Assembly: GCA_014377445.1 (NCBI GenBank)
Contig: JACMPP010000122.1
Location: 1-64,000, forward strand
Origin: Oligoflexus sp.
GTDB taxonomy: Bacteria; Bdellovibrionota_B; Oligoflexia; Oligoflexales; Oligoflexaceae
DNA length: 64,000 bases
Direction of reading: 5' to 3'
The notes under the pieces are model-generated. The model saw only the letters and a program-made list of their open reading frames with translations, made no database searches and had not been told where the DNA came from. Numbering within the stretch: the first letter of the stretch is position 1; each line of letters begins with the position of its first letter. The position numbers and the translations under genes were made by a program. Shown here piece by piece: positions 1-64,000 of the stretch.

Positions 1-444
<444 letters not shown>

Positions 445-879
445 TTAGGCCTTTTTTTTCGGCACGATATTGTCCTGTTGAAAAGGATCCCCGAGAGTCG
501 AAAGGCCCTCTAGCCAAACTGATTTATGAAGTTCATCACTGGCAAGTATTTCGGCACCGAGAAAGAGTTCGCTCACCAGGCTGTCGCCATGCTTGATAGT
601 ACGCTCCGTTTTGCGACGGACGACTACAGTCAGATGGATGGGTCGAGCAAATATAACGCTTGAGAGATCGATAGTGAGTTGCAGAACGTCACCGATAGCG
701 AAGGGAATGAATCCATTTCCAACGTAAGAAATGCCGACGCCTGAGCCACTCACATTCAAAAGGTTAAACCAGAAACAGGTGCGACGGGATCGAGTGTTCT
801 TCGCGATGACACTCAGAGGTGTATCGATCGAAAATCGTTGAAGTCTCGCTGTGACTGTCCGGCGCGGAGCTTGTGCCAA
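445..879 (-). CDS. PilZ-domain protein (putative c-di-GMP binding)
   Basis: A 144-residue single-domain protein. The N-terminal third carries a basic stretch with arginines near residues 6-14 and again near 31-33, and an N-x-S-x-x-G element (NVSGSGVG, about residues 43-50), matching the second half of the PilZ signature. The rest is predicted beta-rich. PilZ domains bind cyclic di-GMP and act as adaptors; the first RxxxR box is imperfect here, so binding is not certain. The start used is TTG at 879 and no in-frame ATG gives a better N-terminus. It lies 45 bp downstream of the VLRF1-like gene on the same strand, suggesting cotranscription. Confidence 0.65.
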   Translation of the reverse strand: MAQAPRRTVTARLQRFSIDTPLSVIAKNTRSRRTCFWFNLLNVSGSGVGISYVGNGFIPFAIGDVLQLTIDLSSVIFARPIHLTVVVRRKTERTIKHGDSLVSELFLGAEILASDELHKSVWLEGLSTLGDPFQQDNIVPKKKA

Positions 880-924
880 ATTATTACCATCGGTAAAAAG
901 CTTAACTGATTTTTCTATCAGATA

Positions 925-1626
925 CTATATCGGCAACAGATTCGAATAAATCAATGTGGACCGGCATAAAAGCTTATGTATACGAAACATCTCGACTTGT
1001 CCGGGTGGCCTGACCATAAACGGAATTCGGCGCCAGCGCGGGTCTTTTTTATCGAAGACTTTGGTGGAGGAGGCTTGATACCAAAATCCCTTCAGCTTAG
1101 GTGAACAACTCAGAAAGAGCTGCTTCAAATCATATTCCTGATTGAGGAGTTTAAGCTTCGCATCGATCTCTGCAAAAAATTCCGCTGACTGCCTGAGTCG
1201 AATACGCGAACCCAGACGCGACTTTCCTTTTTGGTTAAGATAGCTCAACTGCGATTTTCCCTGCGTGGCGCGAACCATATATTTTTGAATCTGCTTTGAG
1301 TAGATAATCTCATCTTCCAGGGCAACAGCGATGGACGCGCGACCAGCTTGAATGAGAATAAGAGCATAGTGCCCCGGATTGGCAATGTCCTCCTGCAGGC
1401 TGGTGATGCTATGAATTTTATCCTGTCTTAAAATGAGCGGGAGGCGGCAGACAAGCGATGCTGAAGAATTGGATTCTGCATCGACCAGGAGATTCCCGCT
1501 GTCGACAGCCAGAGGTATATCGGAATGGCGCTGAGCTTCAAACCACTCTAAAAATTGAAAATAGCGATGGTAAGTTTTCTCCACAAAGTCTCCGTGAGAA
1601 AAAGCCAACAGTTGTGGAAAACACAT
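925..1626 (-). CDS. VLRF1-like (Vms1/ANKZF1-type) release-factor-fold protein
   Basis: A 233-residue protein. The central part resembles the VLRF1 domain of eukaryotic Vms1/ANKZF1, which cleaves peptidyl-tRNA on stalled 60S subunits. The match covers a beta-strand pair followed by YMVRATQGKSQ (ending near residue 126, where Vms1 has its functional Gln), an S-R-x-R-L-R helix start, and a C-terminal D-P-R-W-R-R-I-P-F motif like the D-x-R...P-F of that family. Bacterial VLRF1 proteins have been predicted by comparative genomics; their substrate is not known to me. The ATG at 1626 follows a GGGAGAAACGGAG sequence and is preferred to an upstream GTG at 1668. No ankyrin repeats or zinc finger are present. 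The PilZ gene follows at 45 bp. Confidence 0.6.
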   Translation of the reverse strand: MCFPQLLAFSHGDFVEKTYHRYFQFLEWFEAQRHSDIPLAVDSGNLLVDAESNSSASLVCRLPLILRQDKIHSITSLQEDIANPGHYALILIQAGRASIAVALEDEIIYSKQIQKYMVRATQGKSQLSYLNQKGKSRLGSRIRLRQSAEFFAEIDAKLKLLNQEYDLKQLFLSCSPKLKGFWYQASSTKVFDKKDPRWRRIPFMVRPPGQVEMFRIHKLLCRSTLIYSNLLPI

Positions 1627-1772
1627 CTCCGTTTCTCCCACATTCTCTCTCGAGCCAAATCGTAACACATCGGAAATTTTAAGAAAATGCAGCTAGCACT
1701 CTCTGTGTAAGGATAGCCTTTGAACCCCCGATGAGTTTTCAGCTTTAGCGCTTTGGAGTTACCATGTCAATC

Positions 1773-2081
1773 TTAACAGGCCTCAAAATCTTCCCGAACC
1801 TTTTTCTGGGTTTCACATTCACTTTCCTCGTTTGCTCCAGTCCCTGGGCCGCTTCCGCCGTAAAATGAGATAGCAGCGAGGACGATCCCGATGATCTTGG
1901 GATTTCGATCGAAGCTCTTGAGGGCTTCCGCGATGGCGAACATAAGGCCTTTCTCGTCACTCTCCACAGCAAAGCCGACCATGAAATCCGCTACGCACAA
2001 TTGCACCTGAGCTTTCCAGATGTGGGGAGCGACTCCCAGCCCGAAGAAGAAAGCCTGCCCTGAAACCCGCCGCCATCGCAT
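1773..2081 (-). CDS. Small hypothetical protein
   Basis: A 102-residue frame with no recognised domain. The middle has protein-like composition (alternating hydrophobic and charged residues, a Gly-Ser-Gly-Pro-rich patch near residue 75) and the last residue is Cys. It lies between the VLRF1-like gene and the receiver-TPR gene, which is transcribed the other way. The start is uncertain. It could be a spurious frame. Confidence 0.35.
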   Translation of the reverse strand: MRWRRVSGQAFFFGLGVAPHIWKAQVQLCVADFMVGFAVESDEKGLMFAIAEALKSFDRNPKIIGIVLAAISFYGGSGPGTGANEESECETQKKVREDFEAC

Positions 2082-2186
2082 CCCGCCTCGCTTCTCTAAA
2101 ATTTTATTTATCCCCCGCCTCGCCTGGAAGTGCTATTTTAGTAACACTCTCTTTATTGTTAAAAGTCGTTTGCGAAAGGCTCATCC

Positions 2187-3344
2187 ATGATTCAAGCTTC
2201 CTCCCCGGTGGCCCTCGTAATGCATACCCAAGCGGAAATCACGATGTGGATGGGTGCGCTTAATGCCTGCGGCCTTAAAAAGGTTACAGCCTTCACGTCT
2301 ACGACGGAAGCCTATGAAGTCTGCACCAGGCAGCAATTCCCACTCTTCGTGACACGCATGGAAATGCCGAAGATGAGTGGAATCATCTTGATCCAGAAAC
2401 TACGCATGACAGGAAACTATGGTCTCGAGCCCCAGATGTTTGTGTGTGACAAGCTCGATAACAAATTGCTTAACGTCATGGCGGAATACGACATTGAATA
2501 TGTATCGGCAGCGCCCTTCGTTGGGGCAGCCCTGATTGAAAAACTCAAGCATATGATTCAAATGGAAAACAATCTTTCGCCCGGGGAAGTGCTCTACCGT
2601 GAAGCGAAGACCGCCTTCTCCAGTGGCATAGCGGAGATGGCCGAAGAAAGTATCAACGAAGCACTCAAAGTCAATCCTGACCTCGAAAAGGCACTTTTAC
2701 TGAGCGGTGACATTAAAGCAGCGAAAGCTGAATACCAAGCTGCGAGTGAAGTTTACAAGAAGGTTCTGGTCTTCAATCCCAAGTCAGCCGCGGCCGCCCA
2801 CAAGCTCGCCCAGCTCTATACGGCCCAAGGCGATCATACGGCTGCCGCGAACCTGCTGAGCAAGCTTGCCGAGATCAGTCCCTACAGTATCAAGCTCCTC
2901 GAGAATGCCGGACTTTCAAACTTCGCGGTAGAGCGTTATGACGAAGCCAAACGCATCATGGGCAAACTGAGCGGACTCGATGAAACGAACAAAACCGCAG
3001 CGACAGTCACTGCCGAGATCAAAATAAAAGATGGCGATTATGATGGATTGGTGGAGACTCTGAGCAAAAGTCATGATGAAAAATCGCTCATCCAGTTTCT
3101 TAACAATGCAGGAGCCAAGCTTTCAAAGGGTGATGACCTGGATGGGGCAATAAGAATGTATTCAGCGGCCATCGAGCAGATTACCGAAAGTAAATTCCTC
3201 TATGCTATTCATTATAATATGGGAATCGCCTATAAAAAGAAGAATGATAAGCCTCACGCCATCGTTCATTTCAAAAAAGCACTCAAAATCAATCCGGGTT
3301 TTGATAAGGCTGCGGAGGAGCTGAAGAAGCTTCAGACTATCTGA
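2187..3344 (+). CDS. Pseudo-receiver domain plus TPR repeats
   Basis: 385 residues. Residues 1-125 have the CheY-like receiver fold pattern, including an M-P-K-M-S-G loop. The phosphorylation site is lost: the aspartate position before M-E-M-P is Arg, the N-terminal acidic pair is His-Thr, and the KP motif near the end of the domain is Ala-Pro. It should therefore act as a protein-interaction domain, not a phosphoacceptor. Residues 130-385 hold several tetratricopeptide repeats, clearest near 150-240 and 335-380. The ATG follows GCGAAAGGC with normal spacing. Transcribed alone. Confidence 0.85.
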   Translation: MIQASSPVALVMHTQAEITMWMGALNACGLKKVTAFTSTTEAYEVCTRQQFPLFVTRMEMPKMSGIILIQKLRMTGNYGLEPQMFVCDKLDNKLLNVMAEYDIEYVSAAPFVGAALIEKLKHMIQMENNLSPGEVLYREAKTAFSSGIAEMAEESINEALKVNPDLEKALLLSGDIKAAKAEYQAASEVYKKVLVFNPKSAAAAHKLAQLYTAQGDHTAAANLLSKLAEISPYSIKLLENAGLSNFAVERYDEAKRIMGKLSGLDETNKTAATVTAEIKIKDGDYDGLVETLSKSHDEKSLIQFLNNAGAKLSKGDDLDGAIRMYSAAIEQITESKFLYAIHYNMGIAYKKKNDKPHAIVHFKKALKINPGFDKAAEELKKLQTI

Positions 3345-3546
3345 AGGAGTCAAAGCTCGCATCCGGAGCTTCGCTCTATCGATACGGCGGTCGCCCAGAT
3401 CAAATCGATGTTGGCCGTGAGCTACCCTCATGTATCCTTGCGCCAATGAGAATTGCAGTAACTTTGTTGCCGAAACCTTCTACTAGACACGCCAGCATTT
3501 GCATTGACTGAGCCATGACATATTCGGGCTTAGAATTATTTATAGA

Positions 3547-3576
3547 AAAAGCCTGACTCTTTCGAATCAGGCTTTT
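3547..3576. terminator. Bidirectional rho-independent terminator
   Basis: A 10-bp stem AAAAGCCTGA / TCAGGCTTTT with a 10-base loop. It has A and T runs on both sides, so it can end transcription from the receiver-TPR gene (plus) and from the convergent lipoprotein gene (minus, stop at 3595). Confidence 0.85.
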
Positions 3577-3594
3577 CCGGAATTTATGAATAAT

Positions 3595-4668
3595 TTAGTT
3601 GCTGCCGAGAGCGAGTTCCGCCCGGAGCAGATCGAAGACTTTATTGCTCAACATTTCTTCGAGTACGGCACGAACCGCGTCTTGTTCTTTCTGACTCGCA
3701 CCGTCGGACGCTTCGCCCTCAGTGTTGTTGTCAGCTTCTTCGACACCGTCTTTGATCGCACCAATTCTAGCGATCTCGGCTGCGATCTTAACGTAGAGAC
3801 AAGGCGTAAGGGGAACGGGATCGGCTTCGATTGCGGAACTTGGGAGAACTCCGTATTTCGATTTAGCATATTCGCTTGTCGGGAGATCTTTATAGGCTGC
3901 GACCGGGCAGCCTTCGGCGATTGGCTTCAAGACGACCAAACCGTTTAGAGCACGGGCTTCCATTGAGAACCAACGCAGCTTGCGACGGAACTCGTGGATG
4001 CCGTTACCTTCTTCCAGATGAGCGAAATCATAAGCCGTTGATTTAATCTCTTCGAGCTGAGCCGACAAAGTGCTCAACATGATCTTGCGATCCTCCTTCA
4101 CGGACTTCCAGGGGAAGGCATAAAGGAAGGCACGGAAATCGGCAAGATATCCCGGGTCGCCATCCTTAGGAATAAATTTTTCCGAAACCAGGACCTTTTC
4201 CAAGGCTTTCTTGGCTATAGCTCGTTTGCTCTGGAGCTTTTTCAATACGCCGTCAGCGGACTTGTTTTTCTTGGCCTTCTCAAGGAGATCGTCCCACTTA
4301 ATATAACCGCCGATGCCGTCTTCAAGGTCTTTGAAGCGCTTTCTGGCTTTGTCGAATTTAAGATCTGTGTCGGAGTAGAGGCGCGCCAGACCCTGCAGAT
4401 TGAAGACGCCTGACCTTGCGGAGCCCGCGACCAGCTTCTCGGCTGATGCTTCCGGAGTCATTCCCTCAATATCTTTATCAAGAACGTCCAACCAGACCGT
4501 AAAACGTACAATTTGTGGGATCTTGGCCACTTGGTTAGGACTCTGAACCGTACTCTGTTTAGCGGAGGAAAGACTCGCATTTGAATCTGAGGTACTTCGG
4601 CAGGAAACCATGGAAATGGCAAGAGCGAGTGTTAATGCTCCAGATAAAACAAACTTGATTCGAAACAT
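3595..4668 (-). CDS. Lipoprotein of unknown function
   Basis: 357 residues. A lysine-started signal peptide with a hydrophobic core ends in a lipobox, M-V-S-C, with the lipidated Cys near residue 23. The mature part is largely alpha-helical and charged, with Lys-rich helices around residues 120-180, a Cys near residue 255 and another near 290. No known domain recognised. It is probably membrane-anchored in the periplasm or on the outer membrane. The gene ends against a strong bidirectional terminator and appears monocistronic. Confidence 0.75.
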   Translation of the reverse strand: MFRIKFVLSGALTLALAISMVSCRSTSDSNASLSSAKQSTVQSPNQVAKIPQIVRFTVWLDVLDKDIEGMTPEASAEKLVAGSARSGVFNLQGLARLYSDTDLKFDKARKRFKDLEDGIGGYIKWDDLLEKAKKNKSADGVLKKLQSKRAIAKKALEKVLVSEKFIPKDGDPGYLADFRAFLYAFPWKSVKEDRKIMLSTLSAQLEEIKSTAYDFAHLEEGNGIHEFRRKLRWFSMEARALNGLVVLKPIAEGCPVAAYKDLPTSEYAKSKYGVLPSSAIEADPVPLTPCLYVKIAAEIARIGAIKDGVEEADNNTEGEASDGASQKEQDAVRAVLEEMLSNKVFDLLRAELALGSN

Positions 4669-4866
4669 TTCATATCTCCGATGGAAAACCTAAACGCTTA
4701 TTAAAATCGTAGCGAAGATGTAGAAAAAGCGATATGAGTGGGCAAAATTCTCCTCGTGTTGTCAGTCCAACGCGGATCATGGAGAGTGAGTAACGATAGT
4801 ATTCGATAAGTATGCGTAATTTTTACTGAAAAGATCGAATTTAACGTCCCTATCTCTGGAGCTGGG

Positions 4867-5293
4867 ATGAGAACGTTAGGCCTGATTCTGTCGTCGATGG
4901 TTTTGCTGACCGCCACTTCTTGCAAGACGGGACGTACTGATTCCGAAACCAAGAGCGCTCGCCCCATTCGGGAGATACCCGATCATGGCAGCGGGATCCG
5001 CGAAATCCGGGAAAGGCCTGCCTTCAGAGATTGGGGTCCTGAGAGGGCGCGATTTCGAACCGATCGTATTCAATCGAGATGCCTTCTTTCCTGTTCAGGA
5101 ATGGAAGAATCATCCCGGCGGCCCCTTGCGTGCGCCCTACTTCCTGCAGGACCAGCTTTACAACATAAATGTAAATTTAGCTGAAATGCCGACCGACAAA
5201 GCGAAGGTCGATGCCAGCATCAGTATCACAAACAGTAGCGGCAACGCACTGACAGATAGCAAGATCACGATCAGGGACCTAACCAAGGCATGA
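4867..5293 (+). pseudogene. Frameshifted small lipoprotein gene
   Basis: A frame starting at 4867 encodes a good lipoprotein signal peptide ending in L-T-A-T-S-C, then runs into a low-quality Arg-rich tail that stops at 5184. From about 4922-4985 the +1-shifted frame is open and reads as an ordinary protein (for example F-E-P-I-V-F-N-R-D, then a Ser/Asn/Thr-rich end) to a stop at 5293. Joining the two frames gives a lipoprotein of about 140 residues. A single indel between about 4920 and 5000 would explain it. It may be a true mutation, a sequencing error or, less likely, recoding. A strong terminator follows. Confidence 0.6.
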
Positions 5294-5322
5294 TTCAAGG
5301 GCGATAAGAGCCGTAAATGATA

Positions 5323-5351
5323 AAGGTCCTGAGCGCGATGCTCAGGACCTT
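5323..5351. terminator. Strong hairpin between convergent genes
   Basis: A perfect 12-bp stem (AAGGTCCTGAGC / GCTCAGGACCTT) with a 5-base loop, between the frameshifted lipoprotein and the convergent gene ending at 5429. The U-run is short (TTCTTGATTT), so terminator strength is uncertain. Confidence 0.7.
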
Positions 5352-5428
5352 CTTGATTTCAGCTTTCGGAATAACTTAGTTCGGAAACTTGATCTCTTTC
5401 AAAGCAAACGAAGTTCGTGCCGACAAAA

Positions 5429-5902
5429 CTAAACTTCAAGATGGTGATCACCCTTAAGACGACGGATCACTTCGCCCACCGAGATTGTTTTGTTGGACTC
5501 AGCAACATCGTTGCCATGGATGTCGATCAGGTACCAATGAAAGGCCTGCGGTGCCAATGCGAATTTCTCATGGAGAAATCCACCCGGATGATCTTCAAAG
5601 AACACACGGAGGTTGTGAACTTCATCGAGTTCTTTTTCAACGGCTTTGAATTCTTTGGCCATTGCTTCGAAGGCTGGCTCATTGCGATCGGGCGCAAGCA
5701 CGACAAGAACATGCTTCTTACCTTGCTGGAGTTCGGAATCTTGAAAGAGATACATCCAAATACCTTCAGACCAGGATCTCTTGGCTATTTCAACTGCTGG
5801 AATTTTCTCATCCATGACTAGTTCCTCCTTCGGCCCGACTGGGGATTGTACGCATTCATAATCTCCATTGCTGGGATTAAAGACCACCAAAAGAAGCTTC
5901 AT
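5429..5902 (-). CDS. Hypothetical cytoplasmic protein
   Basis: 157 residues with no signal peptide and no family I recognise. The N-terminus M-K-L-L-L-V-V-F is a beta strand. The centre has a second hydrophobic strand followed by a charged helix (residues 70-95), and the C-terminal third contains W-Y-L-I-D-I-H-G-N and a short basic helix. The alternation of strands and helices suggests a small alpha/beta fold. The ribosome binding site is weak. It lies 83 bp upstream of the next minus-strand frame's stop and may be transcribed with the genes before it. Confidence 0.55.
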   Translation of the reverse strand: MKLLLVVFNPSNGDYECVQSPVGPKEELVMDEKIPAVEIAKRSWSEGIWMYLFQDSELQQGKKHVLVVLAPDRNEPAFEAMAKEFKAVEKELDEVHNLRVFFEDHPGGFLHEKFALAPQAFHWYLIDIHGNDVAESNKTISVGEVIRRLKGDHHLEV

Positions 5903-5985
5903 CGACTTGACTCTGTCTAAATAAGCTGTTTTGTTTTGGAAGCTTACAGGGAAATCTCGGGAATCTCACCAATCGGGAAATACAG

Positions 5986-6378
5986 CTATTTCCTTCCAAT
6001 CATCGCTTTCCGTAGGTATGCAAGAGGAGCAACGTCGTCGGAATGAACAGATCCATCCTTCTGCTTTTCCACGCCAAGTTTTTGCCAAAGATCATCGAGA
6101 TTGACAGGTGCGCTTTGATCCTTCGCCGCTCTGTGGAGATCGTTCGATACGGTGTAACCTGTGCCGAGATCGCCAACGCTCAGAGTTCGTTTGAAATCCC
6201 AATTCACCGCCATCGTGCCACCGGCTTTCCCAATGCCCCGCAGAGCATCTTCCAATCCCGCCCGTCCTTTGGAACGCACGCGCAATTCTTGGTCAGCAAG
6301 GAAGCCTGAGCGGCTTTCTCCTTTGCCGAAATCAAGGTCTGAGAGCGAAGTTGGATTGCAGAGCGGGAACAGTTCGTT
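5986..6378 (-). pseudogene. Fragment, possibly the C-terminus of an M61-type peptidase
   Basis: The frame is open from about 6378 (inside the 3' end of the upstream hydrolase gene) to a stop at 5986, giving about 130 residues. The only in-frame starts are weak (TTG at 6285, without a ribosome binding site). The part around G-F-L-A-D-Q-E-L-R followed by G-R-A-G-L-E-D-A-L-R-G-I resembles the helix-rich C-terminal region of M61 aminopeptidases, but the metal-binding domain is absent. The simplest reading is a remnant. A short unrelated gene starting at 6285 cannot be excluded. Confidence 0.35.
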
Positions 6379-7429
6379 TTATGAACATGCGCCGCTGCGC
6401 TTCCATTCCCAGCAGAAGTTGCGTCACATCCCCAATGATGGGACGCCCCGCATAGTAGCCATGACCAAGTCCGCCAAGGCCCAGCACCGGTGTATCAACA
6501 CCACTGACATCGATCGTATCGATACCGTCCATGATCGAACAGCTTCCCAATCGAGCGTTGCCGTTGACCCGCATCGAAGCGGCCAGAGCATTATCGCTGG
6601 GTGAGCAATAGACGGTTGTCCGTGCGGCTATGCTTTGGATCGCAGGCAGAATTTTCTTGAAGTCATCAACAGCGAAATCAGGGGCATTGAGGATCAGCTC
6701 TTGAATGGTCTTGGGCGGGAACGTGCCGGCCAGATCCGCAAGCGCGGGAAGGACCACTTGATGGCCCATGCTGTGGACGACGACGTGAATCCGTTTCTTG
6801 GTGGCCGCAGCGGCCGTGAGGACACGCTTGAAGGCTTCGATACTGGCAGCGGCATTGGCCTTGTTTTCTTTATAAGTCTGCAGAAGATAGACCCCCTGGA
6901 GAAGGCGATCCACCGCACCTGCCGGCCAGGAAAAGAGCACGAGCTGACCTTGATATTTGCCGTCAAAGCCGAGCTGGGCAGCGCGATAGACGGCCTCTTC
7001 AAAGCGGACATTGAAACCGTGGACGAAGATGAGGATCTCATCGGATGTCGAGGCGGCGAGAGCGGCGGTAAAGGCCGGCTCATCGAAAGCCTCCTGTTGA
7101 GCGATCTGAAAGTTGATCTGCGTGTCTGAGTTGGGGTCGGAACTGCTGCTCAAAGAACCGACAGGACGATTGATCGGCACCTGCACCCGGCATACACCAA
7201 AAGTGAGATCCTTGCCTGTGGTCACACCATAGACCGAGTTGTTACAGGCAGTCGCATTGCCGACAGTCGAACGGTTGGTGGCGTAATACACATCGTAAGG
7301 CTGGCTATCGATGTAAGGGGTATGAAAGCGATTGTTCAGACCCTCTTTGATGGCGTCGTAATTGGATTTAGGGGTTTGGCAGGCAAAAAGCGCCAAAAAG
7401 CCAAGTGGCCAGAGGTATTTCCAAAACAT
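6332..7429 (-). CDS. Alpha/beta hydrolase lipoprotein (DUF900 family)
   Basis: 365 residues. The start at 7429 follows AAGGGAGACCCC and gives a short signal peptide with the lipobox L-F-A-C. The catalytic domain follows the DUF900 pattern: I-L-I-F-V-H-G-F-N near residue 140 (oxyanion strand-turn), then a F-S-W-P-A-G segment, then the nucleophile elbow H-S-M-G near residue 220. A late Asp and a His-Gly pair in the C-terminal third could complete the triad. The family's physiological substrates are not established. It is an envelope-anchored hydrolase or esterase by inference. It lies 85 bp downstream of the S9 peptidase gene on the same strand. Confidence 0.8.
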   Translation of the reverse strand: MFWKYLWPLGFLALFACQTPKSNYDAIKEGLNNRFHTPYIDSQPYDVYYATNRSTVGNATACNNSVYGVTTGKDLTFGVCRVQVPINRPVGSLSSSSDPNSDTQINFQIAQQEAFDEPAFTAALAASTSDEILIFVHGFNVRFEEAVYRAAQLGFDGKYQGQLVLFSWPAGAVDRLLQGVYLLQTYKENKANAAASIEAFKRVLTAAAATKKRIHVVVHSMGHQVVLPALADLAGTFPPKTIQELILNAPDFAVDDFKKILPAIQSIAARTTVYCSPSDNALAASMRVNGNARLGSCSIMDGIDTIDVSGVDTPVLGLGGLGHGYYAGRPIIGDVTQLLLGMEAQRRMFIKRTVPALQSNFALRP

Positions 7430-7513
7430 GGGGTCTCCCTTCGAGCATTCCGTTTCGTGATGTGTCACTCATTTCAAGATAGAGTATCAGAATCCGATAC
7501 TTTGCCTTTGCAC

Positions 7514-9808
7514 TTACTCCTGATGGGCTTCTGATACCTTGGCAAAATGCTGACGGAAGAACTGCACTGTTCTTTCAAAACGTCTTGAGTCCAGGGCTTC
7601 ATCAGGAATGATATGGGTCATGCCCATGAGCGGCAGAAATTCATAAGGCAGAGCCTGACGCTCCATCTCGTCGACCAGCTTCAGTGAATTGAAGAAGAAG
7701 ACATTGTCGTCACCCGTCCCATGGATAATAAGCAAGGGACGCGGCGATTTTTGCGCCTTCGCGGCTTTTACCAGCGGGAGAATTGAAGCCGACTCGTAGG
7801 CGGCTTGATCTGAGCCGGGAAGACCCAGGAAGCGCTCGGTATAGGCCGTATCATAGTCGGTCCAATCCACAGGCGGAGCCCCGGCAACGCCAGCCTTGTA
7901 GACATCCGGTCGAGCCAGGACTGCATAAGCGGCAAAATATCCACCGTAGGACCAACCGTAGACCCCAATTCGACTTTCATCAAACTCAGGAAACTGTTTG
8001 ACGAGGAGCTTCAAAACTTCGGCATGTTCATTGACCGGCAACGATCCAAATTTTCGCGAGATCGCCTTTTCCCATTCTCGCCCACGATCCGGTGTCCCGC
8101 GCGTATCCATACGCACGACGATCGCCTGCATGGCATCTGCAATCACCTGATCCTCGAGGTAGGCGCGCCCTGACGAACGAACCATCAGGGAGCTGGGTCC
8201 CCCGTAGGCGTGATCGAGAACGGGATATTTCTTGCCCGCTACAAAGTCACTGGGTCGCACGATAGCGGTTTGAACCGCGTCCGGACCTGTCGTCTGAAGG
8301 GTGACGTTGGCTTTCATCACCGGTTCAGCGGCAGCGCTTGGGATCAGTTTCTCCGTCTTTCCATCCCAACTTCGGAGCCAGGTCTTATCCTGGCCATCGA
8401 TCGACGCTTCCCGACCGACATAGAGCCCGTGTTCGAAATCCGAACTCGCGTCCAGACTGCTGGGGCTGTTCGGCGCAACATTCTTAAAGCTGCCGCTCTC
8501 CAGATCGATCCGGATGAGGTTCGCATGCGCACTGTCGACAGCGACTTCGACGAAAGCACTCTTGCCGTCCTCGGTTACACCCGCGATGTCTTTGACCTGA
8601 AGTTTGGGTAGTTGATACGCACGGATGAGTTTGCCCGCCCGGTCGTGAAGTTCCAACTGTCGGGAGCCACTGCTGTCGGCGAGCCAGAGGAAGCCTTTAT
8701 CGTCGGGCAACCAGATGGGAATCGAGTTATGTATCTCGACCCATGCGGAATCATTTTCGTTCAGGAGGACCGTGGTTTTGCCGCTTTTCAGATCGGCGGA
8801 AACGAGGCGCGCCTTGTTCTGCAAACGGTTCAGAAGGAAGAATGTGGGAGGACCATGTTTCGTCCAGCGCACGGTGCTAACGTATTCAAAATCCTCTTTG
8901 CCGAAATCGATCCAGGTGGTCTTTCCACCCTCCGCCGACACAAAGCCGAAACGAACCTTGGCATTGGCTTTACCCGGACGGGGATAAAAAGGTCTTTGCG
9001 GTTCGCCATCCGGGCGGAAGGGATCAGCGATCGAAAGGCGTTCGACTTTCGATTGATCGACTTCTTCATAAAGCACAGTCTTACTATCGGGCGACCACCA
9101 GACGCCATCGGTACGTTCGAGTTCCTCCTGAGCGATGAACTCCGCAACGCCGAAGCTTTTCTCTTCGGTCCCGCCCTTGGTCAGCACTTTGGTCTTGGAT
9201 CCAAGCAGGTCGGTGACATAGAGGTTACTATCACGCACGAAGACAACCTTCTTGGAATCAGCGGAAAGTTTGGGACTGAAAATCGAGCCTTGGCCTTGGC
9301 CAATCTCCGTCGCCTTGTTCTTGGCTGTGTCCCAGACAAAGAGTTTGCCCTTGAGAGGCGTGAGAATCCATCGACCTTCTGGATCCGTGGCAAAGAAGTT
9401 GATGCCAGTGGTCATGAGCCGTAGACGTTCGCGGAGGGCGCGTTCTTCTGCTGAGACAGGTCCGCTGCCTGCGGCAAGCATCTCGGCGTCGAGAAGCTTG
9501 GTTTCCGTTCCATTTCGAATGTCGAATTGATAGACCGCTGCGGCCGTCGATGGCGGAACGGTTTTTTGATAGAGGACGCGCGAGCCGTCTTTCAGGATTT
9601 TAAAATTGAAAGGTGCACCCAGACGAAAGTTGCGGGTGGACCGGAGCTGTTGCCTCAGCTCTTCCCATGGCGCAGGTTTCACGCTCTTGCTGTCGGCATC
9701 CTTGGCCAGGAGAATGGGGCCGGGTAGGAAGAGTGCCGTTGCCAGCGCCGCTCTTATGAGCGGCCGCATACCCTGCCACGATTTGCATCGAATGTTATCA
9801 CCTGTCAT
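7514..9808 (-). CDS. Exported S9 prolyl oligopeptidase (dipeptidyl peptidase IV-like)
   Basis: 764 residues. The start at 9808 follows TTGGAG and yields an N-terminus with a hydrophobic signal segment ending near A-K-D-A. An N-terminal beta-propeller (about residues 50-480) leads into an alpha/beta hydrolase domain. The serine nucleophile lies in G-W-S-Y-G-G-Y, the aspartate in H-G-T-G-D-D-N, and the histidine in M-T-H-I. An E-E double-glutamate segment (F-I-A-Q-E-E) in the propeller matches the substrate amino-terminus clamp of DPP-IV, so it probably removes X-Pro-type dipeptides from peptides in the periplasm. The length is normal for the family. Confidence 0.92.
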   Translation of the reverse strand: MTGDNIRCKSWQGMRPLIRAALATALFLPGPILLAKDADSKSVKPAPWEELRQQLRSTRNFRLGAPFNFKILKDGSRVLYQKTVPPSTAAAVYQFDIRNGTETKLLDAEMLAAGSGPVSAEERALRERLRLMTTGINFFATDPEGRWILTPLKGKLFVWDTAKNKATEIGQGQGSIFSPKLSADSKKVVFVRDSNLYVTDLLGSKTKVLTKGGTEEKSFGVAEFIAQEELERTDGVWWSPDSKTVLYEEVDQSKVERLSIADPFRPDGEPQRPFYPRPGKANAKVRFGFVSAEGGKTTWIDFGKEDFEYVSTVRWTKHGPPTFFLLNRLQNKARLVSADLKSGKTTVLLNENDSAWVEIHNSIPIWLPDDKGFLWLADSSGSRQLELHDRAGKLIRAYQLPKLQVKDIAGVTEDGKSAFVEVAVDSAHANLIRIDLESGSFKNVAPNSPSSLDASSDFEHGLYVGREASIDGQDKTWLRSWDGKTEKLIPSAAAEPVMKANVTLQTTGPDAVQTAIVRPSDFVAGKKYPVLDHAYGGPSSLMVRSSGRAYLEDQVIADAMQAIVVRMDTRGTPDRGREWEKAISRKFGSLPVNEHAEVLKLLVKQFPEFDESRIGVYGWSYGGYFAAYAVLARPDVYKAGVAGAPPVDWTDYDTAYTERFLGLPGSDQAAYESASILPLVKAAKAQKSPRPLLIIHGTGDDNVFFFNSLKLVDEMERQALPYEFLPLMGMTHIIPDEALDSRRFERTVQFFRQHFAKVSEAHQE

Positions 9809-10011
9809 TTTTGCTCCAATGTGGAATCGATTGGAATCTGGCAATTCCTACAACTCTTGATATCGTGTACAGGCCGAAAGTTTAAGTTGCGAATTTTCAT
9901 GCCGCTCACTTTTATCAAATGATCGGGCCGCGATCAGTTTATTTTGACCTCATGCTGAAGATTTAGATATAAAGACGGATATGGGTTGAACACTTGGGAA
10001 AGGAGCGGAAG

Positions 10012-10263
10012 ATGAATTTTATCGTTCAGTCTCTTATTCAAGATCTGGAGAATATGGGCCGCTTTTCGAAAGCTGTCACCGCAGAGGAATGGCGAGAGAA
10101 ATGGATCACCCTCTCCCAGATCTCTCCGGCTGAACACGAAGCAATTATGAATGCATGCCAATCCGGAGCTAAGAAAGTGGCTTGGGAACTGGTTCAAAAG
10201 CACGACCCGAATCCAGCCAAGACCCAGAGAGCAGCTGCATTTGAAGGGTTTTTTAAGCCGTGA
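10012..10263 (+). CDS. Small hypothetical protein
   Basis: 83 residues. The ATG at 10012 sits after AAAGGAGCGGAAG, a strong ribosome binding site. Amphipathic helices dominate (I-Q-D-L-E-N-M, E-E-W-R-E-K-W, then a second helix near residue 50), so it is probably a small helical cytosolic protein. No family recognised. Confidence 0.6.
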   Translation: MNFIVQSLIQDLENMGRFSKAVTAEEWREKWITLSQISPAEHEAIMNACQSGAKKVAWELVQKHDPNPAKTQRAAAFEGFFKP

Positions 10264-10702
10264 ATCGGCCGTTCCATCGTCCCTACTTGGTGATATAGGT
10301 CCACGGGAGGACAACACTCTCTATCTGAACAAAACACGCGACTTTGCAAAGGACAAGGCACCGATCGACCTTTTGCATTCTCTCCATTTCCTGCCGCCAT
10401 TTTATTCTTACTTGCTGTAATAGTTGCAAGGCCTTTGAGACTCGACCCTTCGCATGCTTGCAAAAGGTTTGCGAGCGCAAGTAACACTCCAGGATCTCTC
10501 ATAAATCCCGAAATCCTACGGCTCGAAATAGGATTGAAATCAAAAACGCATCCATGTGTTTCGCCAGCCTAAAGGAAATAGCACCCTTCCTATCCATCTG
10601 ATATCGCGTGATTTAAAATTAGATTTTAGACTTTATCTCTAACCCTTCCGATAAAACGTTTGCTGAAGATCCTGTTCGTAATGTTTAGAGGAAACCCACG
10701 CG
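10264..10702. other. Intergenic region without a gene
   Basis: No frame here has a convincing start or composition. The last 100 bases are AT-rich and must hold the promoter of the large repeat lipoprotein; its ribosome binding site is TTTAGAGGA at about 10684-10692. Confidence 0.5.
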
Positions 10703-13102
10703 ATGAAACACTACAAGTCGGACATTGAGGTCCAGCGGGTCGAAACCGTAGCTCGTCAAACAGGAAAGAAGGTACGATTCTTCCCCACTGCGACTCGTGT
10801 TGCCGTCGGTATTCTTATAGCTTCCCTTGCATGCACGGGTGCCTGCCACAAGAAACACAAATCAGGTGGCTCCGCTGCTCTCGCGGTTGGGTCGGATTCA
10901 GGCGATGCTGTTAGCACCGGCGCAAAGCTCGACCAACCACCCAAGGTGGATGCCGGCCCCCTTCGCAATGCGAACGCCGAAATATTTATCGATGCCCAAT
11001 CCAGCAACGCCGTGAAGTGGGAGTGGGAACAACTCGCGGGCCCAGGCACTTTAAACTTTCAATCCCCCGAAACAGAAGATACGGCTGTCAGTGCGGATCG
11101 CGATGGCTTTTACTGGCTCCGCCTCACCGTGACCGGTGCCGATGGAACCCAGGCTTTTGACGATGTCCAACTCCTTTGGGATACGGTCGCGCCTTGCCCG
11201 GTCCTGCCAAACGAAGTCAAAACTTTCCAGGCGATGACGATTGATGGCCACCTACCCAGCGATGTAAGTAGCGTGGAATGGACCCAGGTCTCAGGTCCCG
11301 GCACACTGGCCTTCAGCGCTCCAAAAACAGGTATGACATCGATCGCTGCAGACCTTGACGGCTCTTACGTCGTTCGTCTCACAGCCGCTGACAAAGTCGG
11401 CAATAGCTGTGCTGCCGATATGACTTTCATCTGGGAAACGACTGTTCCAACCGTTGCGATTGGCCAGGATATCAACACCAACAAGGAAGTCCTCATCAAC
11501 GCCGCATCGATCGATGCGAAATCCTTTAGCTGGTCGAAGGTATCCGGTCCCGGAAGCATCGTCTTCTCAGCCGCGAACCAGGAAGATACTCGCGTGAGCG
11601 CCAGCCAGGACGGAAGCTATGTGCTCCGTCTGACCATCACAACCGACAGTGGCGTCACCGCTTTCGATGAAGTGAATTTCACCTGGGACACGACCGCACC
11701 CACGCTCGAACTCGGACAGGATCTCAACAGTCGCTATCGCGCAACGATCGATGCCAGCAGCAGTGGAGCCGTTGTCTACGCTTGGAAAAAAATCTCCGGT
11801 CCTGGCAAGGTGCTCTTCTCCTCGCAGGATTCCGAAGATACAGCAATGATCGTCGATAAAGCAGGTAGCTATGAAATCGCTCTGAACGTCACAGATCAGG
11901 CGGGCAACAGCACCCAGGACAGCGTTCACATCTTCTTCGACTACGATGTTCGGGTCTTTGCCAAACAAGTGGCGAGCGGTGGTTCTCACTCCTGCGCGGT
12001 TCTCGATGATTCATCGGTTGCTTGCTGGGGCTATAACTACGCCCAAGAGCTTGGCTACGGCGACAACAATAAATTTGGTGAAGGCACCGACCGCTACATG
12101 CCGCCTTCGTTCCCGATCAATCTTGGAGCCGGGAAAAAAGCGACGATGGTCGCTGTAAACTACGCTCATAGCTGCGCAATCCTGGAAGACAACAGCATCA
12201 AATGCTGGGGTCAAAATGCATCGGGTCAACTCGGGTACGGTGATACGATTCGCCGGGGAACACCCGCTGCGACTTCGATCAATCTCGGTCTGGGCCGCAC
12301 GGCAAAATCTCTTTCCGCCGGCTTCGCTCACACCTGCGCTATCCTCGATGACAACAGTGTAAAATGCTGGGGCGCAAACTCCGCGGGTCAACTCGGTTAT
12401 GGCGACTACCAAAACCGTTTGCTTCCACCGGTCGTCTCTATCGATCTTGGCGGCCAACGCTCAGCGCAATCTCTCAGTCTCGGCGCCTATCATACCTGTG
12501 CACTTTTAGATGACAGCACAGTCAAATGTTGGGGCAACAATGCGAATGGTCAGCTTGGTTACGGCGACAGACTCATTCGCAGCGCGCCTGCGAGAGATGC
12601 AATCAACCTCGGACAGGATCTCAAAGCTCTGGAAGTAAATAGTGGAGCCTACCATACCTGTGCCGTGATCGCCGGTGGCGCGTTGAAGTGCTGGGGCCGC
12701 AATAAACAAGGCCAGCTCGGTTACGGGGATATCGTCGATCGTCTCGCTCCCGATTCGTCCTTTGTCGACATCGGCACACGCAACGTCCTCTCAGTCTCCG
12801 GTGGTCTGTCTCATACCTGTGTGATGATGGATGACAGCAACGTTCAGTGCTGGGGTGGCAACGAAGAGGGACAATTGGGTTACGGCGATCTCACAAACCG
12901 TCTCCTGCCTCCGCAAACAGCTATCAACTTTGGCAATGGTCGCGTAATCAAATCGCTTTCGGCAGGTCGCTTGCATAGCTGTGTGATCCTCGACGACTCA
13001 ACACTGAAATGCTGGGGCTCAAACAGCTACGGTCAACTCGGTGGCGGTAAAATCGTCGATGGCAAGACCCCTCCTCCATCCGTCGTTGGCTACGGGGGCT
13101 GA
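10703..13102 (+). CDS. Large lipoprotein with PKD-like and RCC1 repeats
   Basis: 799 residues. The N-terminus is long and basic, with a hydrophobic stretch and the lipobox L-A-C-T-G-A-C near residues 43-49, so the protein is probably anchored to the envelope. Residues about 75-410 contain four similar beta-sandwich units, each with a W...G-P-G...F-S core and a D-G-x-Y-x-L-R-L strand, like PKD/cadherin-like domains. Residues about 425-795 contain seven or so RCC1 blades, each repeating H-x-C-A-x-L-D-D-x-x-V-x-C-W-G and Q-L-G-Y-G-D, which should close into one seven-bladed propeller. Blades carry paired cysteines. The role is likely binding or adhesion at the cell surface; no catalytic site is visible. 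Confidence 0.9.
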   Translation: MKHYKSDIEVQRVETVARQTGKKVRFFPTATRVAVGILIASLACTGACHKKHKSGGSAALAVGSDSGDAVSTGAKLDQPPKVDAGPLRNANAEIFIDAQSSNAVKWEWEQLAGPGTLNFQSPETEDTAVSADRDGFYWLRLTVTGADGTQAFDDVQLLWDTVAPCPVLPNEVKTFQAMTIDGHLPSDVSSVEWTQVSGPGTLAFSAPKTGMTSIAADLDGSYVVRLTAADKVGNSCAADMTFIWETTVPTVAIGQDINTNKEVLINAASIDAKSFSWSKVSGPGSIVFSAANQEDTRVSASQDGSYVLRLTITTDSGVTAFDEVNFTWDTTAPTLELGQDLNSRYRATIDASSSGAVVYAWKKISGPGKVLFSSQDSEDTAMIVDKAGSYEIALNVTDQAGNSTQDSVHIFFDYDVRVFAKQVASGGSHSCAVLDDSSVACWGYNYAQELGYGDNNKFGEGTDRYMPPSFPINLGAGKKATMVAVNYAHSCAILEDNSIKCWGQNASGQLGYGDTIRRGTPAATSINLGLGRTAKSLSAGFAHTCAILDDNSVKCWGANSAGQLGYGDYQNRLLPPVVSIDLGGQRSAQSLSLGAYHTCALLDDSTVKCWGNNANGQLGYGDRLIRSAPARDAINLGQDLKALEVNSGAYHTCAVIAGGALKCWGRNKQGQLGYGDIVDRLAPDSSFVDIGTRNVLSVSGGLSHTCVMMDDSNVQCWGGNEEGQLGYGDLTNRLLPPQTAINFGNGRVIKSLSAGRLHSCVILDDSTLKCWGSNSYGQLGGGKIVDGKTPPPSVVGYGG

Positions 13103-13199
13103 TCGAAGATCGCACTGAATTAAACAGCCTAAGGGAGCAGGGCGCTCCCAGAGTCATGTCCAGTTCTTTGGCCATTTCTGCAGCCTTCTGGAAACCTCA

Positions 13200-13856
13200 C
13201 TATTGAACGGATAAAACCTTCATTCCCGCGGCTGTCTTCGGACGTTTATTCACACGTTCAGTCCAGGCATTGACGTTCTTGAACTCTATGAGCTTGAGAG
13301 CTTCACCGGCGTTGTAGAAAGCCGCTAGAGCATCCACCCAAGGCACGGTTGCCATATCCGCGATCGAATATTCACCACCGACCAGAAAGTCCCTGCCCTG
13401 AAGATGTTCGTCCAGAACCGCGAGAAGACGTCTCGTTTCATCAGTATAACGCTTCTTGGGATAAGGATGATCACACTTATCGACAGCATGTTTGAAAAAG
13501 TGCCCAAACTGCCCAAACATGGGTCCTACGCCGCCCACTTGAAAGAAGAGCCACTGGAGAGTCTCGCTACGGAGCCTTGGATTGGTCGAGAGGAATTTGC
13601 CCGACTTCTCGGCGAGGTAAATGAGAATCGCCCCGGATTCAAAGACTGTGAGGGGCTTGCCATCGGCGCTGAGCGGATCGACAATAGCTGGGATTTTGCC
13701 GTTGGGATTGATGGCAAGAAACTCAGGCGAGTGCTGCTGATCCTTGGAGAAATCGATCTTGTGTGCATCGTAGGGCAGTCCCATTTCTTCAAGTGCGACC
13801 GAAATTTTCTGGCCGTTGGGAGTTCCGAGCGAATAGAGTTGGATCTTTGAACTCAT
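13200..13856 (-). CDS. Glutathione S-transferase (YghU/YfcG-like)
   Basis: 218 residues. The N-terminal thioredoxin-fold domain has L-Y-S-L-G-T-P-N-G-Q-K near residue 7 (Asn replaces the catalytic Ser/Cys/Tyr, as in Nu-class enzymes), N-P-N-G-K-I-P-A-I with the cis-proline near residue 50, and F-E-S-G-A-I binding the glutathione gamma-glutamyl group. The C-terminal helical domain contains the S-I-A-D-M-A N-capping box. Nu-class enzymes reduce organic peroxides or disulfides using glutathione. The ATG at 13856 follows GGAGACACA and excludes a non-homologous upstream extension. Transcribed alone. Confidence 0.9.
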   Translation of the reverse strand: MSSKIQLYSLGTPNGQKISVALEEMGLPYDAHKIDFSKDQQHSPEFLAINPNGKIPAIVDPLSADGKPLTVFESGAILIYLAEKSGKFLSTNPRLRSETLQWLFFQVGGVGPMFGQFGHFFKHAVDKCDHPYPKKRYTDETRRLLAVLDEHLQGRDFLVGGEYSIADMATVPWVDALAAFYNAGEALKLIEFKNVNAWTERVNKRPKTAAGMKVLSVQ

Positions 13857-14121
13857 AAAATTGTGTCTCCAGTCATCAGGGATCAGGTGCAATCGATCAA
13901 CAGGAATGCAGAACATTCCTTTATCCCAGATTTTAAATTCTCCGCGCCAGCCTTTAGTTGCGAACATCTGTGTTCGAAGATTCAATTGTATCCGGCATAT
14001 CCCTTTGAAAATAGGCCCGTCAGGACTTTGCGAATTATGTGACGATTTTGAATGCTGCTTACAGAGTTCAGAATAATTAAAGTATCGATGGGTGCCAGTT
14101 AGGATACTAAGGCGCCAGTTT

Positions 14122-14370
14122 GTGAAACTCTATCTTGTTCATTGCGGATTTTACGACTCTGCCGACACGACTACGATTTACGAAAATCACGCGAATCACT
14201 CTATCACCGCCGAAACCTTTGAAGAGGCGAAAGCCCAGGTTAAAGCTCTGAGGCAATTTCGCAGCAAACACATGCATATCGATGGCATTCAGGAGGTCGT
14301 GGCAGTGAATGGCTACCTTCTGGTAGCTGAATCGAGATGCAAAGCTCGAAGGCAAGACGCAACTCTATAA
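14122..14370 (+). CDS. DUF1543 family protein
   Basis: 82 residues from the GTG at 14122, preceded by CTAAGG. The protein fits DUF1543: a first strand K-L-Y-L-V-H-C-G, a central block with H-S-I-T-A-E-T-F-E-E-A, and a final H-I-D-G-I-Q-E-V...G-Y strand. Family members often carry two copies; this has one. The function is unknown. A GTG at 14092 would add ten residues that do not resemble the family. Confidence 0.65.
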   Translation: MKLYLVHCGFYDSADTTTIYENHANHSITAETFEEAKAQVKALRQFRSKHMHIDGIQEVVAVNGYLLVAESRCKARRQDATL

Positions 14371-14687
14371 CCTGAAGTACGGTTCCAGAACCTCCCAATT
14401 TTTCGAAACGGAGCACGCTGCTCTGTCCGATTAGGCTCGTTTCTGTGGTCTTTGGCGCGCCTAAGGGTTTACCGTAAAAATATTGTTCGCCTTAGGACCT
14501 GTCTCGATTTGGTGAATCGCGCCGAGTGGTTTTTAGAAAACTCCCTGCAATTGCTGGGCAATCGTTTCCATCAAATTGGCGCTTGAAGGCTACAAGCGAC
14601 AGCCCGTCTACCCTTGCCGACATTGACTCTCCGCCTCACGCAATCTTAAGCTGATGCAGATTCATGATTCAACGAAAGGTAATTCCT
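14371..14687. other. Intergenic region with a short inverted repeat
   Basis: No gene seen. A 7-bp inverted repeat (CCTAAGG at 14460-14466 and CCTTAGG at 14490-14496) encloses an AT-rich 23-base spacer. The ribosome binding site of the next gene is at about 14677. Confidence 0.4.
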
Positions 14688-15341
14688 ATGAAAATAACGA
14701 CTCTCGCAATCTTAGGAACATTGATTGTACCGTTTAGCTCAAGTCTTTTTGCTCAAGGCCAGACCAATCCTGTAACTCCGGCAACCACTGGAACCCCTGT
14801 TACTCCCGCTCAAGGAACGACAGGGACCCCCGGCACGATCCCAACACAGGGACTGAATGTTGATCCATCTGTGACAACGACTGATGTCCAGGGCGCTCGT
14901 GATGCACAGGCCGCTCAACAGAATGCCGTTCTGGCGAATCCGGCTCAGTCGCCTCAACAGGCTGGTGCAGGAGGGGTGTTTGGTCCTTCGAAAGGTCCCG
15001 GAATTTTCGGTCCTGCCGGTCAGACCGCGACAACTGATATCTACGGCAATCGTCAGGTGACTTCGGGTCCGGGTACGACCGTGAGTAATCAGGTTGCACC
15101 GGGTAACTCTGCGGTCAATCAAGCCTCACGAACAACAAACAGCAACCGTCCGGGTCAAACGACCAACCCAAGTACCCGTCCAGGACAGCCGGCTCCAGCT
15201 GTGAGCCTCGACATCAATGGTAATCCCATTCCCACGGATGGGCAGGTTCGTAATGAGCTGCCTCGTGATTTGCAACCATTGACATCGCCTCAGTCCCCAT
15301 CACAACCTGTCCAACCATCGGGTTCGGTCACAGGTCGTTGA
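14688..15341 (+). CDS. Secreted low-complexity Pro/Thr/Gly/Gln-rich protein
   Basis: 217 residues. A clear signal peptide (M-K-I-T-T-L..., hydrophobic core, cleavage after L-F-A) is followed by a mature protein made almost entirely of Thr, Pro, Gly, Gln, Ser, Asn and Val. Similar P-x-T-x-G-T segments recur near residues 25-50 and R-P-G-Q-T/P-A segments near residues 155-180. It is disordered and could be a surface or matrix spacer protein. No domain recognised. The ATG at 14688 follows GAAAGG. It is followed by a terminator and then the TonB receptor gene. Confidence 0.75.
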   Translation: MKITTLAILGTLIVPFSSSLFAQGQTNPVTPATTGTPVTPAQGTTGTPGTIPTQGLNVDPSVTTTDVQGARDAQAAQQNAVLANPAQSPQQAGAGGVFGPSKGPGIFGPAGQTATTDIYGNRQVTSGPGTTVSNQVAPGNSAVNQASRTTNSNRPGQTTNPSTRPGQPAPAVSLDINGNPIPTDGQVRNELPRDLQPLTSPQSPSQPVQPSGSVTGR

Positions 15342-15371
15342 TAGGTTTCTCATGTTATGTTACTGAGAAGA

Positions 15372-15398
15372 AAGCTCATGGTTGAGCTTCCTTTTTTT
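15372..15398 (+). terminator. Rho-independent terminator
   Basis: A 7-bp stem AAGCTCA / TGAGCTT with a 4-base loop, followed by seven T. It ends the low-complexity protein gene. Confidence 0.85.
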
Positions 15399-15562
15399 AG
15401 TGGAGATTTTTGTAACGCTAGCCTGGGCAGGTGACCTTCCTCTCCTCTGTCCCTCCTGCCACGGGTATAAATAGAATCATTACATCTTCAAAGCTGCGCC
15501 TCTTCTATCTCCATGTTAAGGTGCGGCTTCAATATCATACTGTTCAAGGATTAAGAAATATC

Positions 15563-17698
15563 ATGAGCAAGTTAAGCAAACTCCTTCTCCTCGGTCTCCT
15601 CGCTCCTAACGTAGCTGCTCTTGCCCAGAGTTCTGATGCGGAAAAGAAGGAATCTGAATCGCCCAAACCCGATGCTGAAGCCAAAGCGGCTGCGGAAACA
15701 ATTACGGTCCAGGGCACACGCGCCGGCCAGAAGCCTCGGGTCGGAATCTTCGGTGACCAATCGATTCTCGATACCCCCTTTACGATCAGCAGCTACAGTC
15801 GCGAGACGATTGACAGGCAGCAATCGGTAACGGTGAACCAGGTTCTTCGCAATGATCCGGCTGTTACGAATGTCACGCCTGCGGGCGGTTTCACGGCCCA
15901 CACAATCGGCTTCCGCGGCTTCCCTGCCGGACCGGATGCTGTGACCTTCAATGGCATCGGCCCCGGAGCGATGTTTTCAGGCGCTCTCGGTCAGCTTTAT
16001 AGCATCGACCACATCGATACGGTCAAAGGCCCCAGCGCCGCTCTCGGTGCCTTCAGTCCCTCAGCTTCGGTCGGTGGTTCGGTCAATATCGTTCCAAAGG
16101 CTCCGAAGGCCGAACCATTGACTGCGATCATGGTCGGCAACCGCGAAAAAAGCATCATCTCGGGTGCTGTGGACCTCAGCCGGAGATTTGGCGCTGGCAA
16201 GGACCTTGGTCTTCGTCTGAATCTCGCGAATGAAAATGGCGAGTCCTTCCAAGGTGGCCATGACAAGAGAAACGTTGCCGCTCTGGCTTTGAGCTACAAC
16301 ATCTCAGATAGCATGCGCGTGAACTTCGGTTACGACGCCGTGAATGTACGAAATGAAGGCTACCAAAATGGATTCGTGCTGGGCGCCAATGCTCCTGTTC
16401 CCAAAGCGCCCAACCCCTCGCAAAACCATTTTCAAAAATGGTCCTACCTGGTTCAGGAGTGGAACTACGGCTATGGATCCTTCCAATGGGATATTGCGAA
16501 AAATTGGAATTTCACGATCGACACTCTCTACGGCGAACGTCGTGGGACCATTCTTTCTACCGGCACAGGTTTGATCATCAACAAAGCCGGCGATATGATT
16601 CTTCGTCCGTCCCGCCAGGGCCGCGGCACCAACTATGAGCCTTTCTTCGGCGGCAATGCTTACCTGAAGACGAGCCAGGACACAGGATCGATTCATCACG
16701 ATGTCACCCTTGCCTTCCTGGGCAATGGCTACGATTATAAGATGTCGGTGGGTCAACCCATGACAGCAATTAACTCAAACCTCTACGCACCGGTTTACGT
16801 GGATCGTCCCGCACTTCTCGCGACCAAAAATGGTCGCCTCAGTCGTTCCGATTCTCGAAGTTATGCACTCAGTGACAGCATTCAGTTCCTACCGGAATGG
16901 AATCTTCTCCTCGCAGCGAAGAACACGACGCTCCATTTCGAGAACTACGATGTCGCGAGCGGTACAAAGGTCCTGAATCAGTCTGATACTGTGACATCTC
17001 CTGTTGCTGCATTAACTTACAAACCCTTCACGGCCCTCACAACCTACGTCTCCTACGTCGAAGGCCTTGAACGGGGCGGAACGGCTCCTGCGACAGCTGC
17101 AAACGCAGGCGAGATCATGCCTTCCATCATAAGCCGTCAGGTCGAAGTCGGCGCGAAAACCAAGCTCGATCAGGACTTGCTCGTGACGACTGCTCTCTTT
17201 CAGATCGAACGGGATTTGGAATATCTGGATGCGGCCAGCAACGTTTATGGTCAAAGCGGTTTGCAGAGAAACCAAGGCATCGAGCTTAGCGTCAACGGTC
17301 ATGCGAGCCGTGATCTAAGTCTCACCGGTGGCATCATGATGCTGGATCCGCGCGTTGTAAAAGCGGGAGCGATTCAACACAAGGCGCCGGCCGGCGTCCC
17401 GAAACTTACGCTTCCCCTCCTCGCGGATTATCGGATCGGCGCAGGCTTTTCGGCAAACCTTGGCCTTTATCACTTCTCTCGACAGTTCGTGGATGCAGCC
17501 AACACCAAATCACTGGATCCCTGGACTCGTATCGATGCGGGCCTTCAATACGAACTGCCTTTGACGCAAAGCCGCACATCACTTAGTGTGAACGTTGAGA
17601 ACATTGGCGATCATCGCTACTGGGCCTCCGCCGCACAAGGCCAGTTGGCACTCGGCAGTCCCGAGATCTGGCGCTTTGCGCTTCGTTCGGAACTCTAA
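15563..17698 (+). CDS. TonB-dependent siderophore-type outer membrane receptor
   Basis: 711 residues. A signal peptide ends at A-L-A-Q. The TonB box region (E-T-I-T-V-Q-G) is followed by the plug domain at about residues 60-185, with D-T-P-F-T-I-S near its start, the P-A-V-T-N-V segment, the G-F-R-G-F motif and V-K-G-P-S-A-A-L-G. The rest alternates beta-barrel strands and ends in an aromatic-terminated strand (R-F-A-L-R-S-E-L). These proteins import ferric siderophores or similar large ligands using TonB-ExbBD energy. The ATG at 15563 is used because it gives the signal peptide. No clear Fur box is visible upstream. Confidence 0.92.
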   Translation: MSKLSKLLLLGLLAPNVAALAQSSDAEKKESESPKPDAEAKAAAETITVQGTRAGQKPRVGIFGDQSILDTPFTISSYSRETIDRQQSVTVNQVLRNDPAVTNVTPAGGFTAHTIGFRGFPAGPDAVTFNGIGPGAMFSGALGQLYSIDHIDTVKGPSAALGAFSPSASVGGSVNIVPKAPKAEPLTAIMVGNREKSIISGAVDLSRRFGAGKDLGLRLNLANENGESFQGGHDKRNVAALALSYNISDSMRVNFGYDAVNVRNEGYQNGFVLGANAPVPKAPNPSQNHFQKWSYLVQEWNYGYGSFQWDIAKNWNFTIDTLYGERRGTILSTGTGLIINKAGDMILRPSRQGRGTNYEPFFGGNAYLKTSQDTGSIHHDVTLAFLGNGYDYKMSVGQPMTAINSNLYAPVYVDRPALLATKNGRLSRSDSRSYALSDSIQFLPEWNLLLAAKNTTLHFENYDVASGTKVLNQSDTVTSPVAALTYKPFTALTTYVSYVEGLERGGTAPATAANAGEIMPSIISRQVEVGAKTKLDQDLLVTTALFQIERDLEYLDAASNVYGQSGLQRNQGIELSVNGHASRDLSLTGGIMMLDPRVVKAGAIQHKAPAGVPKLTLPLLADYRIGAGFSANLGLYHFSRQFVDAANTKSLDPWTRIDAGLQYELPLTQSRTSLSVNVENIGDHRYWASAAQGQLALGSPEIWRFALRSEL

Positions 17699-17724
17699 GA
17701 ATTTCTTCGCACCATTCGAAAAGG

Positions 17725-17753
17725 GAGGACAATTTTTGTCCTCTCTTTTTTTT
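17725..17753 (+). terminator. Rho-independent terminator
   Basis: The stem GAGGACAA / TTGTCCTC with a 4-base loop is followed by a run of eight T. It terminates the TonB receptor gene and lies just beyond the stop of the small minus-strand gene at 17764. Confidence 0.85.
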
Positions 17754-17763
17754 GTTGTTGTTC

Positions 17764-17940
17764 CTAACGCGGATTATCGGAAGGAACTGTTTTCGGATAA
17801 GAAGGCTGAGCCGGAGCGCTGTTGGGCATCGGATTGGTATCCTGCCTTGGTATCCTATCCGGTTCGGGATCGCGCTGACGCATAGGACCATCTGGATAAT
17901 CAGACGGTTTATCATTTCGAGGATTTTGTTCCACTGTCAT
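17764..17940 (-). CDS. Small proline-rich hydrophilic protein (58 aa)
   Basis: A short gene of 58 codons. The start is ATG at 17940, preceded by TTAGGAGCTAAAAG, an excellent ribosome binding site, and it stops with TAG at 17764. The product is Pro (about 14), Asp and Arg rich, with no hydrophobic core, so it is presumably disordered. No family recognised. The strong start signal and the clean fit between the terminator at 17725-17753 and its stop support it as a real gene. Confidence 0.6.
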   Translation of the reverse strand: MTVEQNPRNDKPSDYPDGPMRQRDPEPDRIPRQDTNPMPNSAPAQPSYPKTVPSDNPR

Positions 17941-18557
17941 CTTTTAGCTCCTAAGTGAATCATTGGACTCACGCCCTACATTAGACCCATCATTCCAACC
18001 CTTCCTTAAGTTTCTTTACGAATACTGCGTAGGCCGAAATCCCCAGACAGCGTAAGATATTGATACGGAGGACAAATACATCATTTTTCTCAAGGGGTGG
18101 CGAAAACTGTGGCGATACCCACGGTGAACCGCCGGTGAGTCTCGCCGAAATTAAAACCAAGAGTTATATAGGTAGAGACTTCTACAATATCATTCTCGTG
18201 AATGGATCGAATCATCCATTTTTCCACAATAGCCAGCCCTTTTTTGAAACATCGTGAAACCATTGCAGCGCATGTTTTTCAAACTATCTTTGCGGATTTT
18301 CGACCGAGTTCTTAAGCTCTTTTAATAATGAGCGAATTCAAAAAATCCTCTTCAATAAGCAATGAATGCAAGATGCTTTTGAATTACTTTCGCGGTACTC
18401 TAGCGGTGCGTAGCGCAGTGCGATAAAATACGAACAGAGAGAAGAAACACCAAAAATTCTCAGATCGTTCAGCAGAAAATCTTAATCGAATCTTAGGCTT
18501 TTCGGGCGAATCAAGATCAGACAGCAACCCGCAATACACCCAAAAGGACCACACACT
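17941..18557. other. Intergenic region with a candidate structured RNA element
   Basis: 617 bases with no supported coding frame. Around 18099-18146 the plus strand can fold into a closed stem with internal hairpins (described in the findings). The region 18250-18557 is AT-rich and holds the promoter of the next gene, whose ribosome binding site is AAAAGGA near 18541. Confidence 0.4.
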
Positions 18558-19070
18558 ATGAAATACACAACAGCACCGTTTCGTGACCCCTATGTTAAAG
18601 GCAGCCACTCAGGGATTCCAAAAGATCGTTACGAAACAGACTATGTGGAATTTGAAGACGGAGACTATCGATTGGGTGATCTCAAGGCGATGAGTTGGAA
18701 AATTGAAGTCTTCCGTCCAGGCAACGCCAACGATCTCTACCTCTTCTACGAAGCGACCAATCAGCCTAAAGAAAGTGAAGGCGGCGGACTGAAATTTCTG
18801 GCTCTGGAAAATATCAGCGGCAACGCGGATGCCGGCGGCGACATCGATAAACTCGATCTCAAAGTCTTCGCCTACGGATACGGCTACGCCGATGGAATAA
18901 GACACATTTACTACGGCAGCGGCCACCAGAAGGGCTACTTCTACTATCCCCCTTTGGCGAGCATGGCTCATGTCCTTTCACGGGTGGAAGAACTGTCGCA
19001 CATCTATTGTCGCGATGCCGAAACCTACATAGAAACGACGGAGACAGAAGAAAACTACGTCAATCATTGA
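18558..19070 (+). CDS. Hypothetical protein
   Basis: 170 residues, acidic and aromatic-rich, with many Tyr (Y-G-Y-G-Y-A-D, Y-Y-G-S-G, Y-F-Y-Y-P-P) and no signal peptide or membrane segment. Beta strands probably dominate in residues 30-130. A helix with V-L-S-R-V-E-E-L lies near the end, followed by a single Cys at about residue 155 and an acidic tail (T-E-T-E-E-N). No family recognised. It has its own promoter region and terminator. Confidence 0.65.
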   Translation: MKYTTAPFRDPYVKGSHSGIPKDRYETDYVEFEDGDYRLGDLKAMSWKIEVFRPGNANDLYLFYEATNQPKESEGGGLKFLALENISGNADAGGDIDKLDLKVFAYGYGYADGIRHIYYGSGHQKGYFYYPPLASMAHVLSRVEELSHIYCRDAETYIETTETEENYVNH

Positions 19071-19109
19071 GAATTTCACTCTGAACTTCTAAAACCTTCC
19101 CGGACTAGC

Positions 19110-19132
19110 AGGAGCCTCTCGTTGAGGCTCCT
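19110..19132 (+). terminator. Rho-independent terminator
   Basis: A 9-bp stem AGGAGCCTC / GAGGCTCCT with a 5-base loop, followed by TTTTATATT. It ends the preceding hypothetical gene. Confidence 0.8.
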
Positions 19133-19192
19133 TTTATATTTGTGCAATGTGGCTGTTCTGAGCTAGTTTTTCTAGAGGAGGACTTGCCCAAG

Positions 19193-19432
19193 ATGAAGAG
19201 AGCCAACGAGATCGTTGTTAAGTTTGAAACAGTCAAAGGATCGAAACGCAAAACCGAGATGATCACGATTCATAGCCAGGATCGGCTGGTGGATATTGAA
19301 AAGCCCCTCGATGACCAAACGAAGGATATGTTGGGCAATCGATTCAAAGCCTACTTCAAAGCGCGTTTCAACGGCGAACAACTTGTCCTTCTCGGGGAGA
19401 CGACCTGGAACGAATGGAACAAGGGCCGTTGA
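19193..19432 (+). CDS. Small hypothetical protein
   Basis: 79 residues from the ATG at 19193, preceded by GAGGAGG. It is basic and beta-rich: I-V-V-K-F-E-T-V near the start, I-T-I-H-S-Q-D, then F-K-A-Y-F-K-A-R-F and L-V-L-L-G-E-T. It may be a small nucleic-acid- or protein-binding beta domain, but no family is recognised. Terminators on both sides make it a single-gene unit. Confidence 0.6.
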   Translation: MKRANEIVVKFETVKGSKRKTEMITIHSQDRLVDIEKPLDDQTKDMLGNRFKAYFKARFNGEQLVLLGETTWNEWNKGR

Positions 19433-19471
19433 GTGCTTACCCAAATAAATGGCTCACACATTCGTAATCAC

Positions 19472-19503
19472 CGGAGATCGTCGGACGATGATCTCCGTTT
19501 TTA
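19472..19503 (+). terminator. Rho-independent terminator
   Basis: The stem CGGAGATC / GATCTCCG with a 10-base loop, followed by five T. Confidence 0.8.
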
Positions 19504-19786
19504 GCATTTTATCAACTCGTAATTTCCTGTAGGCCCGCAAATGGCACAAAAAAAGTTGAAAATCGTGAAACCATGCGGTCAGATCAGCAAACCCAATCCT
19601 GTGCTTATTTCCTAAATGTACGACTCCTGCATTCCCTACCATTCCGTATCCGCCATGAAGAATTGACCTTGCTTTTCCATCTCAGCTACTCTGTTAATGC
19701 GACTTGTGAAGTTAAACTTTAGCCGCTAGATGCCAGCTTAAAAAACACAGCGATATAGCCTTGAACCAGAATGAAGGAGTCCCACT

Positions 19787-20398
19787 ATGTCTGTCCAAAG
19801 TTTTGCCGAAGCAAGTGATCGCAGCCTCCATCCCACCGATGCTAAATCTGATAAAAACTACTTCGCCGGGATTCCTCAGGAAGCTCCCCTGGATATCAAA
19901 TCCAGAGCGCACGAAGAACAGGATGATGAGAACGAGAACGAGATTGAATACGCAGCCCCTGAAGAACCCCAGATTCATGAGAGCGAAACCGTCTCACACG
20001 CTCCTCATGGCAAAAGCCAGGCTCGCGCCGCCGGAAGTTCCCGAAGCAAAGCGCCCAAGTTGAAAACAAAGGCGAGTCATGAGAAAGCCCATGACCGCAC
20101 AGCCAAGAGCGGGAATGAGAAAACCAAAGCCCCAGTCGAACTCTCGAGTCTTAAACAAAAAGCACTCGATCTCGTTCACAAAGGCAGCGATGAAATCGCT
20201 CACCGCTACAGTCATGTCTACGATGATATGAAGGATGTGTCCAAGAAGGTGAGCGACCGGATGAAAGGCAAACCTTATCAAATCGCGATGGGAGCAGCCG
20301 GCGTGGTCGGCCTCGGAGTGGTTCTCGCTAAGAAATACAATCAAAATCGGCGTGTGAAGTCGCCTGGATCGCCAGCGTCCGACAGCTTGCACTCGTGA
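19787..20398 (+). CDS. ElaB/YqjD-like (DUF883-type) membrane-anchored protein
   Basis: 203 residues. The N-terminal 130 residues are acidic then basic and disordered. Residues about 120-165 form a charged helix with V-Y-D-D-M-K-D-V-S-K-K-V, and residues about 168-190 are one glycine-rich membrane segment (G-A-A-G-V-V-G-L-G-V-V-L) with a basic end. This is the layout of ElaB/YqjD/DUF883 proteins, which are stress-induced, C-tail anchored in the inner membrane and associate with ribosomes in E. coli. The match is by architecture, not detailed sequence. The ATG follows AAGGAGTCCCACT. Confidence 0.6.
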   Translation: MSVQSFAEASDRSLHPTDAKSDKNYFAGIPQEAPLDIKSRAHEEQDDENENEIEYAAPEEPQIHESETVSHAPHGKSQARAAGSSRSKAPKLKTKASHEKAHDRTAKSGNEKTKAPVELSSLKQKALDLVHKGSDEIAHRYSHVYDDMKDVSKKVSDRMKGKPYQIAMGAAGVVGLGVVLAKKYNQNRRVKSPGSPASDSLHS

Positions 20399-20882
20399 AA
20401 CGGAAAAAGAGGACCGAAGCTTTGATCGCTCAAGCTAAGGCCCTCTTTTTTAAATAATTTTGCCCCCAAAGGATTCGCGCTGCCGCCGGATCGGCTGGCT
20501 CTCCTTGAAAGCTTAGAAGCTCATATTTTTTCCTGAATAATCGCTTAGTTCCAGAAAGTTGCCTCTCGTCATTTTCATCACTTTTGCCATTCATCCTGAG
20601 GATTTGTTGCCAAGCCGCCTCTTTTAAGATCAGACGGGGAACAAGCCCACAATCGAAGGATATTTCCCACATTCCTCTTAATATTTTTTACTCTTTCGGC
20701 CCAAAAAGCCTTCGCTTTTTTGATTCAGGCCTTTCTCCTCTAAGTTCAATTCACTCATGGTTTTAGAGCCTTACACCCTTCTCAAAAAATGCACGAAGAC
20801 TTGGCTTTCAAAGGCGTTCTCAAGTCTGATACAACACATTTGTTGTGAAGCAAGGCCCTTAAACCAATAGGTTTTTAAGTTT
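20399..20882. other. Intergenic region with an operator-like inverted repeat
   Basis: Apart from the terminator, no gene is seen. A perfect 6-4-6 inverted repeat (ACAACA at 20831-20836, TGTTGT at 20841-20846) lies 37 bp before the M48 peptidase start. Confidence 0.45.
20408..20455 (+). terminator. Imperfect terminator
   Basis: An interrupted stem (AGAGG-CC--AGCTT paired with AAGCT--GG-CCTCT) followed by six T. It ends the ElaB-like gene. Confidence 0.6.
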
Positions 20883-21662
20883 ATGAAATATATCTATGGA
20901 TCCATCTTCGCTCTGACGATTCTGATCTTATCGTGCGCGCAAAACTCGGCCGGCCGCCGCACTCTCAATTTGGTATCCGACGACGAAATGAATGCCCAGG
21001 GCGAGCAGGCCTATGTGGATATTCTCAGCAAGTCGCAAGTCTCCACGAACTATAATCTCAACGCGGAAATTACCGCTATCGGCCAGAACATAGCCTCGGC
21101 AACCGGCGAAAGCTTTAAATGGGAATTTTCGGTCATCAATGATGCCACCGTCAATGCCTTCTGTCTGCCGGGCGGTAAAGTTGCGGTTTACACCGGCATC
21201 ATCCCTGTCGCGGCAAACAACGCCGGACTCGCAGCCGTCCTCGGTCACGAAGTCGGCCATGCTATTCTGCGTCACTCGTCTGAACGCATGAGCCAACAGC
21301 TCCTTCTGCAAACGGGTCTTTCCCTTATCTCTATCAACTTCGAGGAGTCCCCTTACAAGGGCGTAATCGCGGCCGCTATGGGTATAGGCACAACTTACGG
21401 CATCGAACTCCCCTTTAGTCGCCTCGACGAATCTGAGGCTGATAAGGTAGGCCTGGAATATATGGCTCGAGCGGGTTACGATCCGCGCGAAGCCGTGAAA
21501 CTCTGGGAACGAATGGGCGCACTCAGCGATTCCCGTCCTCCCGAAATCCTTTCGACTCACCCCGACCCCGCAAACCGGGCGAAAGCCCTGAGCGCGCAGA
21601 TGGACAAGGCGATGGCGCTCTACGAGGCCTCGGTGAAAAAACCAACAGTTAATCTGAATTGA
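20883..21662 (+). CDS. M48-family metallopeptidase lipoprotein
   Basis: 259 residues. The signal peptide ends in the lipobox I-L-S-C with the lipidated Cys at residue 18. The zinc site is H-E-V-G-H at residues 122-126 and the third ligand lies in E-S-E-A-D near residue 184, as in M48 peptidases of the BepA/LoiP/YcaL type. Those act in the periplasm on misassembled outer-membrane proteins, and that is the likely role here. No transmembrane helices of the HtpX type. The next gene begins 17 bp after the stop, so the two are probably cotranscribed. Confidence 0.92.
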   Translation: MKYIYGSIFALTILILSCAQNSAGRRTLNLVSDDEMNAQGEQAYVDILSKSQVSTNYNLNAEITAIGQNIASATGESFKWEFSVINDATVNAFCLPGGKVAVYTGIIPVAANNAGLAAVLGHEVGHAILRHSSERMSQQLLLQTGLSLISINFEESPYKGVIAAAMGIGTTYGIELPFSRLDESEADKVGLEYMARAGYDPREAVKLWERMGALSDSRPPEILSTHPDPANRAKALSAQMDKAMALYEASVKKPTVNLN

Positions 21663-21679
21663 AGAACAGGCCAGGCCGC

Positions 21680-21979
21680 ATGGGAAAATTAGAAGAGATA
21701 TTGATCGCACTCGACGATTTCAACAAGGCTCTGCTAAGCAGGAAACGCGAAGGGGGAAGTATCACTCCTGAAGAATTCACTGCGATGAAAGAGATGGTTC
21801 GCATCGTCAACGCCGAATCCGCTCATGTTGAAATACCCGAAATCGGCCGCCTGCTCGGCCTCTACGATCTCGGGATAGGTGTTCGCTACCTTGAACCCAA
21901 TTACGAAAGGCTGAACGCGGCTTTTTCGTGGCTTGAGCAGCAGGAAGGTGCTGTGAACGAGGAGGACGAGGACTTCTGA
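21680..21979 (+). CDS. Small hypothetical protein, downstream of M48 peptidase
   Basis: 99 residues from the ATG at 21680. It is helical and acidic: I-L-I-A-L-D-D-F-N-K-A-L near the start, a middle helix around E-M-V-R-I-V-N-A, and an acidic C-terminal tail (N-E-E-D-E-D-F). No family recognised. The 17-bp gap from the M48 gene suggests a shared transcript. Confidence 0.6.
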   Translation: MGKLEEILIALDDFNKALLSRKREGGSITPEEFTAMKEMVRIVNAESAHVEIPEIGRLLGLYDLGIGVRYLEPNYERLNAAFSWLEQQEGAVNEEDEDF

Positions 21980-21989
21980 GAGCCTCACC

Positions 21990-23030
21990 TTACTTATGAT
22001 TCTCCTGGGTCGGTGGAATGCGATCGCCTCGCGCCAGCAGCTCCATTGCTTCGGGATGCGCCTTATAAAACTCCCTCGTGACCTTCGCTATCTTCAACTT
22101 CGCCACATCATCCACGATAGCGATTTTATCGCCTTCGTTCAATGTACCCAGAATTCTTTCCAGGAGATCGGATTGAAGTGCGGGCAGTTTGCCGGCCCAG
22201 GCGTGGAGAAGGTCCTTGTCCACGTGCGACGGCAAGGATCCAAGAATCCCTGTATCGTTTTCATCGTGAACCAATAAACCTGAGGTCGTTCCACGATCGA
22301 GCGTCAAGACCTGCAGGAAATAGAGCGAGTGATAGGCGGATTGCAGGCTCAGATCGTGAGCGGTGACGATTTTATGGGATTCCAGAGCCTGGCGAAAGAT
22401 GCCGACATAAGTTTCGATGATCGTCTCGCCAAAAGTTTGGGCCAGCTTCTCATCCGCAGCCGCATCATTCGAATGATATTCCTCGAGGTAGAAATGCGCG
22501 ACGCCCCGATGCCGAGCAAGGGCCGGGATAAAGAAGTAACGCTCACCCTGCTCCTTACCCACTCGATAAAGCTCTTCCCCTGCGGCTTTGACCAATCCCA
22601 TTTCAAAGGTCTTTCTATCGGCATCCGAGGGGATGCTGGGATTGAGATCGGCCATGATTCGCCAATAGCCTTCGCCGGTTTTCATTGCCGTCCAACTGAT
22701 GTGCATATGCATGGAAGGGGCAAAGGGATTTCTGGGATGAATAATAGTCGACAGAGCCGTGGCCGAGCCTAACTTTTTGCTGGGGTCCCCTTCATACTGC
22801 ACCTGAGAAATATTCACCGAGGAGCGGTTGAAATAATGTTCATCGATCGCCACGTAGCGACTGCCGCCACCGAATGTCCCTTGTGCGCGAAGCCAGTCGA
22901 CTGATTGAAAGCCGTGAGTCTGTCGCTCACTGCGAACAGATTCGAGAGCTTCGACCAGACGAGTTTGAAGCCCTTGAACAATCGCAAATGCCGATTGAGC
23001 GGCTGGGGATTTCGCGCGAACAAAACTCAT
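21990..23030 (-). CDS. hemF: Oxygen-dependent coproporphyrinogen III oxidase-like protein
   Basis: 346 residues. HemF features are present: F-G-G-G-S near residue 55, V-N-I-S-Q-V, then S-T-I-I-H-P-R-N-P-F-A-P-S-M-H, and the late L-D-R-G-T-T-S-G-L segment with G-S-L-P-S. HemF converts coproporphyrinogen III to protoporphyrinogen IX with two decarboxylations using O2 in the cytosol. Identity to classical HemF appears moderate and the length is slightly above the usual 300 residues. The start at 23030 follows GGAGG with a 9-base spacer and excludes six residues. It converges with the gene ending at 21979. Confidence 0.85.
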   Translation of the reverse strand: MSFVRAKSPAAQSAFAIVQGLQTRLVEALESVRSERQTHGFQSVDWLRAQGTFGGGSRYVAIDEHYFNRSSVNISQVQYEGDPSKKLGSATALSTIIHPRNPFAPSMHMHISWTAMKTGEGYWRIMADLNPSIPSDADRKTFEMGLVKAAGEELYRVGKEQGERYFFIPALARHRGVAHFYLEEYHSNDAAADEKLAQTFGETIIETYVGIFRQALESHKIVTAHDLSLQSAYHSLYFLQVLTLDRGTTSGLLVHDENDTGILGSLPSHVDKDLLHAWAGKLPALQSDLLERILGTLNEGDKIAIVDDVAKLKIAKVTREFYKAHPEAMELLARGDRIPPTQENHK

Positions 23031-23341
23031 AGCAAGAACCTCCATCATATAAGGCTAGTAGTAGGTTTTAAGCGGGTCAATGCAAGAAATATTAGTTAGG
23101 CCTTTTTGACCCGTACTGGAAACCAAAATATTTTGCGAAAATTCTTCCGCTGGAGACCTAAAAGCCAAAATTTCGCCAGGAAATTCGCTCAAAACCATGC
23201 GATGTCGCGAATGCGAAAGAGTGCTTCCGGAGCGCTTACGGGTTGAATTGAAAAACTTATGCATGCATATCTTGTACAGGATCAAGTGGGTCTCCTAAAA
23301 CTCAGTGTTTGTACCCCAAATTATTTATGAGGACCTAGACT
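23031..23341. other. Intergenic region without a gene
   Basis: The divergent promoter region between hemF (minus) and the coiled-coil lipoprotein (plus). No other feature seen. Confidence 0.5.
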
Positions 23342-23587
23342 ATGCTTCGTTCAATTATGACGCCTGTACTTGTCGGCAGCTTGACTGTTCTATCTGTAGT
23401 TGGCTGCACAAAAACTAAACAAGAAGCGCGCAAAGAAGGAACTGTAGACGTTCGTGATGCGCAAAAAGAAGTACACGACCAACAAAAAGACGTCATTGAA
23501 GCGCAAAAAGATGTTGAGAAAGCGCAACAAGACGTTGAAAAAGAAAAAATCGAAACTCAAAAAGAAGTTGAGCAAGCTAAACCATAA
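23342..23587 (+). CDS. Small coiled-coil lipoprotein
   Basis: 81 residues. The signal peptide ends in S-V-V-G-C (lipidated Cys near residue 22). The rest is a single charged helix made of a repeated pattern, Q-K-x-V-x-x-A/Q-Q-K-D-V, with Val/Ile every 7 or so residues, characteristic of a trimeric or dimeric coiled coil as in Lpp-type lipoproteins. It ends in A-K-P and lacks Lpp's terminal Lys for peptidoglycan linkage. It is probably an abundant envelope rod. The RBS is TGAGGACC. Confidence 0.75.
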   Translation: MLRSIMTPVLVGSLTVLSVVGCTKTKQEARKEGTVDVRDAQKEVHDQQKDVIEAQKDVEKAQQDVEKEKIETQKEVEQAKP

Positions 23588-23593
23588 TGAGTT

Positions 23594-23626
23594 GGCCGTG
23601 GAGAGGCGTAACAGTCGTCCACGGCC
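23594..23626 (+). terminator. Hairpin without a clear U-tract
   Basis: A perfect 9-bp stem GGCCGTGGA / TCCACGGCC with a 15-base loop, 7 bases after the coiled-coil lipoprotein stop. The run after it is TCTTCC, so it may be a weak terminator or an RNA 3'-end stabiliser. Confidence 0.55.
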
Positions 23627-23739
23627 GCTATCTTCCTGTCCGTAATTCCCAGCGTTTTTCTCAACGGTTTTTTTCCTAAAAATTATGCTCGAATTTCAAC
23701 TCTCCCAAATCATACGTCGCTTTTGAGCAGCGGCATCAT

Positions 23740-24657
23740 TTAGATTTCTATCTCTGCCAGTGCCTTCGCCAACTGCGCGCCGACCTTCGCGTTATTCTTG
23801 ACCAGCGCGATATTGGCTACGAGGCTTTTCCCCTGCGTGCGCTCGACGATATTCTTTAAAAGAAAAGGAGTGATCGCCTTGCCCGATACGCCCTTGGCGT
23901 CGGCTTCGGCCAGCGCTTCCGCGATCACCTTGTCGATAAAAGCAACCTCGAGAGCATCGGCCTCCGGGATGGGATTGGCGAGTACGAGCCCACCTTTGAG
24001 CTTCATAACTTGTTTGGCGTGAATAATCTTTGCGACTGTCTTGAGATCATCGCAGCGCTGCAGGACCGGGCAGCCACTCGAGCGGGTGAAGAAGGAGGGA
24101 AAATCGTCGGTCCGATAACCGAGGACAGGCACTCCGGCTGTTTCAAGCACTTCCAGGGTTTTGGGGATGTCGAGAATCGACTTCACACCGGCGCAGACGA
24201 CGCTAACATCGGTTTGCATAAGCTCGGTGAGGTCGGCTGAGATATCCCAGCTCTGATCCACACCCCGATGGACTCCGCCGAGGCCACCTGTAACAAAGAC
24301 TTTTATACCGACCCATTCCGCCGCGATCATCGTGCCCGCAACTGTCGTGGCTCCATCCTTTCCTTGCGCAATGATGAGGGGAAAATCGCGTCGCGAAACT
24401 TTTTCCACCTGAGTGTTTTGTGCGAAGTTCAAGAGATCGCTTTCGCTCAAGCCGATCTTTACGCGGCCTTTGATGATGCCGATTGTCGCTGGAATCGCCC
24501 CTTCGGCTCGAATTATGCCTTCGACTTCACGCGCCATCGCGAGGTTCTGCGGATAGGGCATGCCGTGCGAAATGATCGTCGATTCAAGAGCAACCACTGG
24601 TTTGTTGGCTTTGAGTGCAGCCGCGACTTCGGGGTGGATATCGAGAAAGTTTTGCAT
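23740..24657 (-). CDS. psuG: Pseudouridine-5'-phosphate glycosidase
   Basis: 305 residues of the PsuG/IndA family. Features: [13 protein letters not shown] near residue 22, a conserved G-R-V-K-I-G-L segment, T-T-V-A-G-T-M with the active-site Lys and Thr region, [13 protein letters not shown], and the late K-G-G-L-V-L-A-N-P. The enzyme cleaves pseudouridine 5'-phosphate to uracil and ribose 5-phosphate, recycling RNA. The ATG at 24657 follows AGGATGATT. A PsuK kinase partner is not adjacent; the neighbouring upstream sequence is a decayed glutamate-synthase-like gene. Confidence 0.93.
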
Positions 24658-24742
24658 AATCATCCTAGGGCATGCGGAAATAAGAAGGCCCAACCTATGT
24701 CAGTTTCCAAGCTTGGGCAATGGAGAATTGGCTACGCTTTTT

Positions 24743-25205
24743 TCAAAGAAACGTTTCCGCACTCGCCGCCTTCAACGCATTCTCGAAAATCAGCGATACC
24801 GGTTCATGTTTTAAGCTGTTTTCTCCGATAAATTCAAAGATCTTCGAATAATTCTTTAACTCCGAAAGACTGACCCTTTGCGCGATCTGCCAGGGCCTCA
24901 ATTGTTCCCTGTGATCCAGCGCCATTGCTCCGAGTATGCCGGCGATGGCCTCGAGCGTCGCGCGATGAAAATTGCGGACGCGCTGATCCTTGGCAGCCGG
25001 AACCAATCCGGCCTCCAAATAGGGGTTGTTCGTCGGGGCAGCGGTTGGAGTTGCATTTGCGCGCCTGGATGCAGCCGAGAGCAAACATCATGGGACGAGC
25101 CATATTAATGTGATCCGCTCCAAGCGCCAGACGTTTGATCGCATCGAAAGCTGTGATGCAAAACCAGAACGGCAAAAGCCAATGAAATGCGCATTTTTTC
25201 ATCAA
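24743..25205 (-). pseudogene. C-terminal remnant of an FMN-binding glutamate-synthase-like gene, frameshifted
   Basis: Two overlapping minus-strand frames together match the C-terminus of FMN-binding glutamate-synthase-family proteins. From 25157 the first frame reads F-D-A-I-K-R-L-A-L-G-A-D and M-F-A-L-G-C-I-Q-A-R-K-C-N-S-N-R-C-P, the conserved glycine-rich and Cys cluster. It then shifts near 25021-25040 into a second frame reading N-P-Y-L-E-A-G-L-V and N-F-H-R-A-T-L-E. This second frame ends at a stop at 24743. The rest of the roughly 500-residue protein is missing upstream, so both truncation and frameshift have happened. Confidence 0.65.
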
Positions 25206-25350
25206 TGAAGGGAAAATGTTTTTCTAAGCAGGGTGAGGCGCGAGGCTGACAAGGGAAGGAGGAGAGAAGGAAGGAAGCGAGCGGATACTTAGAAGACCCG
25301 CTCAGAAGAAGAGAATAAATCTCGGGTTGAGCCCTACCAAGTCGCTACGC

Positions 25351-25851
25351 TCAACTACGACTCAACTCACTGCGAAGCAGCATATTGGTATCGGTCAGGC
25401 GATCGGCAAGGATGCGACCGAGGTTCCGGCACACGCAGTAGCCCATGGCAGGCTGCTGATCAAACATCTTGAGGATTTCATAGCTGTTGCCGACGATTGC
25501 AGTCACATCATTGAGCGCGCGCGCTGTGGCCGAACGCCGGGCGTCGCGAAGCAAGGCAAACTCACCGACTGAGTCTCCGGGCTTCAAACGGGCAAGAGCA
25601 GAGTTGGCTGATTTACCGACGACTGGAATCTCAACTTCCACGATGCCACTGACGATGATGAAGATATCTTTGCTTTGAGCATCATGTTTGATGAATTGGG
25701 ATCCCGTGGCAAAAGTCACTGCTTGGAAAAGTGTCGCAAGACTATCGAGCAGGCCAGGCTCCAATCCTTCGCAGATCTTGGAACGCTCCAACGCGGTCGT
25801 GATGGAAACGTCAGGCTTAAGGTTCGTCACTAGGGCTTCCTCCAAGGTCAT
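25351..25851 (-). CDS. Cyclic-nucleotide-binding-domain protein
   Basis: 166 residues made up essentially of one CNB/Crp-like domain. Strands near residues 45-85 lead to a phosphate-binding cassette G-E-F-A-L-L-R-D-A-R-R-S-A-T-A, in which the glycine-glutamate and the Arg of R-S-A-T are those that bind the cNMP. No DNA-binding helix-turn-helix follows; the C-terminal part is a helix with L-A-D-R-L. It is therefore a stand-alone sensor or regulatory subunit. An upstream frame is not obvious and the ribosome binding site is poor, so the start is uncertain. Confidence 0.8.
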   Translation of the reverse strand: MTLEEALVTNLKPDVSITTALERSKICEGLEPGLLDSLATLFQAVTFATGSQFIKHDAQSKDIFIIVSGIVEVEIPVVGKSANSALARLKPGDSVGEFALLRDARRSATARALNDVTAIVGNSYEILKMFDQQPAMGYCVCRNLGRILADRLTDTNMLLRSELSRS

Positions 25852-25983
25852 TCAGAAATGCATCAATCATGCTATCAAATCTGAAGGATTTCGTCTTGAG
25901 TATCCCAAATTTTTACTCAAAAAAAGGGGCCGTTTCCAAAACTCTGCACGAACCCATCAATCTGTCCGTTTGGGCGACCCGAC

Positions 25984-26841
25984 TCAGTCCAGCATGAGAA
26001 AGAGGCGATCACGGTCGCTTTGAGGAATCATGCTGGTTTGAATGCCGTGTTGGTCCAGCGTCTTGCGAAGTTTGACCGCCTCCGCCGCGAAAAAATATTT
26101 GAGGTTTTTGAGATGGAGCTGAATATCCGCCGCCTGTTGCCGCGCATCGGTCTTCTCGAGGAGCTCGGTGACCAGCCGTTCAAGGCAACGGCCCGAGTGG
26201 CCGCTGAAGAAGCTCCTGAGGTCGGGAAACCAGCCCGGGGCCATTTGCCGGAAGCAGAGGATGCGGGTGTAGGGGACCTCTCCATACTGCTTGCGCTCCG
26301 CCTGCGTCAAATGCCCGATAAATGCCAAAAGAAAAGCCAGGGCATCGTAGGCCTCTCCCACAGTGTCTCGCGAGCGAAAGGCCCCAAAGAGTTCGAAGCC
26401 ATGGGCTTCCATGATCTCCGGCGAAGTGGAATAACAGATTGTCACGAGATGGTTTCGTTCGGTGTCGGCTTTGATTCCCAGATAGGGATAGAGAAAAGAG
26501 TAGGCGCCAGCGACATTGAGAGTGGGCTTATGTTCGAGTATGAGCTTATTTTCCAGTAAGAGCGCATCCTTCTCGCTCGGACAAACCTGATATTCAAGAG
26601 TCGTGGCCTGCTGGACTATCTTTCGCATTTTGCGCGCTGCCTTGCGACGAGGCGCGAGGCGATATTGGGTCAGGCGACGCTTCAGGCTCTTGGCCTTGCC
26701 CACATAAATCGCTTTGCCACCCGCATTACGAAAGATGTACACACCGCTCGCGTCCGGCACATTTGCGATAAAATCCGCTCCGAAGAGTCGATCGAATTGG
26801 GGATTCATTGAACTTGCTTCATCCGATCCATGCCAGGACAT
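25984..26841 (-). CDS. GIY-YIG nuclease-domain protein (UvrC N-terminal-like)
   Basis: 285 residues. Residues about 25-110 carry the GIY-YIG nuclease: G-V-Y-I-F-R near residue 33, A-I-Y-V-G-K-A-K-S-L-K-R-R-L, and a late Glu/Asn in L-L-L-E-N-K-L-I. The first motif is G-V-Y rather than G-I-Y, as in UvrC. The remaining residues, up to 285, lack the UvrC UVR, RNase H and HhH domains, so it is shorter than UvrC (about 600) and closer in size to Cho. The most likely role is DNA incision in repair. The start at 26841 or at the ATG 33 bases later is equally possible. Confidence 0.8.
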   Translation of the reverse strand: MSWHGSDEASSMNPQFDRLFGADFIANVPDASGVYIFRNAGGKAIYVGKAKSLKRRLTQYRLAPRRKAARKMRKIVQQATTLEYQVCPSEKDALLLENKLILEHKPTLNVAGAYSFLYPYLGIKADTERNHLVTICYSTSPEIMEAHGFELFGAFRSRDTVGEAYDALAFLLAFIGHLTQAERKQYGEVPYTRILCFRQMAPGWFPDLRSFFSGHSGRCLERLVTELLEKTDARQQAADIQLHLKNLKYFFAAEAVKLRKTLDQHGIQTSMIPQSDRDRLFLMLD

Positions 26842-27477
26842 TTAGACTTGCTCGCGCATTTACATTTTCAGATGGCAATTCTTCTACTTTGCCAATTCTA
26901 TTGCCCATGACAAGCGCAAAAGTTTTGGCCTTTTGCCTGGGAGGAGATCGCAAACAGTGTGCTCTGTCTCATTTCTAAGAATAAATGCCGACAATTGATT
27001 CCGGATAATTTCGCCAAAAACTAGGCTGGCACACCAGAGATCTTAAATTAAAATCAAATTTCCGAGTAGGACTCAACAAAGCGTTATGGCAAAATGCTAG
27101 GATTATACGGAGACGACATATCCTTTAAGCTCCTGTACTTGTTGCCCTAATTTTTTCATAGAAAAGAGGTAAGCCGCAGATACTGCTTTGTTTTTTGAAG
27201 ATATGTGCTGTTCTACCAGTTCTTTAGGTCACCTCTATTGACCGAGTATGATCTCCCTCGGAGATGCGCCTGTTCCCAGCAAAAAGATCCTCTCTCGCAT
27301 TCGACTCGACTCGAATCCCTACACGTGCATCTCTTCTGTTCAGCGAAAATGAAATTGAGTGATCTCAGAATTTCAGTTTCTTTTACGAGCCGTTCTCATC
27401 CTACTGTTCGACTGAAGCGTAACTTGCCACTGTTTGGCGACTCTTAAGACAAACATACAAGCTGAAAGAGGTTAAGA
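26842..27477. other. Intergenic region of about 640 bp without a supported gene
   Basis: The short open frames here have no credible ribosome binding site or family signature. It contains the promoters of the divergent GIY-YIG (minus) and small hypothetical (plus) genes. I see no tRNA or clear repeat. Confidence 0.5.
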
Positions 27478-27747
27478 ATGAAAATTTCCGAAGCTCTTAC
27501 TTACTTGCAGAAAGTTAAAGAACAAAATGGTGATCTAAGACTCGCGATCACCTTGCCTGGCTGGGCCTTGGGAAAAGGCCATCCAGAAGAACTTATGCAT
27601 GCCTTCGATTACGGTGTTTTCGTGATCGATCAAACTCATCGTGATGCTGATGGCAACGAAGAGAAAGAGCGTTTGTGTTCCGTCGGTTTTATGTCGGAAT
27701 CTCCCCGTCAGGTCTATGTGCCTCGTTTGAAACTCGTTAAGAGCTAA
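27478..27747 (+). CDS. Small hypothetical protein
   Basis: 89 residues with the start after GAAAGAGGTTAAG. It begins with an amphipathic helix (I-S-E-A-L-T-Y-L-Q-K-V) and continues with L-A-I-T-L-P-G-W and D-Y-G-V-F-V-I-D strands, suggesting a small alpha/beta fold. No family recognised. A 9-bp hairpin follows. Confidence 0.6.
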   Translation: MKISEALTYLQKVKEQNGDLRLAITLPGWALGKGHPEELMHAFDYGVFVIDQTHRDADGNEEKERLCSVGFMSESPRQVYVPRLKLVKS

Positions 27748-27773
27748 GTCCCCGATAGACTGGACCCGCAATG

Positions 27774-27801
27774 GCATCTGCTTCCTCAAATGAGCAGATG
27801 C
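27774..27801 (+). terminator. Hairpin, possible terminator
   Basis: A perfect 9-bp stem GCATCTGCT / AGCAGATGC with a 10-base loop. The following sequence is only moderately T-rich. Confidence 0.55.
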
Positions 27802-27908
27802 ACACTCTTTGCTTTCCCTCCTTCCCCTTTGCATTCGCTATATTCCTGGTCTTTCCTACAGCGTCGTAGGTATACTCGGCCTAACAGTGAGCTGTTGAGG
27901 ATAAGACT

Positions 27909-28385
27909 ATGAAATATTCATGCGAAGTTGAGATCGACCTGAGTATCGATCGGGTCATCGAACTTTTTGATAATCCAGAGAATTTGCGGCAGTGGCAACC
28001 AGCTCTCCTGAGCTTTGAGCCCCTGAGCGGCAAACCGGGTTATCCGGGCGCAAAATCGCGCCTTAAGTTCAAGATCGGGAATAATGACATTGAAATGATT
28101 GAGACGGTCACGGTTCGAAATCTTCCTCATGAATACAGCGGCACCTATGATGCAAAAGGTGTCTTTAACATCGTGAAGAATACATTTACCCCACTGTCCC
28201 CATCGAGGACGAGATTTGTCTCCGACCAGGAGTTCCGCTTCTCGGGCTTTATGAAGGCTGTGGGCTTGATGATGCCGGATATGTTCCGCAAAACATCGTT
28301 TCAGTATCTGGAGAATTTTAAGGCGTTCGCGGAGAGGTCTTCGATCGAGAGCGATCGGATAAAGCGGCAGGACCTTCACTCATAA
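27909..28385 (+). CDS. SRPBCC (START-like) ligand-binding protein
   Basis: 158 residues of the polyketide cyclase/START-like fold. It has an N-terminal strand V-E-I-D-L-S-I-D-R-V-I, then W-Q-P-A-L near residue 30, a set of antiparallel strands, F-S-G-F-M-K-A near residue 115, and a C-terminal helix (Y-L-E-N-F-K-A-F-A-E). These proteins bind a hydrophobic ligand in a deep cavity; the ligand here is not known. A terminator follows. Confidence 0.75.
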   Translation: MKYSCEVEIDLSIDRVIELFDNPENLRQWQPALLSFEPLSGKPGYPGAKSRLKFKIGNNDIEMIETVTVRNLPHEYSGTYDAKGVFNIVKNTFTPLSPSRTRFVSDQEFRFSGFMKAVGLMMPDMFRKTSFQYLENFKAFAERSSIESDRIKRQDLHS

Positions 28386-28390
28386 AAATT

Positions 28391-28414
28391 CCCAGCAAAC
28401 ATGCTGGGCTTTTT
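28391..28414 (+). terminator. Rho-independent terminator
   Basis: The stem CCCAGCA / TGCTGGG with a 4-base loop, then CTTTTT. It lies between the SRPBCC gene and the convergent PA14 lipoprotein gene. Confidence 0.8.
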
Positions 28415-28425
28415 ATGCTTAAAAA

Positions 28426-29082
28426 TCAGGGCTTCGGCCGCGCGAAGAGTGCTTCTGGAATATATTCCCGAGCGCTTGCACCGGGCTTCAACCAAAAGAG
28501 TTGGAGAGCGACGCGGAAGCGTGGGCCCTCAAAATACTTCACATTAAAATCGTGCCAGCCTTTGGTCAGAGTCGTCTTCCCTTCCATTTCCTGGTGGGGA
28601 TGCAGTCCATCATTATCGATGACAAGCTTTTTATCGATACTGAGTATGCTGCCATCATCGGAATTCATGGCAAAGGTATATTCACCATCCGCCGGAACGT
28701 TGACTCTGAAATTAATATTAAGGCCAAACCATTCGATGAGATCCGGGATCAAGGGAAAGCCTTCCTTGAAATCACGATCGGTGACATCGAGTTGTTTCAG
28801 GCAGACGTCTTTCAGCTTCGTCAGCTTGGAGAAATCGGGAAGGGATGCTGTATTTTCCGGCAAAAGATAGAGGCCGGCCACCAGCATGCGGTCCGGGGCA
28901 TCGGGACATTCGGTGAAAATCGGAGACTCAGGGGGCTTGGGCGGTTCGGGTGGCTTCGGTGGTTCGGGCGGCTTCGGCACGATTTCCCCGCTCCCTTTCT
29001 TGGCAGATCCACCTTTAAAAGCAGCGGTTTTACAAGCAGACAGGCTTAGTATACCGATCAGCATGAAGCTAAGAACGCGCAT
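28426..29082 (-). CDS. PA14-type lipoprotein (short paralogue)
   Basis: 218 residues. The lipobox L-S-A-C at about residue 17 is followed by a Pro-rich repetitive spacer (P-P-E-P-P-K repeats, residues about 37-55). The C-terminal domain (residues about 60-218) is PA14-like: V-N-V-P-A-D-G-E-Y-T-F, D-D-G-S-I-L-S-I-D, and L-Q-L-F-W near the end. PA14 domains bind carbohydrates or act as adhesion modules. A longer paralogue is at 55015-56067. It is probably a surface-exposed lipoprotein on a Pro-rich stalk. Confidence 0.8.
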   Translation of the reverse strand: MRVLSFMLIGILSLSACKTAAFKGGSAKKGSGEIVPKPPEPPKPPEPPKPPESPIFTECPDAPDRMLVAGLYLLPENTASLPDFSKLTKLKDVCLKQLDVTDRDFKEGFPLIPDLIEWFGLNINFRVNVPADGEYTFAMNSDDGSILSIDKKLVIDNDGLHPHQEMEGKTTLTKGWHDFNVKYFEGPRFRVALQLFWLKPGASAREYIPEALFARPKP

Positions 29083-29284
29083 ATGAAAACTCCCGATCTG
29101 AATCTCTAACCATTGTGCACGGTTTGAAGAATACGATCAAGCTTCACGCTTCGTGAATTCGTTCCGGGGCTTAGACCTTGATGCGCGATGAGATTGAATG
29201 GGAGCTGAGGCGATACCAGACGGCTAAGCCATTAAGGCTGGAGAAGGACGCTCCTGCTATGGGATGTAGGCAGGAGCTCGTCAC

Positions 29285-29488
29285 TTACTTGCGCGAAGGA
29301 ACTGACGTAGGGAACTTATAGTTAGTGTAGTCTTGTTTCACGAGTGCATTGTAGTGATCAAGAAAGAGTACGTCCTTTTGCTCATCGCTGAGGTCAGGGT
29401 TGTTTTCGACTTCAGTGAAAACTTTGGCATCTTTAGTTACGTGATTTCTTTGAAATCTATTGAGATTGTCCCAAGTAAGTTTCGACAT
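29285..29488 (-). CDS. Small hypothetical protein (67 aa)
   Basis: A short, charged, helix-prone product (T-W-D-N-L-N-R-F, D-L-S-D-E-Q-K-D-V-L-F-L). The ATG follows TTAAGGATCACC. No family recognised. It is plausibly a real single-gene unit. Confidence 0.5.
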   Translation of the reverse strand: MSKLTWDNLNRFQRNHVTKDAKVFTEVENNPDLSDEQKDVLFLDHYNALVKQDYTNYKFPTSVPSRK

Positions 29489-29565
29489 TGGTGATCCTTA
29501 ATCTTCGAATTACAGAAGGCCCCAGTGTACGCGAGAATTCGCGCAGGTCTAGCCCTTATTTCAAG

Positions 29566-29913
29566 CTAAATCGACTTAAATAGGTCTCGAATTGGCTCAG
29601 CGTTGCTTAACCTTTCACGCAAATGAGCTGACGGAGCTCCCGTTCGATTTGGACCAGATCGCGCTGCTAATCCATAACGGCGTTGATATCCATATTGAAG
29701 AGATAGTTTTGGAACGATTGCACCCTTGGTGGCGACGACGGAAGTAACCGTTGAGTCATAACCCAGATGGACATCAGGCATCGCCGCAACGTGTTTAAGT
29801 AAGAATTTTAATGACGCGGTTTTCTGGAGCTGCCTAAGAACACTGTCCTCTATTTCATCCGTCCAAATTTTTATCGGAACGTTCCGACTTTCTTCAATCC
29901 GTTTGATTGTCAT
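29566..29913 (-). pseudogene. rtcB: rtcB 5' remnant (RNA ligase), frame disrupted
   Basis: The first about 73 residues are unmistakable RtcB N-terminus: V-P-I-K-I-W-T-D-E-I-E-D, then F-L-L-K-H-V-A-A-M-P-D-V-H-L-G and V-A-T-K-G-A-I-V-P. After that the intact protein should continue into the V-D-I-G-C-G-M active-site segment. Instead the frame turns into unrelated residues, and the alternative frames are interrupted by stops. RtcB is about 400 residues, so at least 80 percent is gone. The original ATG at 29913 still has a very good ribosome binding site (GGAGGATCGG). Confidence 0.75.
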
Positions 29914-29943
29914 CCGATCCTCCATTCGGCGAAAATTTGGCAA

Positions 29944-30321
29944 GGTAAGATGCCTTTAAAATAGGTCATCCCATTCTTCTATCCTACCCGGAATACTGTG
30001 ATTGTGTTGTCGCTGTTCGAAAATTCAAACAGCAATTAATTCTGAGTAATACACGCGAAAAAAAGAACTTCAATAAATTTACTGACACCATAAAAAATCC
30101 TAGAAACACCATAGTTTTGATTGAAGGTCTGAGGTGAATTTGATAGTTTTGGGGAGTTGAGATTTGGCCCCGTCTTGCTTCTAAAGATTGTTTATTACCT
30201 AGCTAAAACCTAGCGATTTTTTGAGCTCTTCCCTACGTTTACTTCACTTATTTGTTTCGCGTTTTTCATCACTGCCAAAGGCTTTTGATGGCCTTTGAAT
30301 TATTGTCTAAAGGATCTCGAT
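29944..30321. other. AT-rich intergenic region without a gene
   Basis: No credible coding frame. It separates the rtcB remnant and the next plus-strand gene, and is notably AT-rich, with T- and A-runs. Confidence 0.5.
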
Positions 30322-30975
30322 ATGACAACACTCGCGTTGAAAACGGTTGTTGGGAATAAGATTATTGCGTCTGTCGATAGTGTCCTTGCCGACCATTCGC
30401 TCAAGTCTGGGCGTTTTTGGTACAAGGGTCAACAAAACTGCGACCTGGTCTATTTTCGTAAGGAAAAAGAGACAATCGTCCACGCTTCGGGTGGCGTACG
30501 TTTTCGAATTTCGATCACCCAAAATGAACAGGAATCAAGCGGCACACTCAGCCTCCTGGGTTGGCTGCGCGAGACACCAAATGCGATTCGCATCGTGACG
30601 ACTCTGCTTGCAGATCATAGTCGTGACATCGCGCGACGACGTGAGCTAAAGCTGTCTTTTATGCAGGAAGCCAGTCTGGGAGGAAAAGAAATCCCTGAAT
30701 TGACGGAGGCGATCGGTACTCATTTCTCAATTAAAGCCGATGAGAAAAAGTTGGAGGAAAAGGATAGAATTTCATTTTCCGAATCGGAACGGAACTTTGA
30801 GATGGCCATCAAGAGTCGTTGGTATCATCAAAGTTTTGTGAATTTTTGTCGCTCACGGGATATCAAGTGCCACTACCGTTCCGTCTTTGCGAATGTCCTC
30901 AAAGACGTGAACCCGAACGATGTTCAGGAGACAGCGATAGCCGAACAATCCTTTCTGATCAATTCCCTGCAATGA
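30322..30975 (+). CDS. Hypothetical protein
   Basis: 217 residues, start at 30322 after AAAGGATCTCGAT. The N-terminal half looks like a small beta domain (K-S-G-R-F-W-Y-K-G-Q near residue 38, V-H-A-S-G-G-V-R-F-R-I). The central part is a basic, helical segment, and the last 60 residues contain several Cys and His (F-C-R-S-R-D-I-K-C-H-Y) that could bind a metal, though the spacing C-x6-C-x-H is not a standard finger. No family recognised. It ends at a strong terminator. Confidence 0.65.
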   Translation: MTTLALKTVVGNKIIASVDSVLADHSLKSGRFWYKGQQNCDLVYFRKEKETIVHASGGVRFRISITQNEQESSGTLSLLGWLRETPNAIRIVTTLLADHSRDIARRRELKLSFMQEASLGGKEIPELTEAIGTHFSIKADEKKLEEKDRISFSESERNFEMAIKSRWYHQSFVNFCRSRDIKCHYRSVFANVLKDVNPNDVQETAIAEQSFLINSLQ

Positions 30976-30995
30976 GGCCAGTATTTGTTAAAAAG

Positions 30996-31023
30996 CCGAA
31001 GTCATAGCTGACTTCGGTTTTTT
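30996..31023 (+). terminator. Rho-independent terminator
   Basis: A 9-bp stem CCGAAGTCA / TGACTTCGG with a 4-base loop and six T. Confidence 0.9.
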
Positions 31024-31085
31024 ATTTTTCACTTCGACTTTAACTTTGGCAGACAAAAGATAATTAGCCAGTTTTCTGTCCTCTT

Positions 31086-31370
31086 TTAATGGTGTACGTG
31101 ATTGTCTGAACTGGCGACATTAGAACGTCCTGAGGCTTTGGATTGCTTATTATCTCTTTCGCGACCGCGATGAGAGCCTTGACCGGACGGACCAATGTTA
31201 CCTTTTTTGTGATCGTGGCCTTCATCTACGTCGATCTCGGCCTGTTGATCACGGGCTGCATCAGCATGAAGCGCCTGTGCATGTTTGCTCGGTTCGCCAC
31301 CTGAGTTTTCATGGCCGTGACTGCCTTGATGGTGTCTTGGATCTTTATCTTTATCTTTTTGCTTAGTCAT
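31086..31370 (-). CDS. Small His/Asp/Lys-rich hydrophilic protein
   Basis: 94 residues, ATG at 31370 after TTAGGAGCTCAGT. Composition is dominated by His (about 14), Asp, Lys, Gly, Ser and Gln, with essentially no hydrophobic residues, and it ends in H-V-H-H. It is probably disordered and could bind divalent metal or nucleic acid. No family recognised. It may share a transcript with the SDR gene, whose stop lies 66 bp upstream of this start on the same strand. Confidence 0.6.
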   Translation of the reverse strand: MTKQKDKDKDPRHHQGSHGHENSGGEPSKHAQALHADAARDQQAEIDVDEGHDHKKGNIGPSGQGSHRGRERDNKQSKASGRSNVASSDNHVHH

Positions 31371-31436
31371 ACTGAGCTCCTAAAACGTAGATTGTTCCCT
31401 TGCAGATATGCAATATACAGACCATTCTCCTGCGGA

Positions 31437-32516
31437 TTAACGCTGAGCTGCAAAAGTTCCTTGCATACGCATAGCCGTGAGAGCGCGGTCATAGCCATCA
31501 AATTCCACATCGTCGTTCTGTGCCAATTCCAGAGTCGATGCCTTTTTCCTCTTTTGCGCCAGGAAGATTCCTAGACCGAGAGCCAGACTAGCTGCTCCAA
31601 TGAGAAGCGGCTTGGAAATATCAGGACTTGCGCCACGTCCACCCGATACGCGACCATGTTCTGGATGCGATTCAAAAATTGAACCTTCGGTGCGAGGTGC
31701 GGGAACAGCCACACCAAAATATTCCCGGAACAAAAATCCAGTAAGATTGCGAACTGTCTTAGGGAACGCGGCATAAACCGCACGCCCGGCATAGATGGGC
31801 CAACCGATTGTCGTCTGATCGCGAGGATGCTGGGCGACGCTGACTGCCGTTCTTGCAATAAGTTCGGGTGATACGACTGGCGGCACCGCCTTTAAACTCA
31901 CTCCCACATAGTTGCCGGCGTGATGAAAACCGGGAGTGTCGACACAAACCGGATAGATGTCACAGACATGAATATCCGGCTCATTCGCAAGTTCGCCGCG
32001 AAGAGCTTCCATAAACCCAAGCAGTCCAAATTTGCTCGCACTGTAGCCCGAAGCATAAGGGAGCGGCAGCCAGGCTCCCAGAGAGTTCATGTTGATGATC
32101 GTGCCGCTCTTCTGCTCTTTCATATAATGAAGCGCTGCGTGACAACCGTTCATGTAGCCGATGAGGTTGGTTTTGACGACTTGCACATGGGCCTCGAGTG
32201 GTGTCTCGGTAAATTCTCCCACAGTTCCAATACCCGCGTCATTGACCCAGACATCGATGCGACCATCAAAGGTTTTTACGGCTTGCGCGGCAAGGCCCTC
32301 AACCGATTCACTGTCTGTCGTATCGGTTGGAACGCCAATGGCATGCGCACCGAGCCTCATGCACTCCTGGGTCATCTCGAGCAGGTTCGTTTCATTTCTC
32401 GCAGCCAACACGAGGTTTGCACCTTGTTTGGCAAACTCCAAAGCTATCGCGCGACCGATCCCACTGGTCGCTCCCGTGACGACGACGGTCGCATGTCGAA
32501 GGTTTCTCTTTTTCAT
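31437..32516 (-). CDS. SDR-family oxidoreductase with C-terminal membrane segment
   Basis: 359 residues. It has a Rossmann NAD(P) motif T-G-A-T-S-G-I-G-R-A near residue 13, V-N-D-A-G-I-G, catalytic Ser in N-M-N-S-L-G, and Y-S-A-S-K (YxxxK). The last 100 residues extend beyond the usual SDR core of 250 and include a glycine-rich hydrophobic segment (L-L-I-G-A-A-S-L-A-L-G-L-G-I-F) followed by basic residues, so the protein is probably anchored in the inner membrane. The start at 32516 has a good RBS, GAGGAGTGCGAGG. Substrate not predictable from sequence. Confidence 0.88.
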   Translation of the reverse strand: MKKRNLRHATVVVTGATSGIGRAIALEFAKQGANLVLAARNETNLLEMTQECMRLGAHAIGVPTDTTDSESVEGLAAQAVKTFDGRIDVWVNDAGIGTVGEFTETPLEAHVQVVKTNLIGYMNGCHAALHYMKEQKSGTIINMNSLGAWLPLPYASGYSASKFGLLGFMEALRGELANEPDIHVCDIYPVCVDTPGFHHAGNYVGVSLKAVPPVVSPELIARTAVSVAQHPRDQTTIGWPIYAGRAVYAAFPKTVRNLTGFLFREYFGVAVPAPRTEGSIFESHPEHGRVSGGRGASPDISKPLLIGAASLALGLGIFLAQKRKKASTLELAQNDDVEFDGYDRALTAMRMQGTFAAQR

Positions 32517-32874
32517 CCTCGCACTCCTCTTTCTTAAGGCCAGCGTTTCACCTCTTGATATAGCCACGAATGGGAGAGGGAGAGCAAAGTCATAAACTCC
32601 CGCTTTAGGCTCTAATGCCTGGGATCTCTGGGCTTTACTAAAAGGGTTGAAATCATTGTTTGACAAGGGTTTTGAGGGTGGCGAAAGCGCCGACGAGTCT
32701 ATTAGCGATTTCCTTGTCATATTTTATCTGTCTGGACCTTCGCAGTCTTGCCCCCCTCTCACTAAGCTCTTTGGATGAGCCTCTCTCGCGTCTTCATGTT
32801 GAGACATTGAATAGCATGCGAGAGTTTGCCAAAGTACTAGCTACAACATGCAAGCTGCCGGATGGAGACGCTCA
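32517..32874. other. Divergent promoter region
   Basis: Between the SDR (minus) and MFS (plus) genes. A TTGACA at about 32661 resembles a -35 box but lacks a matching -10. No gene supported. Confidence 0.4.
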
Positions 32875-34413
32875 ATGTTTTTGCCTCAGGACCACATAGG
32901 CGATAAGGATCTTGAGAAAGGCCTGAAGTACCTGATGCATGATGGTGCGATGTCGACGATCATGGGATCTCTGACGGGCGGCGCTTTTCTGGTGACCTTT
33001 GCCCTCCTCCTCGGAGCCAGCAACCTTTCGATTGGTGTCATTGCCGCCGCTTCACCTCTCTCTCAAATCATGCAGATACCTTCCATTCTGCTGATCGAAA
33101 AAATTCGTTCGCGCAAGCGAATCGTGGTCTTTGCAGCGACCATGGGCCGTATATTTCTTCTCAGTTGTGCTTTCCTCCCCTGGCTGCCTTATCCGGATCT
33201 ACGGCTGCCGCTCTTCGTCGCTGCACTTTTTCTCTATAGCGCTATGGGGGCCGTCTCGGGTTGCGCTTGGAACACGTGGATGCACGATCTGATTCCGGAG
33301 GCGATCATGGGCCGCTTCTTTGGTAAACGATTGGCAGTATCCACAGCATTTGCGGCTATTCTTTCGCTTGCGGCCGGCGTTTGGGTCGATCGAAGTTTTG
33401 GCCCGGATGGTGGAACGAAGACCTACTCCCTGCTCTTTTTCCTCGGTTCGATGGCGGGATTCTATGGGGTCTTCGCGCTTTCCCAGGTTCCTGAACCCAA
33501 GATGTCAACGCATCAGGTCGAGAGTCTTATTCCAATGATGAAGAAACCTTTTCGCGATAAGAACTATCGTCGCCTGATCGCCTTCCTTGCAACCTGGAAC
33601 TTTGCTGTCAACCTCGCCGCGCCCTTCTACACGGTGTATATGATCCAAATCCTCGGCATGTCGCTCGGTTGGATAATCGGACTGTCGGTTCTCAGTCAGG
33701 CGATCAACGTGATCTTCTTTCGTATCTGGGGCAAGCTCGCCGATCGCTTCAGCAACAAATCCTGTCTCACCGTGGCTGGACCGCTCTTCATCATTGGGAT
33801 TGGAATTTGGCCCTTTCTTACAATGCCGAACCCTCATGTCCTGACGATACCCTTGCTCATTCTTATCCATGCGCTCTCCGGAATTTCAACGGCCGGCGTC
33901 ACCTTATGTTCAAGCAACATCGCTCTTAAGGCCGCTCCGAAGGGGCAGGCGACCGTCTTTCTTGCAACCAATGCGCTGGTCAACGGGATCGCGGCCTGCA
34001 TCGCCCCTATCCTTGCCGGTTTCCTGAGCGACTATCTGCAAAACGAGCAGCTAAAGTTGGATTTGGTTTGGCATTCGATCGCGAATCAGTCGGATCGATT
34101 CAATATTTCCGCACTGGATTTTCAGGGGACCGATTTTCTTTTCGTCTTTGCCTTCGTCGTTGGACTCTACGCTGTCCACCGCCTCCTCGCTGTTACCGAA
34201 CAAGGCGATGTGCATGAACGCATCGTGATCACCGAACTCTATCAGGAGACTCGCCACGCCTTGCGCTCGGTTGCAAACGTAGCGGGTATTCGCCACATGA
34301 CTTACTTTCCCTACGCGATTATCGTGGGGGCCTTAGACCAAAGTAGAAAGAGTTTGGGTCACATTCGTCGACGAGTTAGACGACATCCCCGGCCCGTACC
34401 TCGGGGCGGCTGA
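32875..34413 (+). CDS. MFS-type transporter
   Basis: 512 residues with about 12 predicted hydrophobic helices spread across residues 30-440. The start at 32875 follows GGATGGAGACGCTCA. Between helices 6 and 7 is a Pro-Arg-rich cytoplasmic loop (K-K-P-F-R-D-K-N-Y-R). The C-terminal 60 residues are basic and probably cytoplasmic. A classical drug-transporter motif is not obvious, so the substrate is not predictable. The gene appears to be transcribed alone; it has a large 5' non-coding region. Confidence 0.8.
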   Translation: MFLPQDHIGDKDLEKGLKYLMHDGAMSTIMGSLTGGAFLVTFALLLGASNLSIGVIAAASPLSQIMQIPSILLIEKIRSRKRIVVFAATMGRIFLLSCAFLPWLPYPDLRLPLFVAALFLYSAMGAVSGCAWNTWMHDLIPEAIMGRFFGKRLAVSTAFAAILSLAAGVWVDRSFGPDGGTKTYSLLFFLGSMAGFYGVFALSQVPEPKMSTHQVESLIPMMKKPFRDKNYRRLIAFLATWNFAVNLAAPFYTVYMIQILGMSLGWIIGLSVLSQAINVIFFRIWGKLADRFSNKSCLTVAGPLFIIGIGIWPFLTMPNPHVLTIPLLILIHALSGISTAGVTLCSSNIALKAAPKGQATVFLATNALVNGIAACIAPILAGFLSDYLQNEQLKLDLVWHSIANQSDRFNISALDFQGTDFLFVFAFVVGLYAVHRLLAVTEQGDVHERIVITELYQETRHALRSVANVAGIRHMTYFPYAIIVGALDQSRKSLGHIRRRVRRHPRPVPRGG

Positions 34414-34505
34414 ACCCAGGCTTGACACAACTCAGAATTCGGCCCAAAAAAGCTGCATCATTCCCCAGCATGAGCTCAGACGATAAAGTGAATTCCCCCC
34501 CTTGA

Positions 34506-34557
34506 TTTCAATGAATTAAAGCTTTCATTGAAAACGACCTAAAGCTTTAGGCTTTTT
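34506..34557 (+). terminator. Two hairpins after the MFS gene
   Basis: A perfect 10-bp stem TTTCAATGAA / TTCATTGAAA (34506-34515, 34524-34533), followed by a palindrome CCTAAAGCTTTAGG (34538-34551) and five T. It could be a tandem terminator for the MFS gene or part of the leader of the next gene. Confidence 0.6.
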
Positions 34558-34625
34558 AGACCGAGCTAAAGAGTGAGGATTCTTCCTCTCTTGCGGAAAA
34601 CCATTCGTCTTATCTAGGTGAACAG

Positions 34626-35759
34626 TTGCGATATACAACCCGACTCTTTTCAGGCGCGCTCCTGGCCTTTGTTATGACGAGCTGTTCAGCACCTCCGGCA
34701 GCCCCTCCCATTCATTCAGCCGACGATACCTCCGGCAATGGGGATTCGCTTCCCACTGGAGAACATGATCCGGCCCCAGAGCCAACGCCAGGTCCTGTCA
34801 CCAATCCCATCACACAAATGCCGAGCCCAACACCAGGTCCCGCTCCGTTGTCGGGTCAAAGTCCGATGCCGATGCCGGCACCTGCTCCAACACCAACCCC
34901 TGTCGTCATCAGTAACGATGGTGATGGGCGCTTTGAAGTGGGCCCCAATTATAAAGATGATGAAGCCACGAAGAGCCGCGGCGCAATGAAGGGAACCTGG
35001 AAAGAATTTACGATGAACGGCAGCGACAGCGTCGTCTTCAAGGGCAACTACACCCGCAAGGTTCGTGTCTACTTTCCACCCGATTTCAAAAAGGAAGTTG
35101 AATATCCTTTCATGATAGCGATGGATGCCAACTTCTGGCTCGATCCACTCAAGACCACGCTCGACAACTTAATCGTCGATAACAAGGTCCCAGCGATGAT
35201 CGGCGTCTACGTCGACAATGGTGGCGGCGATTCACGCGGCAGCCAACGTGGACTAGAGTACGATACGGTCGGTCCAAACAATGCGAAGTTCTTAGAAACT
35301 GAGGTCATGGCCCGCATTGAAAAAGACTACGCTGTGAAGTTTACCAAGGACCCTGAAGGTGGCGGCCTCTTCGGCGGCAGCTCAAGCGGTGTCGCGGCCT
35401 TTACTGCAGCCTGGTTCGCTCCTCAGCGTTTTAGAAAAGTCTTGGCCTACTCGGCGACCTTTACCGCACAAGGAGCTGACAAGACCTATCCTGAAGGTGG
35501 CTTCGAATACCAAAAGCACATCATCAAGGAAAGCGGACTCAAACCTATCCGTGTTTCTCTTGAAGCCGGGCAAAACGACAATAAGTTCTTCAACGATACT
35601 CTCGTCGCGAACGAAGACACGTTTAAGGAACTCAAGGCCAAGGGCAACCACGTAAGATTTCATTACGGGAAGAGTGCCGGTCACGTCGATGGCGGTGTCA
35701 TGCGGCAAACAATAGCCGAAAACCTGATCTGGCTCTGGCGCGACTACCCTCGCAAGTAG
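34626..35759 (+). CDS. Lipoprotein of the Fes/esterase-D-type alpha/beta hydrolase family
   Basis: 377 residues. It starts with TTG at 34626, preceded by AGGTGAACAG. The lipobox V-M-T-S-C ends a signal peptide; a Pro/Thr-rich stalk follows (residues about 25-105). The hydrolase domain has the nucleophile in G-G-S-S-S-G near residue 255, a D-A-N-F-W-L segment, and the catalytic His in S-A-G-H-V-D near the C-terminus. This is the Fes/IroE-type esterase fold, which includes enterobactin esterases and other acyl esterases. As a lipoprotein it acts outside the cytoplasm. A Fur-controlled role is not demonstrated. Confidence 0.85.
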   Translation: MRYTTRLFSGALLAFVMTSCSAPPAAPPIHSADDTSGNGDSLPTGEHDPAPEPTPGPVTNPITQMPSPTPGPAPLSGQSPMPMPAPAPTPTPVVISNDGDGRFEVGPNYKDDEATKSRGAMKGTWKEFTMNGSDSVVFKGNYTRKVRVYFPPDFKKEVEYPFMIAMDANFWLDPLKTTLDNLIVDNKVPAMIGVYVDNGGGDSRGSQRGLEYDTVGPNNAKFLETEVMARIEKDYAVKFTKDPEGGGLFGGSSSGVAAFTAAWFAPQRFRKVLAYSATFTAQGADKTYPEGGFEYQKHIIKESGLKPIRVSLEAGQNDNKFFNDTLVANEDTFKELKAKGNHVRFHYGKSAGHVDGGVMRQTIAENLIWLWRDYPRK

Positions 35760-35761
35760 AC

Positions 35762-36202
35762 TCACTCATTACTACGAACTTCTGAAAGCCTCCGCAATCC
35801 GTCGGAGGCTTTTTGCTGTCCAGTTTTGCTGCTCTGGGACAGCGGACCTCGCAACCTCGCGACCTCGGTGACTTTGGGCTCGCTCTCTTTATGCGGTTTT
35901 TTTCGGGCGTGAGCGCGTTTGGCCGTCGCTCCAATACGACGAGGGGCCGACTCGTTCCCTTCCACGTAGGCATGCTCTGCACTCAGTTCGCTGTCTCCGG
36001 CGAATTCATCGAGGAGAGTCTGGTCGATCTCAGTCGTCAAATCAGAATCGAGTGGATCCATATTTCCCAGGGAATCACTCACGGTCAGCATAGAGTCAGT
36101 GCTCTCGTTAAGAAATTCGCCTTCGCCTTCCAGTGAGTCAAAGCTCACTTGATGATTACGGTCTTTGTTGCGTGACTTATGATAGCGTCGATTCGTTTGC
36201 AT
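35762..36202 (-). CDS. Small disordered charged protein
   Basis: 146 residues from the ATG at 36202, preceded by GGATGGGGAAG. It is charged throughout: acidic in the middle (D-S-D-L-T-T-E-I-D), basic near residues 90-115, no hydrophobic core. Its 3' end overlaps the terminator hairpin of the convergent esterase gene, so the hairpin is read as the K-A-S-D-G-L-R-R-L part of the protein. No family recognised. Confidence 0.55.
   Translation of the reverse strand: MQTNRRYHKSRNKDRNHQVSFDSLEGEGEFLNESTDSMLTVSDSLGNMDPLDSDLTTEIDQTLLDEFAGDSELSAEHAYVEGNESAPRRIGATAKRAHARKKPHKESEPKVTEVARLRGPLSQSSKTGQQKASDGLRRLSEVRSNE
35785..35814 (+). terminator. Rho-independent terminator inside a convergent gene
   Basis: The stem GCCTCCG / CGGAGGC and five T. 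It ends the esterase lipoprotein gene but lies inside the coding region of the convergent disordered protein (35762-36202). Confidence 0.75.
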
Positions 36203-36495
36203 TTTATCTTCCCCATCCATATTTATGAATGTAAACAGGCCCCAGAACTCTATCTAGACTATGGCCATTAAGATTAGGCGAGTAAAGGTCATTGCATGCC
36301 AAATAATCGCATAAAGCTTTCCCCTCCTCGCCTCCAAGGATAGTTCACTTCCGTGCCTGGACCCGCGTTTTAGCCATTCTTCCTCTTAGACATGCCATGC
36401 CGTCGAGCTTTGACGCGTGCTGGTAATGCCACCGAAAAAGCGTCATAATCCGCGCCGGAGTCTGAGACGAGACTGACATTTTAGAGGAAAAACCT

Positions 36496-36960
36496 ATGTC
36501 ATCTGAATTTTTTCGGGATAAATTTGATCCCATTCATGTGCCCGAGGAGGGCCCCGGAGCGGCGGAAGCACCTTACCGCGGACTCTATCAAATCATGGGT
36601 GAAGACAACATCAAGGCCATGCTTCGGGACTTCTACCTGAAGCTGGGCGAATCCCGAATTGCAGGAATGTTTCCCAAGGATCTCATAAGTGCCTCTGAAA
36701 AAAGTGCGATGTTCTTCATTGGCCTCCTCGGCGGGCCTCCCATCTATCATGAGACCTTCGGACCACCTCGCATGCGCGCGCGGCATATGCCTTTCAAAAT
36801 CACGGGTGAATTTCGTGAGGTTTGGTTGAGCTGTTTCTTTGCGGTTTTGGAAGAGAGTGAAAAGTACCAGATTCCCCCCGAGCATTTGCCAAGTTTAAAG
36901 GCCTTCCTCGAGGGTTTTTCAAGCTGGATGGTTAACTCGGCTCAATCTTCAGAGGACTGA
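36496..36960 (+). CDS. Group II truncated haemoglobin (HbO-like)
   Basis: 154 residues. It fits group II truncated globins: Y-x-x-M-G near residue 31, the F-Y-L-K-L-G helix, F-x-G-L-L-G-G-P-P-I-Y near residue 73-84, the proximal His in R-A-R-H-M-P-F (residue 97), and the W-L-S-C-F helix with Trp at residue 110. These haem proteins handle O2, NO or peroxide. The position right before the molybdenum cofactor cluster (moeA starts 209 bp downstream) is suggestive but not evidence of joint function. An RBS AGAGGAAAAACC precedes the ATG. Confidence 0.88.
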   Translation: MSSEFFRDKFDPIHVPEEGPGAAEAPYRGLYQIMGEDNIKAMLRDFYLKLGESRIAGMFPKDLISASEKSAMFFIGLLGGPPIYHETFGPPRMRARHMPFKITGEFREVWLSCFFAVLEESEKYQIPPEHLPSLKAFLEGFSSWMVNSAQSSED

Positions 36961-37093
36961 AGGCTCAAGCGTAACCACAATCGATTTGTAGGTAGGGGTG
37001 TTGCTACGCCCGACAACACTCCCGATCGGGACCAGGACATTCGCTTCCGAAAAATACGCGGCCTCATTTTGCTAGGCAGAGTCTTTTGCAAAA

Positions 37094-37114
37094 GGCATTC
37101 TATCGGTGAATGCC
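37094..37114 (+). promoter_or_regulatory. Hairpin in the moeA leader
   Basis: A perfect 7-bp stem GGCATTC / GAATGCC with a 7-base loop, about 55 bases before the moeA start. It could be a leader structure. It does not match the molybdenum-cofactor (Moco) riboswitch consensus as I remember it, so no riboswitch is claimed. Confidence 0.4.
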
Positions 37115-37169
37115 CGAGACCAAAACAAGTTTCGGACGCACGCAAAAACCCTAAGAACATAGGCATAGC

Positions 37170-38369
37170 ATGGTCAGTGTCAACGAAGCATGGAAGCTCC
37201 TGGATGCAAAAGCGGTTTTGCTCACGAGCGAAATGGTCGATCTCGAAACAGCCGGTGGCCGCGTGCTGCAGCAAAGCTTGAGAGCCGACCGCGACTATCC
37301 GCCCTTCGATCGGGTGGCTATGGATGGCTATGCTCTGACTTATGCGTCGTGGCTGAAGGGTCATCGTCGATTTCGTGTGCAGGCGATGCAAACTGCAGGG
37401 CAAAAGCCTACGACGCTTCATTCTGCCGATGCCTGCATCGAGATCATGACAGGCGCGAAGCTGCCTTATGCCACTGATCTTGTGATTCGTTATGAAGATA
37501 CTGAACGCGATGGGGATTTCGTAAAAATCGTGGACGGGCTTGAACTCGAATCCTTTTCCAATGTTCATCGCCAGGGCAAAGACTGCACTCGGGAAAGCTC
37601 GTTTGCAGATCCGATCGTCAAATCCACGTCTGCAGCTATCGCCGCATCTTTTGGAATGAGTCAGGTGAAAGTTGCTCGTCGTCCGCGCGTTTCCATCATC
37701 GGAACGGGTGACGAACTGGTTGCGATTGACGAGCAACCCCTCGATTATCAGATACGCGCTTCGAATATCCATGCTATTCGCATGGCCATCGAGATGAGCG
37801 GGCATGAAATCGTTTCATCTCTCACCCTTGCCGATCAGCGCGATCTTATCACTCGATCGGTGGCCAATGCTTTGGAGACTTCTGACCTCCTTCTCCTATC
37901 CGGCGGAGTTTCGGCCGGTAAAACCGACTATATTCCCGAGCTTCTTAAAGATTGTGGTGTGGTGCAGGTCTTTCACAAGATCGATCAGCGGCCTGGCAAA
38001 CCTCTTTGGTTCGGTCAAACGAAGAGCGGTCAATCGGTTTTCGGCCTCCCCGGCAATCCCGTTTCCACACTTATCTGTCTCCATCGCTATGTTTTGCCAT
38101 TCATTCAATTGATGCAGGGGCTCAAAAATCAGAATCGTCCCTATGCCGAACTCCTTACCGCCAAACCGAAGAGCAGTAAACTCACATTCTTTATGCCAGT
38201 GCGCATTCGTTATAGTCCGGATGCAAGAATTCTTGCGGAATCGGCGTCTCATAACGGATCGGGCGATTTCGTATCACTGAGCCGTACCGATGGATTCGTG
38301 GAGATTCCCGGTGACAGCGAGCCGAACTATGATCCAACACAAACTGTTTTTCCTTTTTATAGTTGGTAG
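37170..38369 (+). CDS. moeA: Molybdopterin molybdenumtransferase MoeA
   Basis: 399 residues. MoeA inserts molybdate into adenylylated molybdopterin. The signatures R-D-Y-P-P-F-D-R-V-A-M-D-G-Y-A near residue 40, the long M-T-G-A-K-L-P segment near residue 90, S-I-I-G-T-G-D-E-L-V near residue 175, then L-L-S-G-G-V-S-A-G-K-T-D-Y, and P-G-K-P-L-W-F-G with G-L-P-G-N-P-V-S are all present. It is the first gene of a plus-strand cluster; moaC follows with a 5-bp gap. Start chosen at ATG 37170 after TAGGCATAGC. The adenylylation step before it (MogA/MoaB) has no gene here. Confidence 0.95.
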   Translation: MVSVNEAWKLLDAKAVLLTSEMVDLETAGGRVLQQSLRADRDYPPFDRVAMDGYALTYASWLKGHRRFRVQAMQTAGQKPTTLHSADACIEIMTGAKLPYATDLVIRYEDTERDGDFVKIVDGLELESFSNVHRQGKDCTRESSFADPIVKSTSAAIAASFGMSQVKVARRPRVSIIGTGDELVAIDEQPLDYQIRASNIHAIRMAIEMSGHEIVSSLTLADQRDLITRSVANALETSDLLLLSGGVSAGKTDYIPELLKDCGVVQVFHKIDQRPGKPLWFGQTKSGQSVFGLPGNPVSTLICLHRYVLPFIQLMQGLKNQNRPYAELLTAKPKSSKLTFFMPVRIRYSPDARILAESASHNGSGDFVSLSRTDGFVEIPGDSEPNYDPTQTVFPFYSW

Positions 38370-38374
38370 CGACG

Positions 38375-38845
38375 ATGCTTACTCATGTTGATTCGGAAGG
38401 CCGTCCTGCGATGGTCGATGTCAGTTCCAAGGAAGTCACGGCCCGGGAGGCGACCGCTCAAACCGTAATTCATCTCCCCGAGGTGATCGCAGCTCTATTT
38501 AAGAACGGCGATATCATGACCAAAAAAGGCCCAGTCCTCAGTACGGCGATTATTGCGGGAACTATGGCCGTCAAACGTACTTTCGAACTGATTCCCTTTT
38601 GTCATCCGATCCCGATTGATTCGATCAAATTTGAGAGTCGGGTGGAAGACGAAGCGTCAGGGACGCAGCTCATCGTAAGTTGCACGGTTAAAAACGTGGC
38701 TAAGACCGGAATTGAGATGGAAGCACTGACCGGTGTGAGCATCGCGGCGCTCACAGTCTATGACATGTGCAAGGCCCTGACTCACGATATTGTGATCGCA
38801 GAAACGAGACTTATCGCTAAATCAGGAGGAAAACACGATGTTTAA
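38375..38845 (+). CDS. moaC: Cyclic pyranopterin monophosphate synthase MoaC
   Basis: 156 residues. It has M-V-D-V-S near the start, the P-F-C-H-P-I-P-I catalytic-site segment, and T-G-I-E-M-E-A-L-T-G-V, followed by A-L-T-V-Y-D-M-C-K. With MoaA it makes cyclic pyranopterin monophosphate from GTP. The ATG at 38375 is 5 bp after the moeA stop. The end overlaps the mobB-mobA start by 8 bp, implying translational coupling. Confidence 0.95.
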   Translation: MLTHVDSEGRPAMVDVSSKEVTAREATAQTVIHLPEVIAALFKNGDIMTKKGPVLSTAIIAGTMAVKRTFELIPFCHPIPIDSIKFESRVEDEASGTQLIVSCTVKNVAKTGIEMEALTGVSIAALTVYDMCKALTHDIVIAETRLIAKSGGKHDV

Positions 38846-39980
38846 AGGACTTAAAGCTAAAGGTCATAGCTATCAGTTTCATCCTTTAGAGCTCGGTTTT
38901 GTGGGCTACTCGGGTGTGGGCAAGACGACTTTGCTTACGCAAATTATTGCCCTATTGAAAGACGATTGGAAGCTGGCCTTTGTGAAACACGATGCCCATC
39001 GCTTTGAAGTTGATAAAGAGGATAAAGACAGTTTCCGCGCGACGGAAGCCGGTGCATCGAGCTCTTTCATTTCAAACGCCGAACATTTTGCCTGGATGGC
39101 TCAGGGCTCCCTGCCCTACTTCAGCCAGAGATCGATCTTTCTTGACTACGATGCCTTGCTAATCGAAGGGCACAAGGCTCTCGCCATTGATAAGGTCGTT
39201 GTTCTCGATCGCGATTATTCGGTACTCAACGCTTTACCTGATGAGAGCCTGGCGACTGTCCTGGCCTATGTTGGCGAAGCGCAGGAGCCACAGAAGTCAT
39301 TGCCCTTGAATCGCCCCTATTTTCAACGCGACGACATCGCGGGCATTGCCCAATGGGTTGAAGAGCACTGGCAGGCAAAGTTGAATCTGCGTCCCATGAA
39401 GGGCCTGGTTCTGGCCGGCGGCCTTAGTACGCGCATGGGTGAGGACAAAGGGCGTCTTCGATACCACAACAAACCTCAGGCGATCCAGGCTTTCGAAACC
39501 CTCGAAGCGCTCGGCGTCTCATCTTACCTATCGCTTCGTGACGGTCAGTGGACTTCCGATGAGCGGGCGGATTATCCCATTATCGAAGATCAATTCAAAA
39601 ATCTTGGTCCCATGGGCGGTATCCTGAGCGCGATGAATGAGGACCCTCAGGCGGCCTGGGTCGTCATCGCCTGTGACCTCCCACTCCTTGGCAAGGCTCC
39701 GCTCGAACAGCTTCTGCAGAATCGTCAGGCCCAAAAGCTGGCGACGGCCTATCGATCGAGCAGCGACAATCTCCCTGAACCACTTTGCGCGATCTACGAG
39801 CCGAATATTCGCCTCCGTTTGTTCGAAGCCCTGGGTCTTGGACTCTCCTGTCCAAGAAAGGTCCTGATCAATTCCAACACGCTTTTGCTCGAGCCTTACG
39901 ATGATAGGGCCTTGACGAACGTCAACACGGCGGAAGAGTATCGAAACATTCGCTCGATGATTGAGGAGAACACTCTATGA
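38838..39980 (+). CDS. MobB-MobA fusion (GTP-binding adaptor plus Moco guanylyltransferase)
   Basis: 380 residues, two fused domains. Residues about 17-175 are MobB-like, with the P-loop G-Y-S-G-V-G-K-T-T at residues 23-31 and D-A-L-L-I-E-G-H at about 105-112. Residues about 187-380 are MobA, with the nucleotidyltransferase motif L-A-G-G-L-S-T-R-M-G near residues 192-201, G-P-M-G-G-I and A-C-D-L-P-L. MobA attaches GMP to molybdopterin to form the bis-MGD type cofactor; MobB stimulates it. The fusion with MobB first occurs in other bacteria. RBS AGGAGG lies inside moaC. The start overlaps moaC by 8 bp, and the end overlaps moaD by 4 bp (ATGA). Confidence 0.93.
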   Translation: MFKGLKAKGHSYQFHPLELGFVGYSGVGKTTLLTQIIALLKDDWKLAFVKHDAHRFEVDKEDKDSFRATEAGASSSFISNAEHFAWMAQGSLPYFSQRSIFLDYDALLIEGHKALAIDKVVVLDRDYSVLNALPDESLATVLAYVGEAQEPQKSLPLNRPYFQRDDIAGIAQWVEEHWQAKLNLRPMKGLVLAGGLSTRMGEDKGRLRYHNKPQAIQAFETLEALGVSSYLSLRDGQWTSDERADYPIIEDQFKNLGPMGGILSAMNEDPQAAWVVIACDLPLLGKAPLEQLLQNRQAQKLATAYRSSSDNLPEPLCAIYEPNIRLRLFEALGLGLSCPRKVLINSNTLLLEPYDDRALTNVNTAEEYRNIRSMIEENTL

Positions 39981-40222
39981 CACGCGCTATCAACGTTCGT
40001 TACTTTGCGACCCTGAAGGACAAGGCCGGCCTGTCTTCAGAAACAGTATCGACCTCCGCAGAGACCGCCAGCGATCTCTACCGGGAGTTGAAGGCTCGTT
40101 TTGCTTTTCCCCTGGAGGAAGAGCATCTGAAGGTCTCGATCAATCGGGAATACCGCCCCTTCAGCTCCAGTCTGAACGCCGGTGACGAGGTTGTCTTCAT
40201 TCCGCCGGTCTCGGGAGGTTAA
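39977..40222 (+). CDS. moaD: Molybdopterin synthase small subunit MoaD
   Basis: 81 residues, a ubiquitin-fold sulfur carrier ending in S-G-G. The C-terminal glycine becomes a thiocarboxylate that supplies the dithiolene sulfur. V-R-Y-F-A-T-L-K-D-K-A-G near the start and I-N-R-E-Y with D-E-V-V-F-I-P-P-V-S-G-G at the end match MoaD. Its start overlaps the mobBA stop by 4 bp. The next gene, the MoaE-MoeB-rhodanese fusion, starts 3 bp after its stop. Confidence 0.93.
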   Translation: MTRAINVRYFATLKDKAGLSSETVSTSAETASDLYRELKARFAFPLEEEHLKVSINREYRPFSSSLNAGDEVVFIPPVSGG

Positions 40223-40225
40223 GCC

Positions 40226-41701
40226 ATGTTTCAGGTCAGTGGGGAAAAACTGGATATCGATGCCTTAAGTGCAGCACTTGAGAATCATGCGGCCGGCGCT
40301 TTCGTGGCCTTTGAAGGACGTGTGCGTAAGCAAAATGATGGTCGCCGGGTCGATCGCCTAGAATACGAACTCTTTGCCGAATTCTGTGAAATCGAAGGCA
40401 ATCGCATTCTGGAAGAAGCCCGTGGACTCTTTCCCATCATTGACGTACGAGCGGTTCATCGCTCCGGAATGCTGGAGCTGGGGGATGTCGCCGTTTGGGT
40501 CGGCGTTTTGAGTTCGCATCGGGGAGCCGCTTTTCAGGCGACACGCTTTATCATCGATTCGATCAAATCCCGTTGCCCGATCTGGAAGAAGGAATACTAC
40601 CATGACGGTCCCACCGAGTGGGTCGGCTGTCCCACTTGCGAGCATCATGCCGTCTCAGCGGAAAAAGTCTTCAGTCGTCAGCAACGACTCCTTGGAGAAC
40701 ATGGTCAGAAGGCTTTGAGTGCCAGCCGCGTTCTCATCGTCGGAGCGGGCGGCTTGGGTTGTCCCTCGGCGCAGCAACTGACGGCTGCTGGTGTGGGTTA
40801 CATCAGGCTCTGTGATGGCGACAAACTCGATGCCACGAACCTTCATCGACAGCCTCTTTACGGCTACCAGGATATTGGATCATACAAAGCGGTTCTGGCG
40901 AAGCGGCGTTTGGAAGAGATGCATCCCTTCACCAAGATCGATGCGGTGGCCCATGATTTTACACCTCGAAATGCGTCCACCCTCCTTGAGGGCATCGATC
41001 TCGTATTGGACTGCACGGATAATTTTGCCGCCAAGTATTTGATCAACGATCGCTGCGTGGCCGAAGGCATTCCCTACGTTCAGGCCAGCATCTTCCAAAA
41101 CAACGCCCAGCTTTTCTCTTACCGTCCTGGCGAAAGCGCCTGCATGCGTTGCACCCGTCCTGAGCAACCACCGGCTGACTGCGTCGAGTCTTGCACGGAC
41201 GCTGGCGTCCTGGGAGCTGCGACTTCGATCGTGGGAAGTTACCAGGCTATGGAAGCACTACGCACGATCCTCAGGCAAAAGTCTGTCGCGACTACGTACA
41301 CGATTCATTTTGATCTGGAAGAAGCCGATAATTTTAATGTGAAACGCCGTCGCGACCCTAACTGTCCGGCTTGTGGCCCGAGACCTCGCGACTTTCAATA
41401 CGAAGACCAGGTCACACTCGAAGAAGGTGAACAGACCTACTCCATGCTTCGGGATAAGGCTTTAACCTGGGTCGATATCCGGGAGATCCATGAACACGAT
41501 CCTTCGATCGAAGCTTCGATTCGACTGCCATTGAGTTCGCTCAAGCGGGAGTTTTTTGCTGATACAAATCAGACTTTCGTGATTTATTGTCAAAAAGGTC
41601 GTCGCAGTCGCGCGCTTTTGAAAGAACTTCGCGTTAAGGGACTTGATCATGTTCTTGGGTTGAAGGGTGGCCTGGAGGCGATGCGCAAGGCCGAGATGTG
41701 A
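40226..41701 (+). CDS. MoaE-MoeB-rhodanese triple fusion
   Basis: 491 residues with three domains. Residues 1-140 are MoaE, the large subunit of molybdopterin synthase, with K114 and K121 at the catalytic site. Residues about 145-395 are a MoeB/ThiF E1-like enzyme: the nucleotide motif G-A-G-G-L-G (173-178), D-G-D near 197-199, two C-x-x-C zinc pairs (306/309 and 380/383), and the catalytic-type Cys323 in C-T-D-A-G-V. Residues about 400-491 are a rhodanese with the active-site Cys455 (Y-C-Q-K-G-R-R-S). MoeB plus rhodanese is the arrangement of eukaryotic MOCS3. Fused to MoaE, one protein could activate and sulfurate MoaD and then use it. Confidence 0.93.
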   Translation: MFQVSGEKLDIDALSAALENHAAGAFVAFEGRVRKQNDGRRVDRLEYELFAEFCEIEGNRILEEARGLFPIIDVRAVHRSGMLELGDVAVWVGVLSSHRGAAFQATRFIIDSIKSRCPIWKKEYYHDGPTEWVGCPTCEHHAVSAEKVFSRQQRLLGEHGQKALSASRVLIVGAGGLGCPSAQQLTAAGVGYIRLCDGDKLDATNLHRQPLYGYQDIGSYKAVLAKRRLEEMHPFTKIDAVAHDFTPRNASTLLEGIDLVLDCTDNFAAKYLINDRCVAEGIPYVQASIFQNNAQLFSYRPGESACMRCTRPEQPPADCVESCTDAGVLGAATSIVGSYQAMEALRTILRQKSVATTYTIHFDLEEADNFNVKRRRDPNCPACGPRPRDFQYEDQVTLEEGEQTYSMLRDKALTWVDIREIHEHDPSIEASIRLPLSSLKREFFADTNQTFVIYCQKGRRSRALLKELRVKGLDHVLGLKGGLEAMRKAEM

Positions 41702-41711
41702 AACGCAAAGT

Positions 41712-42692
41712 TTATCCACCGATGCTCGCAAGCTGGCGGGTCGTCCCGAAGTTGTCATCCTGAAGAGAGTGAGATTCTTTTTTGGTCGAAAGCCGCTGCA
41801 GTATCGTTAGCTGCAGTTCTTCCATCTGCGTAGGATTTTGCAGGAGATGACGAACCGATTCCTGTCCATCACCAAAGAGACAAAGCTTTAATTCGCCGCG
41901 ACAGCTAATGCGCAGACGATTGCAGCCGTCACAGAAGTTCTTGGCGTAAGGGCGAATAAAACCGAGGTGGCCGTGATAGTCCGGATGGAAATATTCTTCC
42001 GCCGGTCCCGACAGCGTGCCGCGCTGCATGACTTCCCATCCCTGCTCCACAAGGTCGAGCGCGAGAACGTCAGCGCGCACGTGATGTTTTTCAAAATATT
42101 CTTTGTTGTCACCTGTCCGCATCAGTTCGATAAATCGAATCGTGACCGGCGAGGTTTTTACATAGTCGAGAAAATTCGAAAGTTCGCCGTCGTTGATGCC
42201 CTTCATCAGTACCGCATTGATTTTGACCTTGAGGCCAGCTTCAAGAGCCGCATCGATACCATCCAGCACCGCCTGATTCGTAGTTTGACCGGTAACTCTT
42301 GCAAATTTGCCGGCATCGAGAGAATCGAGAGAAATATTTGCGGCCTTGCAGCCCGCAGCAGCCAAGCGAGGGGCAAGCTGAGCGAGACGATAGGCATTCG
42401 TGGAAATCGCCACCTGATCGATGCCTTCGACAGCCGATATCGCGGAGATGATGTCGACAACATCGCGGCGAAGCGTCGGCTCTCCGCCCGTGATCCTCAC
42501 CTTTTCCACACCAAGACCGGCGAAGGCCGTCGTAAGATTGATGATTTCATCGAGATTCAGTGGGCCTTCCAAAGCCGGGTCGATGCAGTTGCCATTTGGG
42601 AGGCAATAGGAACAACGGAAATTGCAGCTATCGGTAATGGAGAGTCGTAGATAACGAAATTTTCGTTGATAGCTATCAATCAATCGCGCCAT
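41712..42692 (-). CDS. moaA: GTP 3',8-cyclase MoaA (radical SAM)
   Basis: 326 residues. The radical SAM cluster C-x3-C-x2-C is at residues 23, 27 and 30 (S-C-N-F-R-C-S-Y-C). The second cluster ligands are C-x2-C...C in F-C-D-G-C-N-R-L-R-I-S-C. The I-T-G-G-E-P-T-L motif binds SAM, and the C-terminus ends in G-G, which is needed for activity in MoaA. It starts the Moco pathway on GTP. It is convergent with the triple-fusion gene (11-bp gap) and follows the oxidoreductase gene on the minus strand. Confidence 0.95.
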   Translation of the reverse strand: MARLIDSYQRKFRYLRLSITDSCNFRCSYCLPNGNCIDPALEGPLNLDEIINLTTAFAGLGVEKVRITGGEPTLRRDVVDIISAISAVEGIDQVAISTNAYRLAQLAPRLAAAGCKAANISLDSLDAGKFARVTGQTTNQAVLDGIDAALEAGLKVKINAVLMKGINDGELSNFLDYVKTSPVTIRFIELMRTGDNKEYFEKHHVRADVLALDLVEQGWEVMQRGTLSGPAEEYFHPDYHGHLGFIRPYAKNFCDGCNRLRISCRGELKLCLFGDGQESVRHLLQNPTQMEELQLTILQRLSTKKESHSLQDDNFGTTRQLASIGG

Positions 42693-42746
42693 AGACTAAC
42701 CCTCCATCTTAAAATCGTTTGAATGAGAACCTTTGAGTCAGTTTTC

Positions 42747-44894
42747 TCAGAGTGGCACAATGCGCACCACCTGCCCATTTAATACAGCATTACCCGAGAA
42801 CCCGTCAATCTGAGTATCGTCGGTGATATCGTTAAGACTGACACCGGGGACTTGTGCCGCAAGGCCCAGCCTCGTGCCCGGACGATGATGCCCCCAACCG
42901 TGAGGCACACTGATAACGCCCGGCATAATGCGAGTCGACAGCGAAACCGGAAGATCAATACTCCCGACGTCGGTCGAAAGTCGAACCTGGGATCCATCGC
43001 TCAGCGCGAGCTTTTCACCATCATCCTTATGCATGATGACAAAACATTGATCCTTGGATCGGTGCAGACTGGGAAGGTTGTGCATCCACGAATTGTTGCT
43101 CTTCAGATTTCTGCGGCCGATCAAAAGAAATTCGCCGTGATCGACACGCGGCTTGTGCCATTGCGAATCGGATCGGAACATACGCCAGGCATCAAGCAGT
43201 GGATTGGGCTGCAGATTGATTTTTTTGTCCCGGGTAAAGAGTCGTCCGGGCAGACTCGGCTTGAGTGCTCCCAGGTCGATTCCGTCTGGTTGCGCTTTGA
43301 GCTTCCTGAGGGACAGGCCTTTGTAAGGTCCTATGCGCAACCCGATGTCCAGCATTCCATCCGTTCCGAACTTTCGCATGGCTTTGAGGGTCCATTTTCT
43401 TTGCTGCTTTTGCATCCAGGACATCGAATGACCGATACGGCTCCAGAGTTCGATGAGGATTTCCCAGTCTTCCATCGAATCTTTGCCGGCTTCGACGATA
43501 GCCGGGGAATAGCGAATCGTATCACGGGTGGCCAGCACGTTAAAAACGAGATCGAAGTGACTATGCTCGAGAGAGCTGCTGGGCGGGAGAATATAGTCCG
43601 CAAAACGAGTCGTTTCATTTTGATAGATGTCGATCGCCACGTAGAAATCAAGGGATTCAAGAGCCTTCTCCATCTTCTGACCATTGGGCAGCGAGAGAAC
43701 GGGATTGCCGGCGATCGAAATGAATGCCCTTACCTGGCCTTCGCCTCGGGTTAGAATTTCATCGGCGAGTGTGGCCGAAGGATATTCACCACTGAATTCC
43801 GGAAGGTTTCGCACGCGGCTGCGATGACGGTTGAAGCTCCCCTTACTCCCTGACTTGGCCATGAGGGATACGACATCAAAGGCGGGTTTGGTGAAAAGCA
43901 CGCCTCCTTGCCGGTCAAAATTTCCCGTCAGGATATTGATGAGATTGATCAACCATTGGCAGACCGTACCGAAAGCCTGAGTCGAGACGCCAAAGCGACC
44001 ATAACAAATCGCGGTCTCGCTTGCCGAAAGATCGCGGCTTATTTCTTCGATAACCGAGACGGCGACGCCGGTCACCGACGAAACCATATTGATGTCGACG
44101 TCGGCAAACAGCTCCTTCAGTCCATCAAGACCTCGGGTAAAGCTATCCACGTGCCCTATCTTCAGAGGTTTTTCCAGGAGGATTTTCACAACTGCAGAAA
44201 GCAAGAACGCATCGGTACCCGGACGAATAAAATGATGCTCCGACGCCAGAGAGGCGGTTTCCGTGTAACGCGGATCGAGGACGACGACTTTGCCGCTGCC
44301 CTCTTTGAGGCGTTTAATCTTCGTCGAAAGCCCAGCCGACGACATGAGGCTTCCGTTGGAAACAGCGGGGTTTGCACCGAGTATCAGGAGATATTGAGTA
44401 TGATCGATATCAGCGATGGGCAGGAGCAATTGATGGCCGAACATCTGTTGCGCCACAAGCATGTGCGGCAACTGATCGACCGAAGTCGCCGAATATTTGT
44501 TTCGCGTGCGAAGCGCTTTGAAAAACATCGGCAGCATCATAAGGTTACCGAAATTGTGAGCATTGGGATTGCCGATATAAGTCGCGACGCTGGAACGTCC
44601 GGATTCTTTTTGAATACTGTTGATGCGGCTGGCAATATCGTCTAAGGCCTCGTCCCAGCTCACGCGCACAAATTCGTTGTTGATACGTTTCAGAGGATGG
44701 GTAAGTCTATCCTTGTCTTCATGAAGGTCTTTCAATCCCTGCGATTTCGGGCAAAAGGCACCCTTGCTGAAGACATCGTCTTTATTGCCGCGAATTGTGT
44801 AGGAACCCTGATCATTAAACTCGAAGGTCAGGCCACACATCGCCTCACAAAGATTGCAAACACGTTTGATCGCTTTATTTTGGCTCTTATCCAT
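42747..44894 (-). CDS. Molybdopterin oxidoreductase (FdhF/NasC-like family)
   Basis: 715 residues from the ATG at 44894. The N-terminal 4Fe-4S site is C-x2-C-x3-C...C at residues 13, 16, 20 and 48. The catalytic core contains V-S-W-D-E-A-L, the G-A-N-P region and H-G-W-G-H in the C-terminal cofactor-binding domain. No twin-arginine signal is present, so it is cytoplasmic. At the place where formate dehydrogenases have Cys/SeCys (near residue 140), this protein has S-V-D-Q, with Asp140 as a possible Mo ligand. The substrate is unknown. It lies next to moaA on the same strand; modAB are divergent. Confidence 0.85.
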   Translation of the reverse strand: MDKSQNKAIKRVCNLCEAMCGLTFEFNDQGSYTIRGNKDDVFSKGAFCPKSQGLKDLHEDKDRLTHPLKRINNEFVRVSWDEALDDIASRINSIQKESGRSSVATYIGNPNAHNFGNLMMLPMFFKALRTRNKYSATSVDQLPHMLVAQQMFGHQLLLPIADIDHTQYLLILGANPAVSNGSLMSSAGLSTKIKRLKEGSGKVVVLDPRYTETASLASEHHFIRPGTDAFLLSAVVKILLEKPLKIGHVDSFTRGLDGLKELFADVDINMVSSVTGVAVSVIEEISRDLSASETAICYGRFGVSTQAFGTVCQWLINLINILTGNFDRQGGVLFTKPAFDVVSLMAKSGSKGSFNRHRSRVRNLPEFSGEYPSATLADEILTRGEGQVRAFISIAGNPVLSLPNGQKMEKALESLDFYVAIDIYQNETTRFADYILPPSSSLEHSHFDLVFNVLATRDTIRYSPAIVEAGKDSMEDWEILIELWSRIGHSMSWMQKQQRKWTLKAMRKFGTDGMLDIGLRIGPYKGLSLRKLKAQPDGIDLGALKPSLPGRLFTRDKKINLQPNPLLDAWRMFRSDSQWHKPRVDHGEFLLIGRRNLKSNNSWMHNLPSLHRSKDQCFVIMHKDDGEKLALSDGSQVRLSTDVGSIDLPVSLSTRIMPGVISVPHGWGHHRPGTRLGLAAQVPGVSLNDITDDTQIDGFSGNAVLNGQVVRIVPL

Positions 44895-44905
44895 AGCAAT
44901 TACCC

Positions 44906-44920
44906 CCCCAAGTCTTGGGG
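44906..44920. promoter_or_regulatory. Palindrome overlapping the oxidoreductase ribosome binding site
   Basis: CCCCAAGTCTTGGGG is an exact 7-1-7 inverted repeat, 12 bp upstream of the oxidoreductase ATG. It overlaps the G-rich ribosome binding site on the minus strand, so protein binding or RNA folding here could control translation or transcription. Confidence 0.6.
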
Positions 44921-44929
44921 AGCTTGCCA

Positions 44930-44974
44930 CAGTGCCTATGAGATTAAAATGAGGCAAAAAGGCTCATGGCACTG
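44930..44974. promoter_or_regulatory. Long inverted repeat between divergent oxidoreductase and modA
   Basis: CAGTGCC-t-ATGAG (44930-44942) faces CTCATGGCACTG (44963-44974): 12 base pairs with one extra base in the left arm, enclosing an AT-rich 20-base spacer. It is ahead of a TATAAA-like box (about 44992) before modA, so an operator or attenuator role is possible. It does not match the E. coli ModE consensus. Confidence 0.6.
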
Positions 44975-45028
44975 CCGCCTCTATTTCCGTATAAAAAAGT
45001 CTTAAACCAATCGTCTGAAAGGCCTCTC

Positions 45029-45847
45029 ATGATGGCAAGTAAATCTCTGCTTCAAAAACCTGCTTGGCTGTTTGGTCTAGCCAGTTTTCTCGTCGCTCCA
45101 CTTGTTCATGCTGCCGATCTAACAATCGCTGCGGCCACGAGCCTTCAGGATGCCCTTAAGGAAATGAATGCTGATCTTGAAAAAGAGGCCGGATCAAAAA
45201 TCAATGTGGCGACTGGCGCCTCCGGGACCCTGGGACAACAAATTGCCAACGGGGCCCCGATCGATATCTATTTATCGGCAGCCGAAAAGCCCGTTTTGGA
45301 ACTTGAGAAACAAAAGCTCTTGAACACTGCGACCACCAAAGCCTTTTTATCGAATGATCTGGTTCTTATCGCACCCCTCAAGAGCACGTTGAAATCGACT
45401 GCTGATCTGAAAGCGGCCAGCGTGAAACATATCGCATTGGGCGAACCGCGCTCGGTACCGGCCGGTGATTATGCCCTGCAAGCTCTGACGACGCTCAAGC
45501 TTGATAAGGAGCTCAGTCCCAAATTTCTTTATGCCAAGGATGTTCGTCAGGTTCTCGCTTACGTCGAGCGTGGCGAAGTGGAAGCAGGATTCGTATACAA
45601 GAGCGATCTGGAAAGCGAAGCGGGCAAAAAGGTTGTCTTGATCCAAGAGTTGCCTGCCGAGAGTCACAAGGCCATCCATTATACGATGACAGTGGTCGCC
45701 GCGAGCAAGAACCAAGAGCAGGCGAAGAAAGTGCTGAGCTACTTCGAGAGCCAAAAGGCAGCCTTGATCTGGACCAAATTCGGCTTCAAATCTTTGGGCG
45801 TCAAATCCGCTTCCAACGACAAGGAAAGCCTCCGTGCTCCCAAGTGA
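45029..45847 (+). CDS. modA: Molybdate ABC transporter substrate-binding protein ModA
   Basis: 272 residues. A signal peptide ends in V-H-A-A. Core: A-A-A-T-S-L-Q-D-A-L-K-E near residue 33, G-A-S-G-T-L-G-Q-Q-I-A-N-G-A-P, and D-I-Y-L-S-A-A-E-K, the molybdate pocket segments of ModA. V-P-A-G-D-Y-A-L-Q-A-L is the second half-site. It binds molybdate or tungstate in the periplasm. The ATG at 45029 follows GAAAGG. The end overlaps the modB GTG by 14 bp. The gene is divergent from the oxidoreductase. Confidence 0.93.
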   Translation: MMASKSLLQKPAWLFGLASFLVAPLVHAADLTIAAATSLQDALKEMNADLEKEAGSKINVATGASGTLGQQIANGAPIDIYLSAAEKPVLELEKQKLLNTATTKAFLSNDLVLIAPLKSTLKSTADLKAASVKHIALGEPRSVPAGDYALQALTTLKLDKELSPKFLYAKDVRQVLAYVERGEVEAGFVYKSDLESEAGKKVVLIQELPAESHKAIHYTMTVVAASKNQEQAKKVLSYFESQKAALIWTKFGFKSLGVKSASNDKESLRAPK

Positions 45848-46493
45848 TCTCTCACCACTGTGGCTTTCGCTACACATTGCAGCTATGGCTACGGTGGGAA
45901 CCACGATCCTCGGAACGTTTTGCGCCCGCGCCATGCTCGGCGTGAAGTTGAAGCATCGCCTCATTTTTGAGACTCTTCTCCTCTGTCCTATGGTTTTGCC
46001 GCCGACCGTCGTCGGCTATGTCCTGATGCTCTTCCTGGGCCGCAGTGGACCTTTGGCCTTCTTTCATCCCTCAGGATTTCTCTTCAGTAAGGTCGCAGCG
46101 GTCGTTGCCGCGATCATCGTCTCGCTGCCGCTGATGTATCTCAGCGCGCGCGCCGCATTTCGTCAGGTGGACCGACACCTGGTGGATGCTGCCGAGAGCT
46201 TCGGAGCGGGTCGTTGGCGAAGCTTTCTAAGTATCATGGTGCCGATGGCGATACCGGGCCTGAGTGCGGGTATGCTCTTGAGTTTTGGCCGCTCACTTGG
46301 TGAATTCGGCGCGACGCTCATGGTCGCCGGCAATATTCCAAACGTGACCCAGACCCTTCCGATCGCCCTTTATTTTGATGTCGAAGCGGGCAACTACTCG
46401 CAAGCCTGGGTATGGACCGCCATCGCCTTCGCGATCTCCGGAATCATCATCGCCGTCACCAACTATCTGAGCGAAAGAAAATCATTTCATTGA
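45834..46493 (+). CDS. modB: Molybdate ABC transporter permease ModB
   Basis: 219 residues with about five membrane segments. The ABC EAA-type loop, A-E-S-F-G-A-G-R-W-R-S-F near residue 120, is followed by the conserved G-R-S-L-G-E-F-G-A-T. It forms the channel of the molybdate importer. The start is GTG at 45834, inside modA, with AAGGAAAGC as RBS. There is no modC (ATPase) gene after it: 95 bp separate it from the stop of an M13 peptidase on the minus strand, so the ATPase must be elsewhere. Confidence 0.93.
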   Translation: MLPSDLSPLWLSLHIAAMATVGTTILGTFCARAMLGVKLKHRLIFETLLLCPMVLPPTVVGYVLMLFLGRSGPLAFFHPSGFLFSKVAAVVAAIIVSLPLMYLSARAAFRQVDRHLVDAAESFGAGRWRSFLSIMVPMAIPGLSAGMLLSFGRSLGEFGATLMVAGNIPNVTQTLPIALYFDVEAGNYSQAWVWTAIAFAISGIIIAVTNYLSERKSFH

Positions 46494-46535
46494 CCCGGGC
46501 TTCTACCCTCTCCACACGATTGCGATAAACCGGGC

Positions 46536-46572
46536 GAAAAAAAAGGACAGGCCTCATCCGAAGCCTGTCCTT
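46536..46572 (-). terminator. Rho-independent terminator
   Basis: A 10-bp stem AAGGACAGGC / GCCTGTCCTT with an eight-T run on the minus strand. It terminates the M13 peptidase gene; from the other side it may help end modB. Confidence 0.85.
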
Positions 46573-46588
46573 CAATCAGCTAGGAATA

Positions 46589-48592
46589 TTACCAGATACG
46601 AACGATGTCCTTGGGATCGAGAACCATCTTGTCACCTTTTTTACAGGAGAAAGCTTCAGCAAATGCTGTTTGATTCTTGACTTGCTCGTTGACGCGGGCA
46701 AGACCGAGCGAGTGAGGATCGGTCTTCAACTTCTGCTCCTGATATTTAGGACGTTCAACTGAGCACCAGACGCGCGCATATTGAGTGAAAAATTCTTTCT
46801 TCTGTTGAACGGTGCCCTGGCCGTTTGGAAAAGCCGCGCGATAAGCGAAGGTCACGCCGGTGAGGTCACCGATGTTTTCGCCGAGAGTAAGCTTCCCGTT
46901 GTGGCCCGCTTTATCAAATTGAGAAATAAATTTCTTGCCGCGGTCCTGGAAGTTCTTCAAGTCCTTGTCTGTCATCCATTGACGAAGTTTGCCGTCAGCA
47001 TCCATCTGAGCGCCCTGGTCATCAATTCCATGGCCCAGTTCATGGCCGATAACCGCACCGACCGCACCGAGATTGACTTCAAGCGGGAGGTTTGGATCGT
47101 AGAAAGGGTACTGCAGGATACCGACTGGCATCACAAATTGATTATCTTCCGGAGAATAGTAGGCGTTGATGGTCAAAGGTCCCATATACCAACGGTTACG
47201 GTTTCTCTTGGTTTTCAGTTCCTCGAACATGCGACTTTGGAAAGCCAGTCCGAGCTTCTCAGAGTTTTCGATCGGACGATCGACAGAGTAAGCAACCTTC
47301 GGATTGAAATACCAGTCTTCTTCAGTCTGTGGTTTGACGAGCTGAAGTTTGGCCTTCGTCATTTTCTCGATTGCACCTTTGCGGCCCTCTTCGGACAACC
47401 ATTCGTTGGACTTCACACCATCGATGATCGAAGCGCGAACCTTTTCCGCCAAAGCGATGAATTTTTCCTGAGGAAAATCAGGGAACACCAAAGGCAGGAC
47501 TTCGGCATCGATCTCTTTTTCATAACGACCCATGACCATCATCGTACAGCGCTCATCGCGGCTTGGACGCTTATCGGGTCCACCCAGATGCTTCTTCTCA
47601 AAGTCGAAGGAAGCCTGGAAGAATTCTGGGTAAGCATCATCCATAAGACTGTTGAGACTTTCAAAAAGGTAAACCGCTTTGAGGTCGTCAAGCTTCGCTG
47701 TGGCTAAGGTTTTGTTCATCCAAGCATAGCTTTTCGGGATGGTATGCCTAATGAGGGTGTTGTCTGGAACCTTCGCCACATAGCTGTTCAAGCGGAGGTT
47801 TGGATAGGTTTTGAGAAGTTTTTCCTTCGTGATGCTGCTACGTTTGGTGTAGAGATCACGCATTTCGGCCGGTAGTGGATCCACTTTGGCGAAGTCGCCT
47901 TCGAGCTTCATGACCGCCGCCGCTTTTTGTTTGGCGTTTTTTACAACGATCGTTTCAAAGAAAAGTTGAAGGATCTTGTCAAAATCTTTAGTTACGGCTT
48001 TGTTTGAATAGTAAGAGCGCTCAGGGAGACTCTTCATGTTCGCGAATATCGAGAAGTCATTTTGCTCTGGAGTATCTAGGTTCGCCATGCTGTCGACGTT
48101 GACGAAGGTCATACGACCTTTTTCATCCTGACGCACCAGAAATTCTTGAAAAGCCTGGTTTGTCTTGATGCCATCGAGTTCCGCCACGAGTGACTTCACG
48201 CGTTCCAGCTCTTCGGCTTTGTGCGCGTCTGGATTCATACAGGCGTTGAATACAGTCCCAAGCGTGTCGGCGCGTTCAGACAGTTTTTCATTCGCGGTTT
48301 TTTTTGCGCCTATTTCTTTCAGATAAGCTTTTTTCTTTTCGAGCAGGCGCTCGTGCGAGTCAGAAAATGAAAAGGTATGCGAACTGCGGTCGTCGCGTAG
48401 CTTGAAACTGGAATTTACATTCGAACAGGCATATTCGTAAAAGTTGTCGCAGGGATTGATCTTCTCGTTGATGGGAAACTCTCTACGATCCGGAATGCTG
48501 CTGGAGGGCGCGCCATTAGTGGCAGGCTCAGCAGCGAAAAGTGCTGCGCTGAACAGGACTCCACTCAGCATAATTGAATTCGAAAAACGCAT
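46589..48592 (-). CDS. M13 (neprilysin/PepO-like) metallopeptidase, exported
   Basis: 667 residues. A signal peptide (cleavage near residues 20-21) precedes the M13 fold. The zinc motif H-E-L-G-H is at residues 517-521, the third ligand is in G-E-N-I-G-D near residue 572, and N-A-Y-Y-S-P (residues 476-481) binds the substrate backbone. Here the second G-H replaces the usual T-H before F-D-D-Q-G. The C-terminus is V-R-I-W, corresponding to the family's C-x-V-W, with the Cys replaced. These enzymes cleave oligopeptides outside the cytoplasm. It is transcribed alone, with its own terminator. Confidence 0.92.
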   Translation of the reverse strand: MRFSNSIMLSGVLFSAALFAAEPATNGAPSSSIPDRREFPINEKINPCDNFYEYACSNVNSSFKLRDDRSSHTFSFSDSHERLLEKKKAYLKEIGAKKTANEKLSERADTLGTVFNACMNPDAHKAEELERVKSLVAELDGIKTNQAFQEFLVRQDEKGRMTFVNVDSMANLDTPEQNDFSIFANMKSLPERSYYSNKAVTKDFDKILQLFFETIVVKNAKQKAAAVMKLEGDFAKVDPLPAEMRDLYTKRSSITKEKLLKTYPNLRLNSYVAKVPDNTLIRHTIPKSYAWMNKTLATAKLDDLKAVYLFESLNSLMDDAYPEFFQASFDFEKKHLGGPDKRPSRDERCTMMVMGRYEKEIDAEVLPLVFPDFPQEKFIALAEKVRASIIDGVKSNEWLSEEGRKGAIEKMTKAKLQLVKPQTEEDWYFNPKVAYSVDRPIENSEKLGLAFQSRMFEELKTKRNRNRWYMGPLTINAYYSPEDNQFVMPVGILQYPFYDPNLPLEVNLGAVGAVIGHELGHGIDDQGAQMDADGKLRQWMTDKDLKNFQDRGKKFISQFDKAGHNGKLTLGENIGDLTGVTFAYRAAFPNGQGTVQQKKEFFTQYARVWCSVERPKYQEQKLKTDPHSLGLARVNEQVKNQTAFAEAFSCKKGDKMVLDPKDIVRIW

Positions 48593-49000
48593 GTAGAAAC
48601 TCCTCTAAAAAGTCCCCCCATTTTATCTATTTCCTCTCCCAGGTCGACTCAATTCCGCAGACTGGCAATTGCGCCGCAGCTAAACTAAGCCTGAATAGAG
48701 ACATAAGGCATGCATGATCGGGATGGGGTCATCAGGCCTTTTTCTCGCCTTTCTTCTATCAGATTTATTCTTGTTCATGGACAGATCTGGTAGAAGAAAG
48801 AAAGAAAAGAAAGACCGACATCCAAAGACATTGAATTCTCAATCAGTTCGCGCCGAAATCCCAAGCGTCCCGATATTTCAACGTTCTGCTCCAAAGTGGA
48901 AATGTTCCTCAAGGTGAACGAACTCCCCTATCAAGGTCTCCGCGCCAGCCGTCGGCAATCGCGGCGGCGGCCGCGGCTAAAGACTGATTGATCGCGTTTG
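48593..49000. other. Intergenic region without a supported gene
   Basis: A frame at 48714-48917 encodes one hydrophobic segment then basic residues, with only a weak AAGG upstream. I do not call it. GC-rich palindromic sequence (GCGGCGGCGGCCGCGG) lies near 48961-48976. Confidence 0.45.
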
Positions 49001-49288
49001 TTATTTTGGTTTGTTCTTCTTCGCATTTTTCTTCGCGACCAGAACTCCGATCAGCGCATCGACATCATTCTCCAGAATGTCGATGACCAGCTGGGCTTCA
49101 AGACTGCTGAAGAGGAAGGGTATTCTCTCCTTGGGATAGGTCTTGAGTGCCTGGCGAATGCTGGCCGCTGTGCGGGGTCCGCCGATCGCCAGGATCAAAG
49201 CTTCTTTTTCGGCATCCGTAGTCACGATTCGAGGCGTGAGAGGATCGCCCTTTAAGGCCCTGAGACTCATTTCTATATCATCGCTCAT
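49001..49288 (-). CDS. Small protein downstream of dus
   Basis: 95 residues, no recognised family. Helical (M-S-L-R-A-L-K, then T-A-A-S-I-R-Q-A-L, L-F-S-S-L-E-A-Q-L-V-I-D-I-L) with a Lys-rich C-terminal tail ending in K-N-K-P-K. It has an appearance of a small scaffold or RNA-associated protein. It starts 11 bp after the stop of the dihydrouridine synthase gene, so the two are cotranscribed. Confidence 0.6.
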   Translation of the reverse strand: MSDDIEMSLRALKGDPLTPRIVTTDAEKEALILAIGGPRTAASIRQALKTYPKERIPFLFSSLEAQLVIDILENDVDALIGVLVAKKNAKKNKPK

Positions 49289-49299
49289 CCCAGCCTCCT

Positions 49300-50481
49300 C
49301 TAACCTCTGGCTCCAGCGAAGAGTTTATCCCATTCTTCCCTATGGGTCACACGAATCCTTTCTTCGGGATGATCGTTGGCTGCAATCAACAGTTGGTTAA
49401 AGAAATCACTGATCGACTTCGCCCGGGTGAGCGAAGGGAGATTGAAGGCTTCGGGAAGGCCCGAACGCAGATAGGCCCACAGTATTTTCAATCGTCCAAA
49501 TGCAACAGTTGAAATGGCTTCCGAAGGCATCTTAAAGCCCCGATTCAACAGAAAGGGTAGGCCGTACACCAGGCTGGTAAGTTCAACCGTAAGCTTTTCC
49601 CATGCCGCAAAATTATTGCGGCAGGGACTTCCAATCCGGCCGCTATCGACACGCGCGATGAGCTTCAGAGGATGAGACTGCCAAAGTTCTTGAAGGAGCG
49701 CATAGCAAAAGAGGGCATTCACCAAGGTAAGAAGGTCGAGCTCTGTCGGGACTCCTGACCGAAGCTCTTCAAAAACCCAGGGATTTCTCATGACCCCGCG
49801 ACCGATCATGGCGCCTGAGAGATGAGGCGCAGTCTCTGCGAGTTGCTTTAAGCTCTCGATCCCAAGGACGTCGCCCGATGCCACGACCGGTATGTTCGCC
49901 GCCTTCGCTGCGATTTCGATCGATTCCCAACGGGCTTTGCCGCGATACCCATCATCCCGGGTACGCCCATGAACTGTCAACCGCGCCAGCGGCAAGGGGA
50001 CGACGGCAGCCAGGAGATCCTCAAATTCGGAAGGATCTTCAATACCAAGTCGCATTTTTACCGCGAGTCGTCCCGGACCCAATTCCCGGGAAAGATTCTC
50101 TATAACCCGACCGAAGGTTTCCGCATCGTGAAGCATTCCACTGCCGGCGAGCTTTCCAAGTGAATTCGGTGAAGGGCAACCGCAGTTGATTTCCAGAATG
50201 GGGGCGAGAAGCGGCGGCATGAATTCGGCCGCACGAAGAAACTGGAGGGGATCGCCCGCGATAAACTGGGGCGTGAGTCCATAGGGTAATACGCCCCGAA
50301 GTTCGTAGAGTTCCGGCGCAAAGGTCATCGGGATTTCACGATCGGGATAAACCTTGGTCACACGTAGAAAAGGTGTCGTCATCGACTCGGGCTCGGAACA
50401 GACCTGAAGCCAAAGACGCATGGGAAAGGTGGTCATACCTTCCATGGGGGCTACACTGATGCTTGAGAGAGGCGCTGACAT
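49300..50481 (-). CDS. tRNA-dihydrouridine synthase
   Basis: 393 residues. The flavin barrel shows V-A-P-M-E-G-M-T near residue 11, E-I-N-C-G-C-P-S-P with the catalytic Cys, V-K-M-R-L-G-I with the conserved Lys/Arg, and L-T-V-H-G-R-T-R followed by V-V-A-S-G-D-V. Dus enzymes reduce uridines in tRNA D and variable loops with FMN and NADPH. The C-terminus is longer than in the core family by about 60 residues. The subclass (DusA/B/C) is not decided; the E-I-N-C-G-C-P-S-P form is closest to DusC-type. Confidence 0.93.
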   Translation of the reverse strand: MSAPLSSISVAPMEGMTTFPMRLWLQVCSEPESMTTPFLRVTKVYPDREIPMTFAPELYELRGVLPYGLTPQFIAGDPLQFLRAAEFMPPLLAPILEINCGCPSPNSLGKLAGSGMLHDAETFGRVIENLSRELGPGRLAVKMRLGIEDPSEFEDLLAAVVPLPLARLTVHGRTRDDGYRGKARWESIEIAAKAANIPVVASGDVLGIESLKQLAETAPHLSGAMIGRGVMRNPWVFEELRSGVPTELDLLTLVNALFCYALLQELWQSHPLKLIARVDSGRIGSPCRNNFAAWEKLTVELTSLVYGLPFLLNRGFKMPSEAISTVAFGRLKILWAYLRSGLPEAFNLPSLTRAKSISDFFNQLLIAANDHPEERIRVTHREEWDKLFAGARG

Positions 50482-50956
50482 GGGACACCTTTTCCATCGG
50501 GTTGAAGCGGGATGATTATGCTTATTTTCATGCTTCAGTGCCAGTTTTTCCCGGAAATTGAGACAAAAAAAGGGGAGTTCAGATGAACTCGCCAGCTAAG
50601 TCTCGATTAATTCTGAGGTCAAACCTCAGTCAAAGGACTGGTGATAGAAGCGTTGCCAACAGAATTGATATCCTTTTGACCCATCAATTGAGCGACAGTC
50701 ACCAGGAGATGATTGAAGTCTACCGGTCCTGACTTTATACTTAAAGGCGCTTTGAGGCGCTCGTTTCAGTCCGGGACAAGGACAAAAGGCTTCAGCACCC
50801 TGGGTCACACTGACATTTGCATTTTGTGCGTGGGCCGGACTGGAAGCTGTAGTAATCCTAATGCTCGGAATATTGTGCTATGCTAAAAGAGATTAAGCCT
50901 GGGCCTGGCAAGGTTTAGGAGCTGAAACTCAGTACCTTTCGGAAAAGGAGCGACTG
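50482..50956. other. Promoter region of the REC-LpxC gene
   Basis: A divergent intergenic region of 475 bp without a supported gene. The 60-codon minus-strand frame near 50626-50808 lacks a good start. The last bases contain AAAAGGAGCG, a strong RBS for the next gene. Confidence 0.5.
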
Positions 50957-52288
50957 ATGATACGACAATCACCATCTCCGACCATCTTCGTCGTCGATGA
51001 TCAAGAATCGATATTAACCGCAGTTAAATCCGTATTGGGTGACGAATCCTATCGCATCCTCACTTTCAGCAGTGCCGAAGCACTTGAAGAAGGCCTTCGC
51101 AGTGAAAAAGCGGATCTTATTCTTCTCGATATCTGGCTGCCCGGCATCGACGGCGTCGAAGCCTTGAAGAAACTTAAAACGGAATTCCCTGATCTGCCGG
51201 TGATCCTCATGAGCGGTCATGCCGGAATTGATATTGCTGTGAAAGCGATGAAAGCCGGAGCTTCGGACTTTCTTGAAAAACCTCTGAACCTCGACATCCT
51301 GCTGGAGAAGGTTGCCGTGCATCTGCCGGTCACGGACAGCGCAGCACGCGCCACCCGTAGGTCTGTTCCCGAGCACCTGGCCAGCCTTATGAAAGGTGAA
51401 GCGGCGCGACTTGCCCCCTCGAGCGAACCTCAACGCACCGTCAGCAAAAATGCTGTCTTAAACGGCGTTGGACTCTTGAGTGGACGCCCCACGGGTGTGA
51501 TCATCAGCCCCGCGCCCGTCGACACCGGTATCATCTTCCGTACTCTCGATGGTGTGGCAATTCCCGGTCACATCACAGCTCTCGACAACTTTGATCGCCT
51601 GGGTGAGGGCAAAGCCTTTACTGCCAATTCCACTGTTTTGTCGAAAGGCGGCCGCCGGATTCGGACGGTTGAGCACCTGCTGGCCGCGCTGAACATGATG
51701 GGCATCACCAACGCATCGATCAAGGTCGATGAAGAAATTCCCAATATCGACGGATCAGCTGCTGACTTCTGTCGCATCATTGCCGCTGCGGGCATCGAGG
51801 TTCAGGACAAAACGCGCCTTGACATCGTCATTCACAAGAAGATTATTATCGGCAATGAAGACCAAGCCGAAAAGTATGTTTACGTCGAACCTTTCGATGG
51901 CTTCGAAGTCGTTATGCGCGTCGACTATCCCGCACCCATTCTCGAGCAAACCTTTCGCTTCTCGCCAGGCGAGCATTCGTTTGAGACGGATATCGCCACG
52001 GCACGCTCGTTCAACACCTTTGAAAATATCGATATTGCGCAGCAGAGAGGGATGGCCGGTTCCGGTTACCTCAACTCGCACATCATCATCCACGACGGCA
52101 AGGTCATCAACACCAAGCTTAATTTCCCGGATGAATTCGTTCGCCACAAAATCCTTGATCTCTTGGGCGATCTCTATCTCCTTGGGTACGGACTCCGGGG
52201 CCGCGTGGTAGGGAACATGACTTCGCATGGCCTCAACCAGTCTTTGGCCCTGAAGATTCACGAAGCGCTGTCGCGCGAACCATCCTGA
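50957..52288 (+). CDS. lpxC: Receiver domain fused to LpxC deacetylase
   Basis: 443 residues. Residues 1-122 are a fully equipped CheY-like receiver: acidic pair D14-D15, phosphoacceptor D58 in L-L-D-I-W-L-P-G, S86, K108 in L-E-K-P. After a roughly 40-residue linker, residues about 163-443 are LpxC, the committed lipid A enzyme that deacetylates UDP-3-O-acyl-GlcNAc. Zn ligands: H240 (E-H-L-L), H397 and D401 (H-K-I-L-D). H424 in S-H-G-L-N is the catalytic base's partner, E239 is conserved, and I-D-G-S-A is at 264-268. Normal LpxC has about 300 residues. Phosphorylation may control the enzyme. Confidence 0.95.
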   Translation: MIRQSPSPTIFVVDDQESILTAVKSVLGDESYRILTFSSAEALEEGLRSEKADLILLDIWLPGIDGVEALKKLKTEFPDLPVILMSGHAGIDIAVKAMKAGASDFLEKPLNLDILLEKVAVHLPVTDSAARATRRSVPEHLASLMKGEAARLAPSSEPQRTVSKNAVLNGVGLLSGRPTGVIISPAPVDTGIIFRTLDGVAIPGHITALDNFDRLGEGKAFTANSTVLSKGGRRIRTVEHLLAALNMMGITNASIKVDEEIPNIDGSAADFCRIIAAAGIEVQDKTRLDIVIHKKIIIGNEDQAEKYVYVEPFDGFEVVMRVDYPAPILEQTFRFSPGEHSFETDIATARSFNTFENIDIAQQRGMAGSGYLNSHIIIHDGKVINTKLNFPDEFVRHKILDLLGDLYLLGYGLRGRVVGNMTSHGLNQSLALKIHEALSREPS

Positions 52289-52299
52289 CCTCATCGGAG

Positions 52300-52336
52300 A
52301 GGACGCAAAAAAGGGAGTGCAGCATCGCTGAACTCC
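52300..52336. terminator. Bidirectional terminator
   Basis: AAAGGGAGTGCAGC paired with GCTGAACTCCTTT, with small mismatches, an ATC loop and T-rich flanks. It lies between lpxC (stop 52288) and the chemoreceptor gene (stop 52342). Confidence 0.75.
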
Positions 52337-52341
52337 TTTTT

Positions 52342-53925
52342 TTATGCCGTTTGCAAAGACTTGATTTCTGAATCGGAGCGAATCAGGGTCGATAGCTCCT
52401 TCATCGCCAGATCGAGAGCATTGAACTGCTCCCTCACCCCAATCGCAATTTCAAAGGTGTCTTTCGCCGCTCTGGCGTTTTCCTGAACACTGCGATTGAA
52501 GACCTCTATCGCCCGCCCAATTTCCTGCAGGCCGCGCGTTTGATCGCCGATGCCGCTTGAGATATCGCCGCTTCTCGACCGCACTTCCTCAACCTGGGTG
52601 GCGATGAGTTCAAAGTCCCGATCGCACTCATCAGCGACACTCTGACCATCGCTAAGCTTGACGAGGCTCTCGTTCATCAATGATGAAATCCCCTGGCGGC
52701 TTGAGCTTACAATCTGCGTGACCATCGTCACGCTTTCTTCCAGAAGTCGGGCAATATCCAAGGCCGCGCTTCCACTCATCTGGGCAAGATTCCCAACCTC
52801 TTCTGCTACCACCGAAAAGCCGTTGCCATGCTCCCCAGCCCTGGCCGCCTCGACCGAGGCGTTGAAGGAAAGGAGTTTGGTTTGGAAGACAATATCGTTG
52901 ATGACCTTCGTCTTATCCACGATATTGTGAATCATCTGCACGATACCCTGCATTTCCTTGTTACTGAGTTCGACCTGGCTCGCCACCTGATCGTTCGCCG
53001 TCCGAATATTGCCCATACCCTTAATCACACGCACGACAGCAGATCGTCCGCTTTGGACGGCCCGACTGCTTTCTTCCGAACTGGACGCCAAGGTCGTCGC
53101 GTTCTCAGCCGTTCGTCTGACCATGGAATTGATTTGATCCAGCGCCGCAGTCGTCTCCTCAATAGCTGCTGCCTGGGCTTCCACAGCCGCACTGACAGAT
53201 TCCGCTGAGACATCGAGCGACAGGGTATGCTTCTCCAGAGAATCTCTTTGCTGCTCAAGCTTGACGATGATCTCCCGGAGATTTTTGATAAGACTGCGCC
53301 CCATGAGCAGAGAGAGGAGGATGCTGGCTATACCTGTGACCGTCGCTAAAATTATCGCGATGTCTTTCGCACTCGAACTCTTGGCACTCAAGCTTTCGCT
53401 CGTCTCTTTTTCTATCTTGTCACCGAGCTTTCCAAGAATTTCCTCAAGGGCCTTGAAGGAGGTTTGAAATCGCAGTTTCGCCGCCTGGGCCTCCTCCGCT
53501 TTGTCGCTCTCAAGCAAAGCAATCACGGCATTGGCGTCTTCGGTATACTGGGTCACAAGCCCCTCGGCTGAGACCACTTCCGCTTTGGTCTGGGGACTCA
53601 CATCGAGATCCATGATCTTCTTTAATTGCAAAGCCATCTCTTTGCTAAACTCCTGACACTCTTCCTTCGCCTCTTTGACTTCCGCCGCATTCTTCTCGTA
53701 GAAACCGTCGAAGGCACGGAAAACGGTCGCACGGAGACCATCATGAATCATGTCCGTCGTGCTCATCGCCCGTATCGCGGGAATCTGAATCTGGCGAATA
53801 TTCAAAACCTGATTACTCAGTTTTTGAATTGTCAGACTGAACAAAAATGTGACGGTTAGAAGGATAATAAAATTGATACTTGCCAGGAATGTAAGTCGTT
53901 TACCAATAGTCCAGCGGCTTTTCAT
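52342..53925 (-). CDS. Methyl-accepting chemotaxis protein
   Basis: 527 residues. Membrane segment 1 is near residues 11-33 and segment 2 near 185-210. Between them is a periplasmic helical domain of about 150 residues, consistent with the four-helix-bundle (4HB_MCP) type. The cytoplasmic half is all-helical, with the signalling hairpin tip E-A-A-R-A-G-E-H-G-N-G-F-S-V-V-A-E-E-V. No CheR-binding pentapeptide at the end. The ATG at 53925 follows GGGGAGGCCC. No chemotaxis genes are adjacent. Confidence 0.92.
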   Translation of the reverse strand: MKSRWTIGKRLTFLASINFIILLTVTFLFSLTIQKLSNQVLNIRQIQIPAIRAMSTTDMIHDGLRATVFRAFDGFYEKNAAEVKEAKEECQEFSKEMALQLKKIMDLDVSPQTKAEVVSAEGLVTQYTEDANAVIALLESDKAEEAQAAKLRFQTSFKALEEILGKLGDKIEKETSESLSAKSSSAKDIAIILATVTGIASILLSLLMGRSLIKNLREIIVKLEQQRDSLEKHTLSLDVSAESVSAAVEAQAAAIEETTAALDQINSMVRRTAENATTLASSSEESSRAVQSGRSAVVRVIKGMGNIRTANDQVASQVELSNKEMQGIVQMIHNIVDKTKVINDIVFQTKLLSFNASVEAARAGEHGNGFSVVAEEVGNLAQMSGSAALDIARLLEESVTMVTQIVSSSRQGISSLMNESLVKLSDGQSVADECDRDFELIATQVEEVRSRSGDISSGIGDQTRGLQEIGRAIEVFNRSVQENARAAKDTFEIAIGVREQFNALDLAMKELSTLIRSDSEIKSLQTA

Positions 53926-54080
53926 GGGCCTCCCCGTTTGAGTGTTTTCACTAGACGTGATTGCGATTTGACGTTCTAACGCTAGTTGAATTATCATCCT
54001 ATGTAAAGCAAAGCGAATCGATATCATGTGTGCAGATGAAGAGACTTTCATCCACACTCACCCTTCATTCAAGGAATCTT

Positions 54081-54947
54081 ATGTCGAAAGTCCTATCGTC
54101 GTTTGGGGCTGTTCTGAGCTTTTCGACTCTCATTTCGCAACAAGCAAAGTCGGAAACCACTGATAAATCAGCGTATACAATTTTTAATCCAACGCCCGAT
54201 ACCCAAATGCGAGAGATGGCGACCGATCGACCCGATGCCACCGAAGGAGCGGGAACCATTGATGCCGGACATGTTCAGCTCGAAACCGACATCTACAACG
54301 TCGCCCGCGACAAAGTCAGATCCAGCCAGATAAAAACGACTTCGACAGTGATAGCCGCCAGCAACATTCGTATCGGCTTGACCAATTCATCCGAGATTAA
54401 TCTCATTTTCGATCCCCATGTCGCAGTAAAGGTCGAAGGCGGAGGAACGGAATCAAAGACGATCTCCGGCATGGGCGATTCGATGATTCGTTATAAAATT
54501 AATTTTATGGGGAACGACGGCGGCCCGATCTCAATCGGCCTCATACCCTTTGTCAAGATCCCCACCGCGAAGAAGGACCTTGGCAATGATGAGTACGAAG
54601 GCGGTGTGATCTTTCCCATCGGCCTCGATCTTCCGAACGAATGGGCCGTGGGTTATATGATTGCCTATAACTATATTAAAAACGATTCGGAAGATGACAA
54701 ACTCTATCATACGAACATTGTGAATTCGATCACAGCCTCTCACCCTATCACGGACGATCTCGGCGCTTATGCAGAGCTCTACAGTGAATCAAGTAACGAA
54801 GAAGGTGCGGAGTGGGTTGCGACGGTGAATCTGGGGCTCACCTACATGGTTGGAAAGAACATTCAATTCGATCTGGGCGCGAATATCGGAGCCACCCGAG
54901 CCGCTGATGACATGAATCCTTTTGTTGGCATTTCCGCCCGCATGTAA
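54081..54947 (+). CDS. Outer-membrane beta-barrel protein (Phenol_MetA_deg-like)
   Basis: 288 residues with a signal peptide. After about 50 residues it has A-T-D-R-P-D-A-T-E-G-A-G-T-I-D-A-G-H-V-Q-L-E, the segment typical of the MetA-pathway outer-membrane transporter family. The rest consists of alternating beta strands ending in an aromatic-poor strand (G-I-S-A-R-M). Such proteins form small barrels and have been linked to aromatic compound uptake, but this is only a family label. The ATG at 54081 follows AAGGAATCTT. Confidence 0.7.
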   Translation: MSKVLSSFGAVLSFSTLISQQAKSETTDKSAYTIFNPTPDTQMREMATDRPDATEGAGTIDAGHVQLETDIYNVARDKVRSSQIKTTSTVIAASNIRIGLTNSSEINLIFDPHVAVKVEGGGTESKTISGMGDSMIRYKINFMGNDGGPISIGLIPFVKIPTAKKDLGNDEYEGGVIFPIGLDLPNEWAVGYMIAYNYIKNDSEDDKLYHTNIVNSITASHPITDDLGAYAELYSESSNEEGAEWVATVNLGLTYMVGKNIQFDLGANIGATRAADDMNPFVGISARM

Positions 54948-54962
54948 ATCCTGAATTTTTCC

Positions 54963-54991
54963 AAAAAAAAACGGCCGTCAGGGAGATCCCG
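54963..54991 (-). terminator. Rho-independent terminator
   Basis: On the minus strand, GCCGTCGGGA / TCCCTGACGGC is followed by a run of seven or more T. It ends the PA14 lipoprotein gene at 55015. Confidence 0.8.
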
Positions 54992-55014
54992 ACGGCTGCT
55001 TTGATTTTCTGAGC

Positions 55015-56067
55015 TTATTGTCCGCTGATATAGGTCGCGAAAGACTTGTTTGGAATGATCACATGCTCGCTTGAACCCGGCGTCTGCCAGAAGAGTTGAA
55101 GGCCGAGGTAAATGCGGGGACCTTGATACCAGTCGATGATGATCTTGTGTTTACCGGCCGTGAGATTGACCTTGCCGAACGCGTCTTTCATTGAGTGGAT
55201 ACCGTTGTTATCGACCACCAGTTTGCCGTCGATATAGAGGTTTGCGCCGTCATCGGCACTGAGTTTGAAGGAGTACTCTCCATCGGCAGGTATGATAAGG
55301 TTTGCACTTGAATGCAGCGCAAACCATTCATTCATTGCGGGTGAAGCCGGGAAACCAGCGGCCCAACCCTGAACCGGGATATCATACTTATCGAGACAGA
55401 TCGTTTCTTTTTTGGCTGCGGCGATCGCACTAAAATCCGGGAGTTGTTTGCTTCCTTCTGGGAGCGCATAGATATCGCCGCTGATAGGGAACACCGTGTT
55501 ACCGACCTTACAACCGACGAAGAGCTGTTGAACCGGGATAAGGTTCAAAAGCTGCTTATCGGAGATCGAAGGATCATTGTTAAGTGTCGCCACGATTTGA
55601 ATGCTGGCCTTGATCGTCTCGTCCGCTGGACTGGTATAGAATCCTTTGCTGTCGATCGAACCGATATCGATGCCGCCAGGACCCACAAGTTTCCAGGTGA
55701 TGGCCACTGGACCTGCGCCCGTGATTGAGGCCTTGGCCTGAAGGGTTTTCTTACCGGATCGAATCTCCGTGGATGGGAGAATAACTGTCAGTTTGCGTAC
55801 GACCGAGAGCGTAGTCTCAGGAGCCGCTTCGGCTACCGAGTCCATCGAAGGAGCGGCTTCGAATTCCACCTGCCCAGCACCCTGGGGCGCTTCCTTAACG
55901 GGTGGAAGAACTTTCGCGTCGGGTGGCGGAAGTTCGGCTCTGGCATCTTCTGCTTTCTTCTCAAGAACCTTGGTGTTGACGTTGGATTTAAAGATTTCGC
56001 TTTCACTGCAACCAAACGTCCACATGGTTAGGAGAGCAGGGGTGACGATCAAAGTCTTTTTAAACAT
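55015..56067 (-). CDS. PA14-type lipoprotein (long paralogue)
   Basis: 350 residues. The lipobox W-T-F-G-C (about residue 20) is followed by a Pro/Ala/Glu-rich stalk (residues 25-85), then a beta-sandwich of Ig/Big type (about 90-175). The C-terminal PA14 domain (about residues 180-350) has P-A-D-G-E-Y-S-F, D-D-G-A-N-L-Y-I-D-G-K-L-V-V-D-N-N-G and L-Q-L-F-W, closely resembling 28426-29082. The repeated Asp-Gly turns suggest Ca-dependent carbohydrate binding. It is presumably a surface lipoprotein. No adjacent partner. Confidence 0.8.
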   Translation of the reverse strand: MFKKTLIVTPALLTMWTFGCSESEIFKSNVNTKVLEKKAEDARAELPPPDAKVLPPVKEAPQGAGQVEFEAAPSMDSVAEAAPETTLSVVRKLTVILPSTEIRSGKKTLQAKASITGAGPVAITWKLVGPGGIDIGSIDSKGFYTSPADETIKASIQIVATLNNDPSISDKQLLNLIPVQQLFVGCKVGNTVFPISGDIYALPEGSKQLPDFSAIAAAKKETICLDKYDIPVQGWAAGFPASPAMNEWFALHSSANLIIPADGEYSFKLSADDGANLYIDGKLVVDNNGIHSMKDAFGKVNLTAGKHKIIIDWYQGPRIYLGLQLFWQTPGSSEHVIIPNKSFATYISGQ

Positions 56068-56273
56068 TTTGAATTTCCTTATCGACGTCTAAGCATAGAA
56101 TTCCTATCGGAGGAGGCTTCCCCAAATTGGCAAAAAACTTGTATCTCATTGATTTATAAGGATATTAAAGCGGCGTATTGTTTCGATAAGCGAAAGGCGA
56201 AAATGGCAAAAAACAGGGGCGGGTGAAAATCATTGGGGAATTTCGCATGAGCGTGAGCTCCCCAATCGAGGAT

Positions 56274-57527
56274 CTATTTTGCCTTTTTCGGCCAAAGCAC
56301 TTTGCGATTCAGCATTTCGGTAAGAAAGGCCTGCGCGTCCTTCAAGGATTGAGCGGCTGTATCGCCCAGCGCAGCATTTAACGATCGGCCATCATCTCGA
56401 AAGGCTGAAACGAGCTCTGCTTCTGCAGGCGTGATACCAAGGCGCCATTCACAATCACGCGCTTTGGCAAATCGATACTCGATAAATATATCTTTGTCTG
56501 CACAGAATTTTTCTTCGTCCGTTACCCGCGCGTTCGGCACCAGAGAAACATTCGGGCTCAGGATAAACGTGCCTTTCGGCCAATTCCAGAGGCGCGCATG
56601 AGCCTCCAGGCATTGTTCCCATGTATCGGTCGGCTTGAGTGTGACCTCAGCCCCTGCCTCCAATTCCTCGCCTTCCACTTCCTCCTCCAGGTGCTCGGGA
56701 ACGATGGTATCCATCGCGCGATCGAAGGGTACAGACTCGCGGATGAGTTGTGAGTTGGCGATCGCCCAGAGCTTATCGCGGTTCTCGGTCACCACCGCTG
56801 CACAGGCGCGCATCAGTTCCTTCTCGCGTCCACGCCAATCGCCCCAGAGAGCGCTGAGGGCCTCTTCGGTCCAGCCTTCCTGAGTGGACACCGAATGAAT
56901 ACCCTCGGAGAGTTTATCGAAGGCTTTGAAATAGCGATCGAGATCGAAACCGACCTGTTCGAGAGACCATTGCGCGAGTACGAGTTCGATCTGACTACCG
57001 AGAGTCTGGATCTGCACCCAGAAGTTCTCGCCGGTTTGTCCATGATCCGAAAAACAATAGAAGGTGGAGCAAACCGCGTTGCGAAAGGCGTGAATATCGC
57101 AGTAACCGGTCGCTTGATCGAGCATCGGGCACAAGACCTTCTGGCTCGCACCGAAAGCATCCTGCTGTTGATCGTCGAGAAAATCGATCCATTGTCCCGG
57201 GGTCGAATACATGCCTTCGGGAAGAAGCATACCGCGTTGGATGAGTCGGTCGATGGCGAGGTCACCGGCCTCTGTTTCGGATCCAAGACCCAGGAGAAAA
57301 TTGCTGACCCGCGGGTGATAGGTGCAGCAGCGATAATCCGCGCGAAAACCGTCGTGACAGGATTTGGGACAGTTCATGCAAGTCGCGCGCCGCTCTTCGG
57401 GAAAGCGCAGCTCAAACATGGCCTTTGGCATCATCTCCGTCCAAATCCCAGGAAAGCTGTTGCCATCCAGGACTACAGGGCGAAGAAAAGGATCGTCTGG
57501 TTTGAGAACTGCTTTCAACCTGGGCAT
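56274..57527 (-). CDS. Cysteine-cluster protein of unknown function (YkgJ-like features)
   Basis: 417 residues. The N-terminal 160 residues carry nine cysteines in a compact pattern: C50-x2-C53-x3-C57, C67-C68, C133, C143, C153, C158. This resembles YkgJ-type zinc/iron-binding proteins, and could hold an Fe-S cluster or zinc. The rest is helical with an acidic stretch (E-E-E-V-E-G-E-E-L-E) near residue 285. No signal peptide is visible. It is flanked by a lipoprotein and a helicase gene and appears to be transcribed alone. Confidence 0.7.
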   Translation of the reverse strand: MPRLKAVLKPDDPFLRPVVLDGNSFPGIWTEMMPKAMFELRFPEERRATCMNCPKSCHDGFRADYRCCTYHPRVSNFLLGLGSETEAGDLAIDRLIQRGMLLPEGMYSTPGQWIDFLDDQQQDAFGASQKVLCPMLDQATGYCDIHAFRNAVCSTFYCFSDHGQTGENFWVQIQTLGSQIELVLAQWSLEQVGFDLDRYFKAFDKLSEGIHSVSTQEGWTEEALSALWGDWRGREKELMRACAAVVTENRDKLWAIANSQLIRESVPFDRAMDTIVPEHLEEEVEGEELEAGAEVTLKPTDTWEQCLEAHARLWNWPKGTFILSPNVSLVPNARVTDEEKFCADKDIFIEYRFAKARDCEWRLGITPAEAELVSAFRDDGRSLNAALGDTAAQSLKDAQAFLTEMLNRKVLWPKKAK

Positions 57528-57961
57528 CTTGGATTATCCGCTAAAAAGGGGGAGCGCAGAGAAAGCGCGAAGCTATATGAAAGTCAGAACCTTAGCAAGC
57601 CTTCCGGGAGCAGGGAGACATGGACGCTTTCGCTTCTCCCTTCACCGACATAATTGTCCCTATTGTATGTCTTCTAAATAGCTATTTTTATACGACTTCC
57701 CTCTCTCTCGCTGGACAAAGAAGGCGCTTCGTTGTTTTAATCTCAATTTTGGGGTATACCCATAGGTATCAGGGCCCAATGCCCTCCTAGGTTTCAAGCC
57801 TCAACCACTGCATACTGACACAGTGTGTCGCTTGATCTCCTCCCCGGGCAGACTCCTATTACTAACACGTAGTACAATGTCATGAGCCCCTCGCCATAAG
57901 GCCCACAGAAAGAGTTCTTTCGTAGGAAAGCCTCACCTGTCGCCAGCATTAAGGAATTTGA
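57528..57961. other. Divergent promoter region of about 430 bp
   Basis: No supported gene between the cysteine-cluster protein (minus) and the helicase (plus). The frames over 57364-57681 and 57794-58402 overlap real genes and look spurious. The helicase RBS is TTAAGGAATTTGA, directly before its ATG. Confidence 0.45.
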
Positions 57962-60343
57962 ATGTCCGCTAAGAAAGAAAAGCCTTCCAAAAACAAGCCT
58001 ACACAGGCGGAACGAGCAGCAAAGAAAGCGGCAAATGCACGCAAGGCTCGTGAGGAGGCGGTTCGACTCGAAGAAAAAAGACGTCTTGAAGACGATGTCT
58101 TCATCGAAACCTACACCCAGGCCCTCGCCGAAGGTCAAACAGCGGGAGCGCAGATCCTGCGCCTTCCGCCGATCTTCGCGGAAGACGATCGACCCGCCGC
58201 CATGTACGGCGCCTTCTATCAATCGATCGCCCTTATGCCGCCATTGGTTCGCAAGGCCTTTGAAAGCATGCACGAACGCTTTTTTCTCAAAATCAACGGT
58301 CTCTACGAAGTCCTCTCGATCGGCCGTCCGATCGAATTGCGCAAAGATCGCCAGAACGTTCTCGATAGCTCTCTCGCCGAATTTTGGAAATCCTATCCTC
58401 ATATTCGCAAGGCGCAGAGTCGTATCGCCAACACCTTAAAGCTCTACACACGCTTCAAGGAAGAATTCGCAGCGGCCAAGGAATTTGCCGGCAAGGCTCA
58501 GGAAGCTGCGGATAAGAGTGACGCCGACGAAAAAGAGAAGGAAAGCGCGCAACGCCGCGCGTCCGAACTCCGCTCTCTCGAACAGAATGCGGTCAATCAG
58601 GAGCATCATCTATCCCAGGCCTTTAAAGCCCTGGCTGGTGAACTCTCCGGTCTTTCCCGTCTGACGAAGAATACGGAAATGCTCATGACCGCGACCCTTC
58701 GCGGCTTCTATATCTCACGCGATCGCCGCTTCTCATCTTACGAGAGTGTGTTCGAAGGCGCTCACGCCCTCGGTCGTGAACACATCGCCGTCCTGGGCCC
58801 TACCAACTCCGGCAAGACCCATGAAGCGATGGAGGCCCTGAAGGCCGCAAAAAACGGCATTTACCTGGCTCCGCTTCGATTGCTCGCCCTCGAGAACTTC
58901 GAACGTCTCGCGGCGGCCGGACTCCCGGCCCGTCTGGAAACTGGCGAGGAAAGCCTGGGCGCCTCGCGTGAAAACGCGACTCACTATTCGATGACTGTTG
59001 AGAAGTGTCCTTACGATAAGGTCTTTGACGTTGCCGTCATCGATGAAGTCCAGATGCTGGCCGATCCCGATCGCGGCGCGAGCTGGACAGCCGCTATCCT
59101 CGGTATTCGGGCGAAGAAGATCTTTCTCCTCGGTTCCGCGGCTTCGTCGGATGTTTTGAAACGTCTGACTTCCCTGACCGGCGAAAATCTTAGCTTCGTC
59201 TTCAAAGAACGCCTTTCGCCTCTGCGCATGGAAACAAAGCCTATCCGTTCCTCGAAAGAACTGATGCGCGGCGATGCTCTGATTACGTTTAGCCGTGACG
59301 GTGTTTTGCGAACCAAAGAACTGCTGCATAAAAGCGGTTTAAAAGCTTCGGTCATCTACGGCGGGCTCTCGCCTGAAGTAAGACGCGCCGAAACTGAGAA
59401 ATTCCGTGCCGGCGAAACCGATATCGTGATCGCAACCGATGCGATCGGGATGGGGCTGAACTTACCGATTCGTCGTATCATCTTCATGGAAACCCAGAAG
59501 TACAACGGCGAAGGCATCGTCGATCTTTCACATTCCCAGTTCCTCCAGATCGCGGGCCGTGCGGGACGCTATGCGCTCACGAACGGTATCGCCACCGGCG
59601 AGGAAGGTGTGGCCGCCGTCATCGGCCAAGGCGACCTTGCCTATCTGCAGCGTGCCCTGTCCAAGGATATGAATCCTCTGAGTCTGGCGAGTCTCGTCGC
59701 CGAGCCTTTGATGCTGCACATCGATGTTCTCGCGGAAGAACTTAAAACGGATAATCTCGTCGATATTCTCGGTGCGTTTACCTATCGTTCTAACAACGAT
59801 AGTATTCGTCGCTACGTGTCGCCTTCGCTTTCGGAAGCGGCTCTTTGTCTGGAGGAATATCTGGTCGAGCTCAAGGAGGAAGGCACCTGCCGTTATCCAC
59901 CGAGCCTGGCCCATAAATTTTTCCTTTCGCGTCTCCCTTTGCGTTTGAACGAGGATTCGCATTACTTCTTCTTCCGCGCTTTGATTCGTTCTTTTGCCAA
60001 GACGAATATTCATTTGCGTCCTGAAGATGCATTCGAACATCTGGACAAGGTCGATCGTCTGGATCTGAAGACCTGTGAACTGGAACGTGGTCTCGTGACG
60101 GCTTACCTCCACTTGACCCTGGATGAGGAAGAGCGTGCTCACACCATATCTTTCCGTCAGGATCTGGACCGCCGTTCGGAATCACTCCTTTCCCAAGGCA
60201 AAGGCGCGAAAGAATCCGACAAAATCGCTTGGCCTTCGATCTGCGAGAAATGCGGTCGAAGCATGGGCAAGCCGATCAACTTTAAGATCTGCCGTCCTTG
60301 TTTTACCAACTCGCGCTACCGCGAAGATGATGGCGACTACTGA
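57962..60343 (+). CDS. Suv3-like ATP-dependent RNA helicase
   Basis: 793 residues. An N-terminal basic coiled-coil region (1-45) and a helical domain precede a helicase core. Walker A is G-P-T-N-S-G-K-T (279-286), and motif II is D-E-V-Q (361-364), the DExx version typical of the Suv3/mitochondrial degradosome helicases. Motifs V/VI include A-T-D-A-I-G-M-G-L-N and Q-I-A-G-R-A-G-R. A C-terminal zinc ribbon (C-x2-C...C-x2-C in the last 40 residues, I-C-E-K-C-G and I-C-R-P-C-F) is extra. Eukaryotic Suv3 works with PNPase or an exonuclease in RNA turnover; bacterial relatives are less studied. Confidence 0.9.
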   Translation: MSAKKEKPSKNKPTQAERAAKKAANARKAREEAVRLEEKRRLEDDVFIETYTQALAEGQTAGAQILRLPPIFAEDDRPAAMYGAFYQSIALMPPLVRKAFESMHERFFLKINGLYEVLSIGRPIELRKDRQNVLDSSLAEFWKSYPHIRKAQSRIANTLKLYTRFKEEFAAAKEFAGKAQEAADKSDADEKEKESAQRRASELRSLEQNAVNQEHHLSQAFKALAGELSGLSRLTKNTEMLMTATLRGFYISRDRRFSSYESVFEGAHALGREHIAVLGPTNSGKTHEAMEALKAAKNGIYLAPLRLLALENFERLAAAGLPARLETGEESLGASRENATHYSMTVEKCPYDKVFDVAVIDEVQMLADPDRGASWTAAILGIRAKKIFLLGSAASSDVLKRLTSLTGENLSFVFKERLSPLRMETKPIRSSKELMRGDALITFSRDGVLRTKELLHKSGLKASVIYGGLSPEVRRAETEKFRAGETDIVIATDAIGMGLNLPIRRIIFMETQKYNGEGIVDLSHSQFLQIAGRAGRYALTNGIATGEEGVAAVIGQGDLAYLQRALSKDMNPLSLASLVAEPLMLHIDVLAEELKTDNLVDILGAFTYRSNNDSIRRYVSPSLSEAALCLEEYLVELKEEGTCRYPPSLAHKFFLSRLPLRLNEDSHYFFFRALIRSFAKTNIHLRPEDAFEHLDKVDRLDLKTCELERGLVTAYLHLTLDEEERAHTISFRQDLDRRSESLLSQGKGAKESDKIAWPSICEKCGRSMGKPINFKICRPCFTNSRYREDDGDY

Positions 60344-60469
60344 ACAAACCGCGGGCGGCGGACATTTCCATAAGAGTTATCTTATTGGCTTGACCGTCTG
60401 CTAGTGCTCCTGTAACAAAGCCTCGGCTCGCCGTTCCTTTGGCTAGCTGAGGATTTTAAGGAGCGAAAA

Positions 60470-61273
60470 ATGATCTCTTATCTTGGCGTAACTGTTGACG
60501 AACTTGTTCAGATGTTTGAAAACTCATTTGCCTTTTCTGACGACCGAACAGATCGCGTTTACGAAGCACCATACCACCTTGAAGAAATCATTATCGACGC
60601 TCAGGATGACGAACTCCTAGCCGCTGAATTGGCCGAAGCGGAAGTCCTTGATGAAAACGACGATTTTGATGATGAAGAAGAAGAATATGAAGACGACGAA
60701 GAATTCGTGGACGTCTTTGTTGATGATGACGGGCGTTTGCACTCCTTGGGCGAATCCCTGTCTTTTGCCGCTGAAGCTGTCGTTGGCTTTTTGACCGACT
60801 ACATTATCACGGATGACCTCGATGAAGAATGGCTCCCGCTGAACCACGCACGCGGAGCCCTCCTCGCCCTTCGCATCTCGCTCCCCACGATCGAAGACGT
60901 CCCAGAAATTGCCTGTGCTTATAAATTCAAGATTGCCCGTGACTCAAAAAGCGGACTGCCAAGCTTTGTGACCATGAAAGCTCTGAGCGGCGATACGATC
61001 CTCCTCGATTCCCTGACTCGCACTGAGAACTCTTACGAAGGTGTCGTCAGTGACGAAACCGCTCTGGACGACCTCTTTGAATCCGTCAGCATTCCTGAGA
61101 GCGAACGCTATCCTTTGGGTGACGCGATCTCAGAAGCCGTTTTCCACCTGGCTGATGAGCAATGCGGTATCGCCTTCGATGTGAAGAAATTCCGTGGCGA
61201 ACTCATGAAAACTGCGGCTCGTCACAAGGTTCATATCGTTTTAGAAGACCATGACTCAGAAGTTAAACACTAA
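60470..61273 (+). CDS. Acidic hypothetical protein
   Basis: 267 residues with an extremely acidic run (D-D-F-D-D-E-E-E-E-Y-E-D-D-E-E-F at about residues 62-78). It is preceded by an N-terminal helical part and followed by an ordered alpha/beta section (residues 95-260). The RBS AAGGAGCGAAAA is strong. No family recognised. It follows the helicase by 126 bp on the same strand; joint function is unknown. Confidence 0.65.
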   Translation: MISYLGVTVDELVQMFENSFAFSDDRTDRVYEAPYHLEEIIIDAQDDELLAAELAEAEVLDENDDFDDEEEEYEDDEEFVDVFVDDDGRLHSLGESLSFAAEAVVGFLTDYIITDDLDEEWLPLNHARGALLALRISLPTIEDVPEIACAYKFKIARDSKSGLPSFVTMKALSGDTILLDSLTRTENSYEGVVSDETALDDLFESVSIPESERYPLGDAISEAVFHLADEQCGIAFDVKKFRGELMKTAARHKVHIVLEDHDSEVKH

Positions 61274-61295
61274 GTTTCTCTGACTCTTCCAATCA

Positions 61296-61326
61296 AAGCC
61301 TCGGGATGACCGGGGCTTTTTTTTCG
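61296..61326 (+). terminator. Rho-independent terminator
   Basis: The stem AGCC-CGG / CCG-GGCT with a GATGA loop and a run of eight T. Confidence 0.8.
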
Positions 61327-61376
61327 TTTACACTGGCCTTGTCAGCCGTACCTGGACTCTCTTTCGTGAGGACCCG

Positions 61377-61820
61377 ATGAAAACACAAACCTGGATCGTC
61401 ATCTCCATTTTTCTTGCCGTAATCGCATCCGGCTCCCTATACCTCCTTAATGCGGCGAAAAAAGCGGAACGTCTGGCGGCATCACCGGCCGAAAGAGGTT
61501 GGATGCTGATTGAGGATAATGGCTGCACAAGCTGCCATCAAAACGACTCAAGCTATCGGGCTCCGAGCCTCGCGGGACTCTATGGCAGCAAGGTGACGTT
61601 AAGTGACGGCAGCCTAGTGACGGTCGATGATGCCTATGTGCGTGAATCCCTGCTTAAACCCAAAGCCAAGGTTTCCGCTGGCTATCAGGCGACGATGCCG
61701 AGTTATGAGGGCCTTCTGAAGGATGAGGAGATCGCGCTGATGATAGAGGCTCTGAAGCCTATCGATGCGACGCCGACCAAGGCGGAAGAAGCGCCGGGAA
61801 ATGCGGACGCGAAGCCATAG
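61377..61820 (+). CDS. Membrane-anchored monohaem cytochrome c
   Basis: 147 residues. One N-terminal membrane segment (residues 6-25) is followed by a soluble domain. The haem motif is C-T-S-C-H near residue 50, P-S-L-A-G-L-Y-G follows, and the distal Met ligand is in M-P-S-Y near residue 111. It resembles the cytochrome c domain of cytochrome oxidase subunit II, without the CuA domain. It should transfer electrons on the periplasmic side. No oxidase genes are nearby. Confidence 0.85.
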   Translation: MKTQTWIVISIFLAVIASGSLYLLNAAKKAERLAASPAERGWMLIEDNGCTSCHQNDSSYRAPSLAGLYGSKVTLSDGSLVTVDDAYVRESLLKPKAKVSAGYQATMPSYEGLLKDEEIALMIEALKPIDATPTKAEEAPGNADAKP

Positions 61821-61822
61821 TC

Positions 61823-62293
61823 CTAGGCCGAAAGACCCAGACAGGTCAGATAGCTATCGACATCGGTATCGAGTTGCGGCTGAGAGCCGCAGACGCAGGG
61901 CTTCAGAATGATTTTAACTTCAGGATCGTTGAGATTGATGTCGCTGACCTTGATCAGCTCAAAGGTCTCTTCGCAATTCTCGCAATAGACCGGCAGAAAG
62001 AAGCTCAGAACCTTTCCGCCCAACTGCATGCCCGGTGTCATGTTAAAGCTGTCCATCACATGGACGCTGACGTCGATGAGATCGACCTTTTTACTTTTGA
62101 AAGGGTAGGTATGAATCCAGTTGCGCACGCCCACTGAATTGATGAAATCGACCCGACTCAGATCGATGCGAACGCTCTTGTTCTGCTCATTCGGAATAGC
62201 CGGCCAGGCAAACTCAGCATTGATCACGCCTGTCACTTTCAGGGTGATTGTCTGTTCGTCTTCACAAACTACGACTCTGGGTTTTACATCCAT
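61823..62293 (-). CDS. STAS-like domain with C-terminal zinc-knuckle
   Basis: 156 residues from the ATG at 62293 (RBS GGCAGGACCT). Residues 10-95 look like a STAS/anti-sigma-antagonist fold, with I-D-L-S-R-V-D-F-I-N-S-V-G-V-R-N-W near residue 50. The C-terminal 60 residues have C-x2-C (C-E-N-C) and a second C-x-C pair, which could bind Zn. The Ser in N-S-V-G is in the position where anti-sigma-factor antagonists are phosphorylated. No partner kinase is adjacent. The stop is 2 bp after that of the convergent cytochrome gene. Confidence 0.6.
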   Translation of the reverse strand: MDVKPRVVVCEDEQTITLKVTGVINAEFAWPAIPNEQNKSVRIDLSRVDFINSVGVRNWIHTYPFKSKKVDLIDVSVHVMDSFNMTPGMQLGGKVLSFFLPVYCENCEETFELIKVSDINLNDPEVKIILKPCVCGSQPQLDTDVDSYLTCLGLSA

Positions 62294-62421
62294 AGGTCCT
62301 GCCAATATTAAGTCTATAATCTTCTTCGGCTTATTGAAGAGACTCTTAAGTTTCCCAGCACAGATTTTTACTAATTCTCTTTAATTCAACATTCCCAAAT
62401 ACTTACACTTAAAAAAGAACA

Positions 62422-62447
62422 GGGCTCTGGAACATTTTCCAGAGCCC
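62422..62447 (-). terminator. Rho-independent terminator
   Basis: An 11-bp stem GGGCTCTGGAA / TTCCAGAGCCC, then T-rich sequence on the minus strand. It ends the carboxyltransferase gene (stop 62476). Confidence 0.85.
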
Positions 62448-62475
62448 TTGGCGATTAAACAGTGCAAATCTGAGC

Positions 62476-64000
62476 TTATTTCTTGTCTTTGTTGCCTGCG
62501 AGGTACTTCTTCACACCGAACTCAAGTTCGCTTCCCACGAAGGCGCGGAGTTGTCCGGCCGCGATGATCGCATCAATAGAACCCACTTTTTGAGCGCGTT
62601 CGACCGTGTGAATCTTCTCGAATTCGGTGGCGACGAGAGCCTGATGCTCAAGATGCACAGTCTGATAGAGATCGTCATACTGGGCCTTGGTCAGTTGCTG
62701 CTTTTTGTGCTTCGCCTGAGCTTCGATCAGTCGGGCATCCGCAAAGGTATTCTTAAGGACCTGACGCGGGAAGACCACGGCCGCCGCTGGAGCGCCACCG
62801 ATAACCGAAGCGTAAGTCGCTTCGAGAGCGACGGCCCGCATGCTTGGATTCAAGGTCTTCGAGAAGACCACGTATGCGCCACCATGATAACGCGAGACCA
62901 CGATAAAGATCAGAGGACCTTTGAAGTTGACCGCCGCGCGACCGATTTCCGCGCCGTATTCAAGCTGAAGACGACGCAGCGATTCGGGCGAACCATCAAA
63001 GCCCGATAGGTTGGCGAGAACGACAACCGGCATCGAGTTGCTGTAGGCGTTCATCGCCCGCGCGACTTTCTTCGACGACTGGGGATAGAGAGTTCCGCCG
63101 GTCCAGGTATCCGGACCATCGTTGGGAATCTCACCGATCCGTTTGACGGTTCGGCTTTCGATTCCGATCAGGGCCACGGGGAATCCACAGACCGAAGTTT
63201 CCCAGACGATCGCTGTTTCCGCATCGCGCTGGGCTTGCCAGCGCTCGAGGCAATCGACATCCTGGTCGCGAACGGCCTGCATGACCTGTCGCATATCGAA
63301 AGGTTTTTTACGCTCGGAATTGCCTGTGCCGAGAATGTCACCGATCGTTGTAAAGCCCTGGTTAAGCTTATCCGTGTAGGGATAAACCGAGACATCACGA
63401 TCGAAGGGGTCGAGTGTCGCGAGCTTCGTGCCGTAGGGGCGACGAGCTGAGATATTGGTGAACTTATAGTGCCTAAAGAGAAGCTGATAGGCTTCGACGA
63501 TATCCTTGGCACGGAACTGAGCCTGGCCGTTCGGGGCCATGATGCGCTCTACACCACCGATGCCGATGTTGTCTTCCGCGGAAACGCTGCCCGAGAAATC
63601 GAGAGCGCGTTTACCGGTCAGGACCATCGCACCGCTATCGGTCATGATCAAAGTGCCTTTGCAATGCATGAGCATGGTGGCTTCGGCGTTCCAATAGGCC
63701 TGAGCACCGACGTTGATACCTGCGACGATGATATTCACTTCGCCACCCGCCTGCGTGTACTCGATCAGGCGACGGAGGACGCGTGCTGTCCAATCCAGGT
63801 TCTCAGTACCGGTGTGCATGTCGATGGCGGCTCCTGAGGAGACAGGAACCCATTCCATCGGCAATTTCTCGGCTTCCGCCATATCCAGAGCAGCCATGAC
63901 GCGACGGCATTCGCCTTCGGCCAGAGAGCCCAGATCGCGCGTGGGATCGCCGAGGACCAGAACGCGCTCGTAAATCTGACCGTCATCCGTTTCGTTCGTG
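62476..64000 (-). CDS. Acyl-CoA carboxylase carboxyltransferase region (partial, runs off window)
   Basis: The frame is open from 64000 to the stop at 62476, 507 codons, with no start visible. It contains L-V-L-G-D-P-T-R-D-L-G-S and V-S-S-G-A-A-I-D, then a second half with I-E-S-R-T-V-K-R-I-G and V-V-V-L-A-N-L-S-G-F-D-G-S. This is the carboxyltransferase fold of acetyl- or propionyl-CoA carboxylase, with N-terminal and C-terminal crotonase-like halves. It is probably the end of a larger eukaryote-like multidomain carboxylase; the biotin carboxylase and carrier domains would lie beyond the window. Confidence 0.85.
   Translation of the reverse strand, partial: TNETDDGQIYERVLVLGDPTRDLGSLAEGECRRVMAALDMAEAEKLPMEWVPVSSGAAIDMHTGTENLDWTARVLRRLIEYTQAGGEVNIIVAGINVGAQAYWNAEATMLMHCKGTLIMTDSGAMVLTGKRALDFSGSVSAEDNIGIGGVERIMAPNGQAQFRAKDIVEAYQLLFRHYKFTNISARRPYGTKLATLDPFDRDVSVYPYTDKLNQGFTTIGDILGTGNSERKKPFDMRQVMQAVRDQDVDCLERWQAQRDAETAIVWETSVCGFPVALIGIESRTVKRIGEIPNDGPDTWTGGTLYPQSSKKVARAMNAYSNSMPVVVLANLSGFDGSPESLRRLQLEYGAEIGRAAVNFKGPLIFIVVSRYHGGAYVVFSKTLNPSMRAVALEATYASVIGGAPAAAVVFPRQVLKNTFADARLIEAQAKHKKQQLTKAQYDDLYQTVHLEHQALVATEFEKIHTVERAQKVGSIDAIIAAGQLRAFVGSELEFGVKKYLAGNKDKK

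Follow-up and report, generated by a model that had tools for sequence, protein, structure and literature searches.

A receiver domain fused to LpxC in two bacterial phyla suggests direct two-component control of lipid A synthesis

The 64,000-nucleotide stretch of Oligoflexus sp. DNA analysed here (the window; positions 1 to 64,000 of contig JACMPP010000122.1) contains a gene in which a response regulator receiver domain (REC) is joined to LpxC, the UDP-3-O-acyl-N-acetylglucosamine deacetylase of lipid A synthesis. This arrangement raises the question as to what a receiver may do on this enzyme. The described controls of LpxC are proteolysis by way of FtsH and LapB, with the E. coli degron for FtsH located in the C-terminal tail of the enzyme, and transcription by way of NtrYX in alphaproteobacteria. 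Response regulators with enzymatic outputs are known, for example those of the CheB and PleD type, in which REC is fused to an enzyme as it is here. We could not find LpxC described as the output of a response regulator, nor any REC-LpxC protein, in the open literature searched.

The gene is a single open reading frame of 443 codons with no internal stop. Its features are as follows:

50957..52288, plus strand: REC-LpxC fusion gene, 443 aa, monocistronic
50945..50950, plus strand: AAGGAG, Shine-Dalgarno-like, 6 bases 5' of the ATG
50984..51313, plus strand: REC domain, residues 10-119, with the acidic pair D14 D15, S86 and K108
51128..51130, plus strand: D58, predicted phospho-acceptor, invariant in 22/22 fusions
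51314..51430, plus strand: linker, residues 120-158, variable, with low model confidence at 127-137
51431..52258, plus strand: LpxC deacetylase domain, residues 159-434
51671..51676, plus strand: E239 H240, catalytic base and Zn ligand (E. coli E78 H79)
52145..52171, plus strand: H397 K398 D401 D405 (E. coli H238 K239 D242 D246)
52226..52228, plus strand: H424 (E. coli H265); the protein ends 19 residues further, without the usual LpxC C-terminal tail

The initial annotation had proposed a complete receiver (D14, D15, D58, S86, K108) joined to a complete LpxC (E239, H240, H397, D401, H424), and both halves of this proposal are borne out. All named residues are present, as are K398 and D405, so that the window protein holds the equivalents of the Zn ligands (H79, H238, D242) and of the catalytic residues E78, K239, D246 and H265. 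The E. coli sequence used for numbering agrees at 15/15 reference positions checked. Pfam detects Response_reg at residues 10-119 (E 4.5e-29) and LpxC (PF03331) at residues 159-434 (E 3.1e-69, 233.9 bits against a cut-off of 27), and no sigma-54 AAA+, Fis or FabZ domain. With the TIGR00325 lpxC equivalog model the protein reaches 195.7 bits, the curated cut-off being 187.25. An AlphaFold2 model built from 37 sequences consists of two well-predicted domains (mean pLDDT 86, pTM 0.68) connected by a stretch of low confidence at residues 127-137. The top matches of this model among solved structures are LpxC structures, and a phmmer search against PDB sequences returns LpxC and receiver chains. 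Fold and catalytic residues are common to REC-LpxC and the LpxC enzymes of E. coli, P. aeruginosa and A. aeolicus.

The gene stands alone between a Dus-family gene and a chemotaxis receptor gene, both encoded on the opposite strand. Promoter and terminator scans at the gene gave nothing clearly above chance level. When the upstream region was compared with relatives, the one match was to G002, 155 bp long and lying at the distal end of the sequence used as query; three other relatives gave none. At a distance from this gene the window also encodes a Suv3-type DExQ helicase (57962-60343, plus strand; PF22527, E 7e-48), a member of a family best known from mitochondria.

The possibility that similar fusions occur elsewhere, which the initial annotation had left room for, was followed up by a search that recovered 22 REC-LpxC proteins from two phyla, here called Oligoflexia-type and Nitrospirota-type. 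Some of the carriers are uncultured bacteria. Nine fusions other than that of the window occur in its genus (g1) and in g9, a genus that shares its order but belongs to a different family, with 71-91% identity over the aligned part; a search of 48 further genomes from the class found none. The Nitrospirota-type sample comprised 296 genomes from the phylum of a record labelled 'Nitrospirae bacterium'. Ten close fusions were found in it, with 59-62% identity over the LpxC portion, along with two more distant members at 39-41%, G352 and G275. Good sampling is confined to this phylum and the window's own group. Several other long LpxC frames that were considered as candidates turned out to be LpxC-FabZ fusions (G062, G064, G072) or to have no more than an open N-terminal frame (G211). 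LpxC-FabZ (PRK13188 type) is another natural LpxC fusion, in which FabZ is C-terminal and metabolic, whereas REC-LpxC has no C-terminal FabZ and, in the window, ends 19 residues past H424. Three such LpxC-FabZ genes (L133, L135, L137) lie in Omnitrophota and Hydrogenedentota MAGs. An lpxD-like gene is located upstream of the fusion in L133 and L137, and L133 also has an lpxA-like gene downstream.

The receiver signature (DD, D58, S86 and K108) is kept in 22/22 fusions, and the linker sequence is free to vary. The zinc and catalytic residues are kept in all fusions except that of G030, whose sole REC-LpxC carries an in-frame deletion of approximately residues 197-255 that removes the active-site E and H (L072, G030:C215, 3674/3675). 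This deletion may be an assembly fault or decay. For close pairs with unsaturated synonymous sites, dN/dS is 0.02-0.22 in REC and 0.01-0.11 in LpxC, values that place both domains under purifying selection; several further pairs are saturated in dS, and their values are indicative only. Since the same fused order recurs in 22 genomes of two phyla and selection acts on both domains, we can exclude that two genes were joined by chance or in assembly, and the earlier claim of one fused protein stands.

Next to the question of function stands that of origin. A maximum-likelihood tree built from 81 LpxC domains places every fused one in a single clade (support 100/98), and G352 and G275 make up one side of the first split within it. 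The ordinary Oligoflexia-type LpxC proteins form a separate clade (support 98/91). Because the fused domains lie in a clade of their own, the window protein does not derive from the LpxC of its host. The window fusion is 79% identical to that of G027, a member of g9; this value exceeds those for DnaK (73%) and NtrY (52%) between the same two genomes, and equals that between the fusions of the window and its congener G001 (80%). These identities fit horizontal transfer. The gene neighbourhoods of the fusion vary from carrier to carrier. In G012, a serine recombinase-like gene (506 aa) lies about 180 bp upstream of REC-LpxC (L067, G012:C30), possibly a trace of transfer by a mobile element. No plasmid-borne REC-LpxC was found in the plasmid collection.

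Does the fusion work as LpxC? G033, from the family of g9, and the window's family have ordinary lpxC in a conserved gene order that ends in dnaK. In 6/6 g9 genomes this order is intact, with the genes on either side kept and lpxC itself cleanly missing. These genomes, G030 among them, are 91-96% complete; the fusion is the only LpxC found, and LpxK is present. Judging from this gene content, REC-LpxC very probably fills the role of LpxC in g9. The fusion is also the only LpxC match in 5/10 close and 2/2 distant Nitrospirota-type carriers, for which genome completeness is not stated. The congeners G001-G003 have both the fusion and an ordinary lpxC. The genome of the window, at 82% completeness, yielded the fusion alone. 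A contig edge lies inside the gene that follows lpxC in the congeners (G000:C145; L102, position 33), which suggests that ordinary lpxC is present just past the end of this contig and unassembled, so that the window's genome probably resembles its congeners in this respect.

A candidate for the kinase emerged from the two distant fusions. The initial annotation had noted that no histidine kinase adjoins the gene, which holds for the window and fails for G352 and G275, where the kinase is encoded directly upstream. The gene order in both is a DUF4390 gene (Pfam), an NtrY-like kinase (735 aa) whose frame overlaps that of REC-LpxC, REC-LpxC itself, and folD (assigned by eye). The best response-regulator model for the REC of G275 is NtrX (127.7 bits; NtrC, 95), and the RECs of both proteins group with NtrX RECs (support 100/94). 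This grouping and the position behind ntrY indicate that REC-LpxC holds the ntrX slot in these genomes. It differs from NtrX in lacking the AAA+ sigma-54 and Fis domains, and its output is an enzyme instead of a transcription factor.

The RECs of the derived fusions, including that of the window, are weakly placed in the tree, with p-AU 0.235 for the fusions and NtrX as one clade, and are 43% identical to the nearest NtrX REC. In whole-genome receiver searches of G000, G012, G024 and G027, the other receivers score at most 78 bits against the window REC; the intact NtrX of G002 scores 94 bits. An NtrY match was found in 17/17 fusion genomes searched besides G352 and G275, at 298-328 bits in 16 and as a partial frame of 162 bits in G136.

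The state of ntrX in these genomes points in the same direction. An intact ntrX adjoins ntrY in 2/18 fusion genomes (G002 and G003) as opposed to 26/28 genomes without the fusion; correspondingly, the gene next to ntrY is absent or broken in 16/18 and 2/28. The contrast gives a Fisher p of 2e-8 if the genomes are treated as unrelated; since they are related, the independent ntrX events are far fewer than these counts. Carriers without ntrX beside ntrY include G001, five members of g9 and seven Nitrospirota-type genomes. The window's genome retains a pseudogene directly after ntrY (L203, G000:C92), with the start kept, the middle deleted to about codon 299, and a TAG where the protein of the congener G003 has Q. 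Two genomes have ntrY without ntrX behind it and no REC-LpxC: G015 (L240) and the Nitrospirota-type G114 (L233). The latter has downstream of this site the rhodanese-like gene common to the Nitrospirota-type fusion carriers, and ntrX loss may therefore have preceded the fusion in this group. Taken together, these observations argue for NtrY as the kinase acting on D58, most strongly for proteins of the G352/G275 type and less so for that of the window.

Could REC serve some end other than signalling? It is highly improbable that REC is a structural or dimerisation module. The absence of an adjoining kinase in the window's genome would agree with such a role, but the phosphorylation residues are kept without exception while the linker varies. 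We also regard as improbable, if somewhat less so, that the derived fusions are paralogues with another substrate or poor activity, and that the second gene is dispensable in the window's genus. This reading draws on four changes in the derived fusions, H19L, T191S, A215H and G264S, at sites conserved or nearly so in ordinary LpxC. At three of these sites the derived fusions have L, S and S, whereas the basal fusions and 53/53 ordinary LpxC proteins compared have H19, T191 and G264. It can also point to the ordinary lpxC of the congeners and to the broken copy in G030. On the other hand, none of H19, T191 and G264 is a Zn ligand, and T191S and G264S were tolerated in a saturation screen of E. 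coli LpxC, in which A215H is absent from the list of tolerated changes (PMC9842644). The paralogue interpretation is further opposed by the retention of zinc and catalytic residues, by purifying selection, and by the g9 genomes, which have LpxK and the fusion as their sole LpxC.

Two other alternatives carry more weight, although we consider each of them unlikely. One is that REC sets the lifetime of LpxC and not its catalysis, with phosphorylation exposing the protein to a protease or adaptor, or hiding it, in replacement of the lost degron. All fusions have short ends: the H265 equivalent is followed by 16-24 residues, whereas ordinary relatives have 25-55 at this place and the E. coli enzyme has 40. 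They thus lack the tail that carries the degron in E. coli. Because this tail is missing, control of stability is a serious rival. The receiver protein RssB provides a precedent for a role in proteolysis, as does the control of E. coli LpxC, which is itself proteolytic. Some LpxC proteins without the degron are degraded by Lon after expression in E. coli (PMC12444477). A protease signal was, however, not identified in the fusions, and LapB binding inhibits LpxC directly (PMC13333357), which makes control of activity equally plausible. The other alternative, of similar standing, is that one or more kinases other than NtrY serve the receiver, and that ntrX loss is a separate history. The window gene is an orphan, and the distance of the derived RECs from NtrX and their weak placement would fit this view, as would G002 and G003, which keep ntrX, and G114, which has lost it without gaining the fusion. 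Against it stand the position of both basal members in the ntrX slot behind ntrY and the fact that, in either phylum, ntrX tends to be absent where the fusion is present.

The explanation we favour, and hold to be probable, is that REC-LpxC is a response regulator in which LpxC, the deacetylase of the committed step in lipid A synthesis, is the output domain. A membrane kinase of the NtrY type, whose gene lies at another genomic site in the window's organism, would phosphorylate REC on D58, and the state of REC would set, in one direction or the other, the amount of LpxC activity in the cell. Through the flexible linker, the coupling may affect catalysis or access; it may instead affect protein stability. 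On the LpxC side the family would have arisen once, its basal form being an operon of ntrY and REC-LpxC with the latter in the slot of the transcription factor NtrX. Horizontal spread between the phyla and within the Oligoflexia-type order would have followed. The direct tuning of LpxC by a two-component signal that the initial annotation had suggested is thus retained as the best-supported reading of the sequence data, because the phosphorylation residues are invariant in 22/22 fusions, the basal gene takes the place of ntrX behind ntrY, and most carriers lack ntrX at this site. Its label of a phosphorelay fares less well: direct action of NtrY is likelier than a multi-step relay.

Documented alphaproteobacterial systems provide a close parallel. 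In Rhodobacter sphaeroides and Caulobacter, NtrYX represses lpxC transcription, so a link between this pathway and the enzyme already exists; in R. sphaeroides, no NtrX site was found upstream of lpxC (PMC7240162, PMC12444477). Sensor family and target enzyme are as in REC-LpxC. In contrast to these examples, in which control is exerted on the level of the lpxC transcript, REC-LpxC holds receiver and enzyme in one protein. Its sequence gives the impression that this sensor family is here connected to this target with the transcription step omitted. A broader statement strikes us as about evenly balanced between right and wrong: that NtrY and REC-LpxC make up a system for post-translational control of outer membrane synthesis by phosphorylation of LpxC, which replaced NtrX and, in several lineages, ordinary lpxC with its degron tail, and which spread between phyla as a single gene.

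Such a system would make the signal of NtrY testable, since the output is one measurable enzyme and not a large regulon. If the favoured reading is true, the receiver in LpxC connects a membrane sensor directly with the enzyme, and evolution has turned a path from sensor through transcription to enzyme into one that leads from sensor to enzyme.
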